Positions 1 to 64,000 of a DNA stretch of 64,000 nucleotides are shown here, in pieces (positions within the stretch are counted from its first letter, which is position 1; the number at the start of each line of letters is the position of its first letter). The DNA lies in the NCBI RefSeq assembly GCF_016595465.1, contig NZ_JAENIK010000005.1:29113-93112 (forward strand), in the 5' to 3' direction. Below the pieces are notes generated by a model. That model was not told the DNA's origin. It worked only from the letters and a program-made list of their open reading frames with translations, and did no database searches. This DNA is from Luteolibacter yonseiensis (lineage in GTDB: Bacteria; Verrucomicrobiota; Verrucomicrobiia; Verrucomicrobiales; Akkermansiaceae). The position numbers were made by a program, and so were the translations under genes.

Positions 1-542
1 CGGATGGGGGCGACGGGGGTGGTTTTTATTTCGGGGGCTGATGTGCCTGCGGCATGGATGGTGTCCCACAGGGCTTTGTCCTTGCCGGCGGAGTCGATGG
101 TTTTTTCGGCGTAGGCGACGAGGTTCCCTGTTTCGTCGAGGGCGTTGAAGATGATCCGGTCCTTGTTTTCGCCGTAGAGGTGGTAGGATTCGTAGTAGCC
201 CCGCCGGCCATCCCTCACTCCGGGCCTGACGGTGGGGACGTGGATGGTGGCGAGGCCGAGGTTTTTGATTCCGGAGCCGGTGGTTTTCCGGTAGAGCATC
301 CAGCCGTCGTTGGCGCTGAGGTCGGGGCGGCTTACGAAGATTTCGTCGGTGCCGTCGCCGTCGATGTCGAACTCGAAGTATTGGAGGTCGGCATGGATGC
401 TTTCCGGTGTGGTCTCGGGCGTCTGGAAGTTGTCGGTGACGGAGATGGCGAAATTTTCGAGCGCCTCGTCGAGTGCGGTGGCGGCGTGGGAGCCGGCGGT
501 GGTGAGCAGCAGCAGGATCAGGGGGAGTGCCGATGCTTTCAT
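1..542 (-). CDS. Secreted protein with FG-GAP-like calcium motif, C-terminus cut by window edge
   Basis: An open frame runs from ATG at 542 to the window edge with no stop (180 codons). The N-terminus is a clear signal peptide: MKAS, a hydrophobic LPLILLLLTT stretch and a likely cleavage after SHA. Near residue 53 lies DIDGDGTDEIFV, an Asp-rich loop typical of FG-GAP/VCBS calcium-binding repeats. The rest (YYESYHLYGENKDRIIF) could not be assigned to a family. The protein is probably exported. The hairpin repeats at 654 and 900 lie upstream and no promoter was evident. The function is unknown and the C-terminal part is outside the window. Confidence 0.72.
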   Translation of the reverse strand, partial: MKASALPLILLLLTTAGSHAATALDEALENFAISVTDNFQTPETTPESIHADLQYFEFDIDGDGTDEIFVSRPDLSANDGWMLYRKTTGSGIKNLGLATIHVPTVRPGVRDGRRGYYESYHLYGENKDRIIFNALDETGNLVAYAEKTIDSAGKDKALWDTIHAAGTSAPEIKTTPVAPI

Positions 543-653
543 GGGCCATGATGTGGCATGGTTGCGGCGGCTTGGGCGAGGTTTTAACGCCTGGTTTTTT
601 ACGATGGCGTGAGTCGTGAAGGGACGGGATCGAACGTGGAGCGGTGCGCCACG

Positions 654-751
654 GATGCCGTCCCTTCAGGACTCCGGTAATGGTGGGGATATTTCCCGGG
701 GCTGCGCGGTGCTTGCCCCGGGCTGTCTCATTCCGCACCGTTGGTGCTGGA
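654..751 (+). repeat. Three-hairpin interspersed repeat, copy A1
   Basis: Starts GATGCCGTCC and ends GGTGCTGGA. It contains three inverted repeats in fixed order: GTCC/GGAC, CCCGGGG/CCCCGGG and GCACC/GGTGC. A shared flank begins about 37 nt 5' with AAGGGACG. Confidence 0.85.
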
Positions 752-899
752 GGATGCCGGTGGAGCGCCAATCCATGGTTAGGCTTTCCATAGTTCGGCT
801 TGTGAAATGGAGGAAAGTCAGGGGCAATGTCCCGGGAAAAGGGCCCGAGTATCACGGAGTCCTGAGGGGACGTGGTCGAGGGAGAAGCGTCGCGCCACG

Positions 900-998
900 G
901 ATGCCGTCCCTTCAGGACTCCGGTAAATGGTGGGGACATTTCCCGGGGCTGCGCGGTGCTTGCCCCGGGCTGTCTCATTCCGCACCTTTGGTGCTGGA
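900..998 (+). repeat. Three-hairpin interspersed repeat, copy A2
   Basis: Nearly identical to copy A1 and only 150 nt from it, in the same orientation. Middle stem CCCGGGG/CCCCGGG. Followed by GATGGAAGATGGAAG, a short 7-bp tandem repeat. Confidence 0.85.
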
Positions 999-1034
999 GG
1001 ATGGAAGATGGAAGATGGAAGAGGGGCGGGCGTG

Positions 1035-1481
1035 TCAGGCTTCCCGGCTTTGGGGGATGCGGGCGGTGACCTTGATTTCGAATTGGAAGCCGGCGAGCCA
1101 GTTCACGCCGACGGCGGTGATGTTCGGGGCGGGATCGCGGAAGAATTTTTTGAGTTCTTCGAGGGCGAAGCCGACGCTGGCTTCGGGATCGATGAGGTAG
1201 AGGGTGACGTCGACGACGTCGTCGGAGTTGCAGGCGGCGGCTTCGAGCACGCCCTGGAGGTTGGCGAAGGCGAGGCGGATCTGGGCCTGGAGGTCGGGTT
1301 CGGGAGTGCCGTCCTGCAGGGCTCCGACCATGCCGGAGACGAAGAGGAGGTCGCCGGAGCGGATGGCGGGCGAGTAGCCGTGCTCACGGTAGAGGGTGTG
1401 CGGGTGTTCGGGGAAGATGGCTTGGCGGGTGCTCATGGTGTTGGCGTTTGGTGGGGTGGACAGCCATTCCGGATAACTCAT
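1035..1481 (-). CDS. RidA (YjgF/YER057c/UK114) family protein
   Basis: RidA-family proteins form trimers. The best-known members deaminate reactive enamine/imine intermediates released by PLP enzymes, and act in the cytosol. Seen here: the usual opening RQAIFPEH, the glycine-rich SGDLLFVSGMVG segment, LQGVLEAAACNSDDVVDVTLYLID, and the C-terminal strand FEIKVTARIP. The Arg of the family's substrate-binding VEI-x-x-A/R tail appears as KVTAR. This start has GGAG five nt upstream. A second in-frame ATG at 1436 gives a protein of more usual length (133 aa) but lacks a ribosome site, so the start is not settled. The neighbours do not indicate a pathway. Confidence 0.85.
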   Translation of the reverse strand: MSYPEWLSTPPNANTMSTRQAIFPEHPHTLYREHGYSPAIRSGDLLFVSGMVGALQDGTPEPDLQAQIRLAFANLQGVLEAAACNSDDVVDVTLYLIDPEASVGFALEELKKFFRDPAPNITAVGVNWLAGFQFEIKVTARIPQSREA

Positions 1482-1505
1482 TTTTCTCCGGCCGCAAGGG
1501 GAGTT

Positions 1506-1743
1506 TGATGATCGATGAGGGGAAGGGTTGATGGTTGAGAGTTGATGGTTGATGGAAAGAGAGGAGGAAGATCGCGAGGAGAGGTGTCGGGTGGGCGGTG
1601 GGTTGTGGAAGAGAAGATTTTACCGCAAAGGTGCGAAGGGAAGGATCGATGAGAGATGAGGGTGAGCGATGATCGATGATCGATGGGTGACAGAGGGGGG
1701 AATCGAAACGCGGAGGACGCGGAGTGCGGGGAGGAAGAAGCGG
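1506..1743 (+). repeat. Long oriented intergenic repeat, copy B1
   Basis: Composite repeat: GATCGATGAGGGGAAG, GAGTTGATGG, AAAGAGAGGAGG, then TTTTACCGCAAAGG, then AATCGAAACGCGGAGGACGC. The same blocks in the same order occur at 27316, 32495, 47247 and 49540, with shorter versions at 3567 and 54098. No protein reading frame is shared among copies. Confidence 0.75.
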
Positions 1744-1821
1744 AGGGAGAGTCGGCGGGAGAGTCGGAGGGAGAGCGGTGAGCGAAGAAGAGTTGATGGT
1801 TGGTGGAAAGAGGGGAGGAGG

Positions 1822-1882
1822 ATGGACAGGATGTCCACGGCACGTTGCTGTCAGGATGAGCGCGCTGCTTTTTGCCGCTGGT
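1822..1882 (+). repeat. Short hairpin repeat, copy 1 of 2
   Basis: ATGGACAGGATGTCCACGGC contains the inverted pair GGACA/TGTCC. The following CAGGATGA-CGCGCT segment is also shared with the copy at 46684. Confidence 0.6.
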
Positions 1883-1966
1883 GGGGGCGTCGTTCGGACG
1901 GGGGGCGGTTGGAGGCCGCCGCGGCGTGGGGCGACGGGGGATCGCCGCCACACCGGGTGACGGGCG

Positions 1967-2725
1967 TTACAGTTGGCCGGGGGTGCGGGCTGCGGCCCAG
2001 GCGATGGCGTCGGCTCCGGCGGGGAGGAAGGCGGGGGCGCCGGGGTCGGTGACGGAGGTCCAGACGGCTTCGGCGACGTCGGTGGCATGGGTGACGGGGT
2101 CGGTGGATTCTTCCCAGGCGGTGAAGATTTTTTGTGCCATTCCGGCGTATTCGTCGGGGATGCCGAGCATTTGGGCGCGGGCGTTTTCACCGAAGCGGGT
2201 GCCGGGGGCGTAGCCGGGGAGGACGAGGGTGGCGCGGATGCCGAAGGGCTGGAGCTCGAGGGCGAGGGACCGGGTGAAGGCGTTCACGGCGGCCTTGCTG
2301 GCGGTGTAGATGGAGAGCAGGAGGAGGGGTCTGAGGGTGACGGTGGAGGTGACGTTGACGATGACTCCGGCGCGGCGTTCGCGGAATTGGGGGATGACGG
2401 CCTGGGTGACGGCCATGGTGCCGAAGGTGTTGGTCTCGAAGATTTCGCGGATTTTTTCGAGCGGGGTTCCTTCGAGGGAGTTGAGGAAGCCGATGCCGGC
2501 GTTGTTGACGAGGGCGTCGATGGGGCCGGCTTGTTCGACGGCGGCGCGGATGCTTGCGGCGTTGGTGACATCCAGCGGCAGGATGCGGAGGTGTTCGGAG
2601 CGCGGGAGGGCGTCCTCGTCGGGCACGCGCATGGTGGCGACGACCTTCCAGCCGCGTGCGAGGAAGTGGCTGGCGATTTCCTGGCCGAAGCCGGAGGAGC
2701 ATCCGGTGATGAGTATGGTTTTCAT
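1967..2725 (-). CDS. Short-chain dehydrogenase/reductase (SDR)
   Basis: Classical NAD(P)-dependent SDR, 252 aa, the usual length. The Rossmann motif TGCSSGFG is at residues 7-14, NNAG (VNNAGIGF) near residue 78, and the active-site Tyr and Lys in YTASK near residue 145, with the preceding Ser in NVTSTVT. ATG at 2725 is chosen because MKTILITG begins the Rossmann strand directly; the upstream in-frame extension lies in the promoter region. It reads divergently from a TetR-type regulator. A good promoter overlapped by an inverted repeat lies between them, so control by that regulator is likely. The substrate cannot be told from sequence. Confidence 0.92.
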   Translation of the reverse strand: MKTILITGCSSGFGQEIASHFLARGWKVVATMRVPDEDALPRSEHLRILPLDVTNAASIRAAVEQAGPIDALVNNAGIGFLNSLEGTPLEKIREIFETNTFGTMAVTQAVIPQFRERRAGVIVNVTSTVTLRPLLLLSIYTASKAAVNAFTRSLALELQPFGIRATLVLPGYAPGTRFGENARAQMLGIPDEYAGMAQKIFTAWEESTDPVTHATDVAEAVWTSVTDPGAPAFLPAGADAIAWAAARTPGQL

Positions 2726-2772
2726 GTGGGTTGGTCTGTTTTGGGGTGAGGGGTGAGCTGCTGTCACCAGGG

Positions 2773-2802
2773 TTAGTAGAAGTGATATTACGAGACTGTC
2801 AA
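2773..2802 (-). promoter_or_regulatory. Sigma-70-like promoter of the SDR gene
   Basis: On the minus strand TTGACA (2802-2797) is followed after 18 nt by TACTAA (2778-2773), about 50 nt before the SDR start. Both hexamers are close to consensus. Confidence 0.55.
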
Positions 2803-2828
2803 GTTTCGGAACGAATAAGTTTCGTAAT
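2787..2828. promoter_or_regulatory. Putative TetR-family operator
   Basis: ATTACGAGAC (2787-2796) is inverted as GTTTCGTAAT (2819-2828), 9 of 10 matching. Inside lies a direct repeat AAGTTTCG at 2801-2808 and 2817-2824. The site covers the -35 hexamer of the SDR promoter. Binding by the adjacent TetR protein is inferred. Confidence 0.5.
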
Positions 2829-2917
2829 TGTGTTTTCAGGCGGCAGGCGGATGTTTTTTACATTCCCATCCGGTGGGGGTCTGGGGCAGGGTCGGGGCTG
2901 GAGCACGAAGGGGCGAT

Positions 2918-3559
2918 ATGAGGAAACCAGCGAAAAAGCAGACGGCGGCGGTGGCGGCGGGCGGGGTGAAGCCGGCGAAGGCGCTCGGGCGGAAGCGGGA
3001 TCCGGAGCGGGACGGGGATTTCCTGGAGGCGACGCTGCACATCCTGGCGGAGGCGGGCTTCGACAGCATGACGATGGATCTGGTGGCGGCGCGGGTGAAG
3101 GCGGGGAAGGCGACGCTTTACCGGCGGTGGGAGTCGAAGGAACTGCTGGTGCGTGACGCGCTGATCAGCATGAGCCGGAACTCGATCGAGGTGGACCAGC
3201 TGCCGGATACGGGAAACCTGAGGGACGACCTGCTGGCGGTGGTGAAGCCGCATTCGCTGGAGTACAGCGAGCGGAAGCTCAAGGTGCTGGCGGGGCTGGG
3301 ATCGTTCACGACGCAGCACCAGAAGTCATACGACGAGGCGCTGGCGGGGATCTTCGGGCCGTGGATCGAGGTGAACACGGCGCTGATGAAGCGGGCGGTG
3401 GAGCGCGGGGAACTGCCGGAGGGCGCGGACATCGCGGCGGCGTGCGAGGTGATCGTCTCGATGACGGCGTTCCGGACGAGCATCGAGCGGAGACAGTTCG
3501 ACCGGGAGAGTTATGTGAGGCTGCTGGATATCCTGATTCCCGGGTTGAAGGGGGGATGA
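2918..3559 (+). CDS. TetR/AcrR family transcriptional regulator
   Basis: A 213-aa protein with a Lys/Ala-rich tail at residues 1-27 followed by the TetR helix-turn-helix: LHILAEAGFDSMTMDLVAARV then KAGKATLYRRWESKELL (residues about 45-85). The C-terminal ligand domain (GLGSFTTQHQKSYDEALAGIFGPWI) resembles the TetR_C_16/TetR_C_11 kind in length and layout, though the subfamily is uncertain. ATG at 2918 has AAGGGG upstream. It lies divergent to the SDR gene with an inverted repeat between, the usual arrangement for a local repressor that responds to a small molecule handled by its neighbour. Repression of the SDR gene and of itself is inferred. Confidence 0.9.
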   Translation: MRKPAKKQTAAVAAGGVKPAKALGRKRDPERDGDFLEATLHILAEAGFDSMTMDLVAARVKAGKATLYRRWESKELLVRDALISMSRNSIEVDQLPDTGNLRDDLLAVVKPHSLEYSERKLKVLAGLGSFTTQHQKSYDEALAGIFGPWIEVNTALMKRAVERGELPEGADIAAACEVIVSMTAFRTSIERRQFDRESYVRLLDILIPGLKGG

Positions 3560-3566
3560 GGCTTGG

Positions 3567-3612
3567 AAGAAGATTTACCGCAAAGTCGCGAAGAGCGCGA
3601 AGGGGCGCAAAG
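3567..3612 (+). repeat. Fragment of repeat B
   Basis: AAGATTTACCGCAAAGTCGC followed by GAAGAGCGCGAAGG, the central block of repeat B without its flanks. Confidence 0.5.
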
Positions 3613-3723
3613 GAAAGTGGGCGAAGGCGAGGGAAGATGTGCGGAGCAGGCCGCCTCTTTTCTCCTGCCTGCCATCATTCCTCATGTCGGCGGAATGGGG
3701 AGATCATGAGACTACGGTATGGC

Positions 3724-3978
3724 TCAGGGCGGGGGAGCATTGATGTATTCCATCCGTTTCCAATTCGCTTCGATGCCTTTGCTCCGGGCATATTCCTCGA
3801 AGCGGAAATCCGGCATCGACAGGTCCGCCGCCGTTCCTTCCCAGATCGATTCGCATTCGCGACAGAGCACGAACATTTTCGACTCCAGATCGGGCAAGCG
3901 GACCAAGTTCAATCCGCTTTGCCCACAACATGGACAGTCCAGATCCGGCGGATCTCCGATTTTGATTTCAATTTTCAT
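3724..3978 (-). CDS. Small zinc-ribbon-like protein
   Basis: An 84-aa protein starting MKIEIKIGDPPD. It has two Cys pairs, CPCCGQ near residue 15 and CREC near residue 40, which fit a four-Cys zinc site. The second half (DFRFEEYARSKGIEANWKRMEY) is acidic and probably helical. The family is not recognised. A near-identical C-terminal half is found as a truncated copy at 13467-13606, so the gene has been partly duplicated within this window. An in-frame start 10 codons upstream (4008) is possible but less natural. Cytosolic location is likely because there is no signal or membrane segment. Confidence 0.7.
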   Translation of the reverse strand: MKIEIKIGDPPDLDCPCCGQSGLNLVRLPDLESKMFVLCRECESIWEGTAADLSMPDFRFEEYARSKGIEANWKRMEYINAPPP

Positions 3979-4119
3979 GGCACCGGATTTGTTGGCAGGA
4001 CCCCACATTCATCACGCCGGTAGTGCCGGGGGCAAGACGATACGGATTTTTTGGCCGGGCGAGGGGGGGCGTGAGGGCGGTGGGGTTTTCCGTGGAGCGG
4101 GCCGCCGGGACGGAGCCGG

Positions 4120-5169
4120 TCATTCTTTTTCGGGGTCGGTTTCCTGGTAGCCGAAGCTGGTGCCTTTGAGGGATGCGAGGTTGCGGGAGCCGGGTTTCTG
4201 GTTGAGCCATGAGGTCATGGTGATGGCGGATTCCCCGACCTGGGTGTCTCCGTCGACCTCGAGGACCAGGCGTCCGTAGCTGCCGTCCGGGAATTTGACG
4301 AAGTAGCGGCCGGATTTGATTCTTTTCCATTTATCCTGGGGCTGGCTGGCGCGTGCCTCGAGGTGGATGGTTTCCTTGTATCCCTGTTCGGGGGCTTCGA
4401 ACATGATGGAGTCTCCGCTCCAGAGGAAGCCTCCGCCGGGGATGGCGGCGTCCAGGCTCCAGTCGAAGCGCATTCCATAGCCTCCGTCGGGAAGGGTGAG
4501 GCAGTCGCTCTTGAAGCGGAATTCGATGGCGTGGGGACCCTCGCCGTTTTCCGAGTCGAGGGAGATCCTGCGTGGTGTGCCGTCGATGGGAAGCTTCCAG
4601 CGGGTTTCCTTGGTATAGGACATGGGCTCGGGCGTGCCGATGTCATGAAGGACGAGGGCGAGCGGGGTGGCGGGATTACTGTAGCGTTTTCCGGGGGCGG
4701 CGCCGTCCGCATACTCCACCATGGATGAGGAGGCGGGTCCCGAGAGGGGTGGAATCCGCAGGTAGCCTTCCTTGCTGGCCTTCACTCCCATGGAGACGCC
4801 GTTCAATCCCGTGACGGAGAATTTTCCGTCGGCATCGGTCACCAGGGTGACCTTGGTTTCCGACGAGGATCCGTCCGCCAGCGGACTGCTGACGGGAGTC
4901 AGTTCGATCTTCGCTCCCGGCACGGGAGCGCCGTGTTGGTCCGTGACGATTCCGTAGAGTTCGATAGGGGTGCTGAAGGCGTCCAGCAGGGACTGGACCG
5001 GACCGTTTCCCATCGCGACCGCGTGGCTGGGAGAGCGGCCGGCGGGAAGCCGGCTTTCGTGAGATCCGGGTTTGTCGTCGGTCCGGCAGTAGCGGACGAG
5101 CAGGATGACAAGCAGCGCTCCTGCTCCGATCTTGTAGAGGTGGGATTTCTTGAATTCCGCCATGGTCAT
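4120..5169 (-). CDS. Membrane-anchored protein with carboxypeptidase-regulatory-like domain
   Basis: A 349-aa protein. An N-terminal hydrophobic stretch (YKIGAGALLVILLVRY, residues about 12-27) should anchor it in the inner membrane. Residues 70-140 match the CarboxypepD_reg beta-sandwich pattern: GIVTDQHGAPVPGAKI, VTDADGKFSVTGL, VKASKEGYLR. The C-terminal half (KLPIDGTPRRISL to the Asp-rich end) is unassigned. Its ATG overlaps the TGA of the giant gene upstream as ATGA (5166-5169), so the two are translationally coupled in one operon. A second ATG two codons later could also serve. A similar pair (giant gene then CarbReg-like gene) occurs at 13822-21470, which suggests the small partner works with the giant protein at the cell surface. 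The function is unknown. Confidence 0.75.
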   Translation of the reverse strand: MTMAEFKKSHLYKIGAGALLVILLVRYCRTDDKPGSHESRLPAGRSPSHAVAMGNGPVQSLLDAFSTPIELYGIVTDQHGAPVPGAKIELTPVSSPLADGSSSETKVTLVTDADGKFSVTGLNGVSMGVKASKEGYLRIPPLSGPASSSMVEYADGAAPGKRYSNPATPLALVLHDIGTPEPMSYTKETRWKLPIDGTPRRISLDSENGEGPHAIEFRFKSDCLTLPDGGYGMRFDWSLDAAIPGGGFLWSGDSIMFEAPEQGYKETIHLEARASQPQDKWKRIKSGRYFVKFPDGSYGRLVLEVDGDTQVGESAITMTSWLNQKPGSRNLASLKGTSFGYQETDPEKE

Positions 5170-8100
5170 TTGGCCTCGAGTTTGATGACCAGTTTCTCCC
5201 AGAACAAGCTGGTGGATTGGTAATTCCACTGCCATTCGGCGCTGTGGGTGCTGCCGAACCCGCCGTGGGCGACGCCTTCGCCCCAGTCGTCCATATTCTG
5301 ATGGGCGAAGACGGCTCCCCGGGTCCTGAGGTCGGAACCCGCGGTGCGTGTCAGGGATTTGGTGACGAAGCCGAAGGCTTCGGCAACGTTGGTCACCTCC
5401 ACTTTCGTGGGTCCCGTGTCTCTCGTCATTTTGTAGGGGAAGCTCCCGGTCGGCGCGGCCCGGTATGAGTAGCCGTGGATGAGGTCCGGTTTGTAGAGGT
5501 GGTTGTTGGCCACCCAATTGCCGAGGGCGCTGTCGTTGGGCAGACCGAAGTTGAAGAAGTTCGGCGCTCCGGCCACGTTGTGGAATTTGTCCTTGAGGCC
5601 GTAGGTGTCGCGGAAGGTTGGCGACGGGTCAAGGTCCGGACACTCCTGGGCGGAGCCGGATGGAAATATATAACCGAGGAACTCCGAGGTTCCCGGATCA
5701 TACCTCAGGGCGGTATTGTTGTCGTATGCCATGGCGCTCATCGCGGCATTGCACATGGAGTAGTTCTTGACCTGCATTCCGGCCCTGAGTGCGGAACCCA
5801 CGACCACGTTGCCCATGCTGTGGGCGAATATGCACCTCCGTGCGGGGTAGGGCAGGCCATTGACAAACTGGGCCATCGCGGGACCACAGAGCCATGCCCG
5901 GTATTCGCTGGGGTTGTAGGTGAGCACGCCGTCGGCTCCGGAGAAGGTGGCCCAGCGGAAGGCATAGAAGTCTCCCTTGAATCCCTGGTGCCAGAGGCGC
6001 TTGAAGGAGGTCTGGGAGTTCTGCATGGAGTAGTTGTAGGTGTTGTTCCAGCCGTGGACGTAGACCATGGAGACGGGTTCCGCATCCGGGTCGGGGGAAT
6101 AGGGCCAGTTGTAGGGATCCCATGTCCAGGTTTGGGCCGGAGGGTTGGTGCTCACCCAGGGTTGGGGGATCTGCTCGGCCTCGTTCTGGATGCGGGCACG
6201 GCGGTACATGTTCCGGACGTCGAGCAGATTGATCCATGTGCCGGCGCTTTCTCCGATCTTGGTGCCGTTCTTGTTCATGACGACCATGGCGAGTTTGCCG
6301 AGACCCACCGATTCTCCCTCGAAGATGAAGTTCGCGGTGCTGTCGCTCCGGTGGCTCCAGAAGGAGGGCGGGATCTGGACGAGTCCGTCGCTTGAGGTGA
6401 AGCAGGCTTCCGAGCGTTGTCTTGTCGCGGCGGTGCCGTTGTTGAGGTAGGACAGGCTTCCCCAAGGATCCTGGTTCGGCCAGACCTTGATCCGTGGTTT
6501 TCCGGATTTGATTTCGGTGAACTTGAGGCCCACCTTGATTTCGCCGCTTACCAGATCCCTGGTGCTGAAGCCGGTGTTGAGGTTGAGACGGGTGAAGTCC
6601 TCGAGGTCCCTGTTGGTCTTGATCTGGTTGTCGAGCCAGTCACGGTCGTTGGTCCCGAACTCCGGATCCTCGCTGTCCTCGTCTTCGTCATTGTCGTTGT
6701 TGATCCAGAAGCGGAAGGGTTTGGCGACGGTGGCCTTGCTCTCGTCATAGCTGAGGTAACCGTCGCGGTTGGTGTCGACATTGGGGCCTCCGAGGCGGCT
6801 GCCGCTGATCCTTACCTGGACAACTTCGTTCTCCCCGGCCTCGGCGACCTTGTAGATGGTCCGTGTCTCACCCGCCGGGACGATGATGATTTCGATGCTG
6901 TTGGTGACGCCGATTTCGGTATCCATGTCCGGAGTGCGGGTCCTGGCGATGTAAACGACCTCCGGGTTGGTCTTGGATGCGGTGACTTCGATCTTGATGT
7001 CCTCGACGTCCTCGTATGGGCCGGTATATCCCTTGGAAAAGATGCGGCCAGTGATGAGCTGGTCGAGGTGGGTGGGCTCATAGGCCTGGGCCGGCCATGG
7101 AAGGGAGTTGAAGTTCCGCGCCAGATAGGAACGGACGTCCGAAATCCGTTCCTCATGGGTGAGCGGCCGGCCGAGGACGATCTTGTGTTCGTATCCGGTG
7201 CTGGTATGGGATTGTTCGTCGTCCTTGGAGGCGTCGTTGTTGATCCAGGTCGGGAAGTTGTCGAAATAGGGAGACCAGGAGGATGGAGGATCGGTTTTGG
7301 TGGTTTCCTGTCCTGCGGAGGGGGTGTTTCCCCAGACTTCGGTGGTGGTGGTGGTGCCTTGCGCCGTGGCTGTCTTGAGGGCGGCTGTGGTCTTGGATTT
7401 GAGATAGCCGCCGCTGCCGCTCGGCGGGGTCTTGAGTTCCCAGCTCTCGTTGTGATGTCCCCATGTGGAGACCGTCTCTTCCCAGTGGATAGTCGCTTCG
7501 TGTTGGTAGAATCCCGGCATTTCGAAGGTGGTGATGTCCGATTCCCCGGGTTCCGTCACCGTCCACTGGGATTCCTTGGTATAGTTGTAGTCTTCCGATT
7601 CGGTGTCGTTGTCAGTGTCCGTGTCGTCGCCGGAGTCATAGATCTTGGTTTCCGTCTTCTTGAGGTAGCAGACGGGGACTTCCGCGATGACATTCGGATC
7701 GTAGTTGGGTGCGGTCGTGGGATCATACAGTCCCGGGTAGCCCGAGGAATGGTAGGCGGATGCGCGGCGAAGCTTGACGGAGTATTTGGGGGTGTCTCCG
7801 GCCTGGTTGCCGGAGCCGGCGTTCTGGCCGCTTCCGTGGGAGTTCTGGTAGTCCTCGACCATGTTGAGGCCGTATTGGGTGTTGCCGGAGGAGGGGTTGA
7901 CGTTGGTGAGGAGGGTGGGGGTCTGGCCGCTGGTGTAGAGCCACTGGGCGTAGTTTTTCTCCCAGTCGTCCGGGATGCCGTCGGCATCGGTGTCGGTGTT
8001 GGGGATGAGCTGGACGATGCCCAGGGCGGAATAGCTGTGGGAGCTGATGATGCCGCCGGAGGAGATGTGGATGGGCAGGAGAGCGCTCGCGCTGGTGGAA

Positions 8101-11100
8101 TGGATGGTGGCGAAGGGCACTGTGGCGGCGGTGGCGGGATCGCTGCCGGCGGGGTAGACGGGGAGGGTGGCGAGGGTGGTGTAGGCTCCGTCGGCCTCGA
8201 TCTTGAATGGCTCGGGGCCATCGCCGAGCATCCGGCCGTTTTCGGATGATACGGTCAACACGTATTCATTTGTCATCCCGGTGTAGCGGGCTTTCCTGAT
8301 GCTGTTGGTGGCGAAGCTGGCGACGTGGGGGGTGGTTACGAGGTTCGCGGTGCCGGTGGGATCCGGGAGGTTTCTATTGTAGGTGACTTCTCCCTTGTCA
8401 TCCACTGCGATGAAGCTGATTTCGTAGGGTCCGGAGTCGCCGGTGCTGACGCGGAGGGTCTGGGTGGTGGTGCCGTCGGAGAGGACCAGGTCCGAGTCGT
8501 ATGTGGTGGTTCCGGAGGCGGTGACCGGCGTGATGACGAGGGCGACGGCCTGGCCTTTGTTATTGATGGCCACCCAGTCATAGTTACCGCTCAGGGTGCC
8601 CTTGTAGGTGCCGTTCTGCGACAGGATCACCTGGTCGAGGGCGGCTTGGAAGATACGGGCATTCCCGGTGGGGGAGGCGATGGTGGTGGGGAGGAGATCA
8701 TCGCCGGGTGCCAGGTGCTGGTCGAGGATGAGGTCGTCCACGATGTCTGCGAGAGATATGCGGGCGTCCGCAGTGTTCAGCCTGTCCGGGATGAGGAGGT
8801 AGTCGACCTGGGAGTTTCCGGCCACGGTGTGGGTGCGGATGGCGAAGGCGTTCACGACGCCGCCGCCGGCGTTGCGGTTGTCCACGTCTTCGGTGATCTC
8901 GTGGTAAACACTGCTTGAGTCGTAGTAGTATGAAAAACCGCCCGGAGGAAGGGGGGTGAGAGTGGGGGTGGAGCCTTCCTGCGCGCCACCGACGAGGGTG
9001 GCCGCGCCGGCAAGGGTGGTTTTCAGGAATGATCCGTCGTCCGCGAAGGATTTGGAGTATTCGCCGCCGAGGAGGGGGAGCTGGCGGATGAGGTAGTTGT
9101 TGACGGGGCTGGTGGATATTTTGGATTCGTCGAGGTTGGAGACGTGGTCTCCGTCGTTGTCGAGAGCGGCGTCGGAAGGATCAAGGGGGAGCAGTCCCCA
9201 GCGGACTTCCCATCCGTCCTGCATGCCGTCGCCATCGGTGTCCGGGTCGTTGACGAGGGTTCCGTTCTGGTATTCGGCGGTGTCGGAGAGGCCGTCGCCG
9301 TCGGTGTCGCCGGTGTTGGCGGAGAAGGGGTTGAGGCCGTTCTCGGTTTCGTAGGTGTCCGGAATGCCGTCGCCGTCGGTGTCGCGGTCCGGGGTGAGGA
9401 GGAGGTGGGCGGTGGTGCCGTTCCTGGTGGCGTTCACGTGGAGGGCGCCGTTCTGGTTGGCGGAGATGATCCTGGTGAAGGCGTGGCCGGAGGAGACGGG
9501 AACGATCTGGCCGAGGGGGTATGCCTTGCCGCGGCGCCAGAGGGTGGAGACGGGCCGGAGTTGGGAGGAGGTGGTGACTTCTCCGTAGAGTTCGCCGGAA
9601 TCGAGGACTTTCTGGATGGTGCAGGCGTATTCGGGATTGCCGACGGCCTTGAGGACCCAGGCGGAGGTGGTGGTGTTGTAGGAGGCGGTGAAGGGCTGGT
9701 TCCGGATCACGCCATTGACGGAGGTTTCGGAAGTCCCGGCGACCAGTCCGGATGGGGAGACCGCGCCGACGGAGGCGGTGGTGCCGCCGGAAAGGGTGCC
9801 GAGGTTGACGGCCACTCCGTCGCTTTTCCAGATGACGGCGCGGGCGGGGTTGGAGGAGACGGTGGTGGTGCCGGCGATGACGGGGTCCGTGCTGTTCGAG
9901 ATGCCGACGGCGGTGGCTCCCGACGACCCGGAAAGGTTGAGGAGGAGGGTGGTGGTGACGGCGGTGCCGGCGGTGTTGAGCTTCCAGAGGATGACGCGTT
10001 TTTGTCCGGAGATGGTGGCGTTCACGGCGACGTGGCCGTGGTCGGTGAGATAGGGTACGGCCGTGGAGGAGATGGAGGCACCGGTGGGGAGGGGCAGGAT
10101 GACCGGCGGGGAGATGACGCCGTTTTCAGGCATTTTCCAAATGACCCACTGGCGGAGGCTGGTGTTGCTGGTGGGGGCGCGGCTCCCGGCGGCGTATTTG
10201 CCGGAGGGGGAGAGCGACCATTTGCCGACGATGCCGAAGAGGTCGTTGGCGTTCGCGGCACCGGACATGATGACGGGATAGGCGGTGGGGGAGGACCAGT
10301 AGAGGATGCTCCGGGGACTGGTGGGGGCGAGGCCGAGGGCGGCTCCGTTCACGCCCTGGGCGATGGCTGTGGTGGCGATGGTGGTGGAGTTTCCCAGGAC
10401 GTTTCCTTTGTAGAGGGTGTAGGTGCCTTGCCCGGCTCCGCGCTGGACGTCCCATACGGCGGGCACGCTGGCGTTGTTCGATGCCCTGCCCCGGAGGTAG
10501 AGGGAGTCGCCGGGGGTGGAGGCGACGGGTTCCTCGCCGAGGACGCCGGAGTAGAGGGAGACGGTGGCCGGATCCGGGAAGGGGCCGAGCTCGCGGACGC
10601 GGTAGAAGGGGGCACCCTGTGGATCGGTGTTCAGGCGGAATTCCTGGAGGTTGGTGTAGCCGTCGCGGTCGTAGTCGAGGGCGGCGTCGGCGGGATTGTT
10701 GTAGTCGAGGCCGTTGGCGATTTCCCAGATGTTGGGCATGCCGTCGCCGTCGGTGTCGATGCCGTCGCGGACGTCGATTGTCTGGCCGTTGTTGGGGTCG
10801 ATGACGGGGGCGGCGTTCGGGTCGGAGCGGAGGTAGAATTCGGCGAGGTTGCTGGTGCCGTCTCCGTCGGTGTCGAGGTGGCCGTCATTGACGGCGGGGT
10901 TCAGGTTGTAGAAGGCTTCCCAGTCGTCGGGGATGCCGTCGCCGTCGGTGTCGTCTGCGGGGATGATGGTCTGGAGGATCTTGCTGGTTTTCTGGATGAT
11001 GAGCAGGCCGTTGTCGCAGATTTTTGTTTTCTGAGGGTTGGTCGATCCGGCGGGCAGGAGCTTGGTGAGGGGCGCGATGACGGAGTCCGACCAGAGGTGG

Positions 11101-12650
11101 GTGGCGATGCCGGAATAGCCGAGGAGCATCTGCGGGTCGTTGGACATGCCGACGACTTGTTGGGAGGAGTTGGTGAGGTGGTAATCTCCATTGTAGAAGA
11201 AGGCTCCGGTGGGCGTGTCCTCGTAGTAGTAGTGGTCGGTGCCGCCGGTGGAGTAGTTGTGGTTCACGGTCTCGTTGGCGAGGGTGAAGGTGTAGGCTCC
11301 GCCGAACTCGCCCCAGTCATTCAGGGCGATGGGGGCGCCCACGGATGATTTCACGGCGTACCAGCTGCGGTCGTCTCCGTAGTAGTATTGGTTCCAATAG
11401 ATCAGGCCGGTGGCGGTGTCCCGTCTGTAGAGTTGTTCGAAGCCGCCGATCATGGCTGAGCCGTACTGCATGATGGTGCTGGTCTGTCCGTATGCGTCAT
11501 AGGAGTAGTAGGGCTCCCAGGGGTCTACGGAATAGCCGTTCTCGTCGTAGTAATCGTCGGGATAGGTGAAGGTGGGGATGGGCTGCCACTGGATGGATGA
11601 CTCGGGCACATCCGGCATGTTGATCAGCCTGTTGTTCACGACATCGGCGGTGACGGGGGTGGAGAGGTGGAAGTAGCCGCCGGGGAGGGCGAGGAAGGTA
11701 TGCCGGAGGCCGGTGAGGGGGTTGACGATGGTGCCGACGTATTCGCCGAAGTCATTGACATCGACATAGACGGGAGAGGTCCATGTGCCAGCGTTGGTGG
11801 GGGGGGTGAGGGGATTGATGGGGACCTGCTTGGGGTCCGCCGGTTTCAGGTCGGTGCTGGTGGGGGAGCCGGTGGTGTAGAGGAGGTGGCCGGTGTCGCT
11901 GATGCGGCGGGGGAAGGCGGATGTGGGAGGGGTGGCGGTGGGGTTGATGAAGAATTGTTTGGACTCGCCGCCGTCGGGGTGGGACGGGGAGGGTGTCCAG
12001 ATGAAGCCCTTGGTGCCGCCGGTGGTGAGGTAGCCGACGACCTGGCCGCGTGAGTTCACGTCGGTGGCGGTGAGGACGGAGGTTGACGCCACGCTGGCGG
12101 GAGGCACGACCCATGTCCACCGGCCGGTGGCGGGTGAGTAGGTGTAAACGCGGGTGCTGGAGGTAGTGGCGTCGGAGCGGACCCCGACGACCCTTACGAG
12201 GCTGGTGCCGTTTTTGGCGGCGTCGATGAGGGTGATGGTGCTGATGGTGGTGTAGCCCTGGGGATCGGGGATGGTGGCGACCTCGTAGGTGCCGAGGGGC
12301 TTGCCGTAGAGTCCGCCGGGTCTGACGGAGAGCTCGTATTCCTGTTTGGCGGTGAGTCCGTCGAAGTCGAAGTCGCTGGCGGCATCCGCGGGGTTGTTAG
12401 GCTTGTGGGCGTTTGCGGTTTCCCATGTGTTGGGGATGCCGTCCCCATCCGAGTCCGTGGAGGTGACGGGGTCGGTCGGCGGAGGGTTGACGCGTGAGGG
12501 GGCGGGTTGTTCTCCCCAGCCGTTTCCACGGAAGGCCGCCGTCTTGGCACTGGCGTTTTCGTGCAGATAGATGATGCCCAGGGAAAGGAGCAGCGCTGCG
12601 ACGGTTCCGGAAAGGAACGCGTGGAACATACGGACCGGAAGACAATTCAT
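5166..12650 (-). CDS. Giant secreted HAF/thrombospondin-3-like repeat protein with C-terminal alpha/beta-hydrolase-like domain
   Basis: A 2494-aa protein. MNCLPVRMFHAF leads into a hydrophobic segment (AALLLSLGIIYL), a signal peptide or anchor. The body alternates HAF-like repeats (GQVVGYL...GFIW, GEYVG...HTF, SGLVAGTS) with Asp-rich calcium loops (DSDGDGIPNTWE near 50, DTDGDGIPDDWE near 580, more near 640, 1090, 1150 and 1500). Near residue 1960 DTNRDGYLSYDES resembles an EF-hand/dockerin loop. The last 330 residues carry VYVHGWNN and CIFAHSMGN, matching the oxyanion strand and the G-x-S-x-G-like nucleophile elbow of alpha/beta hydrolases, although the first Gly is Ala. The start is set by alignment with the paralog at 14487-21470, which opens with MNCLPVRIFHAF. 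A lipase/esterase role outside the cell is inferred. Confidence 0.85.
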   Translation of the reverse strand: MNCLPVRMFHAFLSGTVAALLLSLGIIYLHENASAKTAAFRGNGWGEQPAPSRVNPPPTDPVTSTDSDGDGIPNTWETANAHKPNNPADAASDFDFDGLTAKQEYELSVRPGGLYGKPLGTYEVATIPDPQGYTTISTITLIDAAKNGTSLVRVVGVRSDATTSSTRVYTYSPATGRWTWVVPPASVASTSVLTATDVNSRGQVVGYLTTGGTKGFIWTPSPSHPDGGESKQFFINPTATPPTSAFPRRISDTGHLLYTTGSPTSTDLKPADPKQVPINPLTPPTNAGTWTSPVYVDVNDFGEYVGTIVNPLTGLRHTFLALPGGYFHLSTPVTADVVNNRLINMPDVPESSIQWQPIPTFTYPDDYYDENGYSVDPWEPYYSYDAYGQTSTIMQYGSAMIGGFEQLYRRDTATGLIYWNQYYYGDDRSWYAVKSSVGAPIALNDWGEFGGAYTFTLANETVNHNYSTGGTDHYYYEDTPTGAFFYNGDYHLTNSSQQVVGMSNDPQMLLGYSGIATHLWSDSVIAPLTKLLPAGSTNPQKTKICDNGLLIIQKTSKILQTIIPADDTDGDGIPDDWEAFYNLNPAVNDGHLDTDGDGTSNLAEFYLRSDPNAAPVIDPNNGQTIDVRDGIDTDGDGMPNIWEIANGLDYNNPADAALDYDRDGYTNLQEFRLNTDPQGAPFYRVRELGPFPDPATVSLYSGVLGEEPVASTPGDSLYLRGRASNNASVPAVWDVQRGAGQGTYTLYKGNVLGNSTTIATTAIAQGVNGAALGLAPTSPRSILYWSSPTAYPVIMSGAANANDLFGIVGKWSLSPSGKYAAGSRAPTSNTSLRQWVIWKMPENGVISPPVILPLPTGASISSTAVPYLTDHGHVAVNATISGQKRVILWKLNTAGTAVTTTLLLNLSGSSGATAVGISNSTDPVIAGTTTVSSNPARAVIWKSDGVAVNLGTLSGGTTASVGAVSPSGLVAGTSETSVNGVIRNQPFTASYNTTTSAWVLKAVGNPEYACTIQKVLDSGELYGEVTTSSQLRPVSTLWRRGKAYPLGQIVPVSSGHAFTRIISANQNGALHVNATRNGTTAHLLLTPDRDTDGDGIPDTYETENGLNPFSANTGDTDGDGLSDTAEYQNGTLVNDPDTDGDGMQDGWEVRWGLLPLDPSDAALDNDGDHVSNLDESKISTSPVNNYLIRQLPLLGGEYSKSFADDGSFLKTTLAGAATLVGGAQEGSTPTLTPLPPGGFSYYYDSSSVYHEITEDVDNRNAGGGVVNAFAIRTHTVAGNSQVDYLLIPDRLNTADARISLADIVDDLILDQHLAPGDDLLPTTIASPTGNARIFQAALDQVILSQNGTYKGTLSGNYDWVAINNKGQAVALVITPVTASGTTTYDSDLVLSDGTTTQTLRVSTGDSGPYEISFIAVDDKGEVTYNRNLPDPTGTANLVTTPHVASFATNSIRKARYTGMTNEYVLTVSSENGRMLGDGPEPFKIEADGAYTTLATLPVYPAGSDPATAATVPFATIHSTSASALLPIHISSGGIISSHSYSALGIVQLIPNTDTDADGIPDDWEKNYAQWLYTSGQTPTLLTNVNPSSGNTQYGLNMVEDYQNSHGSGQNAGSGNQAGDTPKYSVKLRRASAYHSSGYPGLYDPTTAPNYDPNVIAEVPVCYLKKTETKIYDSGDDTDTDNDTESEDYNYTKESQWTVTEPGESDITTFEMPGFYQHEATIHWEETVSTWGHHNESWELKTPPSGSGGYLKSKTTAALKTATAQGTTTTTEVWGNTPSAGQETTKTDPPSSWSPYFDNFPTWINNDASKDDEQSHTSTGYEHKIVLGRPLTHEERISDVRSYLARNFNSLPWPAQAYEPTHLDQLITGRIFSKGYTGPYEDVEDIKIEVTASKTNPEVVYIARTRTPDMDTEIGVTNSIEIIIVPAGETRTIYKVAEAGENEVVQVRISGSRLGGPNVDTNRDGYLSYDESKATVAKPFRFWINNDNDEDEDSEDPEFGTNDRDWLDNQIKTNRDLEDFTRLNLNTGFSTRDLVSGEIKVGLKFTEIKSGKPRIKVWPNQDPWGSLSYLNNGTAATRQRSEACFTSSDGLVQIPPSFWSHRSDSTANFIFEGESVGLGKLAMVVMNKNGTKIGESAGTWINLLDVRNMYRRARIQNEAEQIPQPWVSTNPPAQTWTWDPYNWPYSPDPDAEPVSMVYVHGWNNTYNYSMQNSQTSFKRLWHQGFKGDFYAFRWATFSGADGVLTYNPSEYRAWLCGPAMAQFVNGLPYPARRCIFAHSMGNVVVGSALRAGMQVKNYSMCNAAMSAMAYDNNTALRYDPGTSEFLGYIFPSGSAQECPDLDPSPTFRDTYGLKDKFHNVAGAPNFFNFGLPNDSALGNWVANNHLYKPDLIHGYSYRAAPTGSFPYKMTRDTGPTKVEVTNVAEAFGFVTKSLTRTAGSDLRTRGAVFAHQNMDDWGEGVAHGGFGSTHSAEWQWNYQSTSLFWEKLVIKLEAK

Positions 12651-13037
12651 GGCTTTTTCAGGACGTGGTTGGGGAGGGTTCGGGACAAAGGGCCGGCGGT
12701 CCATGCACCTCTAACAGCATGGAGGCGTGCGACGCGGATTCATCCGAGGTCTGCTTAACTAGACGAGCAGACTTGGCCGTCGAGGAAATTCATCGAATAT
12801 TTTCAAGGAGGGGGGCGCATGGCGGGATTGCGTTTTTTTACATGTGAGGATTGTGATGGTTTATGGTTTCAATTTTCTTGTTGTTAGTTGGTTGTGGTGT
12901 TTTTTGGCGGCTGTTTCATTGGCGGTGAATTGCGGAAATACTTCCGAAATGATACAATCGGTTGTTGGGGAGGGGGAGCCGCCGGTGGAAGGGAAGATCC
13001 CCCGCGGATATGTGATTGATATCCACAGGAGGATGGC
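12651..13037. other. Intergenic region between divergent genes
   Basis: The 387 bases hold the upstream region of the giant gene (minus) and of the small membrane gene (plus). The 12.98-13.08 kb part is homologous to 22.08-22.15 kb. Short ORFs here have no family resemblance. No convincing promoter was picked out. Confidence 0.4.
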
Positions 13038-13313
13038 TTGGAATCCAACATGCCAAGGGTCCCCGCTGTTGTTTCGGTTTTGATCATCCTGCCTGCGACG
13101 CTCTGGTGCGGCTATTGCTCGTGGCACTTCACCGCGTTTTTCCATGGCGAGTTGATCCATCAGACTCAGATGGCCTTCGGGGATGGAGGCATTCCGGCAG
13201 GGGAGCGGTTGTCGTCGTATGTGGTCTGGATTCCTTTCGCGCTGTTTTTGATCGCGTCGGTCTGGATCAACCTGCGCCTGCTGCTGCGGGCATTGCCGCA
13301 GGGACCGAGGTGA
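13038..13313 (+). CDS. Small two-helix membrane protein
   Basis: A 91-aa protein with two transmembrane helices, VVSVLIILPATLWCGY (residues about 10-25) and VVWIPFALFLIASVWI (about 62-77), ending LRLLLRALPQGPR, a basic cytosolic tail. The TTG at 13038 is taken as the start because AGGAGG (13027-13032) lies five nt before it; ATG at 13050 is 17 nt away. No family is recognised. A decayed copy with an internal deletion lies at 22080-22204, and the DNA downstream of the stop (to about 13450) is also shared with 22205-22300. It probably resides in the inner membrane. Function unknown. Confidence 0.6.
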   Translation: MESNMPRVPAVVSVLIILPATLWCGYCSWHFTAFFHGELIHQTQMAFGDGGIPAGERLSSYVVWIPFALFLIASVWINLRLLLRALPQGPR

Positions 13314-13466
13314 CCGGTGGGAGAGGGGTGCTCTGGAATGTGCTCGGGAAGAGGAGGAACCCACCGGAGATAGGAATCCGGGATTCCATGGCCATGCCGG
13401 TGGGGCGGCCGCGATGGACGGCAGGCAGGTCCGGGCCATTGGTCCCTCCGGTGTGGGATCAGGCCG

Positions 13467-13606
13467 ATTGATTCATGCACTCCACCTTGTGCCAATCCGC
13501 TTCGATGCCTTTGCTCCGGGCATATTCCTCGAAGCGGAAATCCGGCATCGACAGGTCCGCCGCCGCTCCTTCCCAGATCGATTCGCATTCGCGACAGAGC
13601 ACGAAG
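13467..13606 (-). pseudogene. Truncated copy of the zinc-ribbon gene at 3724-3978
   Basis: About 115 of 140 bases match the last half of the gene at 3724-3978. The minus-strand translation reads FVLCRECESIWEGAAADLSMPD and continues through EEYARSKGIEADW. The copy breaks off just before the codon for the Met of MFVLCREC and is followed by unrelated GAAGAGAAGAGG. The first Cys pair and the start are missing. Confidence 0.75.
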
Positions 13607-13639
13607 AGAAGAGGATCTGCCGCGGAGGTGAGAAAGGGG

Positions 13640-13690
13640 AATGATCTATGAGAGATGATCTATGAGAGATGATCTATGAGAGATGAGAGG
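13640..13690 (+). repeat. Short tandem repeat
   Basis: Three units of GATCTATGAGAGAT, about 16 bp spacing, running into GAGAGGCGATCAGAGG. Belongs to the same GA-rich class as the other tandem repeats. Confidence 0.6.
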
Positions 13691-13821
13691 CGATCAGAGG
13701 AAGAGGAGATTTGGCGCGGAGGGGTGGGGAGAAGTCGAGAGGGGGGGGACGAGGGGGGCGGGGCGGTTGGAAACCGCCGCCATGGTGGGTGGCGACCGAT
13801 GACCGCCGCCGCGGTCGGGTA

Positions 13822-14472
13822 TCAGGGGATGGTGATTTGCAAGGGGGTGTCCAGGTTGGCGGGGACGGTGACTTCGACTTCGTCGTAGCGATCCTGGCCA
13901 TTCTGGAGGGGACTGTGGACTCCGAGACGGTAGATGCCGGGTTGGACGTTTTCTATTTTGAACCGGCCGCTGTCGCGCGACCCGCCGATATAGACCCAGT
14001 TGTTGTTTTTCCCCGACAGGACGAACGACCGGACCGCCTTCTCCCGGAAAACAACGCCGGCGGGCCAGGTGATCTCCCCGGTGCAGCTCACTCCTCCTGA
14101 TTTCGCATCCGGCACCACCTGGGATACGTCAAGAACCTGTCCGGTCGCCAATGTGACCGTCTGGAATTTTCCGAAGCCGGATCTCATGAAAACCGACAGG
14201 TAGAGGGGAACCCCTTCCGGGACGTTTGTCAGGGTGAACTTTCCTTCGCTGTCGAGTCTGGCGATTCTTTGCGCGGCATAGGCTTCGCCCACGGCTTTGG
14301 TGTGGTCGAGCCTGGTGCCTTCTCCGGGGGCGATGATTCCAACCGAGACCGTACCGGTGGCGACGAGGGTCTGGCCATCGACGACCTGTTGCAGGGTGCC
14401 TTTGATCTCGGCGGAACATGCCAGGTCGTAGGCCATCAGGAAACAGCATGCGGGAAGCAGAAGTTTTTTCAT
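13822..14472 (-). CDS. Secreted protein partner of the second giant protein, carboxypeptidase-regulatory-like
   Basis: A 216-aa protein. MKKLLLPACCFLMAYDLACSAE is a signal peptide; the Cys in LACSAE could be a lipoprotein site but does not fit a clean lipobox. The body has two beta-sandwich-like units: RLDSEGKFTLTNVPEGVPLYLSV and GRFKIENVQPGIYRLGV, both resembling carboxypeptidase-regulatory or SpaA/Cna-B folds. It starts 14 nt after the stop of the giant gene at 14487, so they form one operon. It occupies the same place as the gene at 4120-5169 does after the first giant gene, but the two small proteins are only similar in fold. Role unknown; action at the cell surface is likely. Confidence 0.7.
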   Translation of the reverse strand: MKKLLLPACCFLMAYDLACSAEIKGTLQQVVDGQTLVATGTVSVGIIAPGEGTRLDHTKAVGEAYAAQRIARLDSEGKFTLTNVPEGVPLYLSVFMRSGFGKFQTVTLATGQVLDVSQVVPDAKSGGVSCTGEITWPAGVVFREKAVRSFVLSGKNNNWVYIGGSRDSGRFKIENVQPGIYRLGVHSPLQNGQDRYDEVEVTVPANLDTPLQITIP

Positions 14473-14486
14473 ATGATCGGTTTGAT

Positions 14487-17400
14487 TTATTGGCAGCATG
14501 AGCCGATTTGCCAGGACTCGTTGAAGTTGTTTTCCAGATCCTGAATTTTAAGATCCACAATGAAGTCCTTGATCAAGGTGATGAATTCGTCGGGAACCAC
14601 CCCCAGCATACCCGCTCCCGGTCCCGCCAGGATCCTGTCGATCTCACTGCTGCGGACTCCCCTGAGAGAAGTCTGCTTCAGCACCTCCTTGTCGGTCCCG
14701 CAAGGGCATCCGTACCTCCCCCATCCCTCTCCCCTGACCTTGTTCTCAATCTGTTCGAATTTCGGAAACGCCTTGTTGAGGATCACATCCGGCAACAACC
14801 ACAGGTGGCCTCCGACGGCATTCTCCAGGGCGAGCGCGTCTGTCGCGGCCTTGTCCCACTCGCTTCCCGGCTTGCCGATCTGTTCTCCCAAGGTCCCGAT
14901 GATCAGCCGGTTCGTGCCCTGGGTCGCGGCGGGGTCGTTGAGCGTGTACTCCGGATCGGTGGTGTGATCCCTGGAGTTCCGCGCGACCAGCGAGACGATT
15001 TCCTGCGAGACCTCGTGGAGCATGAGTCCCATCAGGAGTTCGGAGAGGGATCCCTTGAGCTTGCTTCCCGCGCCGGTGGGCATCACCTTCAGCTTGAAGA
15101 GGGCGTTTCTGACCGCCGGGTCATCCACCAGGAATCTGAGAGGGGGAGACTCGATGACCTTGGCCTGTCCCTGGTAGATGACCAGATGGGCCGTCATGTC
15201 GAAGCCAGGCAGGCCGAGAGGTTTCCAATCCGGGATGTCGGCATTGGGATTCATCGAGACGACCTGGATCTCGCTGGATGGGGTGATGGTTTTCGAGAAC
15301 TGCTCCTGGTTCAACACTTTGTAAACGACCTTGCCTTGGAATCCCGTCAATTCGGGAAACCGGACACTGACATCGAACGTGTCTCCGTTGCCGTAATAGA
15401 CGCATCCGTCGCTTCCGATGGCGGGGTACTGGTGGAAGGCCATTCCCTGGGCGGCTTTCTCGGCGCAGCATTTCGGGCGTGGCTTGGTATCGAAGCCATC
15501 TCCTCCGGTATAGTTCCTGAACTCGACGTTGAGGTATTCGATTTCGATGTCGACCCATTTGTATCCGCCGGGATCGGCCCTCGCGATGACGGTTTGCGCC
15601 TGTCCGGCGGGGACGTTGACGATTTCCTGTGTTTTCAAGAGGGGGAGGTTGTAGCCATGGTTCCCACCTGTCGTATTGTAGAATTTCCGGGTGATCACGA
15701 TCATCTCGGGCTTGGTCTTGGCCGCGGCGATCCGGATCTTGACTTCATCGATGTGCGCATGCGAATCGGACAAGAAGTAATGCTGTGTGATTCCGCCCGA
15801 GAAGAAGGAGCTGTAGGTGTCGAGGGAGCTGGTGACGGACGCCTCTGTCGGCCAAGGCACCGAAGCGATGTCGGTTTTCACGAATCCGAGGACTTTCGAG
15901 TCGTAGGTTTCCTGTTCGATCTTCTGGGTGAGGGCGACGGAATATTCGATCTTCTCGGCGCCGTTCGTGAGAGTTCTGGACTGGCCGGCGTCTTTCGACG
16001 GGTCCGTCCTGTTGAACAACCCGTAGAAGGACATGATGGGGAAGGTGCTGAACTCGGGATCCCATGGCACCGGCGTCGAGGACGAGGAGGTGCCGTTTTT
16101 ATAGGTGTTGGTCGTGATGTGGGTGCCGGGGGAATCCACCAGCTTGCTTCCCTTCTTGACGGTTGACACGACAGAGGTGGACGACCAACTGCCTGTGTTC
16201 TTGTAGGTCAACGAGTCGGTTTCGTCCGCGCTGACGGTTTTCGCCACGGTCTTGCCGAAACTGTTGTGGCGGGAAAACGATGCTTTCCATGATTCATCCG
16301 TGTCGGTTTTCGTCAGCATGGTGGGATCCGTGAAGGTCACTGTTTCCGTGTCCTCGATGTAGTAATCATAGTCGGTCGTGCTGGTGGATATGTCGGTCAG
16401 ATTCTCCTCATCCCTGATGCGCTTCCTCTGGGCGTATCTGGAGTAATAGGCGCTTTGCGGATCATCATACAATCCGTCGTATCCCCCTGCGATGTCGCAT
16501 GAGGATTTGCGGGTCATCATCGAGTAGACCGGCGCCGCGCCCTGGCTGTCGTTGACGGCGGCGTTGAAGGCACCGTCTGTTTTGGCCTTCTCGTAATCGG
16601 CCCGCATGGTCATCCCGTTTCCGGCGACATCGGCCGCCGGGTCGATCTCACCGAGCAGGACGGTTGTCTGGCCGGTGGTGAAGAGCCAGTGGGCGTAGGC
16701 TTTTTCCCAGTCGTCGGGGATGTCGTCGCCGTCGGCGCTGTTTTGCGGGATGAGGCGGAGGATGTTGGTGGCGGTGGTGGTGGTCTCCACGGTGATGGTT
16801 CCGTCGGAGGCCAGGTGGCGGGCGAAGACCTCGCGCGGGAACAGCGAGGCGAGGGGGGCGGGCGTCGCTGTCGGACCGGTTTTCACCATCGTGGCGGCGA
16901 TCCTGACCACGCTGCCGTCCGGGGTGACCTGGTAGGGGGCCGGGCCGGTGCCGAGCAGGCGTGAGTTGAAGGTGGAGGGACCGGAGACGGTTTCCGGGCC
17001 GAGATTGGGCTGTTTGACACGGGTCACGGAGCCGTTGGCCTTGAACAGGTAGTATTCCTGGTAGGTTCTTCCGAGCGAATCTTCCTTCGGGCGGCTGATG
17101 AGGGCGTTTCCGTCGGACGAGTAGCCGAGAATGGAGACGGTGGAGGCATCGAGGGGGATGTTCAGGACGTAGGCTTGGCCGTCCTTGAACTGGTGGATCT
17201 CGGGAACGTTGTAGCCGGGATTTCCGCCTTGGGGCGGCACGGTGCGGAGCATGAAGGCGATGGCGTCGCCGTTGTTGTTGACCTTCGACCAGTTGGTGGT
17301 TTCCGGGAGTTTGCCGACGAACGTGCCCGCCTCGTTGAGGAGGAAGAATTCGCCGGAGGCGCTGCGGTGGAGACGGCGCGTGCCGGATGGGGAGACGGAG

Positions 17401-20400
17401 ACGGGCGTGGGGTCCAGCGTGTCTCCCGTGGCCAGGGCGGGCTCCAGAAGCGGGACATGGTTGCCTTGTCCGTCATCCTGGCCGTTGTCGACCATGAAGG
17501 CGCGCAGACCGCTTTCGACGGCCGACCATGGTTTCCAGCCGGCTTCGGAGGTGATGGTGGTGGCATCCGGCAGAAGGAAGCGGGTGACCACCGTGGTTTG
17601 GTCCTCCCCGGCGTAGGTGGTGGCGGTCCTGATGACGGAACCGTGGACCTTGCCTGTTTGGGGATCAAGATGGTAGGTCGGGCGTTCGACCGTGTAGGAG
17701 ATCGGTTCGGAGGAGGGGTTGTTGAGGCCGTAGTCGCGGTAGGGAACGGGGAGCGTGGTCCGGGACGGGCTGCCTCCCGGTGCCGGGGGCTTGGTCAGGT
17801 AGTATTGCGTCGTGGTGGAGAAGACCTCGTTCCATGAGGAGTCGCTCTCGAAGATGTAGACGGGTTCGGAACGCTCGATGATTCTGCCGCTGTCATCGGC
17901 GTCGGAATAGGTGCCGTCGCCGGGTACGGGATCGCGGGTTTCGATCCGGTAGATGCCGGTGGGGATTGTGCCGATGTTGAATTCCTGCCGGTTGGTGACG
18001 AGGTCTCCATCGGGGTCGAGGTTGGCATCCGAAGGGTCGAGAGGAAGGAGCCCCCAGGTGGTTTCCCAGCCGTCGCTCATGCCGTCGCCGTCGGAGTCGG
18101 TGTTACGGATCTGGGTTCCATTCTGATATTCGTCGAGGTCGGAGAGTCCGTCGCCATCGGTGTCGGCATCCGGGCTGTTTTTGACGAATGGATTGAGGTC
18201 GTTCTCGGTTTCGACGGCGTCGGGAAGGCCGTCGCCGTCGGTGTCCCTGTCCGGTGTGAGCAGGAGGTAATGGCTGGCGCCATTCCTCATGGCCTCGACG
18301 AGGAGGGTGCCGTTTTGGTTCGCGGAGAGGATCCTGGTGAGGGAGTAGCCGGAAGAGACCGGAAGGATCTTGTCCAGGCGGAATGTCTTGCCGCGGCGCC
18401 AGAGCGTGGGGACATATTTGCTCTCCACATCATTGTTGGCACGGCGCTCGCCATACATTTCGCCGGTGGCGGTGAGTTGCTGGATGGTGAACTCATAACT
18501 TGGAACATCGAGGCCCTTCATGCTCCACGTGGAAGTGGCGGGGTTGAAGGTGGCGACGAAAGGCTGGTTTTTGGCGTAGCCATCGACCACAACGTGGGAG
18601 TAGCCACCGACCACACCATCCGGAGAAATCGCGCCGGCGTAGGCATAGGTTCCACCGGGGAGGGTGCCGAGGTTGGTGACGGTGCCGTCGCTTTTCCAGA
18701 CGACCGCGCGGCCGGACCCTGTGGTGGGGGAGCCGGCGACCACGGGGTCCGCGTTGTTGGAGATGCCGACGGCTTTCGCCGAGTAACTGCCGGAGATGTT
18801 CGCGAGGATGGTGGTGCTGGCGACCGCGGTGGCGGTGGAGTTGAGTTTCCAGAGGATGACGCGGTCGTATCCATTGATGAGGGCGTTGGCGGCGATGTGG
18901 CCGTGGTCGGTGAGGAAGAAGGGAACGGCGGCGTTGATGGCGGAGTTGGCGGGCTCGGGCAGGACGACGGGTTTGTAGGTCTGGCCGTTTTCCGGCATTT
19001 TCCAGGCGATCAGCTCGCGGGCGTTGAGGTTGCTGGCGGGGATGCGCTTGCCGACGGCGAATTTTCCGCCGGGGGAGAGCTGGGCCTTGTTGAGGAGGCT
19101 TGAGATGTTGTTCGCGTTGGCGGCGCCTGACAAGGTGACGGGGTAGGCGGTGGGAGAGGACCAGTACCAGAAGGTCTTGGTGCCGCCGGTGCCCGACATC
19201 CCCAGGGCGGAGCCATTCGGGGCGTGGGCCATGGCGGTGGTGTTCACCGTGGTGGGATTTCCCTGCACGTTGCCTTTGTAAAGTTCCAGCGTTCCTCCGG
19301 CCGCCCCTTGTGGGACGGTCCAGGCGGATGGCTGGCTGATGGAATTTTCGTTCGTCACCCTGAGGTAGACCGAGTCGCTGGTGGTGGCGGCGGGGGCCTG
19401 GCCGAGGACGGCGGAGGTCAGGGCGGCCGATGTGGCCGGGAAGGGGCCGAGCTCGCGGATGCGGTAGGACGGGGCACCCTGGGGATCGGTGTTGAGGCGG
19501 AATTCCTGGAGGTTGGTGTAGCCGTCGTGGTCGTAGTCGAGAAGGGCGTCGGTGGAGTCGTTGTAGTCGAGGCCGTTGGCGAGTTCCCAGGTGTTGGGGA
19601 TGCCGTCGCCGTCGGTGTCGATACCATCGCGGGTGTCGATTGTCTGGCCGTTTTCCGGGTCGATGACGGGTGGGTGGTTCGGGTCGGTGCGGAGGTAGAA
19701 TTCGCCGAGGTTGGTGGTGCCGTCTCCGTCGGCGTCGAGGTGGCCGTCCTTGACGGCGGGATCGGAGCCGTAGAAGGCTTCCCAGTCGTCGGGCATGCCG
19801 TCGCCGTCGGTGTCGTCGTCGGGGATGAGGATCTGGAGGACGGTGGCGGTCTTTTGCAGGATCAGCACGCCGTTGTCGCAGATCTTGGTCTTGAGTGGGG
19901 CGGTGGATCCGGCGGGGAGGAGTTTGAGGATGGGTGCGTTGACGGAACCCGACCAGAGGTGGGTGGCGGTGCCGGTGGTGCCGAGCAGCACCTGTGGATC
20001 ATTGGAGATGCCGAGCACATGGGGGAAGCCGGCCTTGAGATGGTAGTCTCCGTTGTAAAGGAAGGCACCGGATCCGCTGTCCTGAGCGAAGTTGTAGTAG
20101 CCCCAGATGTCGTGGATGTATTCCTCGGTGACAGTGTAGAGGTATTTGCCGGCGTATTCGCCCCAGTCGTTCAACGCGGTGCTGTTGGAGGTGGTCTCGT
20201 AGGTCTGCGACTGCCATTCATCGAGCCAGACGGTGTTTTCCTCATCACCCGGCAGCGCCCAGGCGATGTAGCCGGTGTCCAGGCTCTTGCGGATGGGGCG
20301 CGTGATGCCGTCAACCTCGGCGGTTCCGTAGTGGTAGACGAAGTATTCGGGGTATTCGGCGTAGGGGTCGACGGGGTTTCCGGATTCGTCGAAGAAGTCG

Positions 20401-21470
20401 TCCGGATAGACGAAGACGGGCATCTCGGTCCACTCGATGGTGGACATGTCCAGGTGCGGCTCGTCGATGACGCGGTTGTCGACGAGGTTGCCGGTCCAGA
20501 CGGGCGAGATGTCGATGCGTCCGCTTGGAAGGGCGAGGAAGGGTTGCTGGCGTGCGGTGAGCGGATTCCAAACATCACCGACGTATTCGCCGAAGTCGTT
20601 GACGTCCACGTAATTGACGACGTTCGTGCTTGAGGCCAGGGCGGCGATGGGGACCTGATCGGGACCGGCCGCCCGCAGTTCGTCGCTTGACGGCGAGCCG
20701 GTGGAGTAGAGGAGGTAGCCGGTGTCGCCGATGCGGCGGGGGAAGGCGGCGGTGGATGAGGTGGCCGTGGGGTTGAGGAAGAATTGCACGGATTGGCCGC
20801 CGGAAGGAGAGGACGGGGTCCAGAGGAAGCCCTTGTTTCCACTATGGATGTAGTAGCCGACCACCTGTCCGCGGGAGTTGACGTCGAGACCGGTCAACTG
20901 GGTGTCCGCGGGGATGCCGGCAGGAGGGGTGACCCGGGTCCACTGTTTGGTGGCGGGAAGGTAGGTGTGGAGGTTGACGCTGGAAGCGCTTGAGTCCGAG
21001 CGGACCCCGACGACGCTGACGAGGGTCATGCCGTTTTTGGCGGTCTCCACCAGCGTGACGGAGGTGAGGACCGTGTAATCGGGAGGATTGGGGATGGTGG
21101 CGAGTTCGTAAGTGCCGAGAGGGTTTCCCTGCCGGCCTCCGGTATCGACGGAGAGGTCGTATTCCTGTTTGGCGGTGAGGCCGTCGAAGTCGAAGTCGCT
21201 GGAGGCGTCGGCGGCGTTGTTGGGGTTGTGGCTGTTGGCGGTTTCCCATGTGTTGGGGATGCCGTCTCCGTCGGAATCCGTGGAGGTGACCGGGAAGGGA
21301 GGTGTCGCCACGGCGGATGGAGCCGGAGGTCCGCCCAGGCCGTTGCCGCGGAAGTTCGCCGTCTGGGCATGGGCGTCCTCGTGAACGTAGAGGATGCCGA
21401 GGGACAGGAGGACGGCTGCGACGGTGCCGGTGACGAAGGCGTGGAAGATGCGTACGGGGAGGCAGTTCAT
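14487..21470 (-). CDS. Giant secreted HAF/thrombospondin-3-like repeat protein, paralog of the 5166-12650 gene
   Basis: A 2327-aa protein. The N-terminal two-thirds follow the first giant protein motif by motif: MNCLPVRIFHAF, the hydrophobic AAVLLSLGILYV, DSDGDGIPNTWETANSHNPN, DDDTDGDGMPDDWEAFYGSD and DTDGDGIPNTWELANGLDYN. HAF-like units include GQVVGYYIHSGNKGFLW and GEYVGDV. The C-terminal 400 residues differ completely: no hydrolase motif, but a segment with LHEVSQEIVSLVARN and a Cys-containing piece CPCGTDKEVLKQ, ending ESWQIGSCCQ. This is a duplicated gene whose end has been exchanged. The start is chosen by match with its paralog. A palindrome lies 130 nt upstream. Function unknown; export is likely. 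Confidence 0.85.
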   Translation of the reverse strand: MNCLPVRIFHAFVTGTVAAVLLSLGILYVHEDAHAQTANFRGNGLGGPPAPSAVATPPFPVTSTDSDGDGIPNTWETANSHNPNNAADASSDFDFDGLTAKQEYDLSVDTGGRQGNPLGTYELATIPNPPDYTVLTSVTLVETAKNGMTLVSVVGVRSDSSASSVNLHTYLPATKQWTRVTPPAGIPADTQLTGLDVNSRGQVVGYYIHSGNKGFLWTPSSPSGGQSVQFFLNPTATSSTAAFPRRIGDTGYLLYSTGSPSSDELRAAGPDQVPIAALASSTNVVNYVDVNDFGEYVGDVWNPLTARQQPFLALPSGRIDISPVWTGNLVDNRVIDEPHLDMSTIEWTEMPVFVYPDDFFDESGNPVDPYAEYPEYFVYHYGTAEVDGITRPIRKSLDTGYIAWALPGDEENTVWLDEWQSQTYETTSNSTALNDWGEYAGKYLYTVTEEYIHDIWGYYNFAQDSGSGAFLYNGDYHLKAGFPHVLGISNDPQVLLGTTGTATHLWSGSVNAPILKLLPAGSTAPLKTKICDNGVLILQKTATVLQILIPDDDTDGDGMPDDWEAFYGSDPAVKDGHLDADGDGTTNLGEFYLRTDPNHPPVIDPENGQTIDTRDGIDTDGDGIPNTWELANGLDYNDSTDALLDYDHDGYTNLQEFRLNTDPQGAPSYRIRELGPFPATSAALTSAVLGQAPAATTSDSVYLRVTNENSISQPSAWTVPQGAAGGTLELYKGNVQGNPTTVNTTAMAHAPNGSALGMSGTGGTKTFWYWSSPTAYPVTLSGAANANNISSLLNKAQLSPGGKFAVGKRIPASNLNARELIAWKMPENGQTYKPVVLPEPANSAINAAVPFFLTDHGHIAANALINGYDRVILWKLNSTATAVASTTILANISGSYSAKAVGISNNADPVVAGSPTTGSGRAVVWKSDGTVTNLGTLPGGTYAYAGAISPDGVVGGYSHVVVDGYAKNQPFVATFNPATSTWSMKGLDVPSYEFTIQQLTATGEMYGERRANNDVESKYVPTLWRRGKTFRLDKILPVSSGYSLTRILSANQNGTLLVEAMRNGASHYLLLTPDRDTDGDGLPDAVETENDLNPFVKNSPDADTDGDGLSDLDEYQNGTQIRNTDSDGDGMSDGWETTWGLLPLDPSDANLDPDGDLVTNRQEFNIGTIPTGIYRIETRDPVPGDGTYSDADDSGRIIERSEPVYIFESDSSWNEVFSTTTQYYLTKPPAPGGSPSRTTLPVPYRDYGLNNPSSEPISYTVERPTYHLDPQTGKVHGSVIRTATTYAGEDQTTVVTRFLLPDATTITSEAGWKPWSAVESGLRAFMVDNGQDDGQGNHVPLLEPALATGDTLDPTPVSVSPSGTRRLHRSASGEFFLLNEAGTFVGKLPETTNWSKVNNNGDAIAFMLRTVPPQGGNPGYNVPEIHQFKDGQAYVLNIPLDASTVSILGYSSDGNALISRPKEDSLGRTYQEYYLFKANGSVTRVKQPNLGPETVSGPSTFNSRLLGTGPAPYQVTPDGSVVRIAATMVKTGPTATPAPLASLFPREVFARHLASDGTITVETTTTATNILRLIPQNSADGDDIPDDWEKAYAHWLFTTGQTTVLLGEIDPAADVAGNGMTMRADYEKAKTDGAFNAAVNDSQGAAPVYSMMTRKSSCDIAGGYDGLYDDPQSAYYSRYAQRKRIRDEENLTDISTSTTDYDYYIEDTETVTFTDPTMLTKTDTDESWKASFSRHNSFGKTVAKTVSADETDSLTYKNTGSWSSTSVVSTVKKGSKLVDSPGTHITTNTYKNGTSSSSTPVPWDPEFSTFPIMSFYGLFNRTDPSKDAGQSRTLTNGAEKIEYSVALTQKIEQETYDSKVLGFVKTDIASVPWPTEASVTSSLDTYSSFFSGGITQHYFLSDSHAHIDEVKIRIAAAKTKPEMIVITRKFYNTTGGNHGYNLPLLKTQEIVNVPAGQAQTVIARADPGGYKWVDIEIEYLNVEFRNYTGGDGFDTKPRPKCCAEKAAQGMAFHQYPAIGSDGCVYYGNGDTFDVSVRFPELTGFQGKVVYKVLNQEQFSKTITPSSEIQVVSMNPNADIPDWKPLGLPGFDMTAHLVIYQGQAKVIESPPLRFLVDDPAVRNALFKLKVMPTGAGSKLKGSLSELLMGLMLHEVSQEIVSLVARNSRDHTTDPEYTLNDPAATQGTNRLIIGTLGEQIGKPGSEWDKAATDALALENAVGGHLWLLPDVILNKAFPKFEQIENKVRGEGWGRYGCPCGTDKEVLKQTSLRGVRSSEIDRILAGPGAGMLGVVPDEFITLIKDFIVDLKIQDLENNFNESWQIGSCCQ

Positions 21471-21599
21471 GATGTTGGACGGCGTGTTTCGGGCGCGCGT
21501 GAAAGGATGGCGGAGACGGTTAGAAAGATCGGGCGCGGACGGATGCCATGCGGCGATGGTCCGGCATGGCGGTGTCGGCGACATGCTCTAACTAACGAA

Positions 21600-21613
21600 A
21601 CGGAATGTTCCGT
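21600..21613. promoter_or_regulatory. Palindrome upstream of the second giant gene
   Basis: ACGGAATGTTCCGT has perfect 6-bp arms around a 2-bp centre, in the AT-richer 21.58-21.66 kb stretch that should hold the promoter of the minus-strand giant gene. Operator function is a guess. Confidence 0.3.
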
Positions 21614-22079
21614 CCAGACAATTTGATATAAAATTCCGAAGTGTGGAAATGATATCGAAATCGCGTGAAATCGGGAGGATACGACAGGGTCTAACATCCG
21701 GAATGCCATGTCTAACAGATTGATTTGTAGATGATTCCGGCGGCTGCCGGGCGGATGGCGGCCGGTGTGGTGCCGATGATGGCGGGGTGACCGGCTATTG
21801 TTTCATATTATGTGTGTGGGTTTAATTTTATTTGGTGTCTGTTTCGTCACAATGGAGGGATTGAAAACGGTGCCGGAGGCCGGGTTGTCGCGGGTGGGAT
21901 GGCGTTCCATATGGGTGGAGGATGGTATTGATATATCGTTAGATATGTATTTCTGGAAACGGGCGCCCTGTTGGGATTTTGATCCCGGGGTTGAAGGGGG
22001 GATGATCGACGAGGGATGATCGACGAGGGATGAGCGTGATCGATGATCGATGAATGGCAGAGGGGGAGGGAATCCATGT
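21614..22079. other. Intergenic region without a supported gene
   Basis: Contains TCTAACA motifs at about 21689 and 21712, an AT-rich stretch, a segment near 21827 (TTTGGTGTCTGTT) also seen near 24955, and a GATCGACGAGGGATGA tandem fragment related to repeat B. No credible coding frame. Confidence 0.4.
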
Positions 22080-22300
22080 CGGGTCGCATATCCGATTGAG
22101 ATTCCCAAGAAGATGACTGAGAATCCGGCATGCCCGGGTCTGTTGTTTTTGATGGCGTCGGTCCGGGCGAACTTCCGCCTGCTGCTGCGGGTGTTTCCGC
22201 GGCGAGGGGGTGGCCGATGGAAGGGAGGATGCGGGTCCGGGATTCCATCCTCATGCCGGTAGGCGGCCGTGCGATGGATGGCAGGCCGGGATTTTAATGA
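22080..22300 (+). pseudogene. Decayed copy of the small membrane protein gene at 13038-13313
   Basis: The 22095-22150 part matches 13010-13080 (CCGGCATGCCCGGGTCTGTTG against CCAACATGCCAAGGGTC), and 22150-22204 matches 13238-13310 (GTTTTTGATGGCGTCGGTC; CCGCCTGCTGCTGCGGG). About 170 nt in between are gone; the joint falls at a CTGTT sequence present at both ends. The downstream 22205-22300 segment also matches 13340-13445. The first helix and most of the loop are deleted. Confidence 0.7.
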
Positions 22301-22328
22301 GGTGTGATCCACCCCCGACCGGGTGCGG

Positions 22329-22850
22329 TCATGTTTGCGGGAAGGGAATGAACCGGTCCCGGTGTTTCTTCGCATAGACCGCGGAGAGCACCGTGCCGGA
22401 TCGGTATTGCCGGCGGAGCTCGTCCTCCACCTCCTCGCCGATCCGGTCGAAGCGGTCCATTTCCTTGCTGGTGTTGAAGCGGCGGACGGAAATGGTCTGC
22501 AGTTCGTCAAGGGTGATGGGGTCCTTGCCCTTGGTATAGATGGACCAGGCTTCCCGCAGCAGGTCTCTCAGCCGGGGCGCCTCCATTTCGGTGAGGGCGG
22601 AGCAGAGGGCCTTGAAGGAATCCGGGGAAAGGAACTGGCAGAATACGGAGGTGAATCCGTCCGCGGCGATGACGGTACCGATTCTCTGCAATGTTTCGAA
22701 GACGCTCTCGGCATCGGTGAGTTCAATTCGATGCTTGTAACGCTTGAAAAACAGGTAGCTGCCGAGCCCGGCTTCGAGATCGATGCCGTTTTCCAGGGCG
22801 AAGATCTCATCGAGGGGCTTGGGCGGGGTGGACGTGTCCCAATTGATCAT
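22329..22850 (-). CDS. DUF4375/DMP19-like small protein, possible immunity protein
   Basis: A 173-aa protein starting MINWDTSTPPKPL. The middle part, GLGSYLFFKRYKHRIELTDAESVFETLQRIGT, followed by an alternation of helices (SPDSFKALCSALTEMEAPRL) recalls the DUF4375/DMP19 layout, a family common near polymorphic toxins. The assignment is tentative. The ATG at 22850 is chosen because the extension upstream runs through a repeat. It lies on the same strand as three more small proteins (23145-24854) that look like immunity proteins. No signal peptide, so cytosolic. No matching toxin is next to it. Confidence 0.6.
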   Translation of the reverse strand: MINWDTSTPPKPLDEIFALENGIDLEAGLGSYLFFKRYKHRIELTDAESVFETLQRIGTVIAADGFTSVFCQFLSPDSFKALCSALTEMEAPRLRDLLREAWSIYTKGKDPITLDELQTISVRRFNTSKEMDRFDRIGEEVEDELRRQYRSGTVLSAVYAKKHRDRFIPFPQT

Positions 22851-23040
22851 GATGGTGGTTTTCGATTTTAAGTGAGGGGGGGGGCGTCGCACCGGATGGT
22901 TTGGAAACGTATGGGAAGCAAGGCTGAGGTCGTTGGATCGGAGGCTGGTGAAAGGAGCGCGGAGGATGGGGCCTCCGCCGGGGATCGCGGCGCGCAGGAT
23001 GGGATTGGTGTTCGTGGTGAGGCGTGCGTCCCTTGGATTA

Positions 23041-23124
23041 CGTCCCTTCAGGACTCCGGTATGTTTGGGGTCGATTCCCAGGGCGTTGCCCTGGACTGTC
23101 GCATGGCGCACCTTTGGTGCTGGA
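23041..23124 (+). repeat. Three-hairpin interspersed repeat, copy A3
   Basis: Shorter linker than the other copies. Stems GTCC/GGAC, CCCAGGG/CCCTGG and GCACC/GGTGC. The middle stem has an A-T pair where most copies have G-C. Confidence 0.85.
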
Positions 23125-23144
23125 TTTGATTTTCCAAGGCGTCC

Positions 23145-23723
23145 TCAACCGTCGCTCCAGATTTCTTCGAAGATGAGGCCGGTGAATCCGTTCTCCTGGT
23201 AGAATTCGATGAATTCGGCATCCCCGCGTCCCGACAACACATATATCTCCTCGAAGCGGGTCTCGGGGATGCGGAAGATGGTGCTGTCCATGATGCGGGT
23301 GGGGTGGAACGCGTATCGGGTGATGGCGGTGATTCCGCCGTTTTCATCCGTGGTGTATCCGGCGCGGCCATGGTCGAAACAGTTGTAGCAACCCATGACG
23401 TTCATGATGTCGAGCCGTTCCGAGGTGCCTTCCAGGCGCGCCGGAAGGTATTCCATGTCGTCCTGGAGGAGCTCGATCTGCTCGGCGGCGTCGGCCACGG
23501 AGGTGTCGTAGGCGAGGAAGCCGGGGTGGAACTTGAAGAAATTCCCCCTGCGGGTGGTTTGGGGATCCGCGGCGCGGAGTTCGGGGCCCTGCCGGCCGAA
23601 GGCGGAGATCCATGGTTCCCACAGGTGCTCCAGGTCAAGCGAGAGGATCGGTTCCAGGGGTTCCGGCTCCGTCGCGGCGAGGGTGTGGAACGCGGGGTCG
23701 TTGATGATCCGATATATTTTCAT
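23145..23723 (-). CDS. Imm11 (DUF1629) family protein
   Basis: A 192-aa protein from ATG at 23723 (MKIYRIINDPAFHTL). The layout fits the Imm11/DUF1629 family: a short N-terminal strand, then LDIMNVMGCYNCFDHGRAGY matching the family's LNV...DCxD region, FHPTRIMDSTIFRIPET and a final FTGLIFEEIWSD, which is the family's typical end. Family members protect against polymorphic-toxin tips or are orphan immunity genes. The next gene (23740) encodes a second member, ending LTGLAFEKVWSD. The upstream start in the track of this frame would overlap that gene; ATG at 23723 leaves a 16-nt gap. No cognate toxin lies next to it. Confidence 0.75.
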   Translation of the reverse strand: MKIYRIINDPAFHTLAATEPEPLEPILSLDLEHLWEPWISAFGRQGPELRAADPQTTRRGNFFKFHPGFLAYDTSVADAAEQIELLQDDMEYLPARLEGTSERLDIMNVMGCYNCFDHGRAGYTTDENGGITAITRYAFHPTRIMDSTIFRIPETRFEEIYVLSGRGDAEFIEFYQENGFTGLIFEEIWSDG

Positions 23724-23739
23724 TATTTTTAAAGGTATG

Positions 23740-24312
23740 TCAGTCGCTCCATACTTTTTCAAACGCCAGGCCTGTCAGGCCGGCGTTGTGATACTGATGG
23801 TAGAATTCATTTTCCGGATCCCCCCTGTCGGCGACGGTGTAGATCGCGACATTCTGTCTGACCTGCGTTTTGAAAATGCTGAGATCTCCGATGGTGTCCG
23901 GTTTGAACACATGATCGGAAATCTCGGCAACCGCCGTGCCCGCCATGCGGTATTTGGATGCCTCCATGTCGAGGCAGTCGTAGGTTGCGAGAACATTCAA
24001 TACATGGAATGGCTCGGGGTTCCGCTCCACCCGCGCCGGGAGGACCTCGCCGGATGCCTCGAGAATTCTCCCGACGGCGCTGAGGTGAACGGAGCCGGCA
24101 TAAACCAAGGCACCCGGTTCCAGATACATGAAATGACCCGGTTGTTTTTTCGCTGGTGCCTCAAGATAGAACTCCGGCCCATTCTCTCCGAAGACCTTCC
24201 ACGTTTCCGACTTCCGAACCGGTCTGAATGATCCGGATTTGTTGAAAAATCCGGAATCCGAGGTCAACAGAGAATCTCTGGAATGGTCGTGTTGAATCAG
24301 ATAGATTGTCAT
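23740..24312 (-). CDS. Imm11 (DUF1629)-like protein, second member
   Basis: A 190-aa protein starting MTIYLIQHDHSRD at 24312; a TTG two codons earlier is possible. Central FHVLNVLATYDCLDMEASKYRM matches FLDIMNVMGCYNCFDHGRAGY of the next gene, followed by FKPDTIGDLSIFKTQV and the shared ending LTGLAFEKVWSD. The N-terminal 60 residues diverge. The two form a tandem pair with a 16-nt gap, probably from an old duplication. Immunity to an unknown toxin is inferred from the family. Cytosolic. Confidence 0.7.
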   Translation of the reverse strand: MTIYLIQHDHSRDSLLTSDSGFFNKSGSFRPVRKSETWKVFGENGPEFYLEAPAKKQPGHFMYLEPGALVYAGSVHLSAVGRILEASGEVLPARVERNPEPFHVLNVLATYDCLDMEASKYRMAGTAVAEISDHVFKPDTIGDLSIFKTQVRQNVAIYTVADRGDPENEFYHQYHNAGLTGLAFEKVWSD

Positions 24313-24488
24313 GGTCAAGGGATCGTTACATCGGATGGTTTTCCGGCGGTTGGTTGCAATTCATTTCTGATGGCTTTCACAGGCTGGCTGGTCCCGCCGG
24401 GACGGATGGGTTGTCCACGGAGATGGGGCTTTCCCGCCGAGAGCACGGATGGAGGCTGGGAAATCCGCATTCCATGGATCGGGTCCTT

Positions 24489-24854
24489 TTACCAGCCGTC
24501 GCGCACGGTGTATTGTGTGGCCTTGTCGGGGGTTCCGTCTTCCGCGTAGATTTCATCGGCCTCTCCGATGACGCGGGCTCCGAGGATCTTGGCGATGTGG
24601 AGCATTTTCAGGAGGGTTTCCTTGTTGGGTTTTTTGACCCGTATGTCACTGGTGTTGTAGTGGAAATAGCGCACGCCATGGTATGGGTTTGGGGTGCTGT
24701 GCATCTTCGCATTGAGCGGGTTTTCGGGGTCCTGGTCCAGCAGGATCAGCCGGGGATCCGCGTCCACGACGGCTTTCCATTCTTCCGGAGTGATTTCCGG
24801 GCCTTCGTCATCGTACCAAGTGTCGCGCCGGGTGATGTAGATGTCGTATCCCAT
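24489..24854 (-). CDS. Small conserved protein of the MGYDIYITR type
   Basis: A 121-aa protein, MGYDIYITRRDTWYDDEGPEITPEEW, followed by YHGVRYFHYNTSDIRVKKPNKETLLKMLHIAKILGARVIGEADEIY. Proteins with this opening and an EW pair near residue 26 are widespread as single small genes in bacteria, often beside toxin systems; I know no established function. It completes the row of four small cytosolic proteins on this strand. It ends WYTVRDGW-like (TVRDGW). No signal peptide or membrane segment. Confidence 0.65.
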   Translation of the reverse strand: MGYDIYITRRDTWYDDEGPEITPEEWKAVVDADPRLILLDQDPENPLNAKMHSTPNPYHGVRYFHYNTSDIRVKKPNKETLLKMLHIAKILGARVIGEADEIYAEDGTPDKATQYTVRDGW

Positions 24855-25064
24855 GGTGGATCGGTGGATATTGTCAGGTGAAAGGAGGATGCCGGAGTGA
24901 GGGGTTCCTGCCGGGGGTGGGATTGTTTCAGGTTTTGGGTGGGAGTTCCATTTTGTTTGGTGTCTGTTCTGTCACGGTTAGGGAGGTGCGGACCTTTGGA
25001 AGATGGTATCGAAACGCCCGGTGGTTGTGAAGGGATGGGATCGGAGGGGTGGTGGCGCGTCATG

Positions 25065-25161
25065 GATGCCGTCCCTTCAGGACTTGTGATTCGAAGCAAT
25101 CCATCCCGGGGTTGCGCTTCGCTCACCCCGGGCTTTCACATCACGCACCTTTGGTGCTGGA
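25065..25161 (+). repeat. Three-hairpin interspersed repeat, copy A4
   Basis: Stems GTCC/GGAC, CCCGGGG/CCCCGGG and GCACC/GGTGC, with the GCGCTTCGC loop of the middle hairpin shared with copies A5 and A9. Confidence 0.85.
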
Positions 25162-25223
25162 TGGATTCCAATCAGATAGTTGTTCCGCCGGCGGGGCCGC
25201 TGCCAAGATGGGTTGTGCGGTGG

Positions 25224-25391
25224 TGAGGTTGTGAGGTTGTGAGGTTGTGAGGTTGTGAGGTTGTGAGGTTGTGAGGTTGTGAGGTTGTGAGGTTGTGAGG
25301 TGGTGAGGTGGTGAGGTGGTGAGGTGGTGAGGTGGTGAGGTGGTGAGGTGGTGAGGTGGTGAGGTGGTGAGGTGGTGAGGTGGTGAGGTGG
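25224..25391 (+). repeat. Octamer tandem repeat, 21 units
   Basis: Nine perfect units of TGAGGTTG (25224-25295) then twelve perfect units of TGAGGTGG (25296-25391). The single switch between unit types points to two separate expansions. It ends 6 nt before the promoter-like element of the terminase operon. Confidence 0.95.
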
Positions 25392-25396
25392 TTCGC

Positions 25397-25428
25397 GGGG
25401 TGAGATATATTTATAATCCCATTTTTTG
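25397..25428 (+). promoter_or_regulatory. AT-rich promoter-like element upstream of the terminase operon
   Basis: GGGGTGAGATATAT (25397-25410) followed after 10 nt by ATTTTTTG, 48 nt before the small terminase start. The first 14 bases are identical to those at 33261. Confidence 0.5.
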
Positions 25429-25475
25429 ATGATGGGTGATCAGGCAGTATGGCGGGTGTTCAAATGGAGGGAAAG

Positions 25476-26006
25476 ATGCCAGCGAAGAAAACAACGGTTG
25501 TGAGGAAGACGGGCGGGCGGAGCGCCGCGGCGAAGGGGGCGCTTGGGAAGGATGGGGTTGTGAAGGGGGAGTGTGGCGGTGGCGGGCCGGAGGTGGCTGG
25601 TGGTGCGGTGGAGGGGAAGAGGGTTTCTGTTTCCGCAAGGAGGGAGGATGTGAGGGATGGGATCTGCGAGCGGATCGCGGAGGGGAGGTCGCTGGCGGCG
25701 GTGTGCCGGGAGGAGGGGATGCCGTGCACGCGGACGGTGCACCTCTGGCGGGAGGAGGACGCGGGGTTCGCGGCGCGGTTCGCGCGGGCGAGGGAGGACG
25801 GGTTCGAGGCGATCGCGCACCGGCTGCGGGAGATCGCGCGGGGGCGGGGTGAGAGTTCGGGGGATCTGCCGAGGGACAAGCTGATCATTGATACGGACCT
25901 GAAGCTTTTGTCGAAGTGGGCGCCGAGGTTGTATGGTGACAAGGTGGATGTGAGCGCGAACCACGCGGGGGAGATCAGGATCGTGGTGGGGGGGGACGTG
26001 GGATGA
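25476..26006 (+). CDS. Phage terminase small subunit
   Basis: A 176-aa protein. A Lys/Arg/Gly-rich tail (residues 1-60) precedes the DNA-binding part ICERIAEGRSLAAVCREEGMP, TRTVHLWREEDAGFAARFARARE and DTDLKLLSKWAPRLYGDKVDV, the pattern of small terminase subunits that choose viral DNA for packaging. ATG at 25476 is used because GGAGG lies five nt upstream; earlier in-frame ATGs at 25449 and 25464 lack this. The stop overlaps the large subunit start as ATGA, so both are co-translated. The AT-rich element at 25397 probably drives the operon. The basic N-terminal tail is longer than usual. Confidence 0.88.
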   Translation: MPAKKTTVVRKTGGRSAAAKGALGKDGVVKGECGGGGPEVAGGAVEGKRVSVSARREDVRDGICERIAEGRSLAAVCREEGMPCTRTVHLWREEDAGFAARFARAREDGFEAIAHRLREIARGRGESSGDLPRDKLIIDTDLKLLSKWAPRLYGDKVDVSANHAGEIRIVVGGDVG

Positions 26007-27301
26007 GCGTGACTCTGGAGATACGGCCGAGGCGGCAGTTCCGCGAGTTTCTGGAGAGCAAGAAGCGGTGGTGCTGCCTGGTGGTGCACCGGCGGGGTGG
26101 GAAGACTTTTTCGAGTTTGCAGAAGCTGCTGCTGCGGGCGCTGACGCACAAGCGGCCGGGACCGCCGACGAGGTATGCCTACATCGCGCCGACGCAGGCG
26201 CAGGCGAAGGACATCGCGTGGGGGTATCTGAAGAGTTTCACGTGGCAGATCCCGGGGGTGTCGATCAATGAGAGCGATCTCAAGGTGACGTTCGCGGACG
26301 GGATGACGGTGCGGCTTTATTCGGGGGAGAATTACGAGCGGATGCGGGGGCTTTATTTCGACGGGGTGGTGATCGACGAGCCGGAGGATATCGATCCGAT
26401 GGCGTGGCCTTCGGTGATCCGGCCGTGTCTTTCGGATTACAGGGGGTGGGCGATCTGGATCGGGACGATCAAGGGGAAGAAGGGGCAGTGGCAGAGGTAT
26501 GTGGATGCGGCGGCGGACGGGGATTGGTTTTCGCTGTTGTTGCGTGCTTCGGAGTCGGGGATCATTCCGGAGGATGAGTTGGAGGACTTGCGGAAGGGGA
26601 TCTCGGCGGATGTTTTCCGGCAGGAGTTCGAGTGTGATCCGAGCGTGGGGCGGACGGGTGCGATTTATGCGAAGGAGGTGGGTGAGGCGGAGGCGGCGGG
26701 CCGGGTGCGGGAGTTCTCCCCGGACAAGGGGGCGCTGGTGCATACGGCGTGGGACCTGGGGAGTCCGGAGAACACGCGGGTGGTGTATTTCCAGAGGGTG
26801 GGGCCGTGGCTTTATATCGTGGATCATGATACGGGGCTGCGGCTGACGACGGCGGAGCGGGTGGCGCACATGATGGCGAAGGGTTATGCGTTCGGCTGCC
26901 ATTGCCTGCCGCATGATGCGGCGAGCCGGCGGCCGGGCGGGCTTTCTTTCGTGGAGGAGCTGGCGTCGGCGGGGCTGGAGAACGTGCGGGTGATCCCGAG
27001 GACGGACGACCCGGAGCGGCGGATCAACCGGATGTGGGGGATGTTTCCGAACATCTGGTTCAACGAGCCGAGGACGAGGGATCTGCGGGTTTCGCTGGAG
27101 AATTACCGGCGGAGGGTGGATGGGGCGAGTGCGGCGGTGATGAGCGAGATCGTGCATGACTGGGCGTCGCACGATGCGGATGCGTTCGGGTATATCGCGG
27201 AGGCGGAGATGGCGGGGATCGTGTCGGAGAACCTGCCAAGGCTGGGGGCGGGGAAGAGGGGGGCGCGGGTGAGGGTGTCGTTGGGAAGAGGGGATCTATG
27301 A
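26003..27301 (+). CDS. terL: Phage terminase large subunit
   Basis: A 432-aa packaging motor. The Walker A motif HRRGGKT is at residues 29-35, Walker B GVVIDEPED at 121-129, the coupling motif IWIGTIKG near 152. The C-terminal RNase-H-like nuclease shows TAWDLGSPENT (first Asp), VIPRTDD and HDWASHDADAFGY (last acidic pair). It would translocate DNA into the procapsid and cut concatemers, together with the small subunit (overlapping upstream) and the portal (28526). All the catalytic residues I could check are present, so it looks functional. Confidence 0.95.
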   Translation: MSVTLEIRPRRQFREFLESKKRWCCLVVHRRGGKTFSSLQKLLLRALTHKRPGPPTRYAYIAPTQAQAKDIAWGYLKSFTWQIPGVSINESDLKVTFADGMTVRLYSGENYERMRGLYFDGVVIDEPEDIDPMAWPSVIRPCLSDYRGWAIWIGTIKGKKGQWQRYVDAAADGDWFSLLLRASESGIIPEDELEDLRKGISADVFRQEFECDPSVGRTGAIYAKEVGEAEAAGRVREFSPDKGALVHTAWDLGSPENTRVVYFQRVGPWLYIVDHDTGLRLTTAERVAHMMAKGYAFGCHCLPHDAASRRPGGLSFVEELASAGLENVRVIPRTDDPERRINRMWGMFPNIWFNEPRTRDLRVSLENYRRRVDGASAAVMSEIVHDWASHDADAFGYIAEAEMAGIVSENLPRLGAGKRGARVRVSLGRGDL

Positions 27302-27315
27302 GGGATGAGTGTGAG

Positions 27316-27512
27316 CGATGATCGATGAGGGGAAGAGTGGATGGTTGAGAGTTGATGGAAAGAGAAGAGGTGCGGGTTGGCGGTGGGTTGTGGAAGAGAA
27401 GATTTTACCGCAAAGGCGCGAAGGGAAGGATCGATGAGCGATGATCGATGAGTGACAGAGGGGGAAATCGAAACGCGGAGGACGCGGAGGAAGAGGTGAT
27501 GGGTGAGCGGTG
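27316..27512 (+). repeat. Long oriented intergenic repeat, copy B2
   Basis: Same blocks and order as copy B1 (GATCGATGAGGGG, TTTTACCGCAAAGGCGCG, AATCGAAACGCGGAGGACGC), inserted between the large terminase gene and the next phage gene. Confidence 0.75.
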
Positions 27513-27604
27513 AGGGAGGATGGGAAGAGTTGATGGTTGAGAGTTGATGGTTGATGGAAAGAGAAGAGGTGTTGGATGTGCGGTGGGTTGTGGAAAGTGA
27601 TGAT

Positions 27605-28153
27605 ATGAAAAATATGACGGATATGACGGATATGACGGATATGACGGATATGGCGGATATGGCGGATGGGGAAGATATGGGAATGCGGGCGGGGAGGGGT
27701 TTGGCTGCGGTGGAGCGGGCGGCGGCGGTTTATGAGGCGGAGGCTTGCGCGCGGACTTTCCGGGAGGATCTGGAGGCGCATCTGCTGCACGGGCTGGTGT
27801 TCAGCACGCCGACGGCGTTCGTGATGGCGCGGCGGGTGTCGCGGGAGTGGCCGCGGGAGTGGATCGTGGATCCGTGGGTGAACGGGGTGGCGGATCCGCC
27901 GCGCGCGGAGGTGGATTTAAAATGGGATGGCGATGATGGTCATATTGGCAAAACTGATTTGACGTGCGCCCATAAAGATTGTATCCACATCTATCTGGCT
28001 GCGGGTGATGTGGGGGAGATTTTCGGTTTTCCACATGTGCCTTGCGACTGGATTTCCTACGAGCGGAACAACGTTCTGCGGTTTCATCCATACGAATCAC
28101 TCAAGAAACGATGTATCAAGAACCAGACAGCCCATATTTCTCGGCCGACCTGA
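27605..28153 (+). CDS. Podovirus-like hypothetical protein with repeated MTD start region
   Basis: A protein of 182 aa if started at 27605. The first 20 residues are MTDMTDMTDMTDMADMAD, encoded by six 9-bp units; each unit offers an in-frame ATG, so the start cannot be decided (27605, one of the repeats, or 27677). The core begins GMRAGRGLAAVERAA and has FREDLEAHLLHGLVFSTPTAFVMARRV, then CIHIYLAAGDVGEIFGF and DWISYERNNVLRFHPYE. I recall this arrangement from small proteins encoded beside the terminase in BPP-1-like podoviruses; the function is unknown. The last 43 nt overlap the next gene. Confidence 0.65.
   Translation: MKNMTDMTDMTDMTDMADMADGEDMGMRAGRGLAAVERAAAVYEAEACARTFREDLEAHLLHGLVFSTPTAFVMARRVSREWPREWIVDPWVNGVADPPRAEVDLKWDGDDGHIGKTDLTCAHKDCIHIYLAAGDVGEIFGFPHVPCDWISYERNNVLRFHPYESLKKRCIKNQTAHISRPT
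27614..27667 (+). repeat. Nonamer tandem repeat inside or before a gene start
   Basis: Four units of ATGACGGAT and two of ATGGCGGAT, in phase with the downstream reading frame (Met-Thr-Asp / Met-Ala-Asp). Confidence 0.95.
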
Positions 28154-28380
28154 TCGGTGCGGACGGCAAGCTGAAGCGCTTGCACAAGGGGGCATCCCCG
28201 CCGCCGCCGCCTCCCACGCCGCCGCCGCCGGTGCGTGATACGAACCGCCAGGTGGCGAGGGAGGGTGACCTGGCCCGCGCGGCCGCCGCGAAGCGGATGG
28301 GGTATGCGGCGACGATCCGGCCGCAGAAGTCGCTGCTGGGCGGAAGTTATGACGATCCGGGGAGCAGGAAGTTGCTTTGA
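28111..28380 (+). CDS. Small phage-associated protein with poly-proline stretch
   Basis: An 89-aa protein starting MYQEPDSPYFSADLIGADG, then GKLKRLHKGASPPPPPPTPPPPV, a helical EGDLARAAAAKRMGY and a final RKLL. ATG at 28111 follows AAGAAACG and overlaps the previous gene. Located between the terminase and the portal. The layout (acidic start, Pro linker, basic helix) is seen in small phage head accessory proteins but no family is assigned. The codon use is like its phage neighbours. Confidence 0.6.
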   Translation: MYQEPDSPYFSADLIGADGKLKRLHKGASPPPPPPTPPPPVRDTNRQVAREGDLARAAAAKRMGYAATIRPQKSLLGGSYDDPGSRKLL

Positions 28381-28525
28381 GAGGTGTCGGTGGAGGTGGC
28401 GGGCGGGCGGTGATCACGGATCACGTGGTGCCTGATTTCCGCCAACGACACCACGCCCGCCGATGCATCCGTTCGCCGAACCACCGATTTCCCAACGTCC
28501 GACCATTCAACATTTATCCAACAAC

Positions 28526-30184
28526 ATGCCTGCTGATATCCAACAATTGTGTGAGCGGAACGCCGCTCTGAAGGCCGACAGGGCCGCTTATGACTCGCTG
28601 TGCCAGGAGCTGGCGGAGGTGATCGCGCCGCGCAAGGCGCAGATCACGAACCGCGACCAGACGCCGGACGCGGGCCGGGAGCGTCGCTCGCGGAACTCGA
28701 CGGCGGCGACGTGCAACATGACGCTGGCGCAGGGGTGCATGGCGTATGCGATGCCTTTTTCGGAGCGCTGGTTCGGGATGGAGCCGCCGGCGGACCTGGC
28801 GGACGACGCTTCGTTCAAGTGGTATGCGAAGTGCACGGAGATCATGCTGGCGGGGCTGACGTCGTCGAATTTCTACACGGAGATCCATGAGGCGTGCCTG
28901 GACCGGTCGGGGTTCTCGGTGGGGAACATTTATGTGGAGGAGTCGATGACGCTGCCGAGCGGGTTGATTTTCGACGCGGTGCCGGTGGGGACGTATTCGA
29001 TCGCGGAGAATCCGGAGAAGATCGTGGATACGGTTTTCCGGGAGCGGGAGATGACGGCGGTGCAGCTGGTGCAGGAGTTCGGCGAGGAGAGGATGCCGGC
29101 GAAGGTGATGGAGGCGCTGAAGGATAATGCGAAGCGGCACACGCAGAAGTTCACGGTGGTACATGCGGTTTATCCGCGCGAGGACCGGGACACGATGAAG
29201 CTGGACGCGCTGAACATGGGGGTGGCGTCGTGCTGGTTCCTGCCGGACCACAAGGTGCTGCTGCGGGAGGGCGGGTATGAGTCGAATCCCTATCTGGTCT
29301 CGCGTTATCTGAAGTGGGGCAGCTCGGCGTACGGCTGGTGCCCGGGGTGGCACGCGCTGGATCCGGCGAAGTATCTGAACCGCCTGGAGTTCCTGATGGA
29401 CGGGGTGGCGGAGGTGCAGCTTTACCCGCGGATGCTGATCCCTTCCACGCTGGAGGGTGTGGTGGGGATGGGAGCGGGGGATGTGACGATCTACAATCCG
29501 TTCCAGAGCGCGAAGCCGGAGGTGTGGGGGACGGAGGGCCGCATCGATGCGGGGCTGGAGCGCCTGCAGCGGCGGGAGCAGGAGATCAAGGACGCGTATC
29601 ATTATGATCTTTTCCGGATGTTCAGCCAGATCACGAAGCAGATGACGGCGCGGGAGGTGGCGGAGCGTGCGACGGAGAATCTGGTGCTTTTCTCGCCGAC
29701 GTTCCTGCGGATGCAGTGGGAGTGGCTGGAGCCGATGTTGCAGCGGGTTTTCAAGCTGTATCTGCGCCAGCGCCGTTTCCCGGCGCCGCCGCCGTCGGTG
29801 ATGGCGCGGGAGGGTGGCGGGGCGCAGGTGCGTCCGCCGCGCATCCAGTTCACGTCGCGGGTGGCGCTGGCGATCCGTTCGCTGCAGTCGTCTGGTTTCA
29901 TGAATCTGTTGGAGAGCCTGCAGCCGATGCTGGCGATCGATCCGAGCGTGAGGCATGTGGTGAAGGTGTCGCAGGCGGCGCGCGGGCTGGGCCGGAATTT
30001 CGGGGTGCCGGAGGAGTGGCTTTCGTCGGAGGAGGAATATCAGGAGATCATCCAGGGCGAGCAGCAGGCGGCGGCGCAGCAGGCGCAGGTGCAGGGTGCG
30101 ACGCAGATGGTGAACACGGCGAGCAAGCTGCGGCCCGAGCAGATCGAGGCGGTGGCGGGGGCGTTGGGGGGGAAGATGGGGTGA
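28526..30184 (+). CDS. Head-tail connector (portal) protein, podovirus type
   Basis: A 552-aa protein from ATG at 28526 (MPADIQQLCERNAAL). Features of the T7 gp8-like Head-tail_con family: MTLAQGCMAYAMPFSERWFGME, LTSSNFYTEIHEACLDRSGFSVGNIYVEE, FDAVPVGTYSIAENPEKIVDTVFRERE, YLVSRYLKWGSSAYGWCPGWHALDPAKYLN and FRMFSQITKQMTAREVAERATENLV. The end (EEEYQEIIQGEQQAAAQQAQ) is the usual Gln/Ala-rich tail. It forms the dodecameric ring through which DNA enters the head and to which the tail attaches. A longer in-frame start at 28463 is possible but has no support. Confidence 0.92.
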   Translation: MPADIQQLCERNAALKADRAAYDSLCQELAEVIAPRKAQITNRDQTPDAGRERRSRNSTAATCNMTLAQGCMAYAMPFSERWFGMEPPADLADDASFKWYAKCTEIMLAGLTSSNFYTEIHEACLDRSGFSVGNIYVEESMTLPSGLIFDAVPVGTYSIAENPEKIVDTVFREREMTAVQLVQEFGEERMPAKVMEALKDNAKRHTQKFTVVHAVYPREDRDTMKLDALNMGVASCWFLPDHKVLLREGGYESNPYLVSRYLKWGSSAYGWCPGWHALDPAKYLNRLEFLMDGVAEVQLYPRMLIPSTLEGVVGMGAGDVTIYNPFQSAKPEVWGTEGRIDAGLERLQRREQEIKDAYHYDLFRMFSQITKQMTAREVAERATENLVLFSPTFLRMQWEWLEPMLQRVFKLYLRQRRFPAPPPSVMAREGGGAQVRPPRIQFTSRVALAIRSLQSSGFMNLLESLQPMLAIDPSVRHVVKVSQAARGLGRNFGVPEEWLSSEEEYQEIIQGEQQAAAQQAQVQGATQMVNTASKLRPEQIEAVAGALGGKMG

Positions 30185-30187
30185 TGG

Positions 30188-30300
30188 AGGGATCGTGGAT
30201 CGTGGATCGTGGATCGTGGATCGTGGATGGAAGATGGAAGATGGAAGATGGAAGATGGAAGAGCCGGGACGATGGGACGATGGGACGATGGGACATTCAA
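30188..30300 (+). repeat. Compound tandem repeat after the portal gene
   Basis: Four units of GATCGTGG (30189 on), about five of AAGATGG, then three of GGGACGAT. Purine-rich strand is the plus strand. Confidence 0.85.
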
Positions 30301-30360
30301 GGCGGTGTGGCGCTTGTCTCCGTGCTCCGAGGGGGGTGATGAACTTTTAGGAAGGACCGA

Positions 30361-30657
30361 ATGATGAAGAACGAAGATGACGAGATCCAGAAGCAGCTGG
30401 CGAGGCAGGGGCGCATCGAGGCGCGGCAGTTCCACCGGTTGTTCCGGACGGAGGATGGCCGGGCGGTGCTGGCGGCGTTGAAGCGGGACTTCGGCTGGGA
30501 TGCGGCGGCGCCGCCGACGGGGAAGGACGGGGAGCTGTCGATTTCCCGGCTGCGGGCGTGGACGGGTTCGCGCGGGGTGATCGCGACGATCCTGCACAAA
30601 TGTTCTCAAGGTGAGAAGCTCACCGAAATCACGAAACAAGCACACGATGAAGACTGA
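30361..30657 (+). CDS. Bbp19-like phage protein
   Basis: A 98-aa protein with FHRLFRTEDGRAVLAALKRDFG and LRAWTGSRGVIATILHKC. The pattern (F-x-x-x-F-x-T-x-x-G-R-x-V-L and later R-x-G-x-R/V-x-x-I-L) is that of the Bbp19 family in BPP-1-like podoviruses, whose role in the particle is not established. AGGAAGGACCG lies 5-12 nt before the start. It ends 11 nt inside the next gene. It sits in its expected place between portal and scaffold. Confidence 0.75.
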   Translation: MMKNEDDEIQKQLARQGRIEARQFHRLFRTEDGRAVLAALKRDFGWDAAAPPTGKDGELSISRLRAWTGSRGVIATILHKCSQGEKLTEITKQAHDED

Positions 30658-31294
30658 TAACGAAAGTATCTATATGATCGACAATGCCGGCAGGCTTTTC
30701 CGCAAGGGCGAGCACATCGGCGATCTGGAGGGCGACACGATGAGGCTGCTTCCGGAAAAGAAGAAATACACGGCGGCGGTGACGCGCTGGCTGCGCGAGG
30801 AGGCGGCTGCCGCGGAGGGGGAGGCGGCGGGTGACGGACCGGCTCCGGCGGCGGAGGAATCCGCTCCCGTGGCGGAGGGCGCCGGTGCCGGGACTCCGGG
30901 AATTCCGACGCCCGCGGAGCTGGAGGCGATGGACAGTCTGGGACTGGACCGGGAGGCGCGCGAGCAGGTGCTGAGGGCGCGGGCGCTTTACCAGGATGAT
31001 CTGGATTTCGCGGCGCGCACGGGTTGTCCGCCGCCGCCGAAGAAGAATCCGCAGTATGGGGACAAGACGCCGGCCTTCGTGGAGTGGCTGCACGAGCACC
31101 GCCATGACCAGTTCATCATCCGCTACGGGGTGACGGGCCGGGGCAGGGTGCCGGTGCTGGAGACGAATCCGCAGACGGGGATGGATGAGGTGACGGGGTA
31201 TCGCGAGACGTATTTCGCGCGCCGGAAGACGCACCTGACGGAGCGGGACAGCTCGCGTGACGGGTTGTCGGAAGATATGGATTGGAATGCCTGA
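30647..31294 (+). CDS. Phage hypothetical protein
   Basis: A 215-aa protein, MKTDNESIYMIDNAGRLFRKGEHIGDLEG at the start, an Ala/Glu-rich linker (residues 50-85), then a helical part TPAELEAMDSLGLDREAREQVLRARALYQ and a conserved-looking DKTPAFVEWLHEHRHDQFIIRYGVTGRGRVPV. No family is recognised. Overlaps the previous gene by 11 nt and reaches into the region before the scaffold gene, so it belongs to the same transcript. Function in head assembly or DNA handling is possible but not shown. Confidence 0.7.
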   Translation: MKTDNESIYMIDNAGRLFRKGEHIGDLEGDTMRLLPEKKKYTAAVTRWLREEAAAAEGEAAGDGPAPAAEESAPVAEGAGAGTPGIPTPAELEAMDSLGLDREAREQVLRARALYQDDLDFAARTGCPPPPKKNPQYGDKTPAFVEWLHEHRHDQFIIRYGVTGRGRVPVLETNPQTGMDEVTGYRETYFARRKTHLTERDSSRDGLSEDMDWNA

Positions 31295-31311
31295 ACCTTT
31301 TGTTTTTCCAG

Positions 31312-32304
31312 ATGAAACGATTTTATATGTTGAACAATGAGATGGAGGATCCCTCGGCCGGGGGGGGCGGTGGCGAGGTGGCGGCGACGGGTCTGACGAC
31401 AGGTCCGACGACGGGTCTGGCGACAGGATTGCTCGGTGAGTCGCAGGCGGCGGTGGTGGCGAAGGCGGCGGCCGCGCCGGGCCGGCAGGCGGGCGGTGGT
31501 TTCGATTTCCGCAAGCTGGTGGGCGACGACGGGCGGTTCACGCCGGACTGGGTGACGAAGCTGCCGGAGGACCTGCAGCAGCATCGCAGCCATTTCGCGA
31601 AGTATTCTGATCCGTTGCAGGCGCTGCAGCACACGCTGAATCTCCAGCAGATCCTGGGGAAGAAGGCGGAGGCGGTGGTGATCCCGGCGGCGGACGCGCC
31701 GAGGGAGGAGTGGGCGCCGGTGCTGAAGCGGCTGGGCGTGCCGGATTCTCCGGAGGGCTACGGCCTGCGGATCCCGGAGGAGCTGCCGCAGGGGGTGACG
31801 GTGGACGAGGAGGAGTTGAACGAGTTCGCGAGGTACGCGCATGACATCGGGCTGACGCCGCAGCAGGTGGCGAAGCTGCAGGAGTATGACCTGGGACGCG
31901 CCGGGAAATGGGCGGCGACCGGTGAGGAGCAGGCCCGTGCCTGGGAGGTGCGGGAGTTCAACCGGCAGTCGGAGATCCTGACGAAGGCGTGGGGGAACGG
32001 CCCGGAGGCGGTGCAGAAGAAGGCGCTGGCGGAGCGGGCGGCGCTGACCTTCGGGTTCACGCCGGAGGAGGTGGGGAATGATCCGCTTTTCCGGAACGCG
32101 CGCTTTGTGATGACTCTGGCCCGCGCGGGTGCGGCGATGTCGGAGGACGCGCTGGTGAAGGGCTCGGACATCAACAGCGTGGGCGGGCTGCGGGCGAGGG
32201 CGCAGGATGTGATCAGCAATCCGGCGAATCCTTTGTACAAGAGGTATTGGGATGGGGACCCGGATGCGAACGCGCAGGTGCATGCGTGGATGAAGGCGGG
32301 GTGA
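31312..32304 (+). CDS. Phage scaffold-like protein
   Basis: A 330-aa protein. Ala/Gly/Thr-rich residues 10-60 precede FDFRKLVGDDGRFTPDWVTKLPEDLQQH, FAKYSDPLQALQHTLNLQQILGKK and RLGVPDSPEGYGLRIPEE, typical of podovirus scaffold proteins (bbp18/gp9-like set), with a coil-forming, charged second half and a basic C-terminal end YKRYWDGDPDANAQVHAWMKAG. Such proteins guide capsid assembly and leave before DNA enters. In related phages the major capsid gene follows at once; here it lies 29.8 kb away at 62123. ATG at 31312 or 31327 are both possible starts. Confidence 0.75.
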   Translation: MKRFYMLNNEMEDPSAGGGGGEVAATGLTTGPTTGLATGLLGESQAAVVAKAAAAPGRQAGGGFDFRKLVGDDGRFTPDWVTKLPEDLQQHRSHFAKYSDPLQALQHTLNLQQILGKKAEAVVIPAADAPREEWAPVLKRLGVPDSPEGYGLRIPEELPQGVTVDEEELNEFARYAHDIGLTPQQVAKLQEYDLGRAGKWAATGEEQARAWEVREFNRQSEILTKAWGNGPEAVQKKALAERAALTFGFTPEEVGNDPLFRNARFVMTLARAGAAMSEDALVKGSDINSVGGLRARAQDVISNPANPLYKRYWDGDPDANAQVHAWMKAG

Positions 32305-32309
32305 GATGG

Positions 32310-32355
32310 AGATGTAAGAGGCAAGAGGCAAGAGGTAAGAGGTAAGAGGTAAGAG
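32310..32355 (+). repeat. Heptamer tandem repeat after the scaffold gene
   Basis: AAGAGGC and AAGAGGT units, about six, directly after the stop of the scaffold gene. Confidence 0.85.
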
Positions 32356-32494
32356 AAGAGTTGGGGGGCGGCGGTGCTTGGCTGCCTGCGCGAGGCTGAC
32401 GAAGGATCAAAAGCAGGTTGTTCCGAGGAGACCTTTCAGCTGTCGTCCAGCGGGCGCAGGCGGTCATGCACCGCCGCTACGGATATGGAGGGGG

Positions 32495-32780
32495 ATGATC
32501 GATGAGGGATGAGTGTGAGCGATGATCGATGAGGGGGGAGGAGTTGATGGTTGAGAGTTGATGGAAAGAGAAGAGGAAGACCGGGAGGAAGAGGTGTCGG
32601 GTGATCGGTGGAAGAGGAGATTTACCGCGAAGGCGCAAAGGAAATGATCGATGAGAGATGAGGGTGAGAGATGAGGGTGAGAGATGAGGGTGAGAGATGA
32701 TTGAGGAAAGTGGAGGGTGGGAAATCGAAACGCGGAGAACGCGGAGTGCGGGGAGGAAGACGCGGAGGAAGAGGTGATGG
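32495..32780 (+). repeat. Long oriented intergenic repeat, copy B3
   Basis: Contains GATCGATGAGGG, GAGTTGATGG, ATTTACCGCGAAGGCGCAAAG and AATCGAAACGCGGAGAACGC, with internal tandem GAGAGATGAGGGT units (32646-32700). It marks the left end of the DNA between the scaffold and capsid genes. Confidence 0.75.
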
Positions 32781-32927
32781 GTGCGGTGTGGTGGTACGGC
32801 GGGTTTGGGGATTTTGAGCACCAACGGTGCGTGATGGAATTGTCCGGGTCGGCGTTCCGGGATGATGGTTTTTTGCGGCGGCGGGAGTTCTGATGGGACG
32901 GGGCCGGGCGGGGAGCGGGGCGCCAGG

Positions 32928-33023
32928 GATGTCGTCCCTACAGGACTCGATTTGTTTGGAATGTGTTACCCAGGGCCGCGCTTCGCTTGCCCTGGGCTTT
33001 CGCATTCCGCACCTTTGGTGCTG
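32928..33023 (+). repeat. Three-hairpin interspersed repeat, copy A5
   Basis: Middle stem CCCAGGG/CCCTGGG, a compensatory variant of CCCGGGG/CCCCGGG. Its 5' flank from about 32805 (TTTTGAGCACCAACGGTGCG, TTCCGGGATGATGG) is shared with copy A8. Confidence 0.85.
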
Positions 33024-33124
33024 AAGAATGGCGGATGCGGACCCGTGGGTAGGTGCGTGTGCGGGTCACCTGTGTCCGCGCTTTTGACACTGGTGCGGCT
33101 CCTCAATGGGGCGGAGTTTCCAGC

Positions 33125-33204
33125 GCCCCTGCCGGGGCTTGAATGGATGGGGGCGGGTTCCGGTGGCTTGCGCCACCGGCTAATTTCCATGACCCCTCCG
33201 GGGT
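33125..33204 (+). repeat. Second three-hairpin repeat family, copy C1
   Basis: Stems GCCCC/GGGGC, CCGGTGG/CCACCGG (loop CTTGCG) and ACCCC/GGGGT in order. The related copy is at 50375. Confidence 0.7.
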
Positions 33205-33260
33205 GCCGACCATCGCGCCGTCCGTCTCGCTTTGTCAGCGGGAGATGTGGCGACCGCCCG

Positions 33261-33290
33261 GGGGTGAGATATATAAATGATATTTTAATT
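33261..33290 (+). promoter_or_regulatory. AT-rich promoter-like element upstream of the GT25-like gene
   Basis: GGGGTGAGATATAT followed after 7 nt by ATTTTAAT, 54 nt before the start codon. Confidence 0.5.
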
Positions 33291-33343
33291 AGGGGTTTTT
33301 TCTCGTATGGGGGAGGGGGTGTCATTATTGGTCAGGGATGTCC

Positions 33344-34396
33344 ATGAAACTGAAAGATTACTTCGAACGGATTTTTGTCATCAATCTTCCTTACAAGGAG
33401 GAGCGCCGGGCGCGTCTCACGAGCCATCTGGCGGAGCTGGGGCTGGCGGAGCCGGAGGATATCACGTGGGTGAGGGCGGTCTCGGGGGAGAAGTGCCCGG
33501 CACCGGCTTATTTCCAGGCGGGGAACGGAGCGTGGGGGTGCCTGCATTCGCACCTGCGGATCGTGCAGGACGCGATCATGGACGGGCTGGGGAATTATCT
33601 GGTGCTGGAGGATGATGTGGTTTTCCACGAGGATTCGATGAGGTGTCTGGCGCGGTTCTGGGAGGAGCTGCCGGCGGACTGGGGGCAGATTTATCTGGGG
33701 GGGCAGCATCTGCATGATCCGGAGGAGGTGGACGGGAGGCCGTTCGTGCTGAGGGCGAGGAACATCAACCGCACGCACGCGTTCGCGCTGAGGAATGTGG
33801 CGTTCCAGGCGTTCCAGAAGCACATCACGCATGCGCCGGATTACATGCGTGACAACTGGCACATCGACCATCAACTGGGCGCGGCGCACGAGCGGATGGA
33901 CTGGAATGTGTATGTTCCGGCGTGGTGGGTGGCGGGGCAGGAGGAGGGGACGAGCAATATTTCCGGCAGGGTGACTCCGCGCCATTGGTGGAACCACCAT
34001 CGCCATGGCGGGGAGCTTCCGTTCATTTATCTGGACGAGCCGCCCGCGACGGAGGGCGAGCGGGACCGGCTGATGCGGCAGCTGCATTTCGGCTACAACA
34101 GGAAGCCGGACAGCGTGGAGGATGTGGGACTGGACGATTGCGTGGGTTCTCCGGACGCGTTGCGGAGGTGGCTGGGGATGATCGCGGCGGAGGCGATCCG
34201 ACACTGGATGCTGCCGGCGATCTGGCATCCTTCGATTTCGATCGAGGAGGTCCGCAGGTTGTGGGATCCGGGGGTGCTGAGGCTGGGTGAGGCGGATATC
34301 GACGTGCTGCTGAGGTATCCGGGGAACGGGTTGTTCGAGCATCCGTTGAATTCGGAGGGCGGGGTGAGGAGGCGGCGGAGGGTTTCGGCGGCGTAG
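33344..34396 (+). CDS. GT25-like glycosyltransferase
   Basis: A 350-aa protein. Start MKLKDYFERIFVINLPYKEERRARL is the typical GT25 opening (I-x-V-I-N-L), followed by GAWGCLHSHLRIVQDAI and NYLVLEDDVVF, the acidic EDD site for metal and nucleotide-sugar. The later NWHIDHQLGAAHERMDWNVYVPAWWVAGQEEGTSNI matches the family's D-x-x-L plus aromatic acceptor region. GT25 enzymes add sugars to LPS or capsule. ATG at 33344 has AGGGA five nt upstream, better than the one at 33338. The C-terminal 130 residues (ADIDVLLRYPGNGLFEHP) are extra. Has its own promoter-like element and a strong terminator. Confidence 0.85.
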   Translation: MKLKDYFERIFVINLPYKEERRARLTSHLAELGLAEPEDITWVRAVSGEKCPAPAYFQAGNGAWGCLHSHLRIVQDAIMDGLGNYLVLEDDVVFHEDSMRCLARFWEELPADWGQIYLGGQHLHDPEEVDGRPFVLRARNINRTHAFALRNVAFQAFQKHITHAPDYMRDNWHIDHQLGAAHERMDWNVYVPAWWVAGQEEGTSNISGRVTPRHWWNHHRHGGELPFIYLDEPPATEGERDRLMRQLHFGYNRKPDSVEDVGLDDCVGSPDALRRWLGMIAAEAIRHWMLPAIWHPSISIEEVRRLWDPGVLRLGEADIDVLLRYPGNGLFEHPLNSEGGVRRRRRVSAA

Positions 34397-34399
34397 GGA

Positions 34400-34466
34400 G
34401 AATCAAGAATCAAGAATTAAGAATTAAGAATTAAGAATTAAGAATTAAGAATTAAGAATTAAGACT
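34400..34466 (+). repeat. Heptamer tandem repeat after the GT25-like gene
   Basis: About nine units of AAGAATT (first two AAGAATC), directly after the stop codon. Confidence 0.9.
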
Positions 34467-34485
34467 GGAAGACGGGGAGGAGATT

Positions 34486-34528
34486 GAGAGAAGAGGGGGA
34501 TTTTTTTCCTCTCTTCTCTCTTTTTTTG
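34486..34528 (+). terminator. Rho-independent terminator after the GT25-like gene
   Basis: GAGAGAAGAGGGG (34486-34498) pairs with CCTCTCTTCTCTC (34508-34520) in a 13-bp stem with one G-U pair, followed by seven T. Confidence 0.85.
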
Positions 34529-34532
34529 TTGA

Positions 34533-34566
34533 GGGGGGAGATATGTAATTTAAATATGATTTTTAT
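34533..34566 (+). promoter_or_regulatory. AT-rich promoter-like element upstream of the RHS gene
   Basis: GGGGGGAGATATGT (12 of 14 as at 33261), then ATTTTTAT, 72 nt before the RHS start and just after the terminator. Confidence 0.5.
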
Positions 34567-34637
34567 TTGTGATTGTATATCAACTTGTGGTGGCGGGGTG
34601 GTGGGGGTGATATTCGGCGCGTATTCAAAATACATAT

Positions 34638-37600
34638 ATGAATTATCAACTCAAGAACAGCATCAGAAACCTCCCCGTGGTGGCACCGGAAGAGAACGGG
34701 AGCGGGAAGACGTACCAGGTGGCGAGCAATTATGATTCCTACGGCCGCCTGGTCTGGGAGAAGTCGCCGCGTGGCTTCATCACGAACTACGTCTACGACG
34801 TGGCGACGGGAGCGGTGGTCCGCAAGATCGAGGACGCGCTGGTGACGCCGCTTTCGGGCGCGCCGGAGGGATGGGTGACTCCGCCGGGCGGAGGGCTGCA
34901 CCTGGTGACGGATTATGACATCGACCGCTACGGCCGCGTGATCCGCGAGCTGGGGCCGGTCCACAACGTGCAGCTGGCGCCGACGGATGCGTTCACGACG
35001 GCGGTGCGGCAGGTGGCCTACACGCTTTACCTGGATGCGGCGCAGGAGGTGAGGCGCGCGAACGGCCATGCCACGGGATCGGCGGGAAGCTATACTTTCA
35101 AGACGGTGGGCGCGGTGACGATCACTCGCACGAAGCTGGTGGAGGGCGGCACGGTGGAGGAGAGGATCGAGGCGACGCGGGAGTGCGACGTCGGGATGCT
35201 GACGGCGGGGGAGGATTTCGACGACCGCTGCCGCTGGAGCAAGTGGTCGTTCGAGACGACGGACCAATGGGGCAAGGTGAGCGAGGGACGAGTCTACCAC
35301 GTCATCCCGGCGACTGGATCCGGAACGGTGGGGACGCATTATGAGAAGGTGGAGTATGGTTATGACGCGATGAAGCGCCTGGTCCGCGTGAAGGACGAGA
35401 CGGGCACGATCACGCGCACGGTGTATGACGCGCGGGGGCTGGTGACGGCCACCTGGGTGGGCACGGATGACACGGGTGCGACGGACGCGATGCCGAGGCC
35501 GGTGGTCACTCCGGCGACGGCGAACAACATGGTGCTGGTGGCGGAGAATGTTTATGACAACGGTGCCGCGGGAGGGGACGGCCTGCTGACGAAGATCGTC
35601 CGCAAGGCGGGTGATGATCCGGAGGACGACCGCGAGGAGCTCCGGGCGTATGATTCGCTCGGAAATCTGACGGAGGTGAGGACTTCCGATGGTGATATGG
35701 ATTTGTTGGCGGTTTATGGCTATGATTCGCTGGGCCGGGTGAGGGAGGTGGTGCGCTACCGTGACTCGGTGGGCGCGGGGAATTTCCTCGGCAAGGAGGT
35801 GAACCACCATGACAGCGAGGGCCGGATCTACCGCCATGAGGTGTGGGGTGCGGAGGATGGCGTGCTGACGGCGGCACCGCTGGTTTCGAACCGCTGGTTC
35901 GACGCTTCCGGGAACCTGATCAAGGAAACCGGTCCGAGTTCGAACGCGGCGGTGAAGTATGTTTATGACGGCGTGGAGCGGAACCTCGCGAGATATGTGG
36001 TGATCGAGGGCGACCATCCGGTGACCTCGGGCGGGAGCGGGAGTTCGAGCCTGGGTGGCGAGCTGAGTTCCTCATCGGCCTCGGGCAGCAACGAGTGGGG
36101 TTTTTCGTCCGATTCGGATTCGGACAAGGCGTCGAGTTCATCGAGCTCGTCGGGTTCCCCGAGCAGCAGTTCTAGCAGTTCCAGCAGTTCCGGCGGCAGT
36201 CCGTCGAGTTCCGGCTCCGGTTCGGAGTCTTCGGGTTCGGAATCGTCCGGCTCCGAGTCTTCCGGCTCGGGAGATTCATCCGGAGATGGCTCGGGTTCGG
36301 GGGGCTCGGATGATGGAAGCGATGACGGATCGGGAAGCGGCGATTCGAGCGGTTCGGAGACCGATCCGATGGCGAGTTGTCCGGATTGTGACGAGGACTC
36401 GGGTGTGGGTGAGTCGGGCGCGGGTGTCGGCACCGATGACGGATCGGGCGCGCCGTCCTGTCCGATGGAGCAGAGCGAGGGACCCGTCCGCTATGCGACC
36501 GGGGAACTGCTCCACAAGGCGGTCGACCTTTCGTGGAAGGGTTTTGGTTTCAAGTGGGGTCACACCCGCAGCTACTCGAACCGCATGGGCCGCGATGGCG
36601 ACGGACTCAACGGCTACCGCTGGCTGCTGAAGGAGCTTTCGCACGTGGCGCAGAACCAGGGCCCCGACAGGAACCTGATGGCGGTGGTCACGGGGGCGAA
36701 TTCCACGACGTGGATCGAGCCTCGCACGGATGGCAGCCTGCGGAGTCTTTTCGGGCACCGTTCCCAGATGATCGCCGAGGGCACCGGCCTGAAGCTGCAT
36801 CTTCCGGACGGCAGCTTGAAGAAATTCTACGGCAACACTCCGGCGGTGGCGAAGAAACTGCGCGGGCGGATGAAGTCGCTCGTCAACCGCAACGGCAACG
36901 AGATGACGCTGACCTATTACAGCGACGGCCGCCTGGACAAGGCGCAGTGGGCGGGCGAGGGCCGCACCGGTGTGTTCAATTATGATTATTTCACCTCCGA
37001 CGTGGGAAGAAACGGACGCATCTGCGCCATCACGCAGACCATCGATGGCGTGAACCTCCAGCGCGTGCGCTATGATTACTATCAGGTGGAGTCGGGTGGT
37101 TCTCCGGGCGATCTCAAGATCGCGCTGGTGGAGCAGTGGAACACGGAGACGGGGACCTGGGTGGAGATCCGCCGGAACTACTACCGCTATTATGTGGCGG
37201 GCGAGGCGAACGGATTCGCCCATGGCCTGAAGATGATCATCGGTCCGGCGGGATGCCGGCGCATGATGACCGGGGGTGTTTCCTTCGTGACCACGACCGA
37301 CGAGGAGCTGCTCGGCTTCAGTGATTTCTACTTCGAGTATGACGGCGCGCGCCGCGTGAAGCATGAGAAGATCAACGGCGGGTCGATGCCCTACTCGTTC
37401 GAGTATTGGAAGAATCCGACGGAGCCGTCGCTTTCACAGGTGAACACCTGGGCGACGCGGACCACCGAGACGAGGCCGGACGGCAGCAAGAACATCGTTT
37501 ACAGCAATGCGGGTGGAAAGGCGATCCTCAGCATCCTGAGGGCGGTGGGTGGCGCGAGCTGGCATACCTACCGCGAGTATAACTCCGACTATCAGACCAC

Positions 37601-40600
37601 GCTTGACGCGCGTTCGTCCGCCATCGCCGGCGTGACGGAGCCGGTCATCGGCGGATCGTCCACGCTGACGGTGACGCTGTCGGACACCGGGCGGGTGAAG
37701 ATTTATGATTATAACGAGGAGACGGATCCCGTGGCACCGCGTTATCTCAAGTCGGTCTCGGAGCAGCCGGGCGGGAATTCCAGCCTGCGGGAGATGCTGA
37801 AGTCCCACAGTTATGGCAAGCACGGGGACGTGGCCGGCGGATTCAAGGGCGTGGTCACGAAGACGGCGACCGAGACGAAGGTGGGCGGGAAGACCCTGAG
37901 GGAGACGAAGGATTACCAGTTCCACGACGGGGCGGCGATCGTGACGCCACCGGGCGCGGGCGGGACGTATTACCCGCCGAACTACATCTCGGACGACTAT
38001 GTGCACCTGCAGGAGACGAGAACGTATGACAAGGGAGGAAACATCATCCTCACCTCGCGGAGCGAGCGCTACCACGACGAGACGGCGCGCGGTCCGCTCT
38101 ACGGGGCGAACCCGGGGCCGGGTCTGGCGAAAGGCCGGCGCACCTACACCGCCTATTGGCCGGATGCCATCGGCCGCGTGAGGGCGACCGCGGAGTATGG
38201 AACGAACAGCGGAGCGGATCTCACCCGCCCCGGCGTGCCTCCCGCGACCTCGGACAGCGTGCTTGTCACCACCCGCCGGTTCGCCGGGAACGGTGAGGCG
38301 AACGCCATCGTGGACACCTTGGGCCGCGTGACGAGTTGGAAATCCGACGCCCGGGGCCGCCGCACCGAACTGGTCGAGAATGAGGTGGACGGCGGCACGG
38401 CCACGGACCAGAACCGGACGACGAATTATGAATATCACTCGAATTCGCAGCTGCGGAAATTGATCGTGAAAAACGCGGTCACGGGCGACCAGGAGACCGA
38501 GTGGTGCTATGGCGTGACGCCCGCGGGAGGCTCGGCCATCGCCCACAACGGCCTGGTGCGGCGGAAGAAGATGGCGGACGGAGGTTCTTATACGAATCAA
38601 TACAACCGCCAGGGGCAGGCGATCCGTTACACCGATCCGAACGGCACCGTGCACGAGTACGAGTATGACAAGCTGGGCCGCCTGGTCCATGACTCCGTGA
38701 CCGCGTTCGGCACCGGGATCGACGATCTCGTCACCGGCATCAGCCGTGGCTATTCGGACCAGGGCCAGCTCGCCGTGGTCTCCAGCCATCGGGTGGGCGG
38801 CACGGTGAACCAGGTGCGTTTCGAATACAATGCGTGGGGCCAGCTCGCGGCGGACCGGCAGTCCGTCATCGGGAGCGTGATCTCCACGACGCCGTCCGTC
38901 ACCTATGGATATCGGGATGGCACGGGGAACGACATCCGTCCGGTTTCCATCACTCATCCGTCCGGACGCAAGATCAACTACCGCTACGGCACGGCGGGAG
39001 GGTTGAACGAGCAACTGGGCCGCATCGGAAGCCTGAGGGTGGAGGGAGCGACGGTGGATCTCGTTTCCTATCAATATGTCGGACTGGACAGGTTCATCCG
39101 GACGAGCTATGTGGAGGGAGGCATGGAACTGAACTACAATTTCACCGGAGGCAATTCCGGGGACCCCTACGGCGGCTGGGACCGCCACGGGCGGACCCGC
39201 GAGATGCGCTGGATGAAGGGTTCCACGCAGATCGACCGCCACGCCTACACCTACGACCGCGCGGGCCAGCGGCTGACCCAGACGAACAGTCCGGGCGGCA
39301 CGAACGAGAGCCAGGCCTTCGTTTACGACGGGCTGCGCCAGCTCAAGAACCGCATCCGCGGCGGCACCATCCGCATGGAGGAGTTTTCGTATGATCCGAT
39401 CGGGAACTGGACGGGCTACGACGTGTGGGAGGACGGCGTACAGACGCTCGACCAGAGCCGGGTGCACAATGCCTCGAACATGCTGACGCAGATCGATGGA
39501 TCCAGCGCGTTGCTGGCCCACGACGCGACTGGGAACCTGACCCAGTGTCCGCCGGATGTGGGCGGAAGCTGGAGCGATTCCCACCAGTTGAAATGGGACG
39601 CGTGGAACCGCCTCGCGGAAGTGAGGGACGGCAGCGGGGATCTCATCGCCGCCTATGAATACGACGGCCTCATGCGCCGGACGAAGGCGGTCACGCCGGA
39701 CCTTGCCACCGACACTTATTACAACCACATGTGGCGTCCGGTGGAGGAGCATCTCGACGACGGTTCAACCACGACGACGCACAGTTACGACTGGGGCCTG
39801 CGCTACCGGGACGACCTGGTGCGCCGCGTGCGCAAGGAGGGAAGCGGCACGCCGGTGGTCCACTACGCGCTGCACGACTACTACAACGTGACGGCCATCA
39901 CCAGCTCGACAGGCACGGTGCTGGAGCGCTACCGCTACAGCGGCTTCGGCGAGGTGGGCTTCCTGACGGCGGCGTATGCGGACAAGTCCGCGAGCGATTA
40001 CCAGTGGAACATCCTGCACAAGGCGCAGATGCGTGACGAGGGGACGGGGTGGTACAACTACGGGTATCGGTATTACTCGCCTTTGCTTGGGAGGTTTATC
40101 AACAGGGATCCGATTTGGGAAGAAGGTGGAACAAACGTCTACGCATTTGTATTGAATAATGGGATCAACGGGACGGATCTTTATGGACTCACGCCGGATA
40201 TGGATACCCGAGGACGAATCGATCGATCATGGGACGAATTGATGAAGGATTATTCTGATCGAGGATTGGAAATGACTGAAAAGCAGAAAAAGGCTCTCAT
40301 GAGGGGTTGTATTGGTCTTGCTTTGTGCAAGCTGAACAGGACCAATGGGTTCCCTGAAGAGGATGTGAATACAACCTGTTATCAAACGGAAAAGGAGACT
40401 GATGGCACCAAGTGCGGCCCCGGTCAGAGAAAAGTGGTCTTCGCAAAACAAGGTAAATATACCGAGCCCGATGGCCCAAAGAAGTGGCCCGATGGTGCGA
40501 TCCCCAAGAACTCTGTTGAAGCTTCTGACGGGAAGGCTGGGTATAACTATGTGACAAGATATCCCACAAAAGATGGATTCAGGTATGGGTGGGGCGATCA

Positions 40601-40727
40601 TGCCTGGATATATGGGGATCAAAACTTCACTTTCCATGATGTGCCGGCGAATGACAGGCGCTATCCGGACAGCATGTGGTGCGCGGCCTGCGTTCCTTGT
40701 AAAGGAGGAGATGGTTCTGAAAAGTAA
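34638..40727 (+). CDS. RHS/YD-repeat polymorphic toxin protein
   Basis: A 2029-aa protein. Residues 1-450 carry YD repeats (YDSYGRLVWE, YDAMKRLVRVKDETGTITRTVYD). A Ser/Gly/Asp-rich linker fills 455-590. PVRYATGELLHKAVDL (about 610) opens the main RHS barrel with many G-x-x-x-x-Y-x-Y-D units (YEYDKLGRLVHD, YTYDRAGQRL, YDYNV). The core ends with YYSPLLGRFINRDPI (about 1808-1825) and YAFVLNNGINGTDLYGL. The last 178 residues form a tip of lower GC with RGCIGLALCKLN, CYQTEKE and GDHAWIYG, of unknown activity; Cys/His chemistry is possible. There is no signal peptide, PAAR or TIR at the N-terminus. A candidate immunity gene follows after 6 nt. Toxin delivered to rivals is inferred from the family. 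Confidence 0.9.
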   Translation: MNYQLKNSIRNLPVVAPEENGSGKTYQVASNYDSYGRLVWEKSPRGFITNYVYDVATGAVVRKIEDALVTPLSGAPEGWVTPPGGGLHLVTDYDIDRYGRVIRELGPVHNVQLAPTDAFTTAVRQVAYTLYLDAAQEVRRANGHATGSAGSYTFKTVGAVTITRTKLVEGGTVEERIEATRECDVGMLTAGEDFDDRCRWSKWSFETTDQWGKVSEGRVYHVIPATGSGTVGTHYEKVEYGYDAMKRLVRVKDETGTITRTVYDARGLVTATWVGTDDTGATDAMPRPVVTPATANNMVLVAENVYDNGAAGGDGLLTKIVRKAGDDPEDDREELRAYDSLGNLTEVRTSDGDMDLLAVYGYDSLGRVREVVRYRDSVGAGNFLGKEVNHHDSEGRIYRHEVWGAEDGVLTAAPLVSNRWFDASGNLIKETGPSSNAAVKYVYDGVERNLARYVVIEGDHPVTSGGSGSSSLGGELSSSSASGSNEWGFSSDSDSDKASSSSSSSGSPSSSSSSSSSSGGSPSSSGSGSESSGSESSGSESSGSGDSSGDGSGSGGSDDGSDDGSGSGDSSGSETDPMASCPDCDEDSGVGESGAGVGTDDGSGAPSCPMEQSEGPVRYATGELLHKAVDLSWKGFGFKWGHTRSYSNRMGRDGDGLNGYRWLLKELSHVAQNQGPDRNLMAVVTGANSTTWIEPRTDGSLRSLFGHRSQMIAEGTGLKLHLPDGSLKKFYGNTPAVAKKLRGRMKSLVNRNGNEMTLTYYSDGRLDKAQWAGEGRTGVFNYDYFTSDVGRNGRICAITQTIDGVNLQRVRYDYYQVESGGSPGDLKIALVEQWNTETGTWVEIRRNYYRYYVAGEANGFAHGLKMIIGPAGCRRMMTGGVSFVTTTDEELLGFSDFYFEYDGARRVKHEKINGGSMPYSFEYWKNPTEPSLSQVNTWATRTTETRPDGSKNIVYSNAGGKAILSILRAVGGASWHTYREYNSDYQTTLDARSSAIAGVTEPVIGGSSTLTVTLSDTGRVKIYDYNEETDPVAPRYLKSVSEQPGGNSSLREMLKSHSYGKHGDVAGGFKGVVTKTATETKVGGKTLRETKDYQFHDGAAIVTPPGAGGTYYPPNYISDDYVHLQETRTYDKGGNIILTSRSERYHDETARGPLYGANPGPGLAKGRRTYTAYWPDAIGRVRATAEYGTNSGADLTRPGVPPATSDSVLVTTRRFAGNGEANAIVDTLGRVTSWKSDARGRRTELVENEVDGGTATDQNRTTNYEYHSNSQLRKLIVKNAVTGDQETEWCYGVTPAGGSAIAHNGLVRRKKMADGGSYTNQYNRQGQAIRYTDPNGTVHEYEYDKLGRLVHDSVTAFGTGIDDLVTGISRGYSDQGQLAVVSSHRVGGTVNQVRFEYNAWGQLAADRQSVIGSVISTTPSVTYGYRDGTGNDIRPVSITHPSGRKINYRYGTAGGLNEQLGRIGSLRVEGATVDLVSYQYVGLDRFIRTSYVEGGMELNYNFTGGNSGDPYGGWDRHGRTREMRWMKGSTQIDRHAYTYDRAGQRLTQTNSPGGTNESQAFVYDGLRQLKNRIRGGTIRMEEFSYDPIGNWTGYDVWEDGVQTLDQSRVHNASNMLTQIDGSSALLAHDATGNLTQCPPDVGGSWSDSHQLKWDAWNRLAEVRDGSGDLIAAYEYDGLMRRTKAVTPDLATDTYYNHMWRPVEEHLDDGSTTTTHSYDWGLRYRDDLVRRVRKEGSGTPVVHYALHDYYNVTAITSSTGTVLERYRYSGFGEVGFLTAAYADKSASDYQWNILHKAQMRDEGTGWYNYGYRYYSPLLGRFINRDPIWEEGGTNVYAFVLNNGINGTDLYGLTPDMDTRGRIDRSWDELMKDYSDRGLEMTEKQKKALMRGCIGLALCKLNRTNGFPEEDVNTTCYQTEKETDGTKCGPGQRKVVFAKQGKYTEPDGPKKWPDGAIPKNSVEASDGKAGYNYVTRYPTKDGFRYGWGDHAWIYGDQNFTFHDVPANDRRYPDSMWCAACVPCKGGDGSEK

Positions 40728-40733
40728 AACAAT

Positions 40734-41147
40734 ATGAAAAAAACATTAAAATCATTAATCACATGCATTTCTTTGGTTTTCATCGCCGGTTCCATTCCGG
40801 TGGTTCTGGCGGAGAAGGAAGCTGATATCAAACAGAAAATTAAATACGCGGGAATCGAAAATCCGAAAGAGAGGCTGTATTTCTGTATTGAAGTATTGTC
40901 TGATGGCACTGTGAAGCGGGGGATGATTCTTCCGCAGCTTCAGGAGATATTCGACAAGAAGATTGAAGAGATAGGAGACCTTGAAGATGGCGGCAAGTTG
41001 TATAACCTTGACTTTGAAAAAGCCCCCGATCTTTCCAAGGAATATGGTCTTGAATATCCTAGTCCATTCATAGGATGGTACCTTCGGATGGAGATGGACA
41101 AGTATGGTAAACTCGAGAGATATCATTTGTCAAACCTGCACAAGTAG
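40734..41147 (+). CDS. Candidate immunity protein for the main RHS tip
   Basis: A 137-aa protein with a signal peptide (MKKTLKSLITCISLVFIAG to VLAEKE), then an acidic helical body (LPQLQEIFDKKIEEIGDLEDGG) and GWYLRMEMDKYGKLERYHLSNL. It begins 6 nt after the RHS stop, in the place where RHS immunity genes normally lie, and has the low GC of the tip. A periplasmic immunity protein fits a toxin that acts in the periplasm. No family recognised; the role is inferred from place. A terminator follows at 41230. Confidence 0.6.
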   Translation: MKKTLKSLITCISLVFIAGSIPVVLAEKEADIKQKIKYAGIENPKERLYFCIEVLSDGTVKRGMILPQLQEIFDKKIEEIGDLEDGGKLYNLDFEKAPDLSKEYGLEYPSPFIGWYLRMEMDKYGKLERYHLSNLHK

Positions 41148-41229
41148 CAGAGTTGTCCTCACGGACGGCATCATCTGAAACCCTCGTCGGACGCGGCTTC
41201 TAGAGGTCGCGCCCGGCATGCTTGATTTT

Positions 41230-41273
41230 CAGGCTTGTCACGCCGATGCGGTGTGGCAGGCTTGGTTTGTTTT
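41230..41273 (+). terminator. Terminator repeat, copy 1, ending the main RHS-immunity unit
   Basis: CAGGCTTGTCAC (41230-41241) pairs with GTGGCAGGCTTG (41253-41264), with G-U pairs, then TTTGTTTT. The same structure precedes the other two orphan cassettes. Confidence 0.7.
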
Positions 41274-41348
41274 GGGGAGGAAATCAAAAGCCGGGGCTGT
41301 AGTAGTGGCGCTCATTTCTACGAGAGCTGGCGGTGGCTCCATCGACAA

Positions 41349-41598
41349 TTCCAGAGATCCATACGGCGGCTGGGACCGCCACGGGCGCACCCGCGAGATG
41401 CGCTGGATGAGGGGTTCCACGCAGATCGACCGCCACGCCTACACCTACGACCGCGCGGGCCAGCGGCTGACGCAGACGAACAGCCCGGGCGGCACGAACG
41501 AGAGCCAGGCGTTTGTTTACGACGGGCTGCGCCAGCTCAAGAACCGCATCCGCGGCGGCACCATCCGCATGCCAAAGGCCAAAATGAATCGGGCTTGA
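41349..41598 (+). pseudogene. Orphan RHS core fragment 1, tip deleted
   Basis: The 225 bases 41349-41573 match 39151-39378 of the main RHS gene at about 95 percent (DPYGGWDRHGRTREMRWM; YTYDRAGQRLTQTNSPGG). The match begins exactly at AATTCC as in the other cassettes. After CGCATG the core is cut and runs into ATGAATCGGGCTTGA, 28 nt before the next gene. No tip remains, but an immunity-like gene follows. Confidence 0.85.
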
Positions 41599-41626
41599 AT
41601 AATCACAAGGAAACATATAATAATCA

Positions 41627-42136
41627 ATGCACATGAATATGAACCACCTGGACCTGTCGCTGATGGAGCATGAAATAAAACTGGTGTTCGATTCATTATT
41701 CAATGAATCGACGGAAATTGATGCTAGTGGAACCCTTGATGGTGAATTTTTGGAGATGTTCAACCAAAAAAACTATGACGAAATTCCGGAAGTAATAGGA
41801 AATCTGGCGGCGTTCCCATTTTTTTCTCTCGTTCCAGAAGAGGTTGGGAAATGCTATCTCGGAGGATATTTGATCTATTTTGTACAAATGATTAAGAAAT
41901 CCAGGGATGATTTTTCCGCCACCGGCAGTCCGATGGTTTGCGGTGTGGAATATGAAAACTTGTTCGATTTCCTGAGCCGAAAATCGGTGGTTGCCTGGGT
42001 TGGTTCCAACAAATCGATGTCTTATATCATTCGGAAATTTTTGGATGTGGTGTCCAACACCGTTGCCTTGCAGCATCGGGAGGAAGACCTGATTCAAATC
42101 GCCCATATAAGAGACTCCATCATCGCGGATGTCTGA
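41627..42136 (+). CDS. Candidate orphan immunity protein
   Basis: A 169-aa acidic cytosolic protein (HLDLSLMEHEIKLVFDSLFNESTEID, GYLIYFVQMIKKSRDDFS, VNTVAL-like VSNTVALQHREEDLIQIAH). Lower GC than its surroundings. It lies after a tipless RHS core fragment and before terminator copy 2, so it is most simply the immunity gene of a lost tip. No family recognised. Starts at 41627, 41633 and 41639 are all possible; no ribosome site decides. Confidence 0.6.
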   Translation: MHMNMNHLDLSLMEHEIKLVFDSLFNESTEIDASGTLDGEFLEMFNQKNYDEIPEVIGNLAAFPFFSLVPEEVGKCYLGGYLIYFVQMIKKSRDDFSATGSPMVCGVEYENLFDFLSRKSVVAWVGSNKSMSYIIRKFLDVVSNTVALQHREEDLIQIAHIRDSIIADV

Positions 42137-42216
42137 TTCATAGAGGGCATCACGGATGTCGTCAGACTTCATATGGCGGCATCCCGAGCCTTCGAAAAAC
42201 ACCGTGCTGCGCCCAG

Positions 42217-43917
42217 GTGTCGCACGGGATTCCTTTCCAAGCTTGTCACATCCATGTGGTGTGGCAGGCTTGGTTTGTTTTGGGGAAGAAATCAAAATTC
42301 GGCACTGTAGCAGTGGCGCTCGTCTCATCGAGAGCTGGTGGACACTGCGGCGGCAATTCCGGGGACCCCTACGGCGGCTGGGACCGCCACGGGCGGACCC
42401 GGGAGATGCGCTGGATGAGGGGTTCCACGCAGATCGACCGCCACGCCTACACCTACGACCGCGCGGGCCAGCGGCTGACGCAGGCGAACAGCCCGGGCGG
42501 TACGAACGAGGGCCAGGTTTTCGTTTACGACGGGCTGCGCCAGCTCAAGAACCGCATCAGGGGCGGCACCGTCCGCATGGAGGAGTTTTCGTATGACCCC
42601 ATTGGGAACTGGACGGGCTACGACGTGTGGGAGGACGGCGTGCAGACGCTCGACCAGAGCCGGACGCACAATGCCTCGAACATGCTGACACAGATCGATG
42701 GATCCAGCGCGCTGCTGGCCCACGACGCGGCCGGGAACCTGACCCAGTGTCCGCCGGATGAGAGCGGAAGCTGGAGCGATTCCCACCAGTTGAAATGGGA
42801 CGCGTGGAACCGCCTCGCGGAAGTGAGGAACGGCAGCGGGGGGCTCGTCGGCGCCTATGAATACGACGGCCTCATGCGCCGGACGAAGGCGGTCACGCCG
42901 GATCTGGTCACGGACACCTACTACGGCGAGGAATGGCGTCCGGTGGAGGAGCATCTCAACGACGGTTCCATCACGACGACGCACAGCTACGACTGGGGCC
43001 TGCGCTACCGGGACGATCTGGTGCGCCGCGTGCGCAAGGAGGGAAGCGGAACTCCCGTGGTCCACTACGCGCTCCACGATTACTACAATGTGACGGCGAT
43101 CACCAGCTCGACGGGCACGGTGCTGGAACGCTACCGCTACAGCGCCTTCGGCGAGGTGGGCTTCCTGACGGCGTCGTATGCGGCGAAGTCCGAGAGCGAC
43201 CATCATTGGAACATGCTGCACAAGGCGCAGGCGCGTGATGCCGAGACGGGGTGGTATAATTATGGATTCCGATATTATTCGCCACTGTTGGGGAGGTTCA
43301 TCAACCGGGATCCGATCGAGGAGGATGGAGGCATCAACCTGTACGCGTTCGTTGAAAACAACGGTGTGAACGGGACCGACTTCCTCGGGTTGCAGCCAGC
43401 GATCAGCCAACGGGAGGCGGTGAAGCGGCTGGGGCTGACGACACCGCCGAAGACACCGGCGCAGGCACCGGCACCGGCACAGACACCGCCGCAGAACAAC
43501 GGGAAAGACACGGATGCGGTGGGGGTTGAGGGGGCGCAGAAGGCCTCCGAACTGACCAGAAAAGATCCCGAAAAAAGGGAGTACTGCGGTTCCATCTGCT
43601 GCGAAAACGGTAAGAAGACCCGCACCGACCCCAAACCAGGCACACCGAGCGGATGCGACGCCACGGTCGTTTCTCCATGTGTCTCACCGGCTACGATGGT
43701 AGGTCAGTATCATTCCCATCCGGGAAATACCGATTTCAGCGAGAAGGATTATGTTTCAACCGATGCGGGGGGCTCCAACTACCTGGGAAGACCTGACGGG
43801 GTGCGCCGGCTTGACAAGGCTTTCGAGGGCGGAGCCACGGTCCCGAAAGCCTATACGAGGGGTAATGACGGAAATTTCCACGGTCCTTATATCCCCCCCA
43901 ATCTCAAGGGCAGATAA
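42217..43917 (+). CDS. Orphan RHS core with DUF4329-like metalloprotease tip
   Basis: Open for 566 codons. The first 45 read through the terminator repeat and are probably not protein; RHS homology starts at 42354 (NSGDPYGGWDRHGR) and runs to YYSPLLGRFINRDPI and GTDFLGL, matching the last third of the main RHS. A new tip follows: a Pro/Ala-rich spacer (TPAQAPAPAQTPP), CGSICCENGK, and VGQYHSHPGNTDFSEKD, whose H-x-H-x6-S-x2-D resembles the JAB/MPN-like DUF4329 site (canonical JAMM has seven residues between). There is no clear start codon, so this is a silent donor that could replace the tip of the main RHS gene by recombination in the shared core. Confidence 0.8.
   Translation: MSHGIPFQACHIHVVWQAWFVLGKKSKFGTVAVALVSSRAGGHCGGNSGDPYGGWDRHGRTREMRWMRGSTQIDRHAYTYDRAGQRLTQANSPGGTNEGQVFVYDGLRQLKNRIRGGTVRMEEFSYDPIGNWTGYDVWEDGVQTLDQSRTHNASNMLTQIDGSSALLAHDAAGNLTQCPPDESGSWSDSHQLKWDAWNRLAEVRNGSGGLVGAYEYDGLMRRTKAVTPDLVTDTYYGEEWRPVEEHLNDGSITTTHSYDWGLRYRDDLVRRVRKEGSGTPVVHYALHDYYNVTAITSSTGTVLERYRYSAFGEVGFLTASYAAKSESDHHWNMLHKAQARDAETGWYNYGFRYYSPLLGRFINRDPIEEDGGINLYAFVENNGVNGTDFLGLQPAISQREAVKRLGLTTPPKTPAQAPAPAQTPPQNNGKDTDAVGVEGAQKASELTRKDPEKREYCGSICCENGKKTRTDPKPGTPSGCDATVVSPCVSPATMVGQYHSHPGNTDFSEKDYVSTDAGGSNYLGRPDGVRRLDKAFEGGATVPKAYTRGNDGNFHGPYIPPNLKGR
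42237..42281 (+). terminator. Terminator repeat, copy 2
   Basis: CCAAGCTTGTCAC (42237-42249) pairs with GTGGCAGGCTTGG (42261-42273) over 13 bp with two G-U pairs, followed by TTTGTTTT. Confidence 0.7.
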
Positions 43918-43974
43918 TATAAAGCATCCGTGAGCCGATGATGTTTTCGTATTCTTTTGAATAAAGCAAAATCC

Positions 43975-44574
43975 ATGAAAAACAGTATGAAAATATTATC
44001 GGTGCCGATGCTCGCCATCGGATTCATCCATTCCAATCTGGCGGCGGGGGAAGTCTCCGTCGCCAGTTATCTGGACAAGTCCGTTTCGTGCGAAATTTCG
44101 GAAAAATCGCTGACCGGGGCCGTCCATGCCCTCATGCAAAAAGTGAGTGCCGATGATCCTGCCGCGAGGAATATCAAATTTGAGTTCGTGAACAGCAGCC
44201 AGTTTGACGAGCGCAAACAGTTCGAATTGAAGTTTGACGACGTCAAGCTGTCAAAAGTCCTGTATCAAATCGGGATGGTCTACAAGCATGCCGTGAATTA
44301 TGACTTCCGAAGGAATACGGTCGTATTCACCGCGGCGGGGAACGGCAGCGATGACGAAAGGGATTATAAAATCACCAGGTCGGTTTCTGACAAACTGGGC
44401 CTGGACTGGAGCTCGGAGGCGGAGCTCGAAAAGTCTCTGGACAAGTTCGGTGTGGGCGCGACGCTTGTGAAAACCAATTTGTCCGAGCGGACGTTCACCG
44501 CCAGCGGGCTGCCTGCTTCGTTGGATCATATCGACATGTTGATTTATGTTTTCTCGCAGAAAGTCACGGAATAG
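43975..44574 (+). CDS. Secreted STN-like protein, candidate immunity protein of the orphan tip
   Basis: A 199-aa protein with a signal peptide (MKILSVPMLAIGFIHSNLAAGE). The body resembles the short secretin/TonB N-terminal domain: VSCEISEKSLTGAVHALMQKV, IKFEFVNSS, FELKFDDVKLSKVLYQIGMVYKHAVNYDFRRNTVVF. The end is ERTFTASGLPASLDHIDMLIYVFS. It lies 57 nt after the DUF4329 tip and has a close paralog at 45002. Place suggests immunity; the fold, usual in outer-membrane secretion and receptor proteins, would be an unusual one for that job. ATG at 43975 is fixed by alignment with the paralog. Confidence 0.7.
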   Translation: MKNSMKILSVPMLAIGFIHSNLAAGEVSVASYLDKSVSCEISEKSLTGAVHALMQKVSADDPAARNIKFEFVNSSQFDERKQFELKFDDVKLSKVLYQIGMVYKHAVNYDFRRNTVVFTAAGNGSDDERDYKITRSVSDKLGLDWSSEAELEKSLDKFGVGATLVKTNLSERTFTASGLPASLDHIDMLIYVFSQKVTE

Positions 44575-44638
44575 GGTGGTCTGGTCGGGGTGTTCCAGCG
44601 CATGCTGATGTCCCGATCCGATTTCCCTGTATTTACTT

Positions 44639-44683
44639 CCAAGCTTGTCACGCCCATGTGGTGTGGCAGGCTTGGTTTGTTTT
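44639..44683 (+). terminator. Terminator repeat, copy 3
   Basis: CCAAGCTTGTCAC (44639-44651) with GTGGCAGGCTTGG (44663-44675) and TTTGTTTT, 65 nt after the STN-like gene. Confidence 0.7.
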
Positions 44684-44756
44684 GGGGAAGAAATCAAAAG
44701 CCGGGGCTGTCATAAGGGCACTCGTTTCAAAAAGGGCTGCGGGTGGTTCCGGCGGC

Positions 44757-44945
44757 AATTCCAGAGACCCCTACGGCGGCTGGGATCGCCACGGGAGGAC
44801 CCGGGAGATGCGCTGGATGAGGGGTTCCACGCAGATCGACCGCCATGCCTACACCTACGACCGCCATGCCTACACCTACGACCGCGCGGGCCAGCGGCTG
44901 ACGCAGGCGAACAGCCCGGGCGGCACGAACGAGGGACAGTTAATA
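44757..44945 (+). pseudogene. Orphan RHS core fragment 2, tip deleted
   Basis: Matches 39151 onward of the main RHS gene and carries a 21-bp duplication (ATGCCTACACCTACGACCGC twice). It stops at GAGGGACAG and continues directly into TTAATATAAAAGATCCGTGAG, which is the sequence after the tip in the previous cassette (43912 on). The rest of core and tip are deleted. Confidence 0.85.
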
Positions 44946-45001
44946 TAAAAGATCCGTGAGCCGATGATGTTTCCGTATTCTTTTGAATAAATCAAAAATC
45001 C

Positions 45002-45601
45002 ATGAAAAAAAGTATGAAAATATTATCGATGCCGATGCTCGCCATCGGATTCATCCATTCCAATCTGGCGGCGGCGGAGGAGATTTCCGTAGCGGGTTAC
45101 CTGGATAAGAGGATTTCGGTGGAGTTTTCCGAGAAGTCGCTGACGAGGGCCGTGCATGCGGTCATGGATAAGATGCGCGCGGACGATCTGGATGTGCTGA
45201 GATTGAATTTCGAGTTCAAGAACTCAAGCAAGTTTGACGAGCACCGTGAGATCACGATGAAGCTGGAGAACATGAGGTTTTCGGAGGTTCTCTATCATGT
45301 GGGAACGGCCTTCAAGCATGGGGTGAATTATGATTTCAGGAGGAATACCATCATTTTCACCGCCGCCGGAGGAGGGGAGGATGATGTGAGGAGATATCGG
45401 ATCACGGAGGCGGTGTCCGCGAGGCTGGGTTTGAACTGGGCCTCGGAAGCGGAACTGGAGAAGTCGTTGGACAAATACGGGGTGAAGGCGGCGCTTGTGA
45501 AGACCAATCCGGCGGAGCGGACGTTCACGGCCAGCGGGATGCCTGATTCGTTGGATCATATCGACATGTTGATTTATGTTTTTTCAAGGATGCCGGAATA
45601 G
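45002..45601 (+). CDS. Secreted STN-like protein, second copy
   Basis: A 199-aa protein with a signal peptide (MKKSMKILSMPMLAIGFIHSN). Residue by residue it follows the protein at 43975 (VEFSEKSLTRAVHAVMDKM, KFDEHREITMKLENMRFSEVLYHVGTAFKHGVNYDFRRNTIIF, ERTFTASGMPDSLDHIDM), about 60-65 percent identical by eye. The 58-nt upstream segment is also shared. It belongs to a cassette that has lost its tip. No terminator repeat follows; the array ends here. Immunity against a DUF4329-type tip is inferred. Confidence 0.7.
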   Translation: MKKSMKILSMPMLAIGFIHSNLAAAEEISVAGYLDKRISVEFSEKSLTRAVHAVMDKMRADDLDVLRLNFEFKNSSKFDEHREITMKLENMRFSEVLYHVGTAFKHGVNYDFRRNTIIFTAAGGGEDDVRRYRITEAVSARLGLNWASEAELEKSLDKYGVKAALVKTNPAERTFTASGMPDSLDHIDMLIYVFSRMPE

Positions 45602-45689
45602 ACGGGTTTGGTCGGGAGGAGGAGGGCGGCCGGGAGGCATCGGCCTGGAGGCATCAGCACATGGTGAGGTTTTTTTCCGGCGCGCCACG

Positions 45690-45786
45690 GATGCCGTCCC
45701 TGCAGGACTCATGAAAAGGTCATGGCATGTCCCGGGGTTGCGATTCGCTCACCCCGGGCTGTCTCATTCCGCACCTTGGTGCTGGA
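45690..45786 (+). repeat. Three-hairpin interspersed repeat, copy A6
   Basis: Stems GTCC/GGAC, CCCGGGG/CCCCGGG and GCACC/GGTGC (loop only TT). Confidence 0.85.
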
Positions 45787-45973
45787 GGGGTGGATGGTTC
45801 CGGGTCTTTTGTGCTGGAGGATGCCGGATGAGTGCGGCATTCAGGTCTTGTCAGGGGAATCGGATGGAGGCAGGTTGTTATGGTTGGCGGAGGGCTTGGA
45901 GACCGCTGTGCCTGTGTTGGCTGCCGTGTGGCGGCGGGGCATGAGGGGCCGGGCCCGGCTGCCATTTCGTGTG

Positions 45974-46300
45974 ATGAAACAGGGTGTGAAGAAGCTGGTT
46001 GCGATCTGGGCCGTGCTGATGGCGGTGAGGATCGCGTGTGTCTGGCTGACGGATCATGATTTTTTCTGGGATGCCGGACCGGAGGTGGATCTCGCGAGAT
46101 GGAGGGCGGGCGCGGGGTTGTTCATGAGGTTGATCGATCTGGCGAACCTGTTCCTTTCTTATCGGGTCATCGCCTGGCAGCCGCGGGAGAAGCCGGTGTT
46201 CATCCTGGGGATGGTGATGGGGGTGATTTCGTATTCTCCGTATCTGCCGAAGGCGCTGGATTCGATGCTGGACAACCTGCGGATTGTTTTGGGTTTGTGA
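45974..46300 (+). CDS. Small membrane protein
   Basis: A 108-aa protein with three hydrophobic segments: KLVAIWAVLMAVRIACVWL, LFMRLIDLANLFLSYRVIAW and VFILGMVMGVISY. Starts MKQGVKKL. An upstream in-frame extension runs through repeat A6 and is rejected. The gene stands alone between two hairpin repeats. No family recognised; inner-membrane location is expected. Confidence 0.55.
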   Translation: MKQGVKKLVAIWAVLMAVRIACVWLTDHDFFWDAGPEVDLARWRAGAGLFMRLIDLANLFLSYRVIAWQPREKPVFILGMVMGVISYSPYLPKALDSMLDNLRIVLGL

Positions 46301-46325
46301 TTCCAGGGGGAGGTGGAGCGTGAGG

Positions 46326-46423
46326 GATGTCGTCCTTACAGGACTTGTGGTATCGCGCGGGGGGCACCCGGGGCGGCGCTTTGCTTGCCCCGGGCTATCT
46401 CATTCCGCACCTTTGGTGCTGGA
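46326..46423 (+). repeat. Three-hairpin interspersed repeat, copy A7
   Basis: Middle stem CCCGGGG/CCCCGGG extended by GC/GC. First loop TTACA instead of CTTCA, stem unchanged. Confidence 0.85.
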
Positions 46424-46438
46424 GGAGTGAACGGTTCC

Positions 46439-46570
46439 GGATTTATCGGAGGATGGAGGATGGAGGATGGAGGAGGAGGATGGAGGATGGAGGATGGAGG
46501 ATGCACGGATGCATGGATGCATGGATGCATGGATGCATGGATGCATGGATGCATGGATGCATGGATGCAT
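46439..46570 (+). repeat. Tandem repeats GGATGGA and GGATGCAT
   Basis: GGAGGATGGAGGATGGA units (46448-46502), then eight perfect units of GGATGCAT (46507-46570). Confidence 0.9.
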
Positions 46571-46683
46571 GGATGATGAGGATCTGATAGGTCCGGATCC
46601 GGTGGATTTTTGGAGTGATGCGGAGGTGACGTGCTTTTGAAGTTACGGGGCCGGGTGGAGACGGAACACCGTTTGTTCCGCCG

Positions 46684-46740
46684 ATGGACAGGATGTCCAC
46701 GGCATGTGGCGTTCAGGATGAACGCGCTCTTTTCGGTGGC
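46684..46740 (+). repeat. Short hairpin repeat, copy 2 of 2
   Basis: ATGGACAGGATGTCCACGGC plus the CAGGATGAACGCGCT part, as at 1822. Confidence 0.6.
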
Positions 46741-46803
46741 TGTCGGCGCGGTGCGACCGAGGGGTCGGGAGCGGAAAGTGGGGCTACCGGGGGCTGGAGC
46801 GGG

Positions 46804-47241
46804 TTAGAGTTCTTCGGCGAGTTCGAGGATGATGCCTTCGGGGCCGCGGATGCAGCAGAGTTTGTAGATGTCGCGGTAGTTGACGATTTCGCCGAGGAGT
46901 TCGGCGCCTTTTTGACGGAGGTGGGCGACGGTGCCTTCGAGGTCTCCGACGGTGAAGGCGAGGTGGCGGAGGCCGGGGACGTTCATGGGATGCGGCGGGG
47001 TGGCTTCGCCGGGAGAGGCGGGGTGGTGGAATTGGACGAGCTCGATGTTGGCGTTTCCATCGGGGGTTTTCAGCATGGCGATGGAGCTGCGGGCGTTGTC
47101 GAGGCCGATGACGCGGTCCACCCATGGGCCGCTGACGTCGTCCTCGCCGATGACTTCCATGCCGAGGGCGAGGAGGAAGTCTCTCATGGCGGGCAGGTCG
47201 CGGACGGTGATGCCGATGTGGTCGATGCGGTGGAGTTTCAT
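46804..47241 (-). CDS. VOC (glyoxalase/dioxygenase) superfamily protein
   Basis: A 145-aa single-unit VOC protein. LHRIDHIGITVRDL gives the first metal His, IELVQFHHP and GLRHLAFTVGDLEGTVAHL the second half with its His, and CIRGPEGIILELAEEL the last Glu. VOC proteins bind a divalent metal and act as isomerases, dioxygenases or epimerases; lactoylglutathione-lyase-like or methylmalonyl-CoA-epimerase-like is closest by layout, but the substrate is open. It is a lone gene, with a repeat-B copy upstream. Cytosolic. Confidence 0.88.
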   Translation of the reverse strand: MKLHRIDHIGITVRDLPAMRDFLLALGMEVIGEDDVSGPWVDRVIGLDNARSSIAMLKTPDGNANIELVQFHHPASPGEATPPHPMNVPGLRHLAFTVGDLEGTVAHLRQKGAELLGEIVNYRDIYKLCCIRGPEGIILELAEEL

Positions 47242-47246
47242 GGTTT

Positions 47247-47450
47247 TGATCGATGAGGGGGGGAAGAGTTGATGGTTGAGAGTTGATGGTTGATGGAAAG
47301 AGAAGAGGAAGACCGGGAGGAAGAGGTGCCGGTTGATGGTTGAGAGTTGAGAGTTGATGGAAAGAGAAGAGGAAGACCGGGAGGAGGAGGTTGGGGTGAT
47401 CGGTGGAAGAGGAGATTTACCGCGAAGGTCGCGGAGGGACGCAAAGGAAG
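47247..47450 (+). repeat. Long oriented intergenic repeat, copy B4
   Basis: GATCGATGAGGGG, two GAGTTGATGG/AAAGAGAAGAGG rounds, then GATTTACCGCGAAGG. The AATCGAAACGCGG block is missing. Confidence 0.7.
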
Positions 47451-47515
47451 AAGAGCTGGGGATTATCCGGGAATGTTGGGAAGGTGCCAGCGAGATATAG
47501 GGGGAGGGAAAGGAG

Positions 47516-47543
47516 AAGGCCGCCCGGTTTCCCGGACGGCCTT
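47516..47543 (-). terminator. Hairpin downstream of the outer-membrane protein gene
   Basis: AAGGCCGCCCGG and CCGGACGGCCTT pair with one mismatch around TTTC. It lies 37 nt after the stop of the 47580 gene. The following CTCCTTTCCC is only weakly T-rich. Confidence 0.55.
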
Positions 47544-47579
47544 GATGTCATAACAAGAGAACTTGCGGGACGGGTGGAC

Positions 47580-48182
47580 TCAGAAGTGGAAGGTGAGGCC
47601 GCCTTCGAAGAGGACGTCGTCGTCGAGGGAGACGCCGCTGAAGCTTGGATCGTCGAAGTAGATCCAGCGGGCGCCGCCGAAGATTTCGACGTTGTCGTTC
47701 ACGTGGTAGGCGAGGCCGGCGAAGACCTGGGCGGTGAATACCCAGTCGTCCGCTTCGGCGGTGGCACCGAAGCCGCTGACTTCGGCATCGACGTAGCTGG
47801 CACCGAGACCGCCGCCGACGTAGGCGCTGAGGCCGCCGGAGATGAGGTGCTCGAAGCGGGCGTTGAGGGTGATGGGGACGAGGTCGATCTCGTTGTCACC
47901 GCCGGGAGGGGTGACGGCGTCGAGGGCGTCGTGGTTTTCGGTCCAGCCGCCTTCGGCGAAGAGGGAGACGCTCCAGCCGCTGAAGACCCATGGGGAGTTC
48001 GCGCCGATCCGGAGGGTGTACATGTCTTCTTCGTAGTCGAGGAGGTATCCGGCGGATCCACCGATGAACCACTGCCATGAGTCGTTGGTGACGGTTGGTG
48101 GCGGGGGTTCGTTGATGACTTGCGTGGTCCCGGCAAGGGCTGGCATTGCGAGGAGAAGCGACAACAGGATCGTGTTTTTCAT
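47580..48182 (-). CDS. Outer-membrane beta-barrel protein
   Basis: A 200-aa protein with a signal peptide (MKNTILLSLLLAMPALAGT), a short Pro-rich piece, then alternating strands with aromatic residues (WQWFIGGSAGYLL, LRIGANSPWVF, VSLFAEGGW, LNARFEHLI, SAYVGGGLGASYV, VFTAQVFAGLAYHV, IFGGARWIYF) and a final FEGGLTFHF with C-terminal Phe, as needed for BAM-dependent insertion. About eight strands, similar in size to OmpW/OmpX-type barrels. The exact family is not clear. ATG at 48182 marks the signal peptide; the longer frame upstream reads a tandem repeat and is not protein. A hairpin follows the gene. Confidence 0.85.
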   Translation of the reverse strand: MKNTILLSLLLAMPALAGTTQVINEPPPPTVTNDSWQWFIGGSAGYLLDYEEDMYTLRIGANSPWVFSGWSVSLFAEGGWTENHDALDAVTPPGGDNEIDLVPITLNARFEHLISGGLSAYVGGGLGASYVDAEVSGFGATAEADDWVFTAQVFAGLAYHVNDNVEIFGGARWIYFDDPSFSGVSLDDDVLFEGGLTFHF

Positions 48183-48387
48183 CTGAGTGTTTGGTAGTTG
48201 CGTGTTGGGAGGTGGATCGCCAGGGGCGTGCACCGTTCCTTGGGGGCCTCTGCTAGCAAGTGGGATTCCATTTCCGGCGAATGCGGGGAAATCCCGATGG
48301 CGCAAGGGGATTCGGGGGGCGGGGAGGCGGGATGGGGGAGCGGTAGGGGGTGCGTTTTGCGCGATGGCGTTGCAATTTTGATGATCG

Positions 48388-48597
48388 GAGACAAGAGACC
48401 AGAGACAAGAGACCAGAGACCAGAGACCAGAGACCAGAGACCAGAGACCAGAGATCAGAGACCTGAGACCTGAGACCTGAGACCTGAGACCTGAGACCTG
48501 AGACCTGAGACCTGAGACCTGAGACCTGAGACCTGAGACCTGAGACCTGAGACCTGAGACCTGAGACCTGAGACCTGAGACCTGAGACCTGAGATCC
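48388..48597 (+). repeat. Heptamer tandem repeat, 30 units
   Basis: GAGACCA units, then a long run of GAGACCT units; 210 bp in total and in exact 7-bp register. Followed by four ATCTACG units (about 48600-48632) that reach into the end of the next gene. Confidence 0.95.
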
Positions 48598-48629
48598 ACA
48601 TCTACGATCTACGATCTACGATCTACGAT

Positions 48630-49313
48630 CTAGAGTTCCTCGATTTCGAAGAGGCTGCGGACGGTGGGGAAGGATTCCTTGCCCATGGAGACGCGCAGTT
48701 GGTGGGTCTGGTGGACGAGTTGGGCGAGGGTGGTGGCTTTCATTTTCCGCATGATGCCGGAGCGGTGGGTGCTGACGGTGGCGCGGGGGATGCCGAGTTC
48801 CCGGCAGATGCGCTCGTAGCTGATGCCGTCCACCATGCGGAGGAAGATCTCCCGCTCGGTCGCGGTGAGGTTGAGGAGGTTTTCCAGGCGATCCTTGTAT
48901 TTTTGCCTGGAGTCCCAGAGGGCTTGTTCCTTGGCGAGGGCGGTGGTGACTGCCTGCAGGAGGCTGCTGATGTCGGCGGGCTTGGTGAGGAAGTCGTGGG
49001 CTCCGCCCTTGAGGACCTTGACGCTGGTGGGGATGTCTCCGTGGCCGGTGAGGAAGATGAGGGGAAGGATCGCGTGGCGGCGGTTCAGTTCCTGTTGGAG
49101 GTCGGGTCCGCTGATGCCCGTGGGGAAGCGGATGTCGAGAACGAGGCAGCCGCGCGGGGGGGCGGTGTGGCTGTCGAGGAAGTCGGTTGCGGTGGGGTGT
49201 TGGCGGGTCTGGAATCCCGCTGCTTCGAGCTGGTGGCAGGTGGCGGTGCGGAAGGATTGGTCGGCATCGGCGAGATGGACGACCTGCTCCGCGCGCTCGG
49301 TGGGTGTGAGCAT
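48630..49313 (-). CDS. Response regulator, FixJ/LuxR type
   Basis: A 227-aa protein. The receiver has VLDIRFPTG with the acceptor Asp near residue 60, FLTGHG (conserved Thr) and DFLTKPAD (conserved Lys). A coil (KEQALWDSRQKYKDRLENLL) links to the LuxR helix-turn-helix: LTATEREIFLRMVDGISYERICRELGIPRATVSTHRSGIMRKM. All phosphorylation residues are present. No kinase gene is nearby. The last codons (FEIEEL) are encoded within the ATCTACG-type repeat. The first residues of the acid pair (HLADADQ) are present. It is a paralog of the regulator at 51927. Confidence 0.92.
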   Translation of the reverse strand: MLTPTERAEQVVHLADADQSFRTATCHQLEAAGFQTRQHPTATDFLDSHTAPPRGCLVLDIRFPTGISGPDLQQELNRRHAILPLIFLTGHGDIPTSVKVLKGGAHDFLTKPADISSLLQAVTTALAKEQALWDSRQKYKDRLENLLNLTATEREIFLRMVDGISYERICRELGIPRATVSTHRSGIMRKMKATTLAQLVHQTHQLRVSMGKESFPTVRSLFEIEEL

Positions 49314-49539
49314 GGTTTTCGGTTGGTCAGCGGATCAAGGGGGGCTGACGCGTTTTGATGATGTGGTCACATCAAGGGTTCCGGGGGGGAGGGATGGGTG
49401 CTTGTTGGTTTTCGGGTTGGTGGTGCTGTTTTTTTCGGATCACGGTGCGCGGTCCGACGGGGAAAGATGGGTTATTTTGGGGTGGGTTTGCAATGGATAT
49501 TAGGTGAATGTTTGGGTTGGTGCATTTTGCAACGCGAGG

Positions 49540-49772
49540 GGATGATCGATGATCGATGAGGGGAAGAGTTGATGGTTGAGAGTTGATGGAAAGAGAGGAG
49601 GAAGACCGCGAGGAGAGGTGTCGGGTGGGCGGTGGGTTGTGGAAGAGAAGATTTTACCGCAAAGGCGCGAAGGGAAGGATCGATGAGAGATGAGGGTGAG
49701 CGATGATCGATGAGTGACAGAGGGGGAAATCGAAACGCGGAGGACGCGGAGTGCGGGGAGGAAGACGCGGAG
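49540..49772 (+). repeat. Long oriented intergenic repeat, copy B5
   Basis: Full set of blocks, closest to copy B1 (GAAGATTTTACCGCAAAGGC; GGAAATCGAAACGCGGAGGA). Confidence 0.75.
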
Positions 49773-49785
49773 GATAAAGTGGCGG

Positions 49786-49860
49786 TGTGGTGTGGTGTGG
49801 TGTGGTGTGGTGTGGTGTGGTGTGGTGTGGTGTGGTGTGGTGTGGTGTGGTGTGGTGTGG
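49786..49860 (+). repeat. Pentamer tandem repeat, 15 units
   Basis: Fifteen perfect TGTGG units. Confidence 0.95.
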
Positions 49861-49985
49861 TGGGTTTGGGATCTTGAGCACCAAAGGGCGTGATGGGATA
49901 GCAAGGGTGGGCGTTCCGGGATGATGGTTTTTGCGGCGGCGGGGGTCTTGAGGGGACGTGGTCGAGGCGGGATCGACGCGGCAGG

Positions 49986-50084
49986 GATGTCGTCCCTTCA
50001 GGACTCCTGGCAAGGGGCATGGTAGGCCCCAGGGTTGCGCTGCGCTTACCCTGGGCTTTCCCATTCCGCACCTTTGGTGCTGGG
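49986..50084 (+). repeat. Three-hairpin interspersed repeat, copy A8
   Basis: Middle stem CCCAGGG/CCCTGGG. Its long 5' flank from 49862 is shared with copy A5. Confidence 0.85.
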
Positions 50085-50243
50085 GAATCCGTTGTTTTGC
50101 CTGAGGAGGGGGGCGCTGGTGCTGGGGAATCCGTTGTTTTGCCTGAGGAGGGGGGGCGCGCTGGTGCTGGAGAATCCGTTGTTTTATCCGAGGAGAGGAA
50201 GCGCGTGGGTGGTGGAGAAATCCGGTGTTTTGTCCGAGGAGGG
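50076..50243 (+). repeat. Minisatellite of four 41-44 bp units
   Basis: Units contain GGTGCTGGGGAATCCGTTG and TTTTGCCTGAGGAGGGG; the last two have diverged (TTTTATCC, TTTTGTCC). The first unit starts within the third hairpin of copy A8, so the array grew from the edge of that repeat. Confidence 0.85.
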
Positions 50244-50374
50244 GGGCGCGTGGGTGGTTTTCGGAGCGTGCGGGATGATCGCACGGAACAGGTCAACGGG
50301 CTCCAGTCCGCGAAAAGGGCGGTGTCGGGTGGCGCGGCGGAAGTGCCGCGCTCGTTGGCGGGCAGACCTTTCCG

Positions 50375-50460
50375 CCGCCCCTGCCGGGGCGGATATCTCC
50401 GCGCGATACTGATCCGGTGGCTTGCGCCGACCGGCTAAGGTCCGCCTGTCCCTCCGGGAC
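50375..50460 (+). repeat. Second three-hairpin repeat family, copy C2
   Basis: Stems CCGCCCC/GGGGCGG, CCGGT/ACCGG and GTCCC/GGGAC; relative to copy C1 the third stem has changed on both sides. Confidence 0.7.
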
Positions 50461-50639
50461 GGAAGATGAGCGGAGCCGCGCTGGGGAAGGTGCGGTGAAC
50501 CATGGTTGGGAGGGTGCGTTGAACCTTGGTTGGGAAGATGCGGTAACCTTGGTTGGGAAGATGAATGGAACCGTGCTTGGCCGCGGGGCGATGGTCGATG
50601 CGGTCGCTGTTCCTTGGGGGGGGCGGAGAGGGCGCGGGG

Positions 50640-51824
50640 TCAGGCTCTTGTGGCGAAGAGGTGGTTGTTGCGCCATTCCATGGGGGTTTCTCCGGTTTCG
50701 CGTTTGAAGAAGTTGCAGAATTCGGATTCGGCGTGGAAGGCGCACCGCTTGCCGACGACGGAGATGGGGATGTTGCTGTTGAGGAGGTATTTCCTGGCTT
50801 TTTTGATGCGCGAGTTGCGGATGGCCTTGCCGGGGGAGATGTTGAAGGCTTTTTCGAATTCCTTGTAGAAGCCGGCCCTGGAGATGCGGGCGTGTTCGAT
50901 GAGGTGTTCGACGGTGAGGCCGTCGTCGGGGTATTCCTCGAGCAGTCTCCAGGCGCGCTGCATGCCGCGGTTGATCTGGTGGTAGCCTCCGGTGGAGAAT
51001 CTTTCGATGATGTCTCCGGTGGTGAGGGGCAGGTAGCGGGTGGTGGCGGTGAGTTCCTCGGTGCCGGTGAACTGGTGGTGGAGGCGTTTCGCGGCTTCGT
51101 AGCCGAGGTTGTAGCCGGGGAGGCGCAGGGTGGTGATGCCGGGTGTGCTGTGGACGGCGCAGGGATGGTCGCCGAAGCCGACGATGGCGATTTCGTTGGG
51201 GACGTGGATGCCGAGTTCGTCGGCCTTGCGCCAGACGAGGGCGGCCATTTCGTCGTGGACGCACCAGAGGGAGGCGGGTTTGGGGAGGTCGCGGAGGAAT
51301 TCCTCGAGTTCTTCCTCGCCTTCTCCGCAGAGCATGTGCTCGGGGAAGCGGCCGGGGTCCCTGGAGACGTTGGTGAAGACCCTGATGTCGAAGTTGCCGG
51401 AGATACTATGAACGCCGTTGGCGGGAAGGAGGGTGCCGGGCCAGTCGGCGGCGTGCCGGGATGTGGTGACGCAGCCGATGGTGCGGCGTTCGAGGCTTTT
51501 CAGGTAGCCGCCGGCGATTTCATGGGTGTTTCCGGCGGAGACGCAGGGGACGGCGCCGGAGTGGGCGTCGTTGCAGTTGACGACGGGGATGGAAGCCGAC
51601 CACATGTCAGGCAGCCAGCGGTCTCCGGGGGCGGCCCAGGTGACGAAGCCGTGGATTTTCGAGAGGAGGGCGGGAGAGGGGGGCTCGCCGCTTTTGAGCG
51701 GGAGGAAGAAGGCCATGAGTCCGGAGTTTTCCAGACAGTAGTTGATGACTCCGTCCATGATGTCCCTGCGGCTCTTGAGGTATTCCTCGCGCAGGAGGAC
51801 TCCGATGCGGAGCGGGGATGACAT
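50640..51824 (-). CDS. XylR-like transcriptional regulator (periplasmic-binding-like domain plus AraC HTH)
   Basis: A 394-aa protein. Residues 1-270 form a LacI/ribose-binding-like sensor (RIGVLLREEYLKSRRDIMDGV, WAAPGDRWLPDM, SLWCVHDEMAALVWRKADELGIHVPNEIAIVGFGDHP, TTLRLPGYNLGYEAAKRL). Residues 290-390 are an AraC-type double HTH (EHARISRAGFYKEFEKAFNISPGKAIRNSRIKKARKYLL; ISVVGKRCAFHAESEFCNFFKRETGETPMEWR). This domain order is that of E. coli XylR. It should bind a sugar and activate catabolic genes, but no sugar catabolism gene lies nearby. ATG at 51824 (MSSPLRIGV) is preferred; a TTG/ATG extension exists. It reads in the same direction as the response regulator at 51927, 102 nt downstream of it. 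Confidence 0.9.
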   Translation of the reverse strand: MSSPLRIGVLLREEYLKSRRDIMDGVINYCLENSGLMAFFLPLKSGEPPSPALLSKIHGFVTWAAPGDRWLPDMWSASIPVVNCNDAHSGAVPCVSAGNTHEIAGGYLKSLERRTIGCVTTSRHAADWPGTLLPANGVHSISGNFDIRVFTNVSRDPGRFPEHMLCGEGEEELEEFLRDLPKPASLWCVHDEMAALVWRKADELGIHVPNEIAIVGFGDHPCAVHSTPGITTLRLPGYNLGYEAAKRLHHQFTGTEELTATTRYLPLTTGDIIERFSTGGYHQINRGMQRAWRLLEEYPDDGLTVEHLIEHARISRAGFYKEFEKAFNISPGKAIRNSRIKKARKYLLNSNIPISVVGKRCAFHAESEFCNFFKRETGETPMEWRNNHLFATRA

Positions 51825-51926
51825 GTTGAACCTGACTGATGAAATGGACATGGAAAAAGACCGGTGGAGGGTGGATACAGGGATCCGTGTCGCGCGGGTT
51901 CCGGGGATGGGAACGCGGGCGGCGGA

Positions 51927-52565
51927 TCAGGCGGGGTCGACGGGGAGGCCGAGGTCGTGGGCCTGGTGGACGAGTTCCGCGATGGAGCCGGCGGCCATTT
52001 TTTCCATGAGGCTGGCGCGGTGGGCGCGGATGGTCCTCTCGGTGGAGCCGAGCCGGCCGCCGATCTGTTTGTTGGTCATTCCGGAGACGACGCAGGAGAA
52101 GACCTTGCGCTCGCTGGGGGTGAGTTTCTGCCAGCGGTGTTTGAGGTCCATGCCCTTGCGGGTGAGGTTCCATGTCTGGGCCTCGCGCGCCATGGCCTTG
52201 GTGATGGTGGCGAGGAGGACTTCGGCGGTGGTCTGCCGGGTGAGGAAGTCGGCGGCGCCGCGCTTGATGGCGAGGACGCTGTTGGGGATGGTGCCGTGGT
52301 CGGTGAGGAAGATGACGGGGAGGTGGTCGTTCCTCCGGATGAGTTCCGCCTGGATCTCAAGTCCTCCGAGTCCGCGTGTGGTGTGGACGTCGAGCACGAA
52401 GCAGCCGCGCAGGACGGAGCGCTGGGCTTCCAGCATCTCGGTGGCGGAGGAGTAGGGCCGGAGGACGAGCCCGGCGTCCCGGAGCTGCCGGCTCACGAGG
52501 GTGGGAAGGGTCCCGTCTTCATGAATGTAATGAACAAGCTGTTCCGGCTGTGCGTTCAAATGCAT
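51927..52565 (-). CDS. Response regulator, LuxR type, with altered receiver
   Basis: A 212-aa protein starting MHLNAQPEQLVHYIHEDG. The acceptor Asp is in CFVLDVHTTRG and the Thr in FLTDHGT, but the conserved receiver Lys is replaced by Arg (DFLTRQTT, against DFLTKPAD in the paralog at 48630). The HTH is LTPSERKVFSCVVSGMTNKQIGGRLGSTERTIRAHRASLMEKM. The Lys change may alter phosphorylation control. The upstream region holds two clear palindromes (52750-52807), possible autoregulation sites. The longer ORF from 52718 crosses these sites and is not used. The XylR-like gene follows on the same strand. Confidence 0.9.
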   Translation of the reverse strand: MHLNAQPEQLVHYIHEDGTLPTLVSRQLRDAGLVLRPYSSATEMLEAQRSVLRGCFVLDVHTTRGLGGLEIQAELIRRNDHLPVIFLTDHGTIPNSVLAIKRGAADFLTRQTTAEVLLATITKAMAREAQTWNLTRKGMDLKHRWQKLTPSERKVFSCVVSGMTNKQIGGRLGSTERTIRAHRASLMEKMAAGSIAELVHQAHDLGLPVDPA

Positions 52566-52749
52566 TAAGGAGAGGGAGCGGTTTGTTTCGGGAGAATCAT
52601 TTCGTCTTGGCCGGCGTGGTTGGTTTTCCCTAACCGCCGGGCGGGTGATAAACAGCCGAGATTGGAATCGTCTAGCAGGATATGTGTCTGTTGTCATCAT
52701 TGATGGTTGGTTGTCCATCGCGTTTGTAAGGCGGGGGATTTCACTGGTG

Positions 52750-52807
52750 TCGGTAACAATACCGACAAGGGGTGGGGATTCTCCGACCGGTGTAGGGGAT
52801 TCCCCTA
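52750..52807. promoter_or_regulatory. Two palindromes upstream of the LuxR-type regulator
   Basis: TCGGTA-ACAA-TACCGA (52750-52765) and TAGGGGA-T-TCCCCTA (52793-52807), both with perfect arms, 28 nt apart. They lie about 190-240 nt before the start at 52565. Candidate binding sites; the protein is unknown. Confidence 0.45.
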
Positions 52808-53067
52808 TCAGGTCCGGTTAGGGAGGTTTTCGCGTGGGTGGCGATGGGGGTGTGGGGAGGCGGGGGTGTGCGGCGGGGACCTCTCGTTTCCGGGATCCCC
52901 GCCGCCGTGTGCCCCTCTGCCTTCCCCGTTCCGCATGATGACGCTGCCATGTCATCTTGTGTGCGGAAAGGTTGCCATGAGGGGTGTGGAGGCATGTCAA
53001 GGGCTGCCATCCACACGGTGTTCAGTCATATGCTCCGGCGGACCGGAACGCGGGATCGTGAGGACGC

Positions 53068-53898
53068 TTATCGCTGGCGCTTACGAAAGAGCAATATGAT
53101 GCCGAAGAGGCCCATGAGAGGGATGATGTCGGGCTCGGGGATGGCGGTGATGTTGAGGCCGGAGACGGTGTAGAGGTTGGCGTTCGGTTGGCCGACGAGG
53201 CTGCCGAGGAGGTCGGTATCAAGCAGGGCGGAGGCGGAGAGGCGCAGTTTGGGATCCACCACGGAGGTTCCGGTGGTGAAGCGGAAACGGGCGGTGCCGT
53301 TGGAGGCGGTGAGGTCGGTGAGGCCGAGGACCTGTGCGGGGACGTTGCCCACCGAGTCGTTCACGCTGACGGAGAAGCGGTTGAGGACGGCGGGCGAGAG
53401 GTTGCCCAACAGCGAGGTTGTCTGGGCGAGGTTGAAGGTGAAGTCGTAGGTGGTGGAGGGGGCTAGGTTGAGCCCGACGTCTCCGAGGTCGATGGTGGCG
53501 GACCATTGCGGGGTGAGCCCGGCGTTGACGATGGGGCCGAGGATGTTGTTGCCGAGGACGCCCACGAGGCCGCTGGTGCTCCTGTTGGTGCCGAACTGGA
53601 TGGAGCTGGGCCCGATGATGGTGTTGGAGAAGAGCTTGAGGGTGCCGGCGAGGATGAGGCCGACGCTGGCGCTGCCTCCGGCGGTGGCGGTGTAGGCTCC
53701 GGAGACGGTGTTGGTGTTGTGGGTGAGGTTGACGCCCACGTTCGCGAGGCCGGCGAGGCTGAGGTTGACGTCAGCGTTCGCGGGGACGGCGGCGTCCGGG
53801 CTGGTGGCGGTGACGTTGGAGACGGGCAGCAGTACGGTCGCGGCCTGGAGCTGGACTGGGAGAGCCAGCAGCAATGCGACAAGTATGTTCTTTTTCAT
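53068..53898 (-). CDS. PEP-CTERM-type exported protein
   Basis: A 276-aa protein. MKKNILVALLLALPVQLQAA is a signal peptide. The C-terminus AIPEPDIIPLMGLFGIILLFRKRQR has the three parts of a PEP-CTERM signal (PEP, membrane helix, basic end), recognised by exosortase. The body is Ser/Thr/Asn-rich with beta-strand pattern (VNLSLAGLANVGVNLTHNTN, ATIDLGDVGLNLAPSTTYDFTFNL). Such proteins are held at or exported to the cell surface, often linked to exopolysaccharide. No exosortase gene is in the window. The frame beyond 53898 is not protein-like. Confidence 0.85.
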   Translation of the reverse strand: MKKNILVALLLALPVQLQAATVLLPVSNVTATSPDAAVPANADVNLSLAGLANVGVNLTHNTNTVSGAYTATAGGSASVGLILAGTLKLFSNTIIGPSSIQFGTNRSTSGLVGVLGNNILGPIVNAGLTPQWSATIDLGDVGLNLAPSTTYDFTFNLAQTTSLLGNLSPAVLNRFSVSVNDSVGNVPAQVLGLTDLTASNGTARFRFTTGTSVVDPKLRLSASALLDTDLLGSLVGQPNANLYTVSGLNITAIPEPDIIPLMGLFGIILLFRKRQR

Positions 53899-54391
53899 AG
53901 GGTTGGTGTTCTTTTTTTTGGGGTTTTTCGGGGCCTGCGGAGGCTCCCTGGGTTTTGGGGTTATGTAGCGATCACATGTGTAGTTGGGGTTGTGGAATTC
54001 ATCTATTGGCACTTGGGGCAAAATGTATGCACCAAACGACAATGTTCGGGTGAACATTTGTTTTGGAGGGGGAAGTCGCTGGTTTTCAGAGGTGGGGGGT
54101 GATCGATCTATGAAAGATGAGTGTGAGCGATGATCGACGAGTGGAAGAGCTGGTGGTTGGGAGTTGATGGAAAGAGAAGAGGATGATGGCGGGGAAGAGG
54201 TGCCGGGTGGGCGGTGGTTGGTGGAAGGGAAGATATGTCGAAAGGGCGCGGGGGGAGTTATGGGACGTGGCGGGTGGGCGTGGTGCCGCACTGCTGTGGA
54301 GCCGCCGGTGCGGGACGTGGCGCCCTGTCGGCGGTCTCCGGGGGGGGAACTACTGGGTTTGTCGTAGTTGGCGGAGTGCTGGTGGTTCCGG
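53899..54391 (+). other. Intergenic region with a partial repeat B
   Basis: Holds the upstream region of the PEP-CTERM gene (AT-richer 53900-54060) and from 54098 a partial copy of repeat B (GATCTATGAAAGATGAGTG, GAGTTGATGGAAAGAGAAGAGG). No gene supported. Confidence 0.5.
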
Positions 54392-54392
54392 C

Positions 54393-54405
54393 GGGGATTT
54401 TTAAT
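54393..54405 (+). promoter_or_regulatory. Partial AT-rich element upstream of the GT8-like gene
   Basis: GGGGATTTTTAAT, the second half of the element seen at 25397, 33261, 34533 and 55485, 39 nt before the start. Confidence 0.3.
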
Positions 54406-54443
54406 GGGATTTTCTTCGGGGGGCGGATGGATTATCGAGTGCC

Positions 54444-55220
54444 ATGGTTGCCGAGGATCATGAGGAGGGTTTCCTGCTGCTCTCGACGGGGGATGGGAGG
54501 AAGCAGTGGTTGTTCAATCTGATCGAATCGATCCGGGAGTTTTATCCGGAGGCGCCGGTGCATGTGCTGACGGATGCTCCGGTGGATGTGCCGCACACGT
54601 TGATCGGGGCGGGGACGGGGCTGGATTCGCGTTTCTACAAGACGCGGCTTTATCATCATTCACCGTTCGGCAGGACGATTTTCCTGGATGATGACACGAT
54701 CGTGAACGGTTGTTTCGGGATGCTGGAGGGGTTGTTGGACGGGTGGGATGTGGGGATGGCGCTGGATCCTTTCGCGACGCTGGGATTGTGGCGGGACAAT
54801 GTGTTGCGGAATTGCATGGGGCATTTTCCGGGGTGGGACGCGTTTGTGGGTTATGTGGACGGGGTGAAGGAGGACAGGCCGTTTTTCAACAGCGGGGTGA
54901 TGGTGTGGAGGCGGGGCGAGGTGGCGCGGCGGTTGTTCGACCGGTGGCACGGGTTGTGGCGGGACGGGGGGAGGGGGCCGGACCAGACGTGGCTGGCGAG
55001 GGCGGTCCTGGAACTGGAGGTGGAAGTGAGGGTGCTGCCGCAGGAGATGAATTTTTATCCGGTGGAGGGGCATCGGTTCGGGCACGGGAGTTATCCCCGG
55101 GCGGAGGAGGCGAAGGTGATTCATTATCTTTCGCACCATGGGAAGCGGGTGATGGAAGAGGCGGGAAGGAGGGCGCCGTTTCATCGGGCGTATTTGGAGC
55201 ATGTGGCCGGGAGGGGGTAG
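54444..55220 (+). CDS. GT8-like glycosyltransferase
   Basis: A 258-aa protein of GT-A fold. [27 protein letters not shown] opens the fold; [26 protein letters not shown] gives the DxD metal site (LDDD near residue 78); [25 protein letters not shown] is the typical acceptor-side motif (F-N-S-G-V); and the end has [29 protein letters not shown]. Layout is closest to GT8-like or nucleotide-diphosphosugar transferases. First gene of the sugar island. Product unknown, probably a cell-surface or particle glycan. Confidence 0.82.
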
Positions 55221-55395
55221 ATTGTGGATGGTGGATTGTGGATTGTGGATTGTGGATTGTGGATTGTGGATGGTGGATGGTGGATGGTGGATGGTGGATG
55301 GTGGATGGTGGATGGCCGGGTGCTGTGGCGACAGGCGGGGGCTTTGGTTTTTGAACCACGGATGGACACGGATGAACACGGATTAAGAAGACGGA
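55218..55395 (+). repeat. Tandem GTGGATT/GGTGGAT repeat plus shared 80-bp segment
   Basis: 55228-55312: about twelve 7-bp units. 55313-55395: GGCCGGGTGCTGTGGCGACA up to GAACCACGGATGGACACGG and GATGAACACGGATTAAGAAG, nearly identical to 58047-58127. Confidence 0.85.
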
Positions 55396-55484
55396 TGGAA
55401 GATGGATGGAAGATGGATGGAAGATGGATGGAGCAGTTCTCTACTACGGGTCATTCGGGGGTGACCTTATCGTGGGTTCTTCCC

Positions 55485-55510
55485 GGGGAGATATATGATG
55501 GGATTTAAAA
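55485..55510 (+). promoter_or_regulatory. AT-rich promoter-like element upstream of the first GT32-like gene
   Basis: GGGGAGATATAT then, after 6 nt, ATTTAAAA, 57 nt before the start codon. Confidence 0.45.
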
Positions 55511-55567
55511 TGGGGCGGGGGGATTTTCTTGATCGGGGGGTGGGGTGACATTTTACTTCACGGACGA

Positions 55568-56269
55568 ATGAATATTCCAAAGATCATCCATCAGTCGTGG
55601 AAAGATAGTAATGTGCCCGCGGAGGTATATCCGCACGCGTGGCAGGATTCGTGGCGGAGGCATCATCCGGGGTGGGAGCATGTCCTGTGGACGGATGAGG
55701 ACAACCGCGATCTGGTGAGGACGAGGTATCCGGAGTTCCTGCGGTTTTATGACGGCATGGATGTGGGGATCAAGAGGGCGGATTTCGCGCGGTTCCTCTA
55801 CATGCATTCGCATGGCGGGGTGTATGCGGATCTGGATTTCATCTGCCTGCGGGAGCTGACGCCGCTGTTGCATGGGGCGAGGCTGGTGGTGGGGCGGCTG
55901 ACGGAGGACAACACGCATTACAGGATTCCGAACGCTTTCATGGCGTCGGAGCCGGGTGTGGATTTCTGGCTGAAGGTGGCGAGGGACGCGATGGCGGCTC
56001 CGGAGTGGGAGCAGGGGGTGGAGCGGCTTTCGGGGCCTTTCCGGCTGCAGTGGGCGCTGGAGAAGTACCGGCCGGAGGGTCTGAGGATCCTGGATCCGCA
56101 CCTGGTTTATCCGATCGACTGGATCCATCTGACGCATTGGCATGACGGGGTGCTTTTCCGTGAGGATGAGGCGAGGATGGCGCGGGAGTTCCGGGTGATG
56201 CCGCTGGAGAGGATCGAGGCGGCGCTTCCCCAGGCGTTCGCGGTGACGACGTGGAACCATAACTGGTGA
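55568..56269 (+). CDS. GT32-like glycosyltransferase
   Basis: A 233-aa protein. MNIPKIIHQSWKDSNVPAEVY is the hallmark start of the OCH1/GT32 type; FDRAHGG-like region is FLYMHSHGGVYADLDFICLREL with an intact DLD metal site; then AFMASEPGVDFWLKVARDA and GPFRLQWALEKY. The end HWHDGVLFREDEAR closes the domain. It would transfer a hexose from a nucleotide sugar. The next gene follows after 4 nt, so 55568-57913 is one operon of three transferase-like genes. ATG at 55568 lies after GACGA; no strong ribosome site. Confidence 0.88.
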   Translation: MNIPKIIHQSWKDSNVPAEVYPHAWQDSWRRHHPGWEHVLWTDEDNRDLVRTRYPEFLRFYDGMDVGIKRADFARFLYMHSHGGVYADLDFICLRELTPLLHGARLVVGRLTEDNTHYRIPNAFMASEPGVDFWLKVARDAMAAPEWEQGVERLSGPFRLQWALEKYRPEGLRILDPHLVYPIDWIHLTHWHDGVLFREDEARMAREFRVMPLERIEAALPQAFAVTTWNHNW

Positions 56270-56273
56270 TATC

Positions 56274-57098
56274 ATGGAAACGGTGGCGAAGGATGACGGA
56301 GTGAAGGGGAGGCGGGTGGACCTGGTGGTGGCGCGCTACGGCGAGGGGCTGGAGTGGCTGGCGTGCGTGCCGGCGCATGTGAGGGTGATCGTGTATAACA
56401 AGGGGTGGGAGGTGACGGAGCGGGAGGTGCTGGAGAGGATTGATGTGCTGATCCGGCTGGAGAATGTGGGGAGGGAGTCGGAGACTTTTCTGACGCATGT
56501 GGGGTCGGGTTTGTCTCGTGATGCGGACCGGGTGGTTTTCACGCAGGGGGATCCTTTTCCGCATAGTCCGGATTTCCTTGATCTGCTGGAGCGGGAGGAG
56601 GAGTGGAGGGAGGTGCAGGCGTTGTCGGTGCGTTGGCTGGAGCAGCATGACGTTCCCCCGCGGTTGCTGGTGGATGGGGACAGGCGGGACCGGGTGGGGG
56701 GGCTGCGGGTGCGGCGCGAGGTTTTTTCGCTGCGCACGCTGGCTCCGCCGGGGTTTCACGATGCGGGTGCGGTGGGGATTTCCAGGGATTACCGCAGGTG
56801 CCACGGGCTGCCGGCGGGGACGAACATCGTGGAGCATTTCCTGCGGTTGGCGGGGTGGGATGAGCTGGCGGATGAGGCGGGCGCGGCGGATCTGGGGGTG
56901 TTTTCGTATGGGGCGGTTTTCGCGGTGGCGGGCGGGCGGCTGGCGCGGGTGCCGGGGGTGGTGCTGGAGGGGTTGCGGGTGCTTTCGTGCGGTGACCGGT
57001 CGCATGGTTATCTGTGCGAGCGGCTGTGGCTGCATTTGTTCGGCGCGGCGTTCGTGGCGGTGGATATGGAGGAGAAGGGGGGATCCGGGGTACGATGA
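56274..57098 (+). CDS. DUF3431 family protein, probable glycosyltransferase-related
   Basis: A 274-aa protein. VDLVVARYGEGLEWLACVP, VIVYNKG, RLENVGRESETFLTHV and RVVFTQGDPFPHSPDFLDLL follow the DUF3431 pattern closely (V-A-R-Y, Y-N-K-G, N-x-G-R-E, F-x-Q-G-x-P). The biochemical role of the family is not established; members usually lie among glycosyltransferases, as here. No signal or membrane segment. The stop overlaps the next start as ATGA, so the two are co-translated. Confidence 0.85.
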   Translation: METVAKDDGVKGRRVDLVVARYGEGLEWLACVPAHVRVIVYNKGWEVTEREVLERIDVLIRLENVGRESETFLTHVGSGLSRDADRVVFTQGDPFPHSPDFLDLLEREEEWREVQALSVRWLEQHDVPPRLLVDGDRRDRVGGLRVRREVFSLRTLAPPGFHDAGAVGISRDYRRCHGLPAGTNIVEHFLRLAGWDELADEAGAADLGVFSYGAVFAVAGGRLARVPGVVLEGLRVLSCGDRSHGYLCERLWLHLFGAAFVAVDMEEKGGSGVR

Positions 57099-57913
57099 AT
57101 GCCGTGGATGCGAGGATGGTGCCGCTGAATGTGAGGAGGGGATTTTCCCCGGGGGCTCGGTATGACCTGAACCTGGCGGTGCTGACGCATTGCGCGGAGC
57201 GGAACATGAACCGCATCTCGTGCATGAAGCGGTGGGGGGTGCTGAATGTGGGGGGGCGAAGGGTGCACATCACTCTGATCGTGAATCCGGGTGATTTCGG
57301 TCATGCGGAGGAGATCGCCGCGGGATGGCGGGAGGTGGGGGAGGTGTCGGTGCTGGAGATGCCGTGCGCGGAGCCGATCCCGAAGATCAACGGGTATTAC
57401 CTGTGGCTGTTGGGGGCGGATTTCACGGCGAGGTGGCACGGGCGGGTGGATGATGATTCGGTGACGGATGTGGCGGCGATGCTGGGTTATCTGGACGGTG
57501 AGTTCGGCGTGGAGCCGGTGCATGTGGCGGGCGGGCCGGTGTCGAGGCATGAGAACGAGCCGTTGTTCGTGCCGTTTTTGCTGGAGCACGGGATTTTCAT
57601 CGATGACACGCGGACGGAGTATGAGAGTTCGTTCACTTCGGAGATGGGGATGCGGGTGATTTTTTCACACGGCAGGGGGCGGTGGTTGATCGAGGAGAGC
57701 GGACGGCGTTTCAGCAGGCCGGGGGATCGGGCGCTGGCGTTCGCGGCGCATGTGTCCGGGGTGCGGGTGGTGGAGAACGCGCATTCGATTTATTGGTTCG
57801 AGCTGGTGAGGCTGCCGGTTTTCGGCGGGGATGTGTATCACATGCATTATGTGCCGTGGCATGACGGGGAGGTGACGCGGCGGCTGGGGGAGTGTTATCC
57901 GGATTTTTTTTAG
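57095..57913 (+). CDS. GT-A-fold glycosyltransferase-like protein
   Basis: A 272-aa protein from ATG at 57095, overlapping the previous stop. VPLNVRRGFSPGARYDLNLAVLTHCAERNMNRI leads to ITLIVNPGDFGHAEEIAAGW and TARWHGRVDDDSVTDVAAM, where DDD is a probable metal site. Later GGPVSRHENEPLFVPFLLEHGIF and FSHGRGRWLIEESGRRFSRPGDRALAF. The family is not one I can name; the layout is that of GT-A enzymes. Last gene of the operon, ended by tandem repeats. An alternative start at 57014 lies inside the DUF3431 gene and is unlikely. Confidence 0.7.
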   Translation: MNAVDARMVPLNVRRGFSPGARYDLNLAVLTHCAERNMNRISCMKRWGVLNVGGRRVHITLIVNPGDFGHAEEIAAGWREVGEVSVLEMPCAEPIPKINGYYLWLLGADFTARWHGRVDDDSVTDVAAMLGYLDGEFGVEPVHVAGGPVSRHENEPLFVPFLLEHGIFIDDTRTEYESSFTSEMGMRVIFSHGRGRWLIEESGRRFSRPGDRALAFAAHVSGVRVVENAHSIYWFELVRLPVFGGDVYHMHYVPWHDGEVTRRLGECYPDFF

Positions 57914-57919
57914 GCGGCC

Positions 57920-58127
57920 GAGTGGATAGTGGATAGTGGATAGTGGATAGTGGATAGTGGATAGTGGATAGTGGATGGGAGATGGAAGATGGAAGATGGA
58001 AGATGGAAGATGGATGATGGATGATGGATAATGGATAATGGATAATGGCCGGGTGCTGTGGCGACGGGCGGGGGCTTTGGATTTTGAACCACGGATGGAC
58101 ACGGATGAACACGGATTAAGAAGATGG
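57920..58127 (+). repeat. Tandem GTGGATA/GATGGAA/GGATAAT repeats plus shared 80-bp segment
   Basis: 57921-58046: about seventeen 7-bp units of changing sequence. 58047-58127 is the second copy of the segment at 55313-55395. Confidence 0.85.
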
Positions 58128-58128
58128 A

Positions 58129-58190
58129 AGATGGTGGATGGTGGATGGTGGATGGTGGATGGTGGATGGTGGATGGTGGATGGTGGATGG
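58129..58190 (+). repeat. Heptamer tandem repeat GGTGGAT
   Basis: About eight perfect units, ending in GGAATGAATATGG before the next gene. Confidence 0.9.
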
Positions 58191-58205
58191 AATGAATATG
58201 GAATT

Positions 58206-58219
58206 GGGTGATTTTTAAT
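58206..58219 (+). promoter_or_regulatory. Partial AT-rich element upstream of the sulfotransferase-like gene
   Basis: GGGTGATTTTTAAT, 10 nt before the start; GAGATATG overlaps the start codon. Close spacing makes promoter function doubtful. Confidence 0.25.
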
Positions 58220-58229
58220 ATAACGAGAT

Positions 58230-58813
<584 letters not shown>

Positions 58814-59473
58814 TCAGGCGGGTGGGGGGCTTTGGAGGGGGTGGTTGTGCCAGACGTGGCAGGTGGTGCAGTTGTCGCAGAGGAATTCGAATTGGGCGGG
58901 GGTGGTGATGAGTTTGTCGATGAATTCGGATTCTCCGCCGACACCAGTGTGGTTCCAGAGGGGGGGCTGGAGGGCGGCGAGGAGGGTGGTGTGGAAGGCG
59001 AAGCCCGCCATGTCGACGGGGTATTTGCGGGATTTCCATCCCGCGTCCCAGTATTGGATGCGGCCGTCGCTGACGATGGGGCGCTCGATGCCGGAGGGGC
59101 CGAGGTTGCCGACGGGGAGGAGGCCGATGTGGCGGACTTTCCGCAGTTCGTGGAAGAGGGCGGGGGAGTAGTGGTTGTCGTCGTCGCCGTTGTAGATGAT
59201 GCCGTGGAGCTGGTTGGCGAGGATGTGCAGGAGGGCGGAGTCGCGTTGGGGGTTGCCTTTGTCGCGGGTGGGGCCGACGGCCCAGTAGGTGTGGTCGATT
59301 CCGGTTTCGAGGAGGAAGGCGGTGACTTCGGGGTCGGTGTGGGCGGCGTCTTCGACGAGGAGCCATTTCAGTGGGGCGGCGTCGCGGAGGACGGCGGCGA
59401 AGCGGCGGAGGTAGGGGATGCGCTCGGGGCGTTTCCAGGTGGGGGTGATGATGATGAGCGGGTTGTTTTCCAT
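58814..59473 (-). CDS. GT43-like glycosyltransferase (glucuronosyltransferase type)
   Basis: A 219-aa protein. LIIITPTWKRPERIPYLRRF, LKWLLVEDAAHTDPEV, QRDSALLHILANQLHGIIYNGDDDNHYSPALFHELRKV, IGLLPVGNLGPSGIERPIV and YPVDMAGFAFHTTLL follow GT43 signatures one by one: the ITPT-W start, W-x-x-V-E-D, the donor site DDDN, the WPVG-type strand, and the D-M-A-G-F-A acceptor motif. GT43 is known chiefly from animals and plants (B3GAT, IRX9), so a bacterial member is rare. It forms an operon with the mutase upstream (7-nt gap). Probable transfer of glucuronic acid or a related sugar. Confidence 0.85.
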   Translation of the reverse strand: MENNPLIIITPTWKRPERIPYLRRFAAVLRDAAPLKWLLVEDAAHTDPEVTAFLLETGIDHTYWAVGPTRDKGNPQRDSALLHILANQLHGIIYNGDDDNHYSPALFHELRKVRHIGLLPVGNLGPSGIERPIVSDGRIQYWDAGWKSRKYPVDMAGFAFHTTLLAALQPPLWNHTGVGGESEFIDKLITTPAQFEFLCDNCTTCHVWHNHPLQSPPPA

Positions 59474-59480
59474 GGTGGGT

Positions 59481-60527
59481 TCAGTGGTTGGTTGTTTTTT
59501 GGAGGGAGGGCTTGAGGAGGTCTTTCCTGTCGGCGGGGGAGAGGTGGTGGCGGAGGAGGGTGACGGCCTGGGCGACGGCCATCCACATGTCGAGGTAGCT
59601 GTAGGTGGCGAGCCTGCCGAGGAAGAGGGTGTGGGGGAGGTTCCGCGCGAGGGCCTTGTAGCGGGCGTGGATTTCCATGCCGTCGCCGAAGGGCATGGGG
59701 TAGAAGGGTTCGTTGGTGTCGTCGTGGGCGAGCGGGTATTCGCGGGTGACGACGGTTTCGGCGGGGTTTTCATCGAGGAACCAGGCGTGGTCGTAGGTGC
59801 GGGTCCAGGGGAGGGTGTTGCATTGGTTGATGACGGCGTGTGGCTGGCGTGTGGCGCTGCGGGTGTGTTCGAAGCGGAGGCTGCGGTAGGGGAGGCGGCC
59901 GTGGCGGTGGCGGAAGTAGGAGTCGATCTTGCCGGTGTAGATGTGGAGGTCGGCGCGGGCGGCGGCTTCCATGGAGAGGCCTTCGGGGACGCCGAGGTGG
60001 ACGGGGATGCCTTCGAGCATGCGGGTGAACATGGCGGTGAATCCATCGGCGGGCTGGCCCTGGTGGCGGTCGGTGAAGTAGCGGGTGTCGTGGTTGTCGC
60101 GGCGGAGGGGGACGCGGTTGCGGATGGCGTCGGGGAGTTCCGCGAAGGGGATGCCCCATTGTTTTTCGGAGTAGTCGCGGAAGATGAGGTCGCGGATGCC
60201 GGAGTCCGTGAGGTCGCGCCCGGCGGCGTCGGCGGAGGCGAGGGACCACGGGATGGGGATCCGGCCGAGGGCGGTGTCCGCGACGACCCTGACCTGGTAG
60301 CCGTTCCATGCGGTGAAGCGGGAGAGGAAGTTCCAGACCATGGTGTTGTTGGTGTGGAAGAGGTGGGGTCCGTAGGTGTGGACGGTGACGCCGCCGGTTT
60401 TCCCGTCATGGCAGTTGCCGGCGATGTGGGGGCGGGTTTCGTATATCTCGACGCGGTGGCCGGCACGCTTGAGGAGGACGGCCGCGACTGTGCCGGATAG
60501 GCCGGCGCCGGTGATGATGACTTTCAT
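59481..60527 (-). CDS. glf: UDP-galactopyranose mutase
   Basis: A 348-aa flavoprotein that turns UDP-galactopyranose into UDP-galactofuranose for surface glycans. The FAD-binding motif is GAGLSGTVAAVLLKRAG (residues 7-23) with the Glu/Arg end VEIYETRPHIAGN; then YGPHLFHTNN (His near the flavin), FRDYSEKQWG, RRDNHDTRYFTDRHQGQPADG, TGKIDSYF and the C-terminal LGRLATYSYLDM, which holds the Arg contacting the phosphates. Length fits bacterial enzymes (about 365-390) slightly short. Start MKVIITG at 60527. It suggests that galactofuranose is part of the glycan built by this island. Confidence 0.94.
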   Translation of the reverse strand: MKVIITGAGLSGTVAAVLLKRAGHRVEIYETRPHIAGNCHDGKTGGVTVHTYGPHLFHTNNTMVWNFLSRFTAWNGYQVRVVADTALGRIPIPWSLASADAAGRDLTDSGIRDLIFRDYSEKQWGIPFAELPDAIRNRVPLRRDNHDTRYFTDRHQGQPADGFTAMFTRMLEGIPVHLGVPEGLSMEAAARADLHIYTGKIDSYFRHRHGRLPYRSLRFEHTRSATRQPHAVINQCNTLPWTRTYDHAWFLDENPAETVVTREYPLAHDDTNEPFYPMPFGDGMEIHARYKALARNLPHTLFLGRLATYSYLDMWMAVAQAVTLLRHHLSPADRKDLLKPSLQKTTNH

Positions 60528-60572
60528 GCATATCAAGTGTCCATGATTGTGTCATGTGATCAATATCCATAT

Positions 60573-60596
60573 GTATATATACGGTGGGATTTAAAT
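60573..60596 (+). promoter_or_regulatory. AT-rich element between divergent sugar genes
   Basis: GTATATAT and, after 5 nt, GGGATTTAAAT; 80 nt before the plus-strand GT32-like start and 46 nt from the minus-strand mutase start. Confidence 0.35.
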
Positions 60597-60675
60597 CGCG
60601 GGCGGGCATTTCGCTTGTCAGGGAGGGGTGCGGGGCGTGAGATATGGGTCAAACAGCAACGAACCTATTCATATC

Positions 60676-61395
60676 ATGTCATTCCCACGCATCATCCACC
60701 AGTCATGGAAATCCAGCGGGCTTCCCGGATTCCTGGCCCGCCGCATTTCGACCGTCCGCGAGAAGCATCCGGATTGGGAGCATCGCTTCCACACGGAGGC
60801 GGACATGGAGGAGGTGGTGGCGGAGTGCGGGGTGATGCCGGTGGAGGATTTCCGCAGGATTCCGACGGAGGCGGGGAAGGAGGATGTGTTCCGGTGCGCG
60901 GTGTTGTTCCGGGACGGAGGGGTGTATTGCGATCCGGCGCTGGAGGCGGTGAAGCCGCTGGAGGAGATGTTCGGGATGGCGGTGTGGGACGGTTTTGTCT
61001 CGGGGGGCGAGGAGCTGCTGATGACGGTGGACCACCCGGTGCATTGCGAGGTGGTGCATGGCCAGGATGTGGTGATGAACGATTTCATGGTGGCGATGCC
61101 GCGGGCGCGTTTCCTCGGGATATACCTGGGCGAGGTGGCGGCGGCGGCGCGGGAGGGCAGGCTGGGCGGGGATCCGGCGGAGTCGACGGGGCCGCTGGCG
61201 ATCAGCCGGATGATCGACGAGCATGGGGGGCCGTCGGCGTGCGGGATCGCGCTGCTGCCGTCGTCGTGGGTGAGCCCGCTGCCGGACATGTCGCTGGATT
61301 TCCCGGAGAAGGATGAGTATGAGGGGATGATCGCGTCCGGGAGCTGGAGGAGGAAGATGGATCTGTATCTGGTGAAGGGGTGGGGGGAGAGTTGA
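60676..61395 (+). CDS. GT32-like glycosyltransferase with altered metal site
   Basis: A 239-aa protein. MSFPRIIHQSWKSSGLPGFL opens as in the protein at 55568, followed by WEHRFHTEADMEEVVAEC. The metal-site segment reads LFRDGGVYCDPALEAV, so the second Asp of the usual DxD (DLD in the other GT32 here) is Ala. Unless another acid takes over, catalysis may be reduced or lost. Then FMVAMPRARFLGIYLGEVA and GPLAISRMIDEHGG with the end SGSWRRKMDLYLVKGWGES. ATG at 60676 fits the family start; the longer frame from 60628 does not. The stop is followed by a tandem repeat. Confidence 0.85.
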   Translation: MSFPRIIHQSWKSSGLPGFLARRISTVREKHPDWEHRFHTEADMEEVVAECGVMPVEDFRRIPTEAGKEDVFRCAVLFRDGGVYCDPALEAVKPLEEMFGMAVWDGFVSGGEELLMTVDHPVHCEVVHGQDVVMNDFMVAMPRARFLGIYLGEVAAAAREGRLGGDPAESTGPLAISRMIDEHGGPSACGIALLPSSWVSPLPDMSLDFPEKDEYEGMIASGSWRRKMDLYLVKGWGES

Positions 61396-61535
61396 TGGTT
61401 GAGAGTTGATGGTTGATTGAAAGAGAAGAGGAAGAGTTGATGGTTGATGGTTGATGGTTGATGGTTGATGGTTGATGGTTGATGGTTGATGGTTGATGGT
61501 TGATTGAAAGAGAAGAGGAAGAGTTGAGAGTTGAT
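61392..61535 (+). repeat. Heptamer tandem repeat GTTGATG
   Basis: About ten perfect units at 61435-61505 with a GAGTTGATGG/AAAGAGAAGAGG flank on each side; the flank is a piece of repeat B, which shows repeat B carries the seed of such arrays. Confidence 0.9.
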
Positions 61536-61630
61536 GGGAGAGATGTGTGATTGGTGGGGGTGGTGGGAAGAGGTGGACAGGGGGATTTCCGGGTTTGGGG
61601 GACGCGTGCGGATGGGGTGGATATGCCAGG

Positions 61631-61730
61631 GATGCCGTCCTTTCAGGACTTCGATGTTCTTTGTAGATATTACCCGGGGCGGCGCTTCGCTTTGCCCCGG
61701 GCTGTCTCATTTCGCACCTTTGGTGCTGGA
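61631..61730 (+). repeat. Three-hairpin interspersed repeat, copy A9
   Basis: Stems GTCC/GGAC, CCCGGGG/CCCCGGG and GCACC/GGTGC. Last copy before the capsid gene. Confidence 0.85.
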
Positions 61731-61734
61731 GAGT

Positions 61735-61905
61735 GGGCGGGAGTTTGGGCGGGGGTTTGTGCGGGGGGTTGTGCGGGGGTTTGTGTGGGGGTTTGTGTGG
61801 GGGTTTGTGTGGGGGTTTGTGTGGGGGTTTGTGTGGGAGTTTGTGTGGGAGTTTGTGTGGGAGTTTGTGTGGGAGTTTGGATGAGGGTTTGGATGAGGGT
61901 TTGGA
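61735..61905 (+). repeat. 12-mer tandem repeat GGGGGTTTGTGT
   Basis: About thirteen 12-bp units, changing from GGGGGTTTGTGT to GGGAGTTTGTGT to GAGGGTTTGGAT. All frames stay open and give Gly/Cys/Leu or Val-rich strings that are not proteins. Confidence 0.9.
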
Positions 61906-62122
61906 TGGGATTTTTATTGTGGCGGTGTTATTGATTTGTCGTGCTCCCATTGTTTGTGGTATGTCTGTGTTTGTCAGACGGACCACTTAGGCGAGGGCCG
62001 CTCCACGGGGCGATCACCTTCTCAAGCCCAAGCCCGGCAAGCAGCAAGCGCTCTCGCCGGGTCCTTCATTCCGAGGCCCGAACAACGGGAGTGAACCTCA
62101 ACATTGACTTATCACTCATCAT
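61906..62122 (+). other. Leader of the major capsid gene
   Basis: Begins with GGGATTTTTATTG (partial AT-rich element), then a GC-rich stretch with an inverted pair CCCGGC/GCCGGG (about 62034-62065), and CTCATCAT before the start. It holds no gene. A promoter or leader for strong capsid expression is likely here. Confidence 0.4.
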
Positions 62123-63049
62123 ATGCCTGATCTCACTATCGATCAATTTTATGCGACCCAGTTCGATGCGAACTGGCAGCATCTCGTCCAGCAGAACGAA
62201 GGCCGTCTCCACAGCGTCGTCCGGCAGGAAACCGTCAAGGGGAAGCGGAAGCTCCTCAATTTCATCGGGAAGTCGAAGGCCCGCCTGATCACGACCCGCA
62301 ACGGGAAGACCATCCCGTCGAACACTCCGCTGGCGAAGCGCAAGCTTTCGCTGCGCTCGTATGACGAGGTCTATCACGAGGATGAATGGGATGCCGATCT
62401 TCTCGGCGATGTGACCTCGCCGCGCTCGGCGGTGGTGATTTCCCAGGCGTCGGCGTTCCAGCGTGCGATGGACGAGGCGGTGATCAAGGCCGCGACGGGG
62501 ACCGCCTATATCGGCGAGGACGGCAGCGAGCCGGTGGACCTTCCCGCGGGGCAGAAGATCGCGGCGACTTATGTGCATGGCGGCACCGGAGCGAGTTCCG
62601 GCCTGACGCTGGCGAAGCTGATCCGCGCGAAGTCGATCCTCGGGAAGAACGAGGCGTGGGGGCAGAACCAGTCCGGCGTGCTCGGGGACAAGGCGTATTT
62701 CGTGGTTTCCCAGAAGCAGCTGGATGATCTCCTCATCAGTGTGGATGTGGTTTCCAACAGCCGTTATTCCGATGTGAAGGCGCTGGTGAACGGCGAGGTG
62801 AACCATTTCATGGGCTTTGATTTCATCCGCACGGAGCTTCTGGATTATGACGACGTGGGAGGCGGGATCCGCACGTGTTTCGCGTTCCTGTCCTCGGGCA
62901 TCGCGTTCTCGAAGAACGGTCTTTCGACGAAGATCGTGGTTCGTGACGACCTGAACGAGACGCTGCAGATCCGCACGAAGGGTTCCCACGGCGCGACGCG
63001 CACGGAGGAGGAGAAGGTGGTGGCCGTCTATTGCGACGAGACGCCCTGA
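62123..63049 (+). CDS. Phage major capsid protein, podovirus type
   Basis: A 308-aa protein: MPDLTIDQFYATQFDANWQHLVQQNEGRL, then VKGKRKLLNFIGKSKARL, DEVYHEDEWDADLLGD, AFQRAMDEAVIKAATGTAYIGEDGS, LIRAKSILGKNEAWGQN and YFVVSQKQLDDLLISVDVVSNSRYSDVKALVNGEVNHFMGFDFIRTELL. This is the pattern of the capsid proteins of BPP-1-like and related podoviruses (HK97 fold). It is in the same orientation as the packaging genes 30 kb upstream, and would normally follow the scaffold gene at once. Confidence 0.9.
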   Translation: MPDLTIDQFYATQFDANWQHLVQQNEGRLHSVVRQETVKGKRKLLNFIGKSKARLITTRNGKTIPSNTPLAKRKLSLRSYDEVYHEDEWDADLLGDVTSPRSAVVISQASAFQRAMDEAVIKAATGTAYIGEDGSEPVDLPAGQKIAATYVHGGTGASSGLTLAKLIRAKSILGKNEAWGQNQSGVLGDKAYFVVSQKQLDDLLISVDVVSNSRYSDVKALVNGEVNHFMGFDFIRTELLDYDDVGGGIRTCFAFLSSGIAFSKNGLSTKIVVRDDLNETLQIRTKGSHGATRTEEEKVVAVYCDETP

Positions 63050-63103
63050 TGTTCCCGGTCCGCTTCGAATGTGAATTACGAACTTATAACATAAAAGACA
63101 ATC

Positions 63104-63565
63104 ATGGCTACCTACCAAACTGATACCGCCAAACTGCAAGCACCCGGTGGCGCGGGTGACAGCGGACGCGCGCCGGGCGGACTTGTGTCCGCCGACGTGC
63201 TGATGCTGACGGCGACCTACACGCTCCGCGGGGACGAGACGACCGCGGATTCCATCGAGATCGGCACGGCGCCGGCGGGTTCCCGCCTGGTTCCGCACCT
63301 CTGCCGGGTCGTGTCCGAGGCGGTCGGCGGCTCGTTCGCCGGCTCGATCGGCGACGCGGCCGACGCGACGCGCTATTCGACCGCGCTCACGCTGAGCTCG
63401 GCGGCGACGCTCGCCTTCGCGGGCGCGCAGAGCGGCGCGCTCTCGCCGGTGCTCAACACGGCGAACACTCCGATCCTTTTCAAGGTGACGGGTGCTCCGG
63501 CGGCGAGCCTGGCTTCCAAGGACAAGAAGGTGACGTTCCTCCTGGCCTTCACGGCACAGAACTGA
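63104..63565 (+). CDS. Small structural phage protein, possible head decoration protein
   Basis: A 153-aa protein beginning MATYQTDTAKLQAPGGAGDSG, a Gly/Ala/Ser/Thr-rich beta protein: TATYTLRGDETTADSIEIGTAPAGSRLVPHLCRVVSEA, STALTLSSAATLAFAG, ILFKVTGAPAASLASKDKKVTFLLAFTAQN. Small proteins after the capsid gene in podoviruses are often decoration or head fibre proteins; the family is not identified. A strong terminator-like hairpin follows. Confidence 0.75.
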   Translation: MATYQTDTAKLQAPGGAGDSGRAPGGLVSADVLMLTATYTLRGDETTADSIEIGTAPAGSRLVPHLCRVVSEAVGGSFAGSIGDAADATRYSTALTLSSAATLAFAGAQSGALSPVLNTANTPILFKVTGAPAASLASKDKKVTFLLAFTAQN

Positions 63566-63583
63566 TCCGCCCCGAAAACAACC

Positions 63584-63632
63584 GAGGGGGGATCGGGATC
63601 GTGTCCCCGGTCCCTCCTCATTTTCCTTTTTT
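63584..63632 (+). terminator. Strong terminator or attenuator within the head-tail operon
   Basis: GAGGGGGGATCGGG (63584-63597) pairs with CCCGGTCCCTCCTC (63606-63619) in a 14-bp stem with two G-U pairs, followed by ATTTTCCTTTTTT. It ends only 6 nt before the next start codon, so it could lower expression of tail genes compared with the capsid. Confidence 0.8.
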
Positions 63633-63637
63633 CCATC

Positions 63638-64000
63638 ATGCCATCACCGACAGACATCGCCAATCTCGCGCTCCAGCATCTGGGGGAGTCGCGCATCACC
63701 TCAATCACCGACACGGGGGACAAGGTTTCCCGGACGTGCGGGCTGAATTATCCGCAGGCGCGTGACGAGGCGCTGCAGACGGCGCCGTGGACCTGTGCGA
63801 AGGCGCAGGCGACGCTGACGCGCCTGTCGCAGGCGCCGCTCCACAAGTGGAAGGCGGCGTACCAGCTGCCGGTGGATTTCATCCGGCTGTGCGAGGTGGG
63901 CGGCGGCGGGGCTTGGTTTCCATCCGAGTATTTCGACCGGATGGGGAGCAGGCTGGTGCTGGGGCGCGGTGACGATGAGACGCCGGTGACGCTGGACATC
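63638..64000 (+). CDS. Tail tubular protein A (gp11-like), partial at the window end
   Basis: 121 codons from ATG at 63638 to the edge. MPSPTDIANLALQHLGESRITSITD, then NYPQARDEALQTAPWTCAKAQATL and WKAAYQLPVDFIRLCEV match the N-terminal half of T7 gp11-type tail tubular proteins, which join the portal to the nozzle. The start lies 6 nt after a terminator T-run and has no ribosome site. Continues past the window. Confidence 0.85.
   Translation, partial: MPSPTDIANLALQHLGESRITSITDTGDKVSRTCGLNYPQARDEALQTAPWTCAKAQATLTRLSQAPLHKWKAAYQLPVDFIRLCEVGGGGAWFPSEYFDRMGSRLVLGRGDDETPVTLDI

Follow-up and report, generated by a model that had tools for sequence, protein, structure and literature searches.

What would place, directly behind an RHS gene inside a prophage, three further stretches that each repeat a part of that gene? 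The question is raised by a 64,000-nucleotide stretch of the Luteolibacter yonseiensis genome (contig NZ_JAENIK010000005.1, positions 29,113 to 93,112; here called the window), in which three units lie 3' of the main RHS gene and its immunity-like gene 0. All three have a common plan, consisting of a terminator-type hairpin, a linker of about 75 bp, a direct copy of the RHS core, a tip or its scar, and an immunity-like gene (Table 1). This plan had been predicted from the letters of the DNA, and it was confirmed by BLASTN of the region against itself, a hairpin scan and the reading frames; the interpretation that accompanied it is partly supported. With a probability of roughly 0.7, judged from sequence, the locus would be an orphan (displaced-tip) RHS array, that is, an RHS shell with its attached tip and immunity-like gene, followed by three older displaced units, two of them reduced. 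The main gene was recognised by the TIGR03696 profile (Rhs_assc_core, 59.1 bits against a cut-off of 32.5). Its domain order is unusual. The description of the region as phage-flanked was right and can be sharpened, as the array is part of a cargo of about 30 kb located inside the head module of the prophage, between the scaffold-like and major-head genes. None of these phage genes was found by tblastn in the RHS stretches of other genomes (18 + 9), which are merely 5-20 kb long.

Table 1. Features of the RHS array (positions of the window)
Feature	Position	Strand	Remarks
Main RHS gene, 2029 aa	34638..40727	+	AATTCC at 39153; core end ~40187, tip 40188-40724
Tip of main RHS protein, 179 aa	40188..40724	+	
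Candidate immunity gene 0, 137 aa	40734..41147	+	signal-peptide-like N-terminus by eye
Linker 1	41229..41346	+	terminator-type hairpin 41229-41265 + ~75 bp
Orphan core copy 1	41347..41571	+	AATTCC at 41347; copy of main 39153-39377; short presumed scar to ~41600
Candidate immunity gene 1, 169 aa	41627..42136	+	by eye without signal peptide
Linker 2	42237..42354	+	hairpin 42237-42273 + ~75 bp
Orphan core copy 2	42355..43389	+	AATTCC at 42355; reaches core end; TIGR03696 72.4 bits
Orphan tip 2	43390..43917	+	DUF4329 (Tox-JAB-2)
Candidate immunity gene 2, 205 aa from TTG	43957..44574	+	
Linker 3	44639..44756	+	hairpin 44639-44675 + ~75 bp
Orphan core copy 3	44757..44940	+	AATTCC at 44757; 21-bp tandem duplication; deletion has removed the tip as far as its stop codon
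Candidate immunity gene 3, 199 aa	45002..45601	+	no hairpin detected 3' of gene

The alignment of the main core with the three orphan cores, suggested as a check in the original prediction, revealed direct copies of 91-96% identity. In the BLASTN comparison of 34-50 kb with itself, main 39152-39377 corresponds to unit 1 41346-41571 (226 bp, 95.6%), main 39146-40114 to unit 2 42348-43316 (969 bp, 91.0%), and main 39145-39260 to unit 3 44749-44864 (93.1%), with a second piece at 44868-44933; the match of unit 3 is split because of its 21-bp tandem duplication. The core start is identical in all three units, homology to the main gene extends at most 8 bases upstream of it (BLASTN), and the linker is absent from the main gene. 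The prediction that the cores begin exactly at AATTCC was correct as to the common start, but its coordinates were off by 2, 2, 1 and 0 bases. Random end points of the orphan cores had been named as a sign against displaced tips; the three starts coincide. The proposed capacity for core-mediated recombination stands, alongside the anatomy and the common start point; a place of tip 2 on an expressed RHS gene, past or future, would be a further, conjectural step. Core mosaicism is weak, with two of the five informative sites joining main with unit 2 and three joining main with unit 1. Four other genomes matched merely 46-57 bp of a 233-bp query, in or at the core, and the RHS core had no match in viral_contigs, a collection that may omit records of the own genome.

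By eye, the stem of the hairpin is nearly perfect and its tail is rich in T. The three hairpins have 16-17 pairs, stretches of 75-77 nt fold at -28.9 to -33.1 kcal/mol (z -3.6 to -4.0), and they rank at the top of the terminator-like sites of 34.0-46.5 kb, where 21 sites were found versus 9.2 +/- 3.4 expected. All 16 of 16 hairpin pairs form in each of the three copies; four pairs vary on one side, and no two-sided compensatory change was seen among the three copies compared. A 25-base segment taken from the 3' arm and tail occurs three times in the 5.73-Mb genome at up to 3 mismatches, always in the array, and the reversed control gave no occurrence. Exact linker patterns were found neither in viral_contigs nor in genome_contigs, both of which may omit records of the own genome. 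Each unit was predicted to possess its own terminator. Three hairpins are indeed present, but each precedes an orphan core, after immunity-like genes 0, 1 and 2, and the terminator scan of 34.0-46.5 kb detected none behind the last immunity-like gene.

Beyond the core end, the identity between the main gene and unit 2 drops from >0.9 to 0.30, and the GC content is 0.63-0.65 in the core versus 0.45-0.53 in the tip region. As predicted, unit 2 alone keeps a tip. Scanned alone, this tip reaches 28.9 bits for DUF4329, just over the cut-off of 28.6, and within the whole ORF 26.1 bits, below it; an HSHP...S..D motif can be recognised by eye. No match was found for it in PDB, no relative in 98 other genomes (one genome per species) or in phage records, and a pattern-based search of genome_contigs gave 51 pattern hits, none of them confirmed. 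The DUF4329 search of 73 genus genomes gave no match anywhere, neither at tip 2 of the own genome nor in its 14 controls, and is thus uninformative. For the main tip, neither Pfam (E up to 10) nor the plasmids searched gave a match; a weak local likeness to a transglutaminase (PDB 5m6q) was seen around RGCIG (30 residues, E 0.03). One other match among 387 phylum genomes, the own included (E 0.0016, 53 residues), was taken as chance because its frame overlaps a long ABC-permease-like ORF. Models made without alignment had a mean pLDDT of 40.0 for the tip of unit 2 and 35.6 for the main tip. The two tips do not match each other by blastp, and the weak blastp hits between tip 2 and genes 2 and 3 (E ~0.03) were also taken as chance. 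The tips and immunity-like genes gave weak matches alone in NCBIfam (E 0.06 or worse) and none in PADLOC. Comparison with unit 2 shows that unit 3 once had a tip, since deleted, and presumably, given its position in the array, so did unit 1. The idea that the orphans are expressed on their own as short RHS proteins was rejected, because the frame of unit 2 begins 5' of the hairpin and two tips are missing; the first start codon of this frame is GTG 42217, internal starts are possible, and no clear start codon with a ribosome site was seen 3' of the hairpin.

Small open frames follow the tip or scar in four of four units and are candidate immunity genes, none of which matched an Imm family. In profile searches, no confident family match was found for gene 0 and no family match for gene 1. 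Genes 2 and 3 are 67% identical at the amino acid level and have no relatives among the genomes and collections searched; a PDB match of their profile to a transporter (E 0.16) was judged to be chance. Gene 2 looks exported by eye. Blastp at E up to 1 matched gene 1 to none of genes 0, 2 and 3, although this gene is flanked by the same linker on both sides, and such unlike contents between constant arms would be expected if modules were exchanged. Both tip-less units keep an open immunity-like gene, which suggests retention of these genes after the loss of the tips. The synonymous divergence of the cores is 0.17 (main/unit 1) and 0.35 (main/unit 2), and the linkers differ at 17-24 of 109 sites, similar in size to the core dS. 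The dN/dS is 0.07 for the cores of main/unit 1, based on 8 synonymous and 2 other changes, 0.19 for main/unit 2 and 0.25 for immunity-like genes 2/3; the low values of the cores indicate that, while diverging, these copies were for the most part functional genes.

The single linker/core junction is consistent with its having arisen once, at the founding of the array, and having been copied afterwards by homologous recombination. It is proposed that an incoming tip-immunity segment would first join the RHS gene already present, with its left end via the homologous core and with its right end, the hairpin flank, once and illegitimately at AATTCC in the core. The segment would then lie between two direct core copies, so that ordinary homologous recombination between cores could add, remove or exchange units, every added unit inheriting the same junction, as in Jackson's circular-intermediate model. 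The displaced units would be silent, with the hairpin stopping read-through from the preceding gene. Deletion would then have removed the tip from unit 3 and presumably from unit 1 as well, while the immunity-like genes stayed open.

The three identical junctions could also be explained by in-place tandem duplication and decay, in which amplification took in the end of the RHS gene and the adjoining flank, no tip was exchanged and no function is left. The paralogy of genes 2 and 3, the absence of a tip from two of three units and the 21-bp duplication in unit 3 are in line with this, and the immunity family shared by units 2 and 3, fitting plain duplication of the pair, is a point against displaced tips. 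However, neither gene 1 nor the pair of main tip and gene 0 has a blastp match to the products of units 2 and 3 at E up to 1, four of four immunity-like reading frames are open, and the dN/dS of the cores and genes 2/3 stays at 0.07-0.25; amplification followed by decay is considered unlikely, if still to be taken seriously.

Tandem RHS core matches are present in at least 10 of 73 genus genomes. The array had been called notable; a constant linker after an immunity-like gene is less exceptional than this implied, recurring in the RHS arrays of two other genus genomes, G099 and G017. G099 repeats the plan, but with another linker and another core start: two orphan cores begin at main1 positions 2327 and 2329, both behind a linker that is 96-97% identical in three copies and has six matches in the G099 genome at E up to 0.001, all at RHS/YD-repeat loci. 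At its end this linker nearly repeats 23 bp of the core (20/23 bases, main2 flank versus main1), for which 0.005 matches are expected per locus at up to 5 mismatches (200 block shuffles). The near-copy is present even in two linker copies with no core after them, and these flanks may be remnants of cores since lost. In G017, a flank of 61 bp was matched twice in the genome at E up to 0.001, after the first and last immunity-type frame of the array. The linkers of both genomes are unlike that of the window in sequence, and a crude hairpin scan found no terminator at those places. The plan is not general, because the core pieces of a further genome, L043, start at differing points (main 5861 and 6437) and no linker was seen in several other arrays; a 77-bp flank repeat of L043, by eye a dispersed repeat, was not counted as support. 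A dedicated cassette system, with the linker end as an enzyme-recognised recombination site and units inserted at the core like integron cassettes, would account for the linker being constant and the boundary fixed, both in the window and in G099, and for the core near-copy even where no core follows, but it is highly improbable, since integron integrase matches over the TIGR02249 cut-off numbered 0 (genome completeness 96.56%; the power of the search is undemonstrated, no control genome having a true match), the five sub-threshold matches are of a kind found in all 14 control genomes, the boundary shared in the window is at most ~14 bp, the two G099 flanks may be lost-core fossils, and ordinary recombination suffices.

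Stockpiles of displaced RHS tips, the preferred reading of this locus, have been described before (Jackson 2009, PMC2935791; Poole 2011, PMC3150448; Koskiniemi 2014, PMC3967940), and the passages of these papers drawn on here allow a comparison. Jackson 2009 reports intact rhs genes followed by partial core and tip fragments, with a GC-rich core and an AT-richer tip region, as in the window, and proposes that displaced tips move as circles closed through core homology; however, its core fragments vary in length, whereas here three share one start behind a constant hairpin linker and two of three units are without a tip. An orphan tip with an immunity-type gene 3' of the main pair is likewise common to the window and the Poole 2011 and Koskiniemi 2014 systems, and several hundred bp are shared by main and orphan in both (95% over 522 bp in Salmonella LT2), but there function and recombination were tested, whereas the array of the window is known from sequence alone; the bacteria, tips and immunity genes differ as well. 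In Vibrio cholerae, T6SS immunity gene arrays are attributed to sequential displacement (Kirchberger 2017, PMC5361080), with old immunity genes retained, old effectors gone, and one homologous and one illegitimate insertion end proposed, as here; a constant linker or repeated core start is not mentioned in the passages concerned. The tip of unit 2 shares with Tox-JAB-2/DUF4329 tips (Zhang 2012, PMC3482391) the profile match and, by eye, the HSH...S...D residues; the immunity family listed there is Imm-NTF2-2, whereas gene 2 matched no Imm family, and Verrucomicrobia are absent from the Tox-JAB-2 table row.

Compared with known arrays, it is less usual that all units are joined at exactly one base behind the same hairpin. 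Such a base-exact junction of foreign sequence and core separates two steps, a rare illegitimate junction and subsequent homologous copying, and it makes the circle proposed by Jackson testable by PCR. It is doubtful, but conceivable, that RHS tip/immunity units of the genus carry a standard 3' element fixing the boundary of joining to the core, which here would be the hairpin linker and, just as doubtfully, another linker family common to G099 and G017. If so, a tip unit would behave as a discrete cassette whose arms, the core on one side and the linker on the other, are constant, and recombination at this boundary would carry it from one shell to another. The stockpile itself sits inside a prophage that might move it.

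In the 5.73-Mb genome (13 contigs; the window is C5 29113-93112), the main RHS gene and its immunity-like gene 0 are followed by three orphan units (table). Each unit opens with the linker, made up of a hairpin of 16-17 pairs with a T-rich tail and about 75 bp more; the RHS core copy that comes next starts at AATTCC, so that the single plan and shared core start of the original prediction hold in 3/3 units, every core lying behind a hairpin. A whole-genome search found the hairpin piece at only 3 sites, those of the three units. Unit 1 is flanked on both sides by the same linker; the last unit, unit 3, has none behind it, and its core runs directly into the counterpart of the region that follows the tip in unit 2.

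Features of the RHS array and of its surroundings (window coordinates)
Feature	Position	Strand	Description
Main RHS gene	34638-40727		2029 aa; YD repeats and RHS-associated core
Immunity-like gene 0	40734-41147		directly behind main RHS gene, before the three units
Unit 1			~225 bp core, short presumed scar, 169-aa immunity-like gene 1
Unit 2			core to its end, 175-aa tip, 205-aa immunity-like gene 2
Unit 3			~185 bp core with 21-bp tandem duplication, 199-aa immunity-like gene 3
Phage glucosyltransferase match	33338-34396		inside cargo gap (PHROGs)
CTCATTCCGCACCTTTGGTGCTGGAG copies	727, 974, 33001, 46399, 50060, 61706	+	dispersed repeat
Short tandem arrays	34399-34464, 46448-46575, 48395-48594, 49784-49862, 55216-55315, 57921-58190, 61387-61907		between cargo genes

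Three independent junctions on one base of the ~1-kb core are not expected by chance, and the three linker/core junctions are most readily explained as copies of a single one. The linker copies differ pairwise at 17-24 of 109 sites and the core copies, the main one included, at 2-7 of 107. Core dS (0.17-0.35) is similar in size to the linker divergence and core dN/dS is low (0.07-0.19; Nei-Gojobori, single pairs), so the fewer core differences are not taken as a sign of conversion; the core copies diverged for the most part as translated sequence under selection. For genes 2 and 3, dN/dS is 0.25 and dS 0.88, above the core divergence (Nei-Gojobori, single pair). The hairpin stem is preserved in 3/3 copies, with four one-sided and zero two-sided changes, which in three sequences carries little weight.

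The units could represent tip exchange by core recombination or the debris of duplication in place. In blastp searches (E up to 1), gene 1 matches none of genes 0, 2 and 3; nor do the main tip and tip 2 match each other. Such unmatched contents between copies of one linker form the pattern expected of modular exchange, which would leave constant arms around unlike contents. Against exchange stands the weak core mosaicism, with few informative sites, divided 3:2, in a comparison within one strain. Searches for relatives of the unit-2 tip in 98 other related genomes, in genome_contigs (pattern-based) and in phages found none, as did those for genes 2 and 3 in 287 other genomes of the phylum.

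The unit-2 tip, predicted to be DUF4329/JAB-like, scored just over the cut-off of the DUF4329 profile when scanned by itself; this family overlaps the Tox-JAB-2 clade of Zhang 2012 (PMC3482391). For the main tip, a single weak match (E 0.03) pairs 30 residues around RGCIG with PDB chain 5m6q, named as a known transglutaminase structure in a figure legend of PMC11297309; the main tip may thus be transglutaminase-like, which is no more than a lead. By eye, genes 0, 2 and 3 have a signal-peptide-like N-terminus, which would point to toxins with a site of action outside the cytoplasm; gene 1 has no such N-terminus.

The array lies in the phage-flanked region that had been proposed: it sits in a prophage, with the scaffold-like gene on one side and the major-head gene on the other. 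By PHROGs, small and large terminases, a head-tail adaptor and a gene weakly matching a phage protease (by eye scaffold-like) occupy 25.4-32.3 kb, and the major head protein is encoded at 62.1 kb. Three related prophages carry relatives of a large gene at C5:93442 near their head gene. The gap from the scaffold-like to the head gene is 29.8 kb here vs 1.4 kb in the prophage of genome G049, and the ~30 kb of cargo (32300-62120) holds the RHS array, with glycosyltransferase-like genes and regulators (by eye) among its other genes. None of these phage genes was found by tblastn in RHS stretches of 5-20 kb from other genomes. A dispersed repeat, CTCATTCCGCACCTTTGGTGCTGGAG, is present six times when up to 3 mismatches are allowed (0 expected), and numerous short tandem arrays, frequently with 7-base units, lie between the cargo genes.

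Of the 73 genus genomes, own included, 49 contain matches to the RHS core, and at least 10 of the 73 (G000, G006, G017, G020, G025, G027, G043, G054, G057 and G099) have two or more on the same strand within 10 kb among the matches listed. Of 18 RHS stretches from other genomes, 11 were self-compared in search of linkers. G099 has the plan of this array with other sequence: its first RHS gene and a further gene are followed by two units, each of linker, core and gene, whose cores start at positions 2329 and 2327 of that RHS gene; then come another linker, the second RHS gene, a gene and a diverged linker. Its linker has 6 matches in its own genome, 6/6 at RHS/YD-repeat loci. In G017, a 61-bp flank matches twice, behind the first and last immunity-type frames of the array, and is kin to the G099 linker (E 8.7e-12 and 0.019 for the two copies; nhmmer, 82 loci and the window). 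Orphan core starts differ between pieces in G043, and self-comparison of the 11 stretches revealed no linker in several other arrays; a constant linker is therefore recurrent in the genus, not universal. The window's own linker had no match outside its genome (nhmmer, 82 loci).

In G099 the last 23 bp of the linkers are a near-copy of the RHS core, even at two sites with no core behind them (6994 and 14223 in the reversed RHS locus L046), and such near-copies are rare by chance (0.005 expected by shuffling); the two linkers at the second RHS/YD-repeat locus, L086, are without this end. The native flank may have been similar to the core and so have given rise to the founding junction; alternatively, the end may be the remains of lost cores, or a recombination site. 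At L086 (8626-10743), two linkers enclose a duplicate (94.6%) of 1277 bp from the upstream gene, a similar plan. Separately, the main RHS protein has its domains in a permuted order relative to the second RHS protein of G099, possibly by assembly error: the block homologous to residues 4-467 comes first here; in G099 it lies between those resembling aa 864-1103 and aa 1114-1850, and in G017 (L054) it directly precedes the core block. A Ser-rich stretch is N-terminal in the latter two proteins and internal in the window's.

Displaced tips, silent cassettes and core-mediated fusion are already described in sections of PMC3150448, PMC3967940 and PMC2935791, as is immunity retention after effector loss in part of PMC5361080. 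Among titles on rhs orphan, terminator and immunity cassettes, none on such linkers was found, and the array is therefore judged a variation on a known type.
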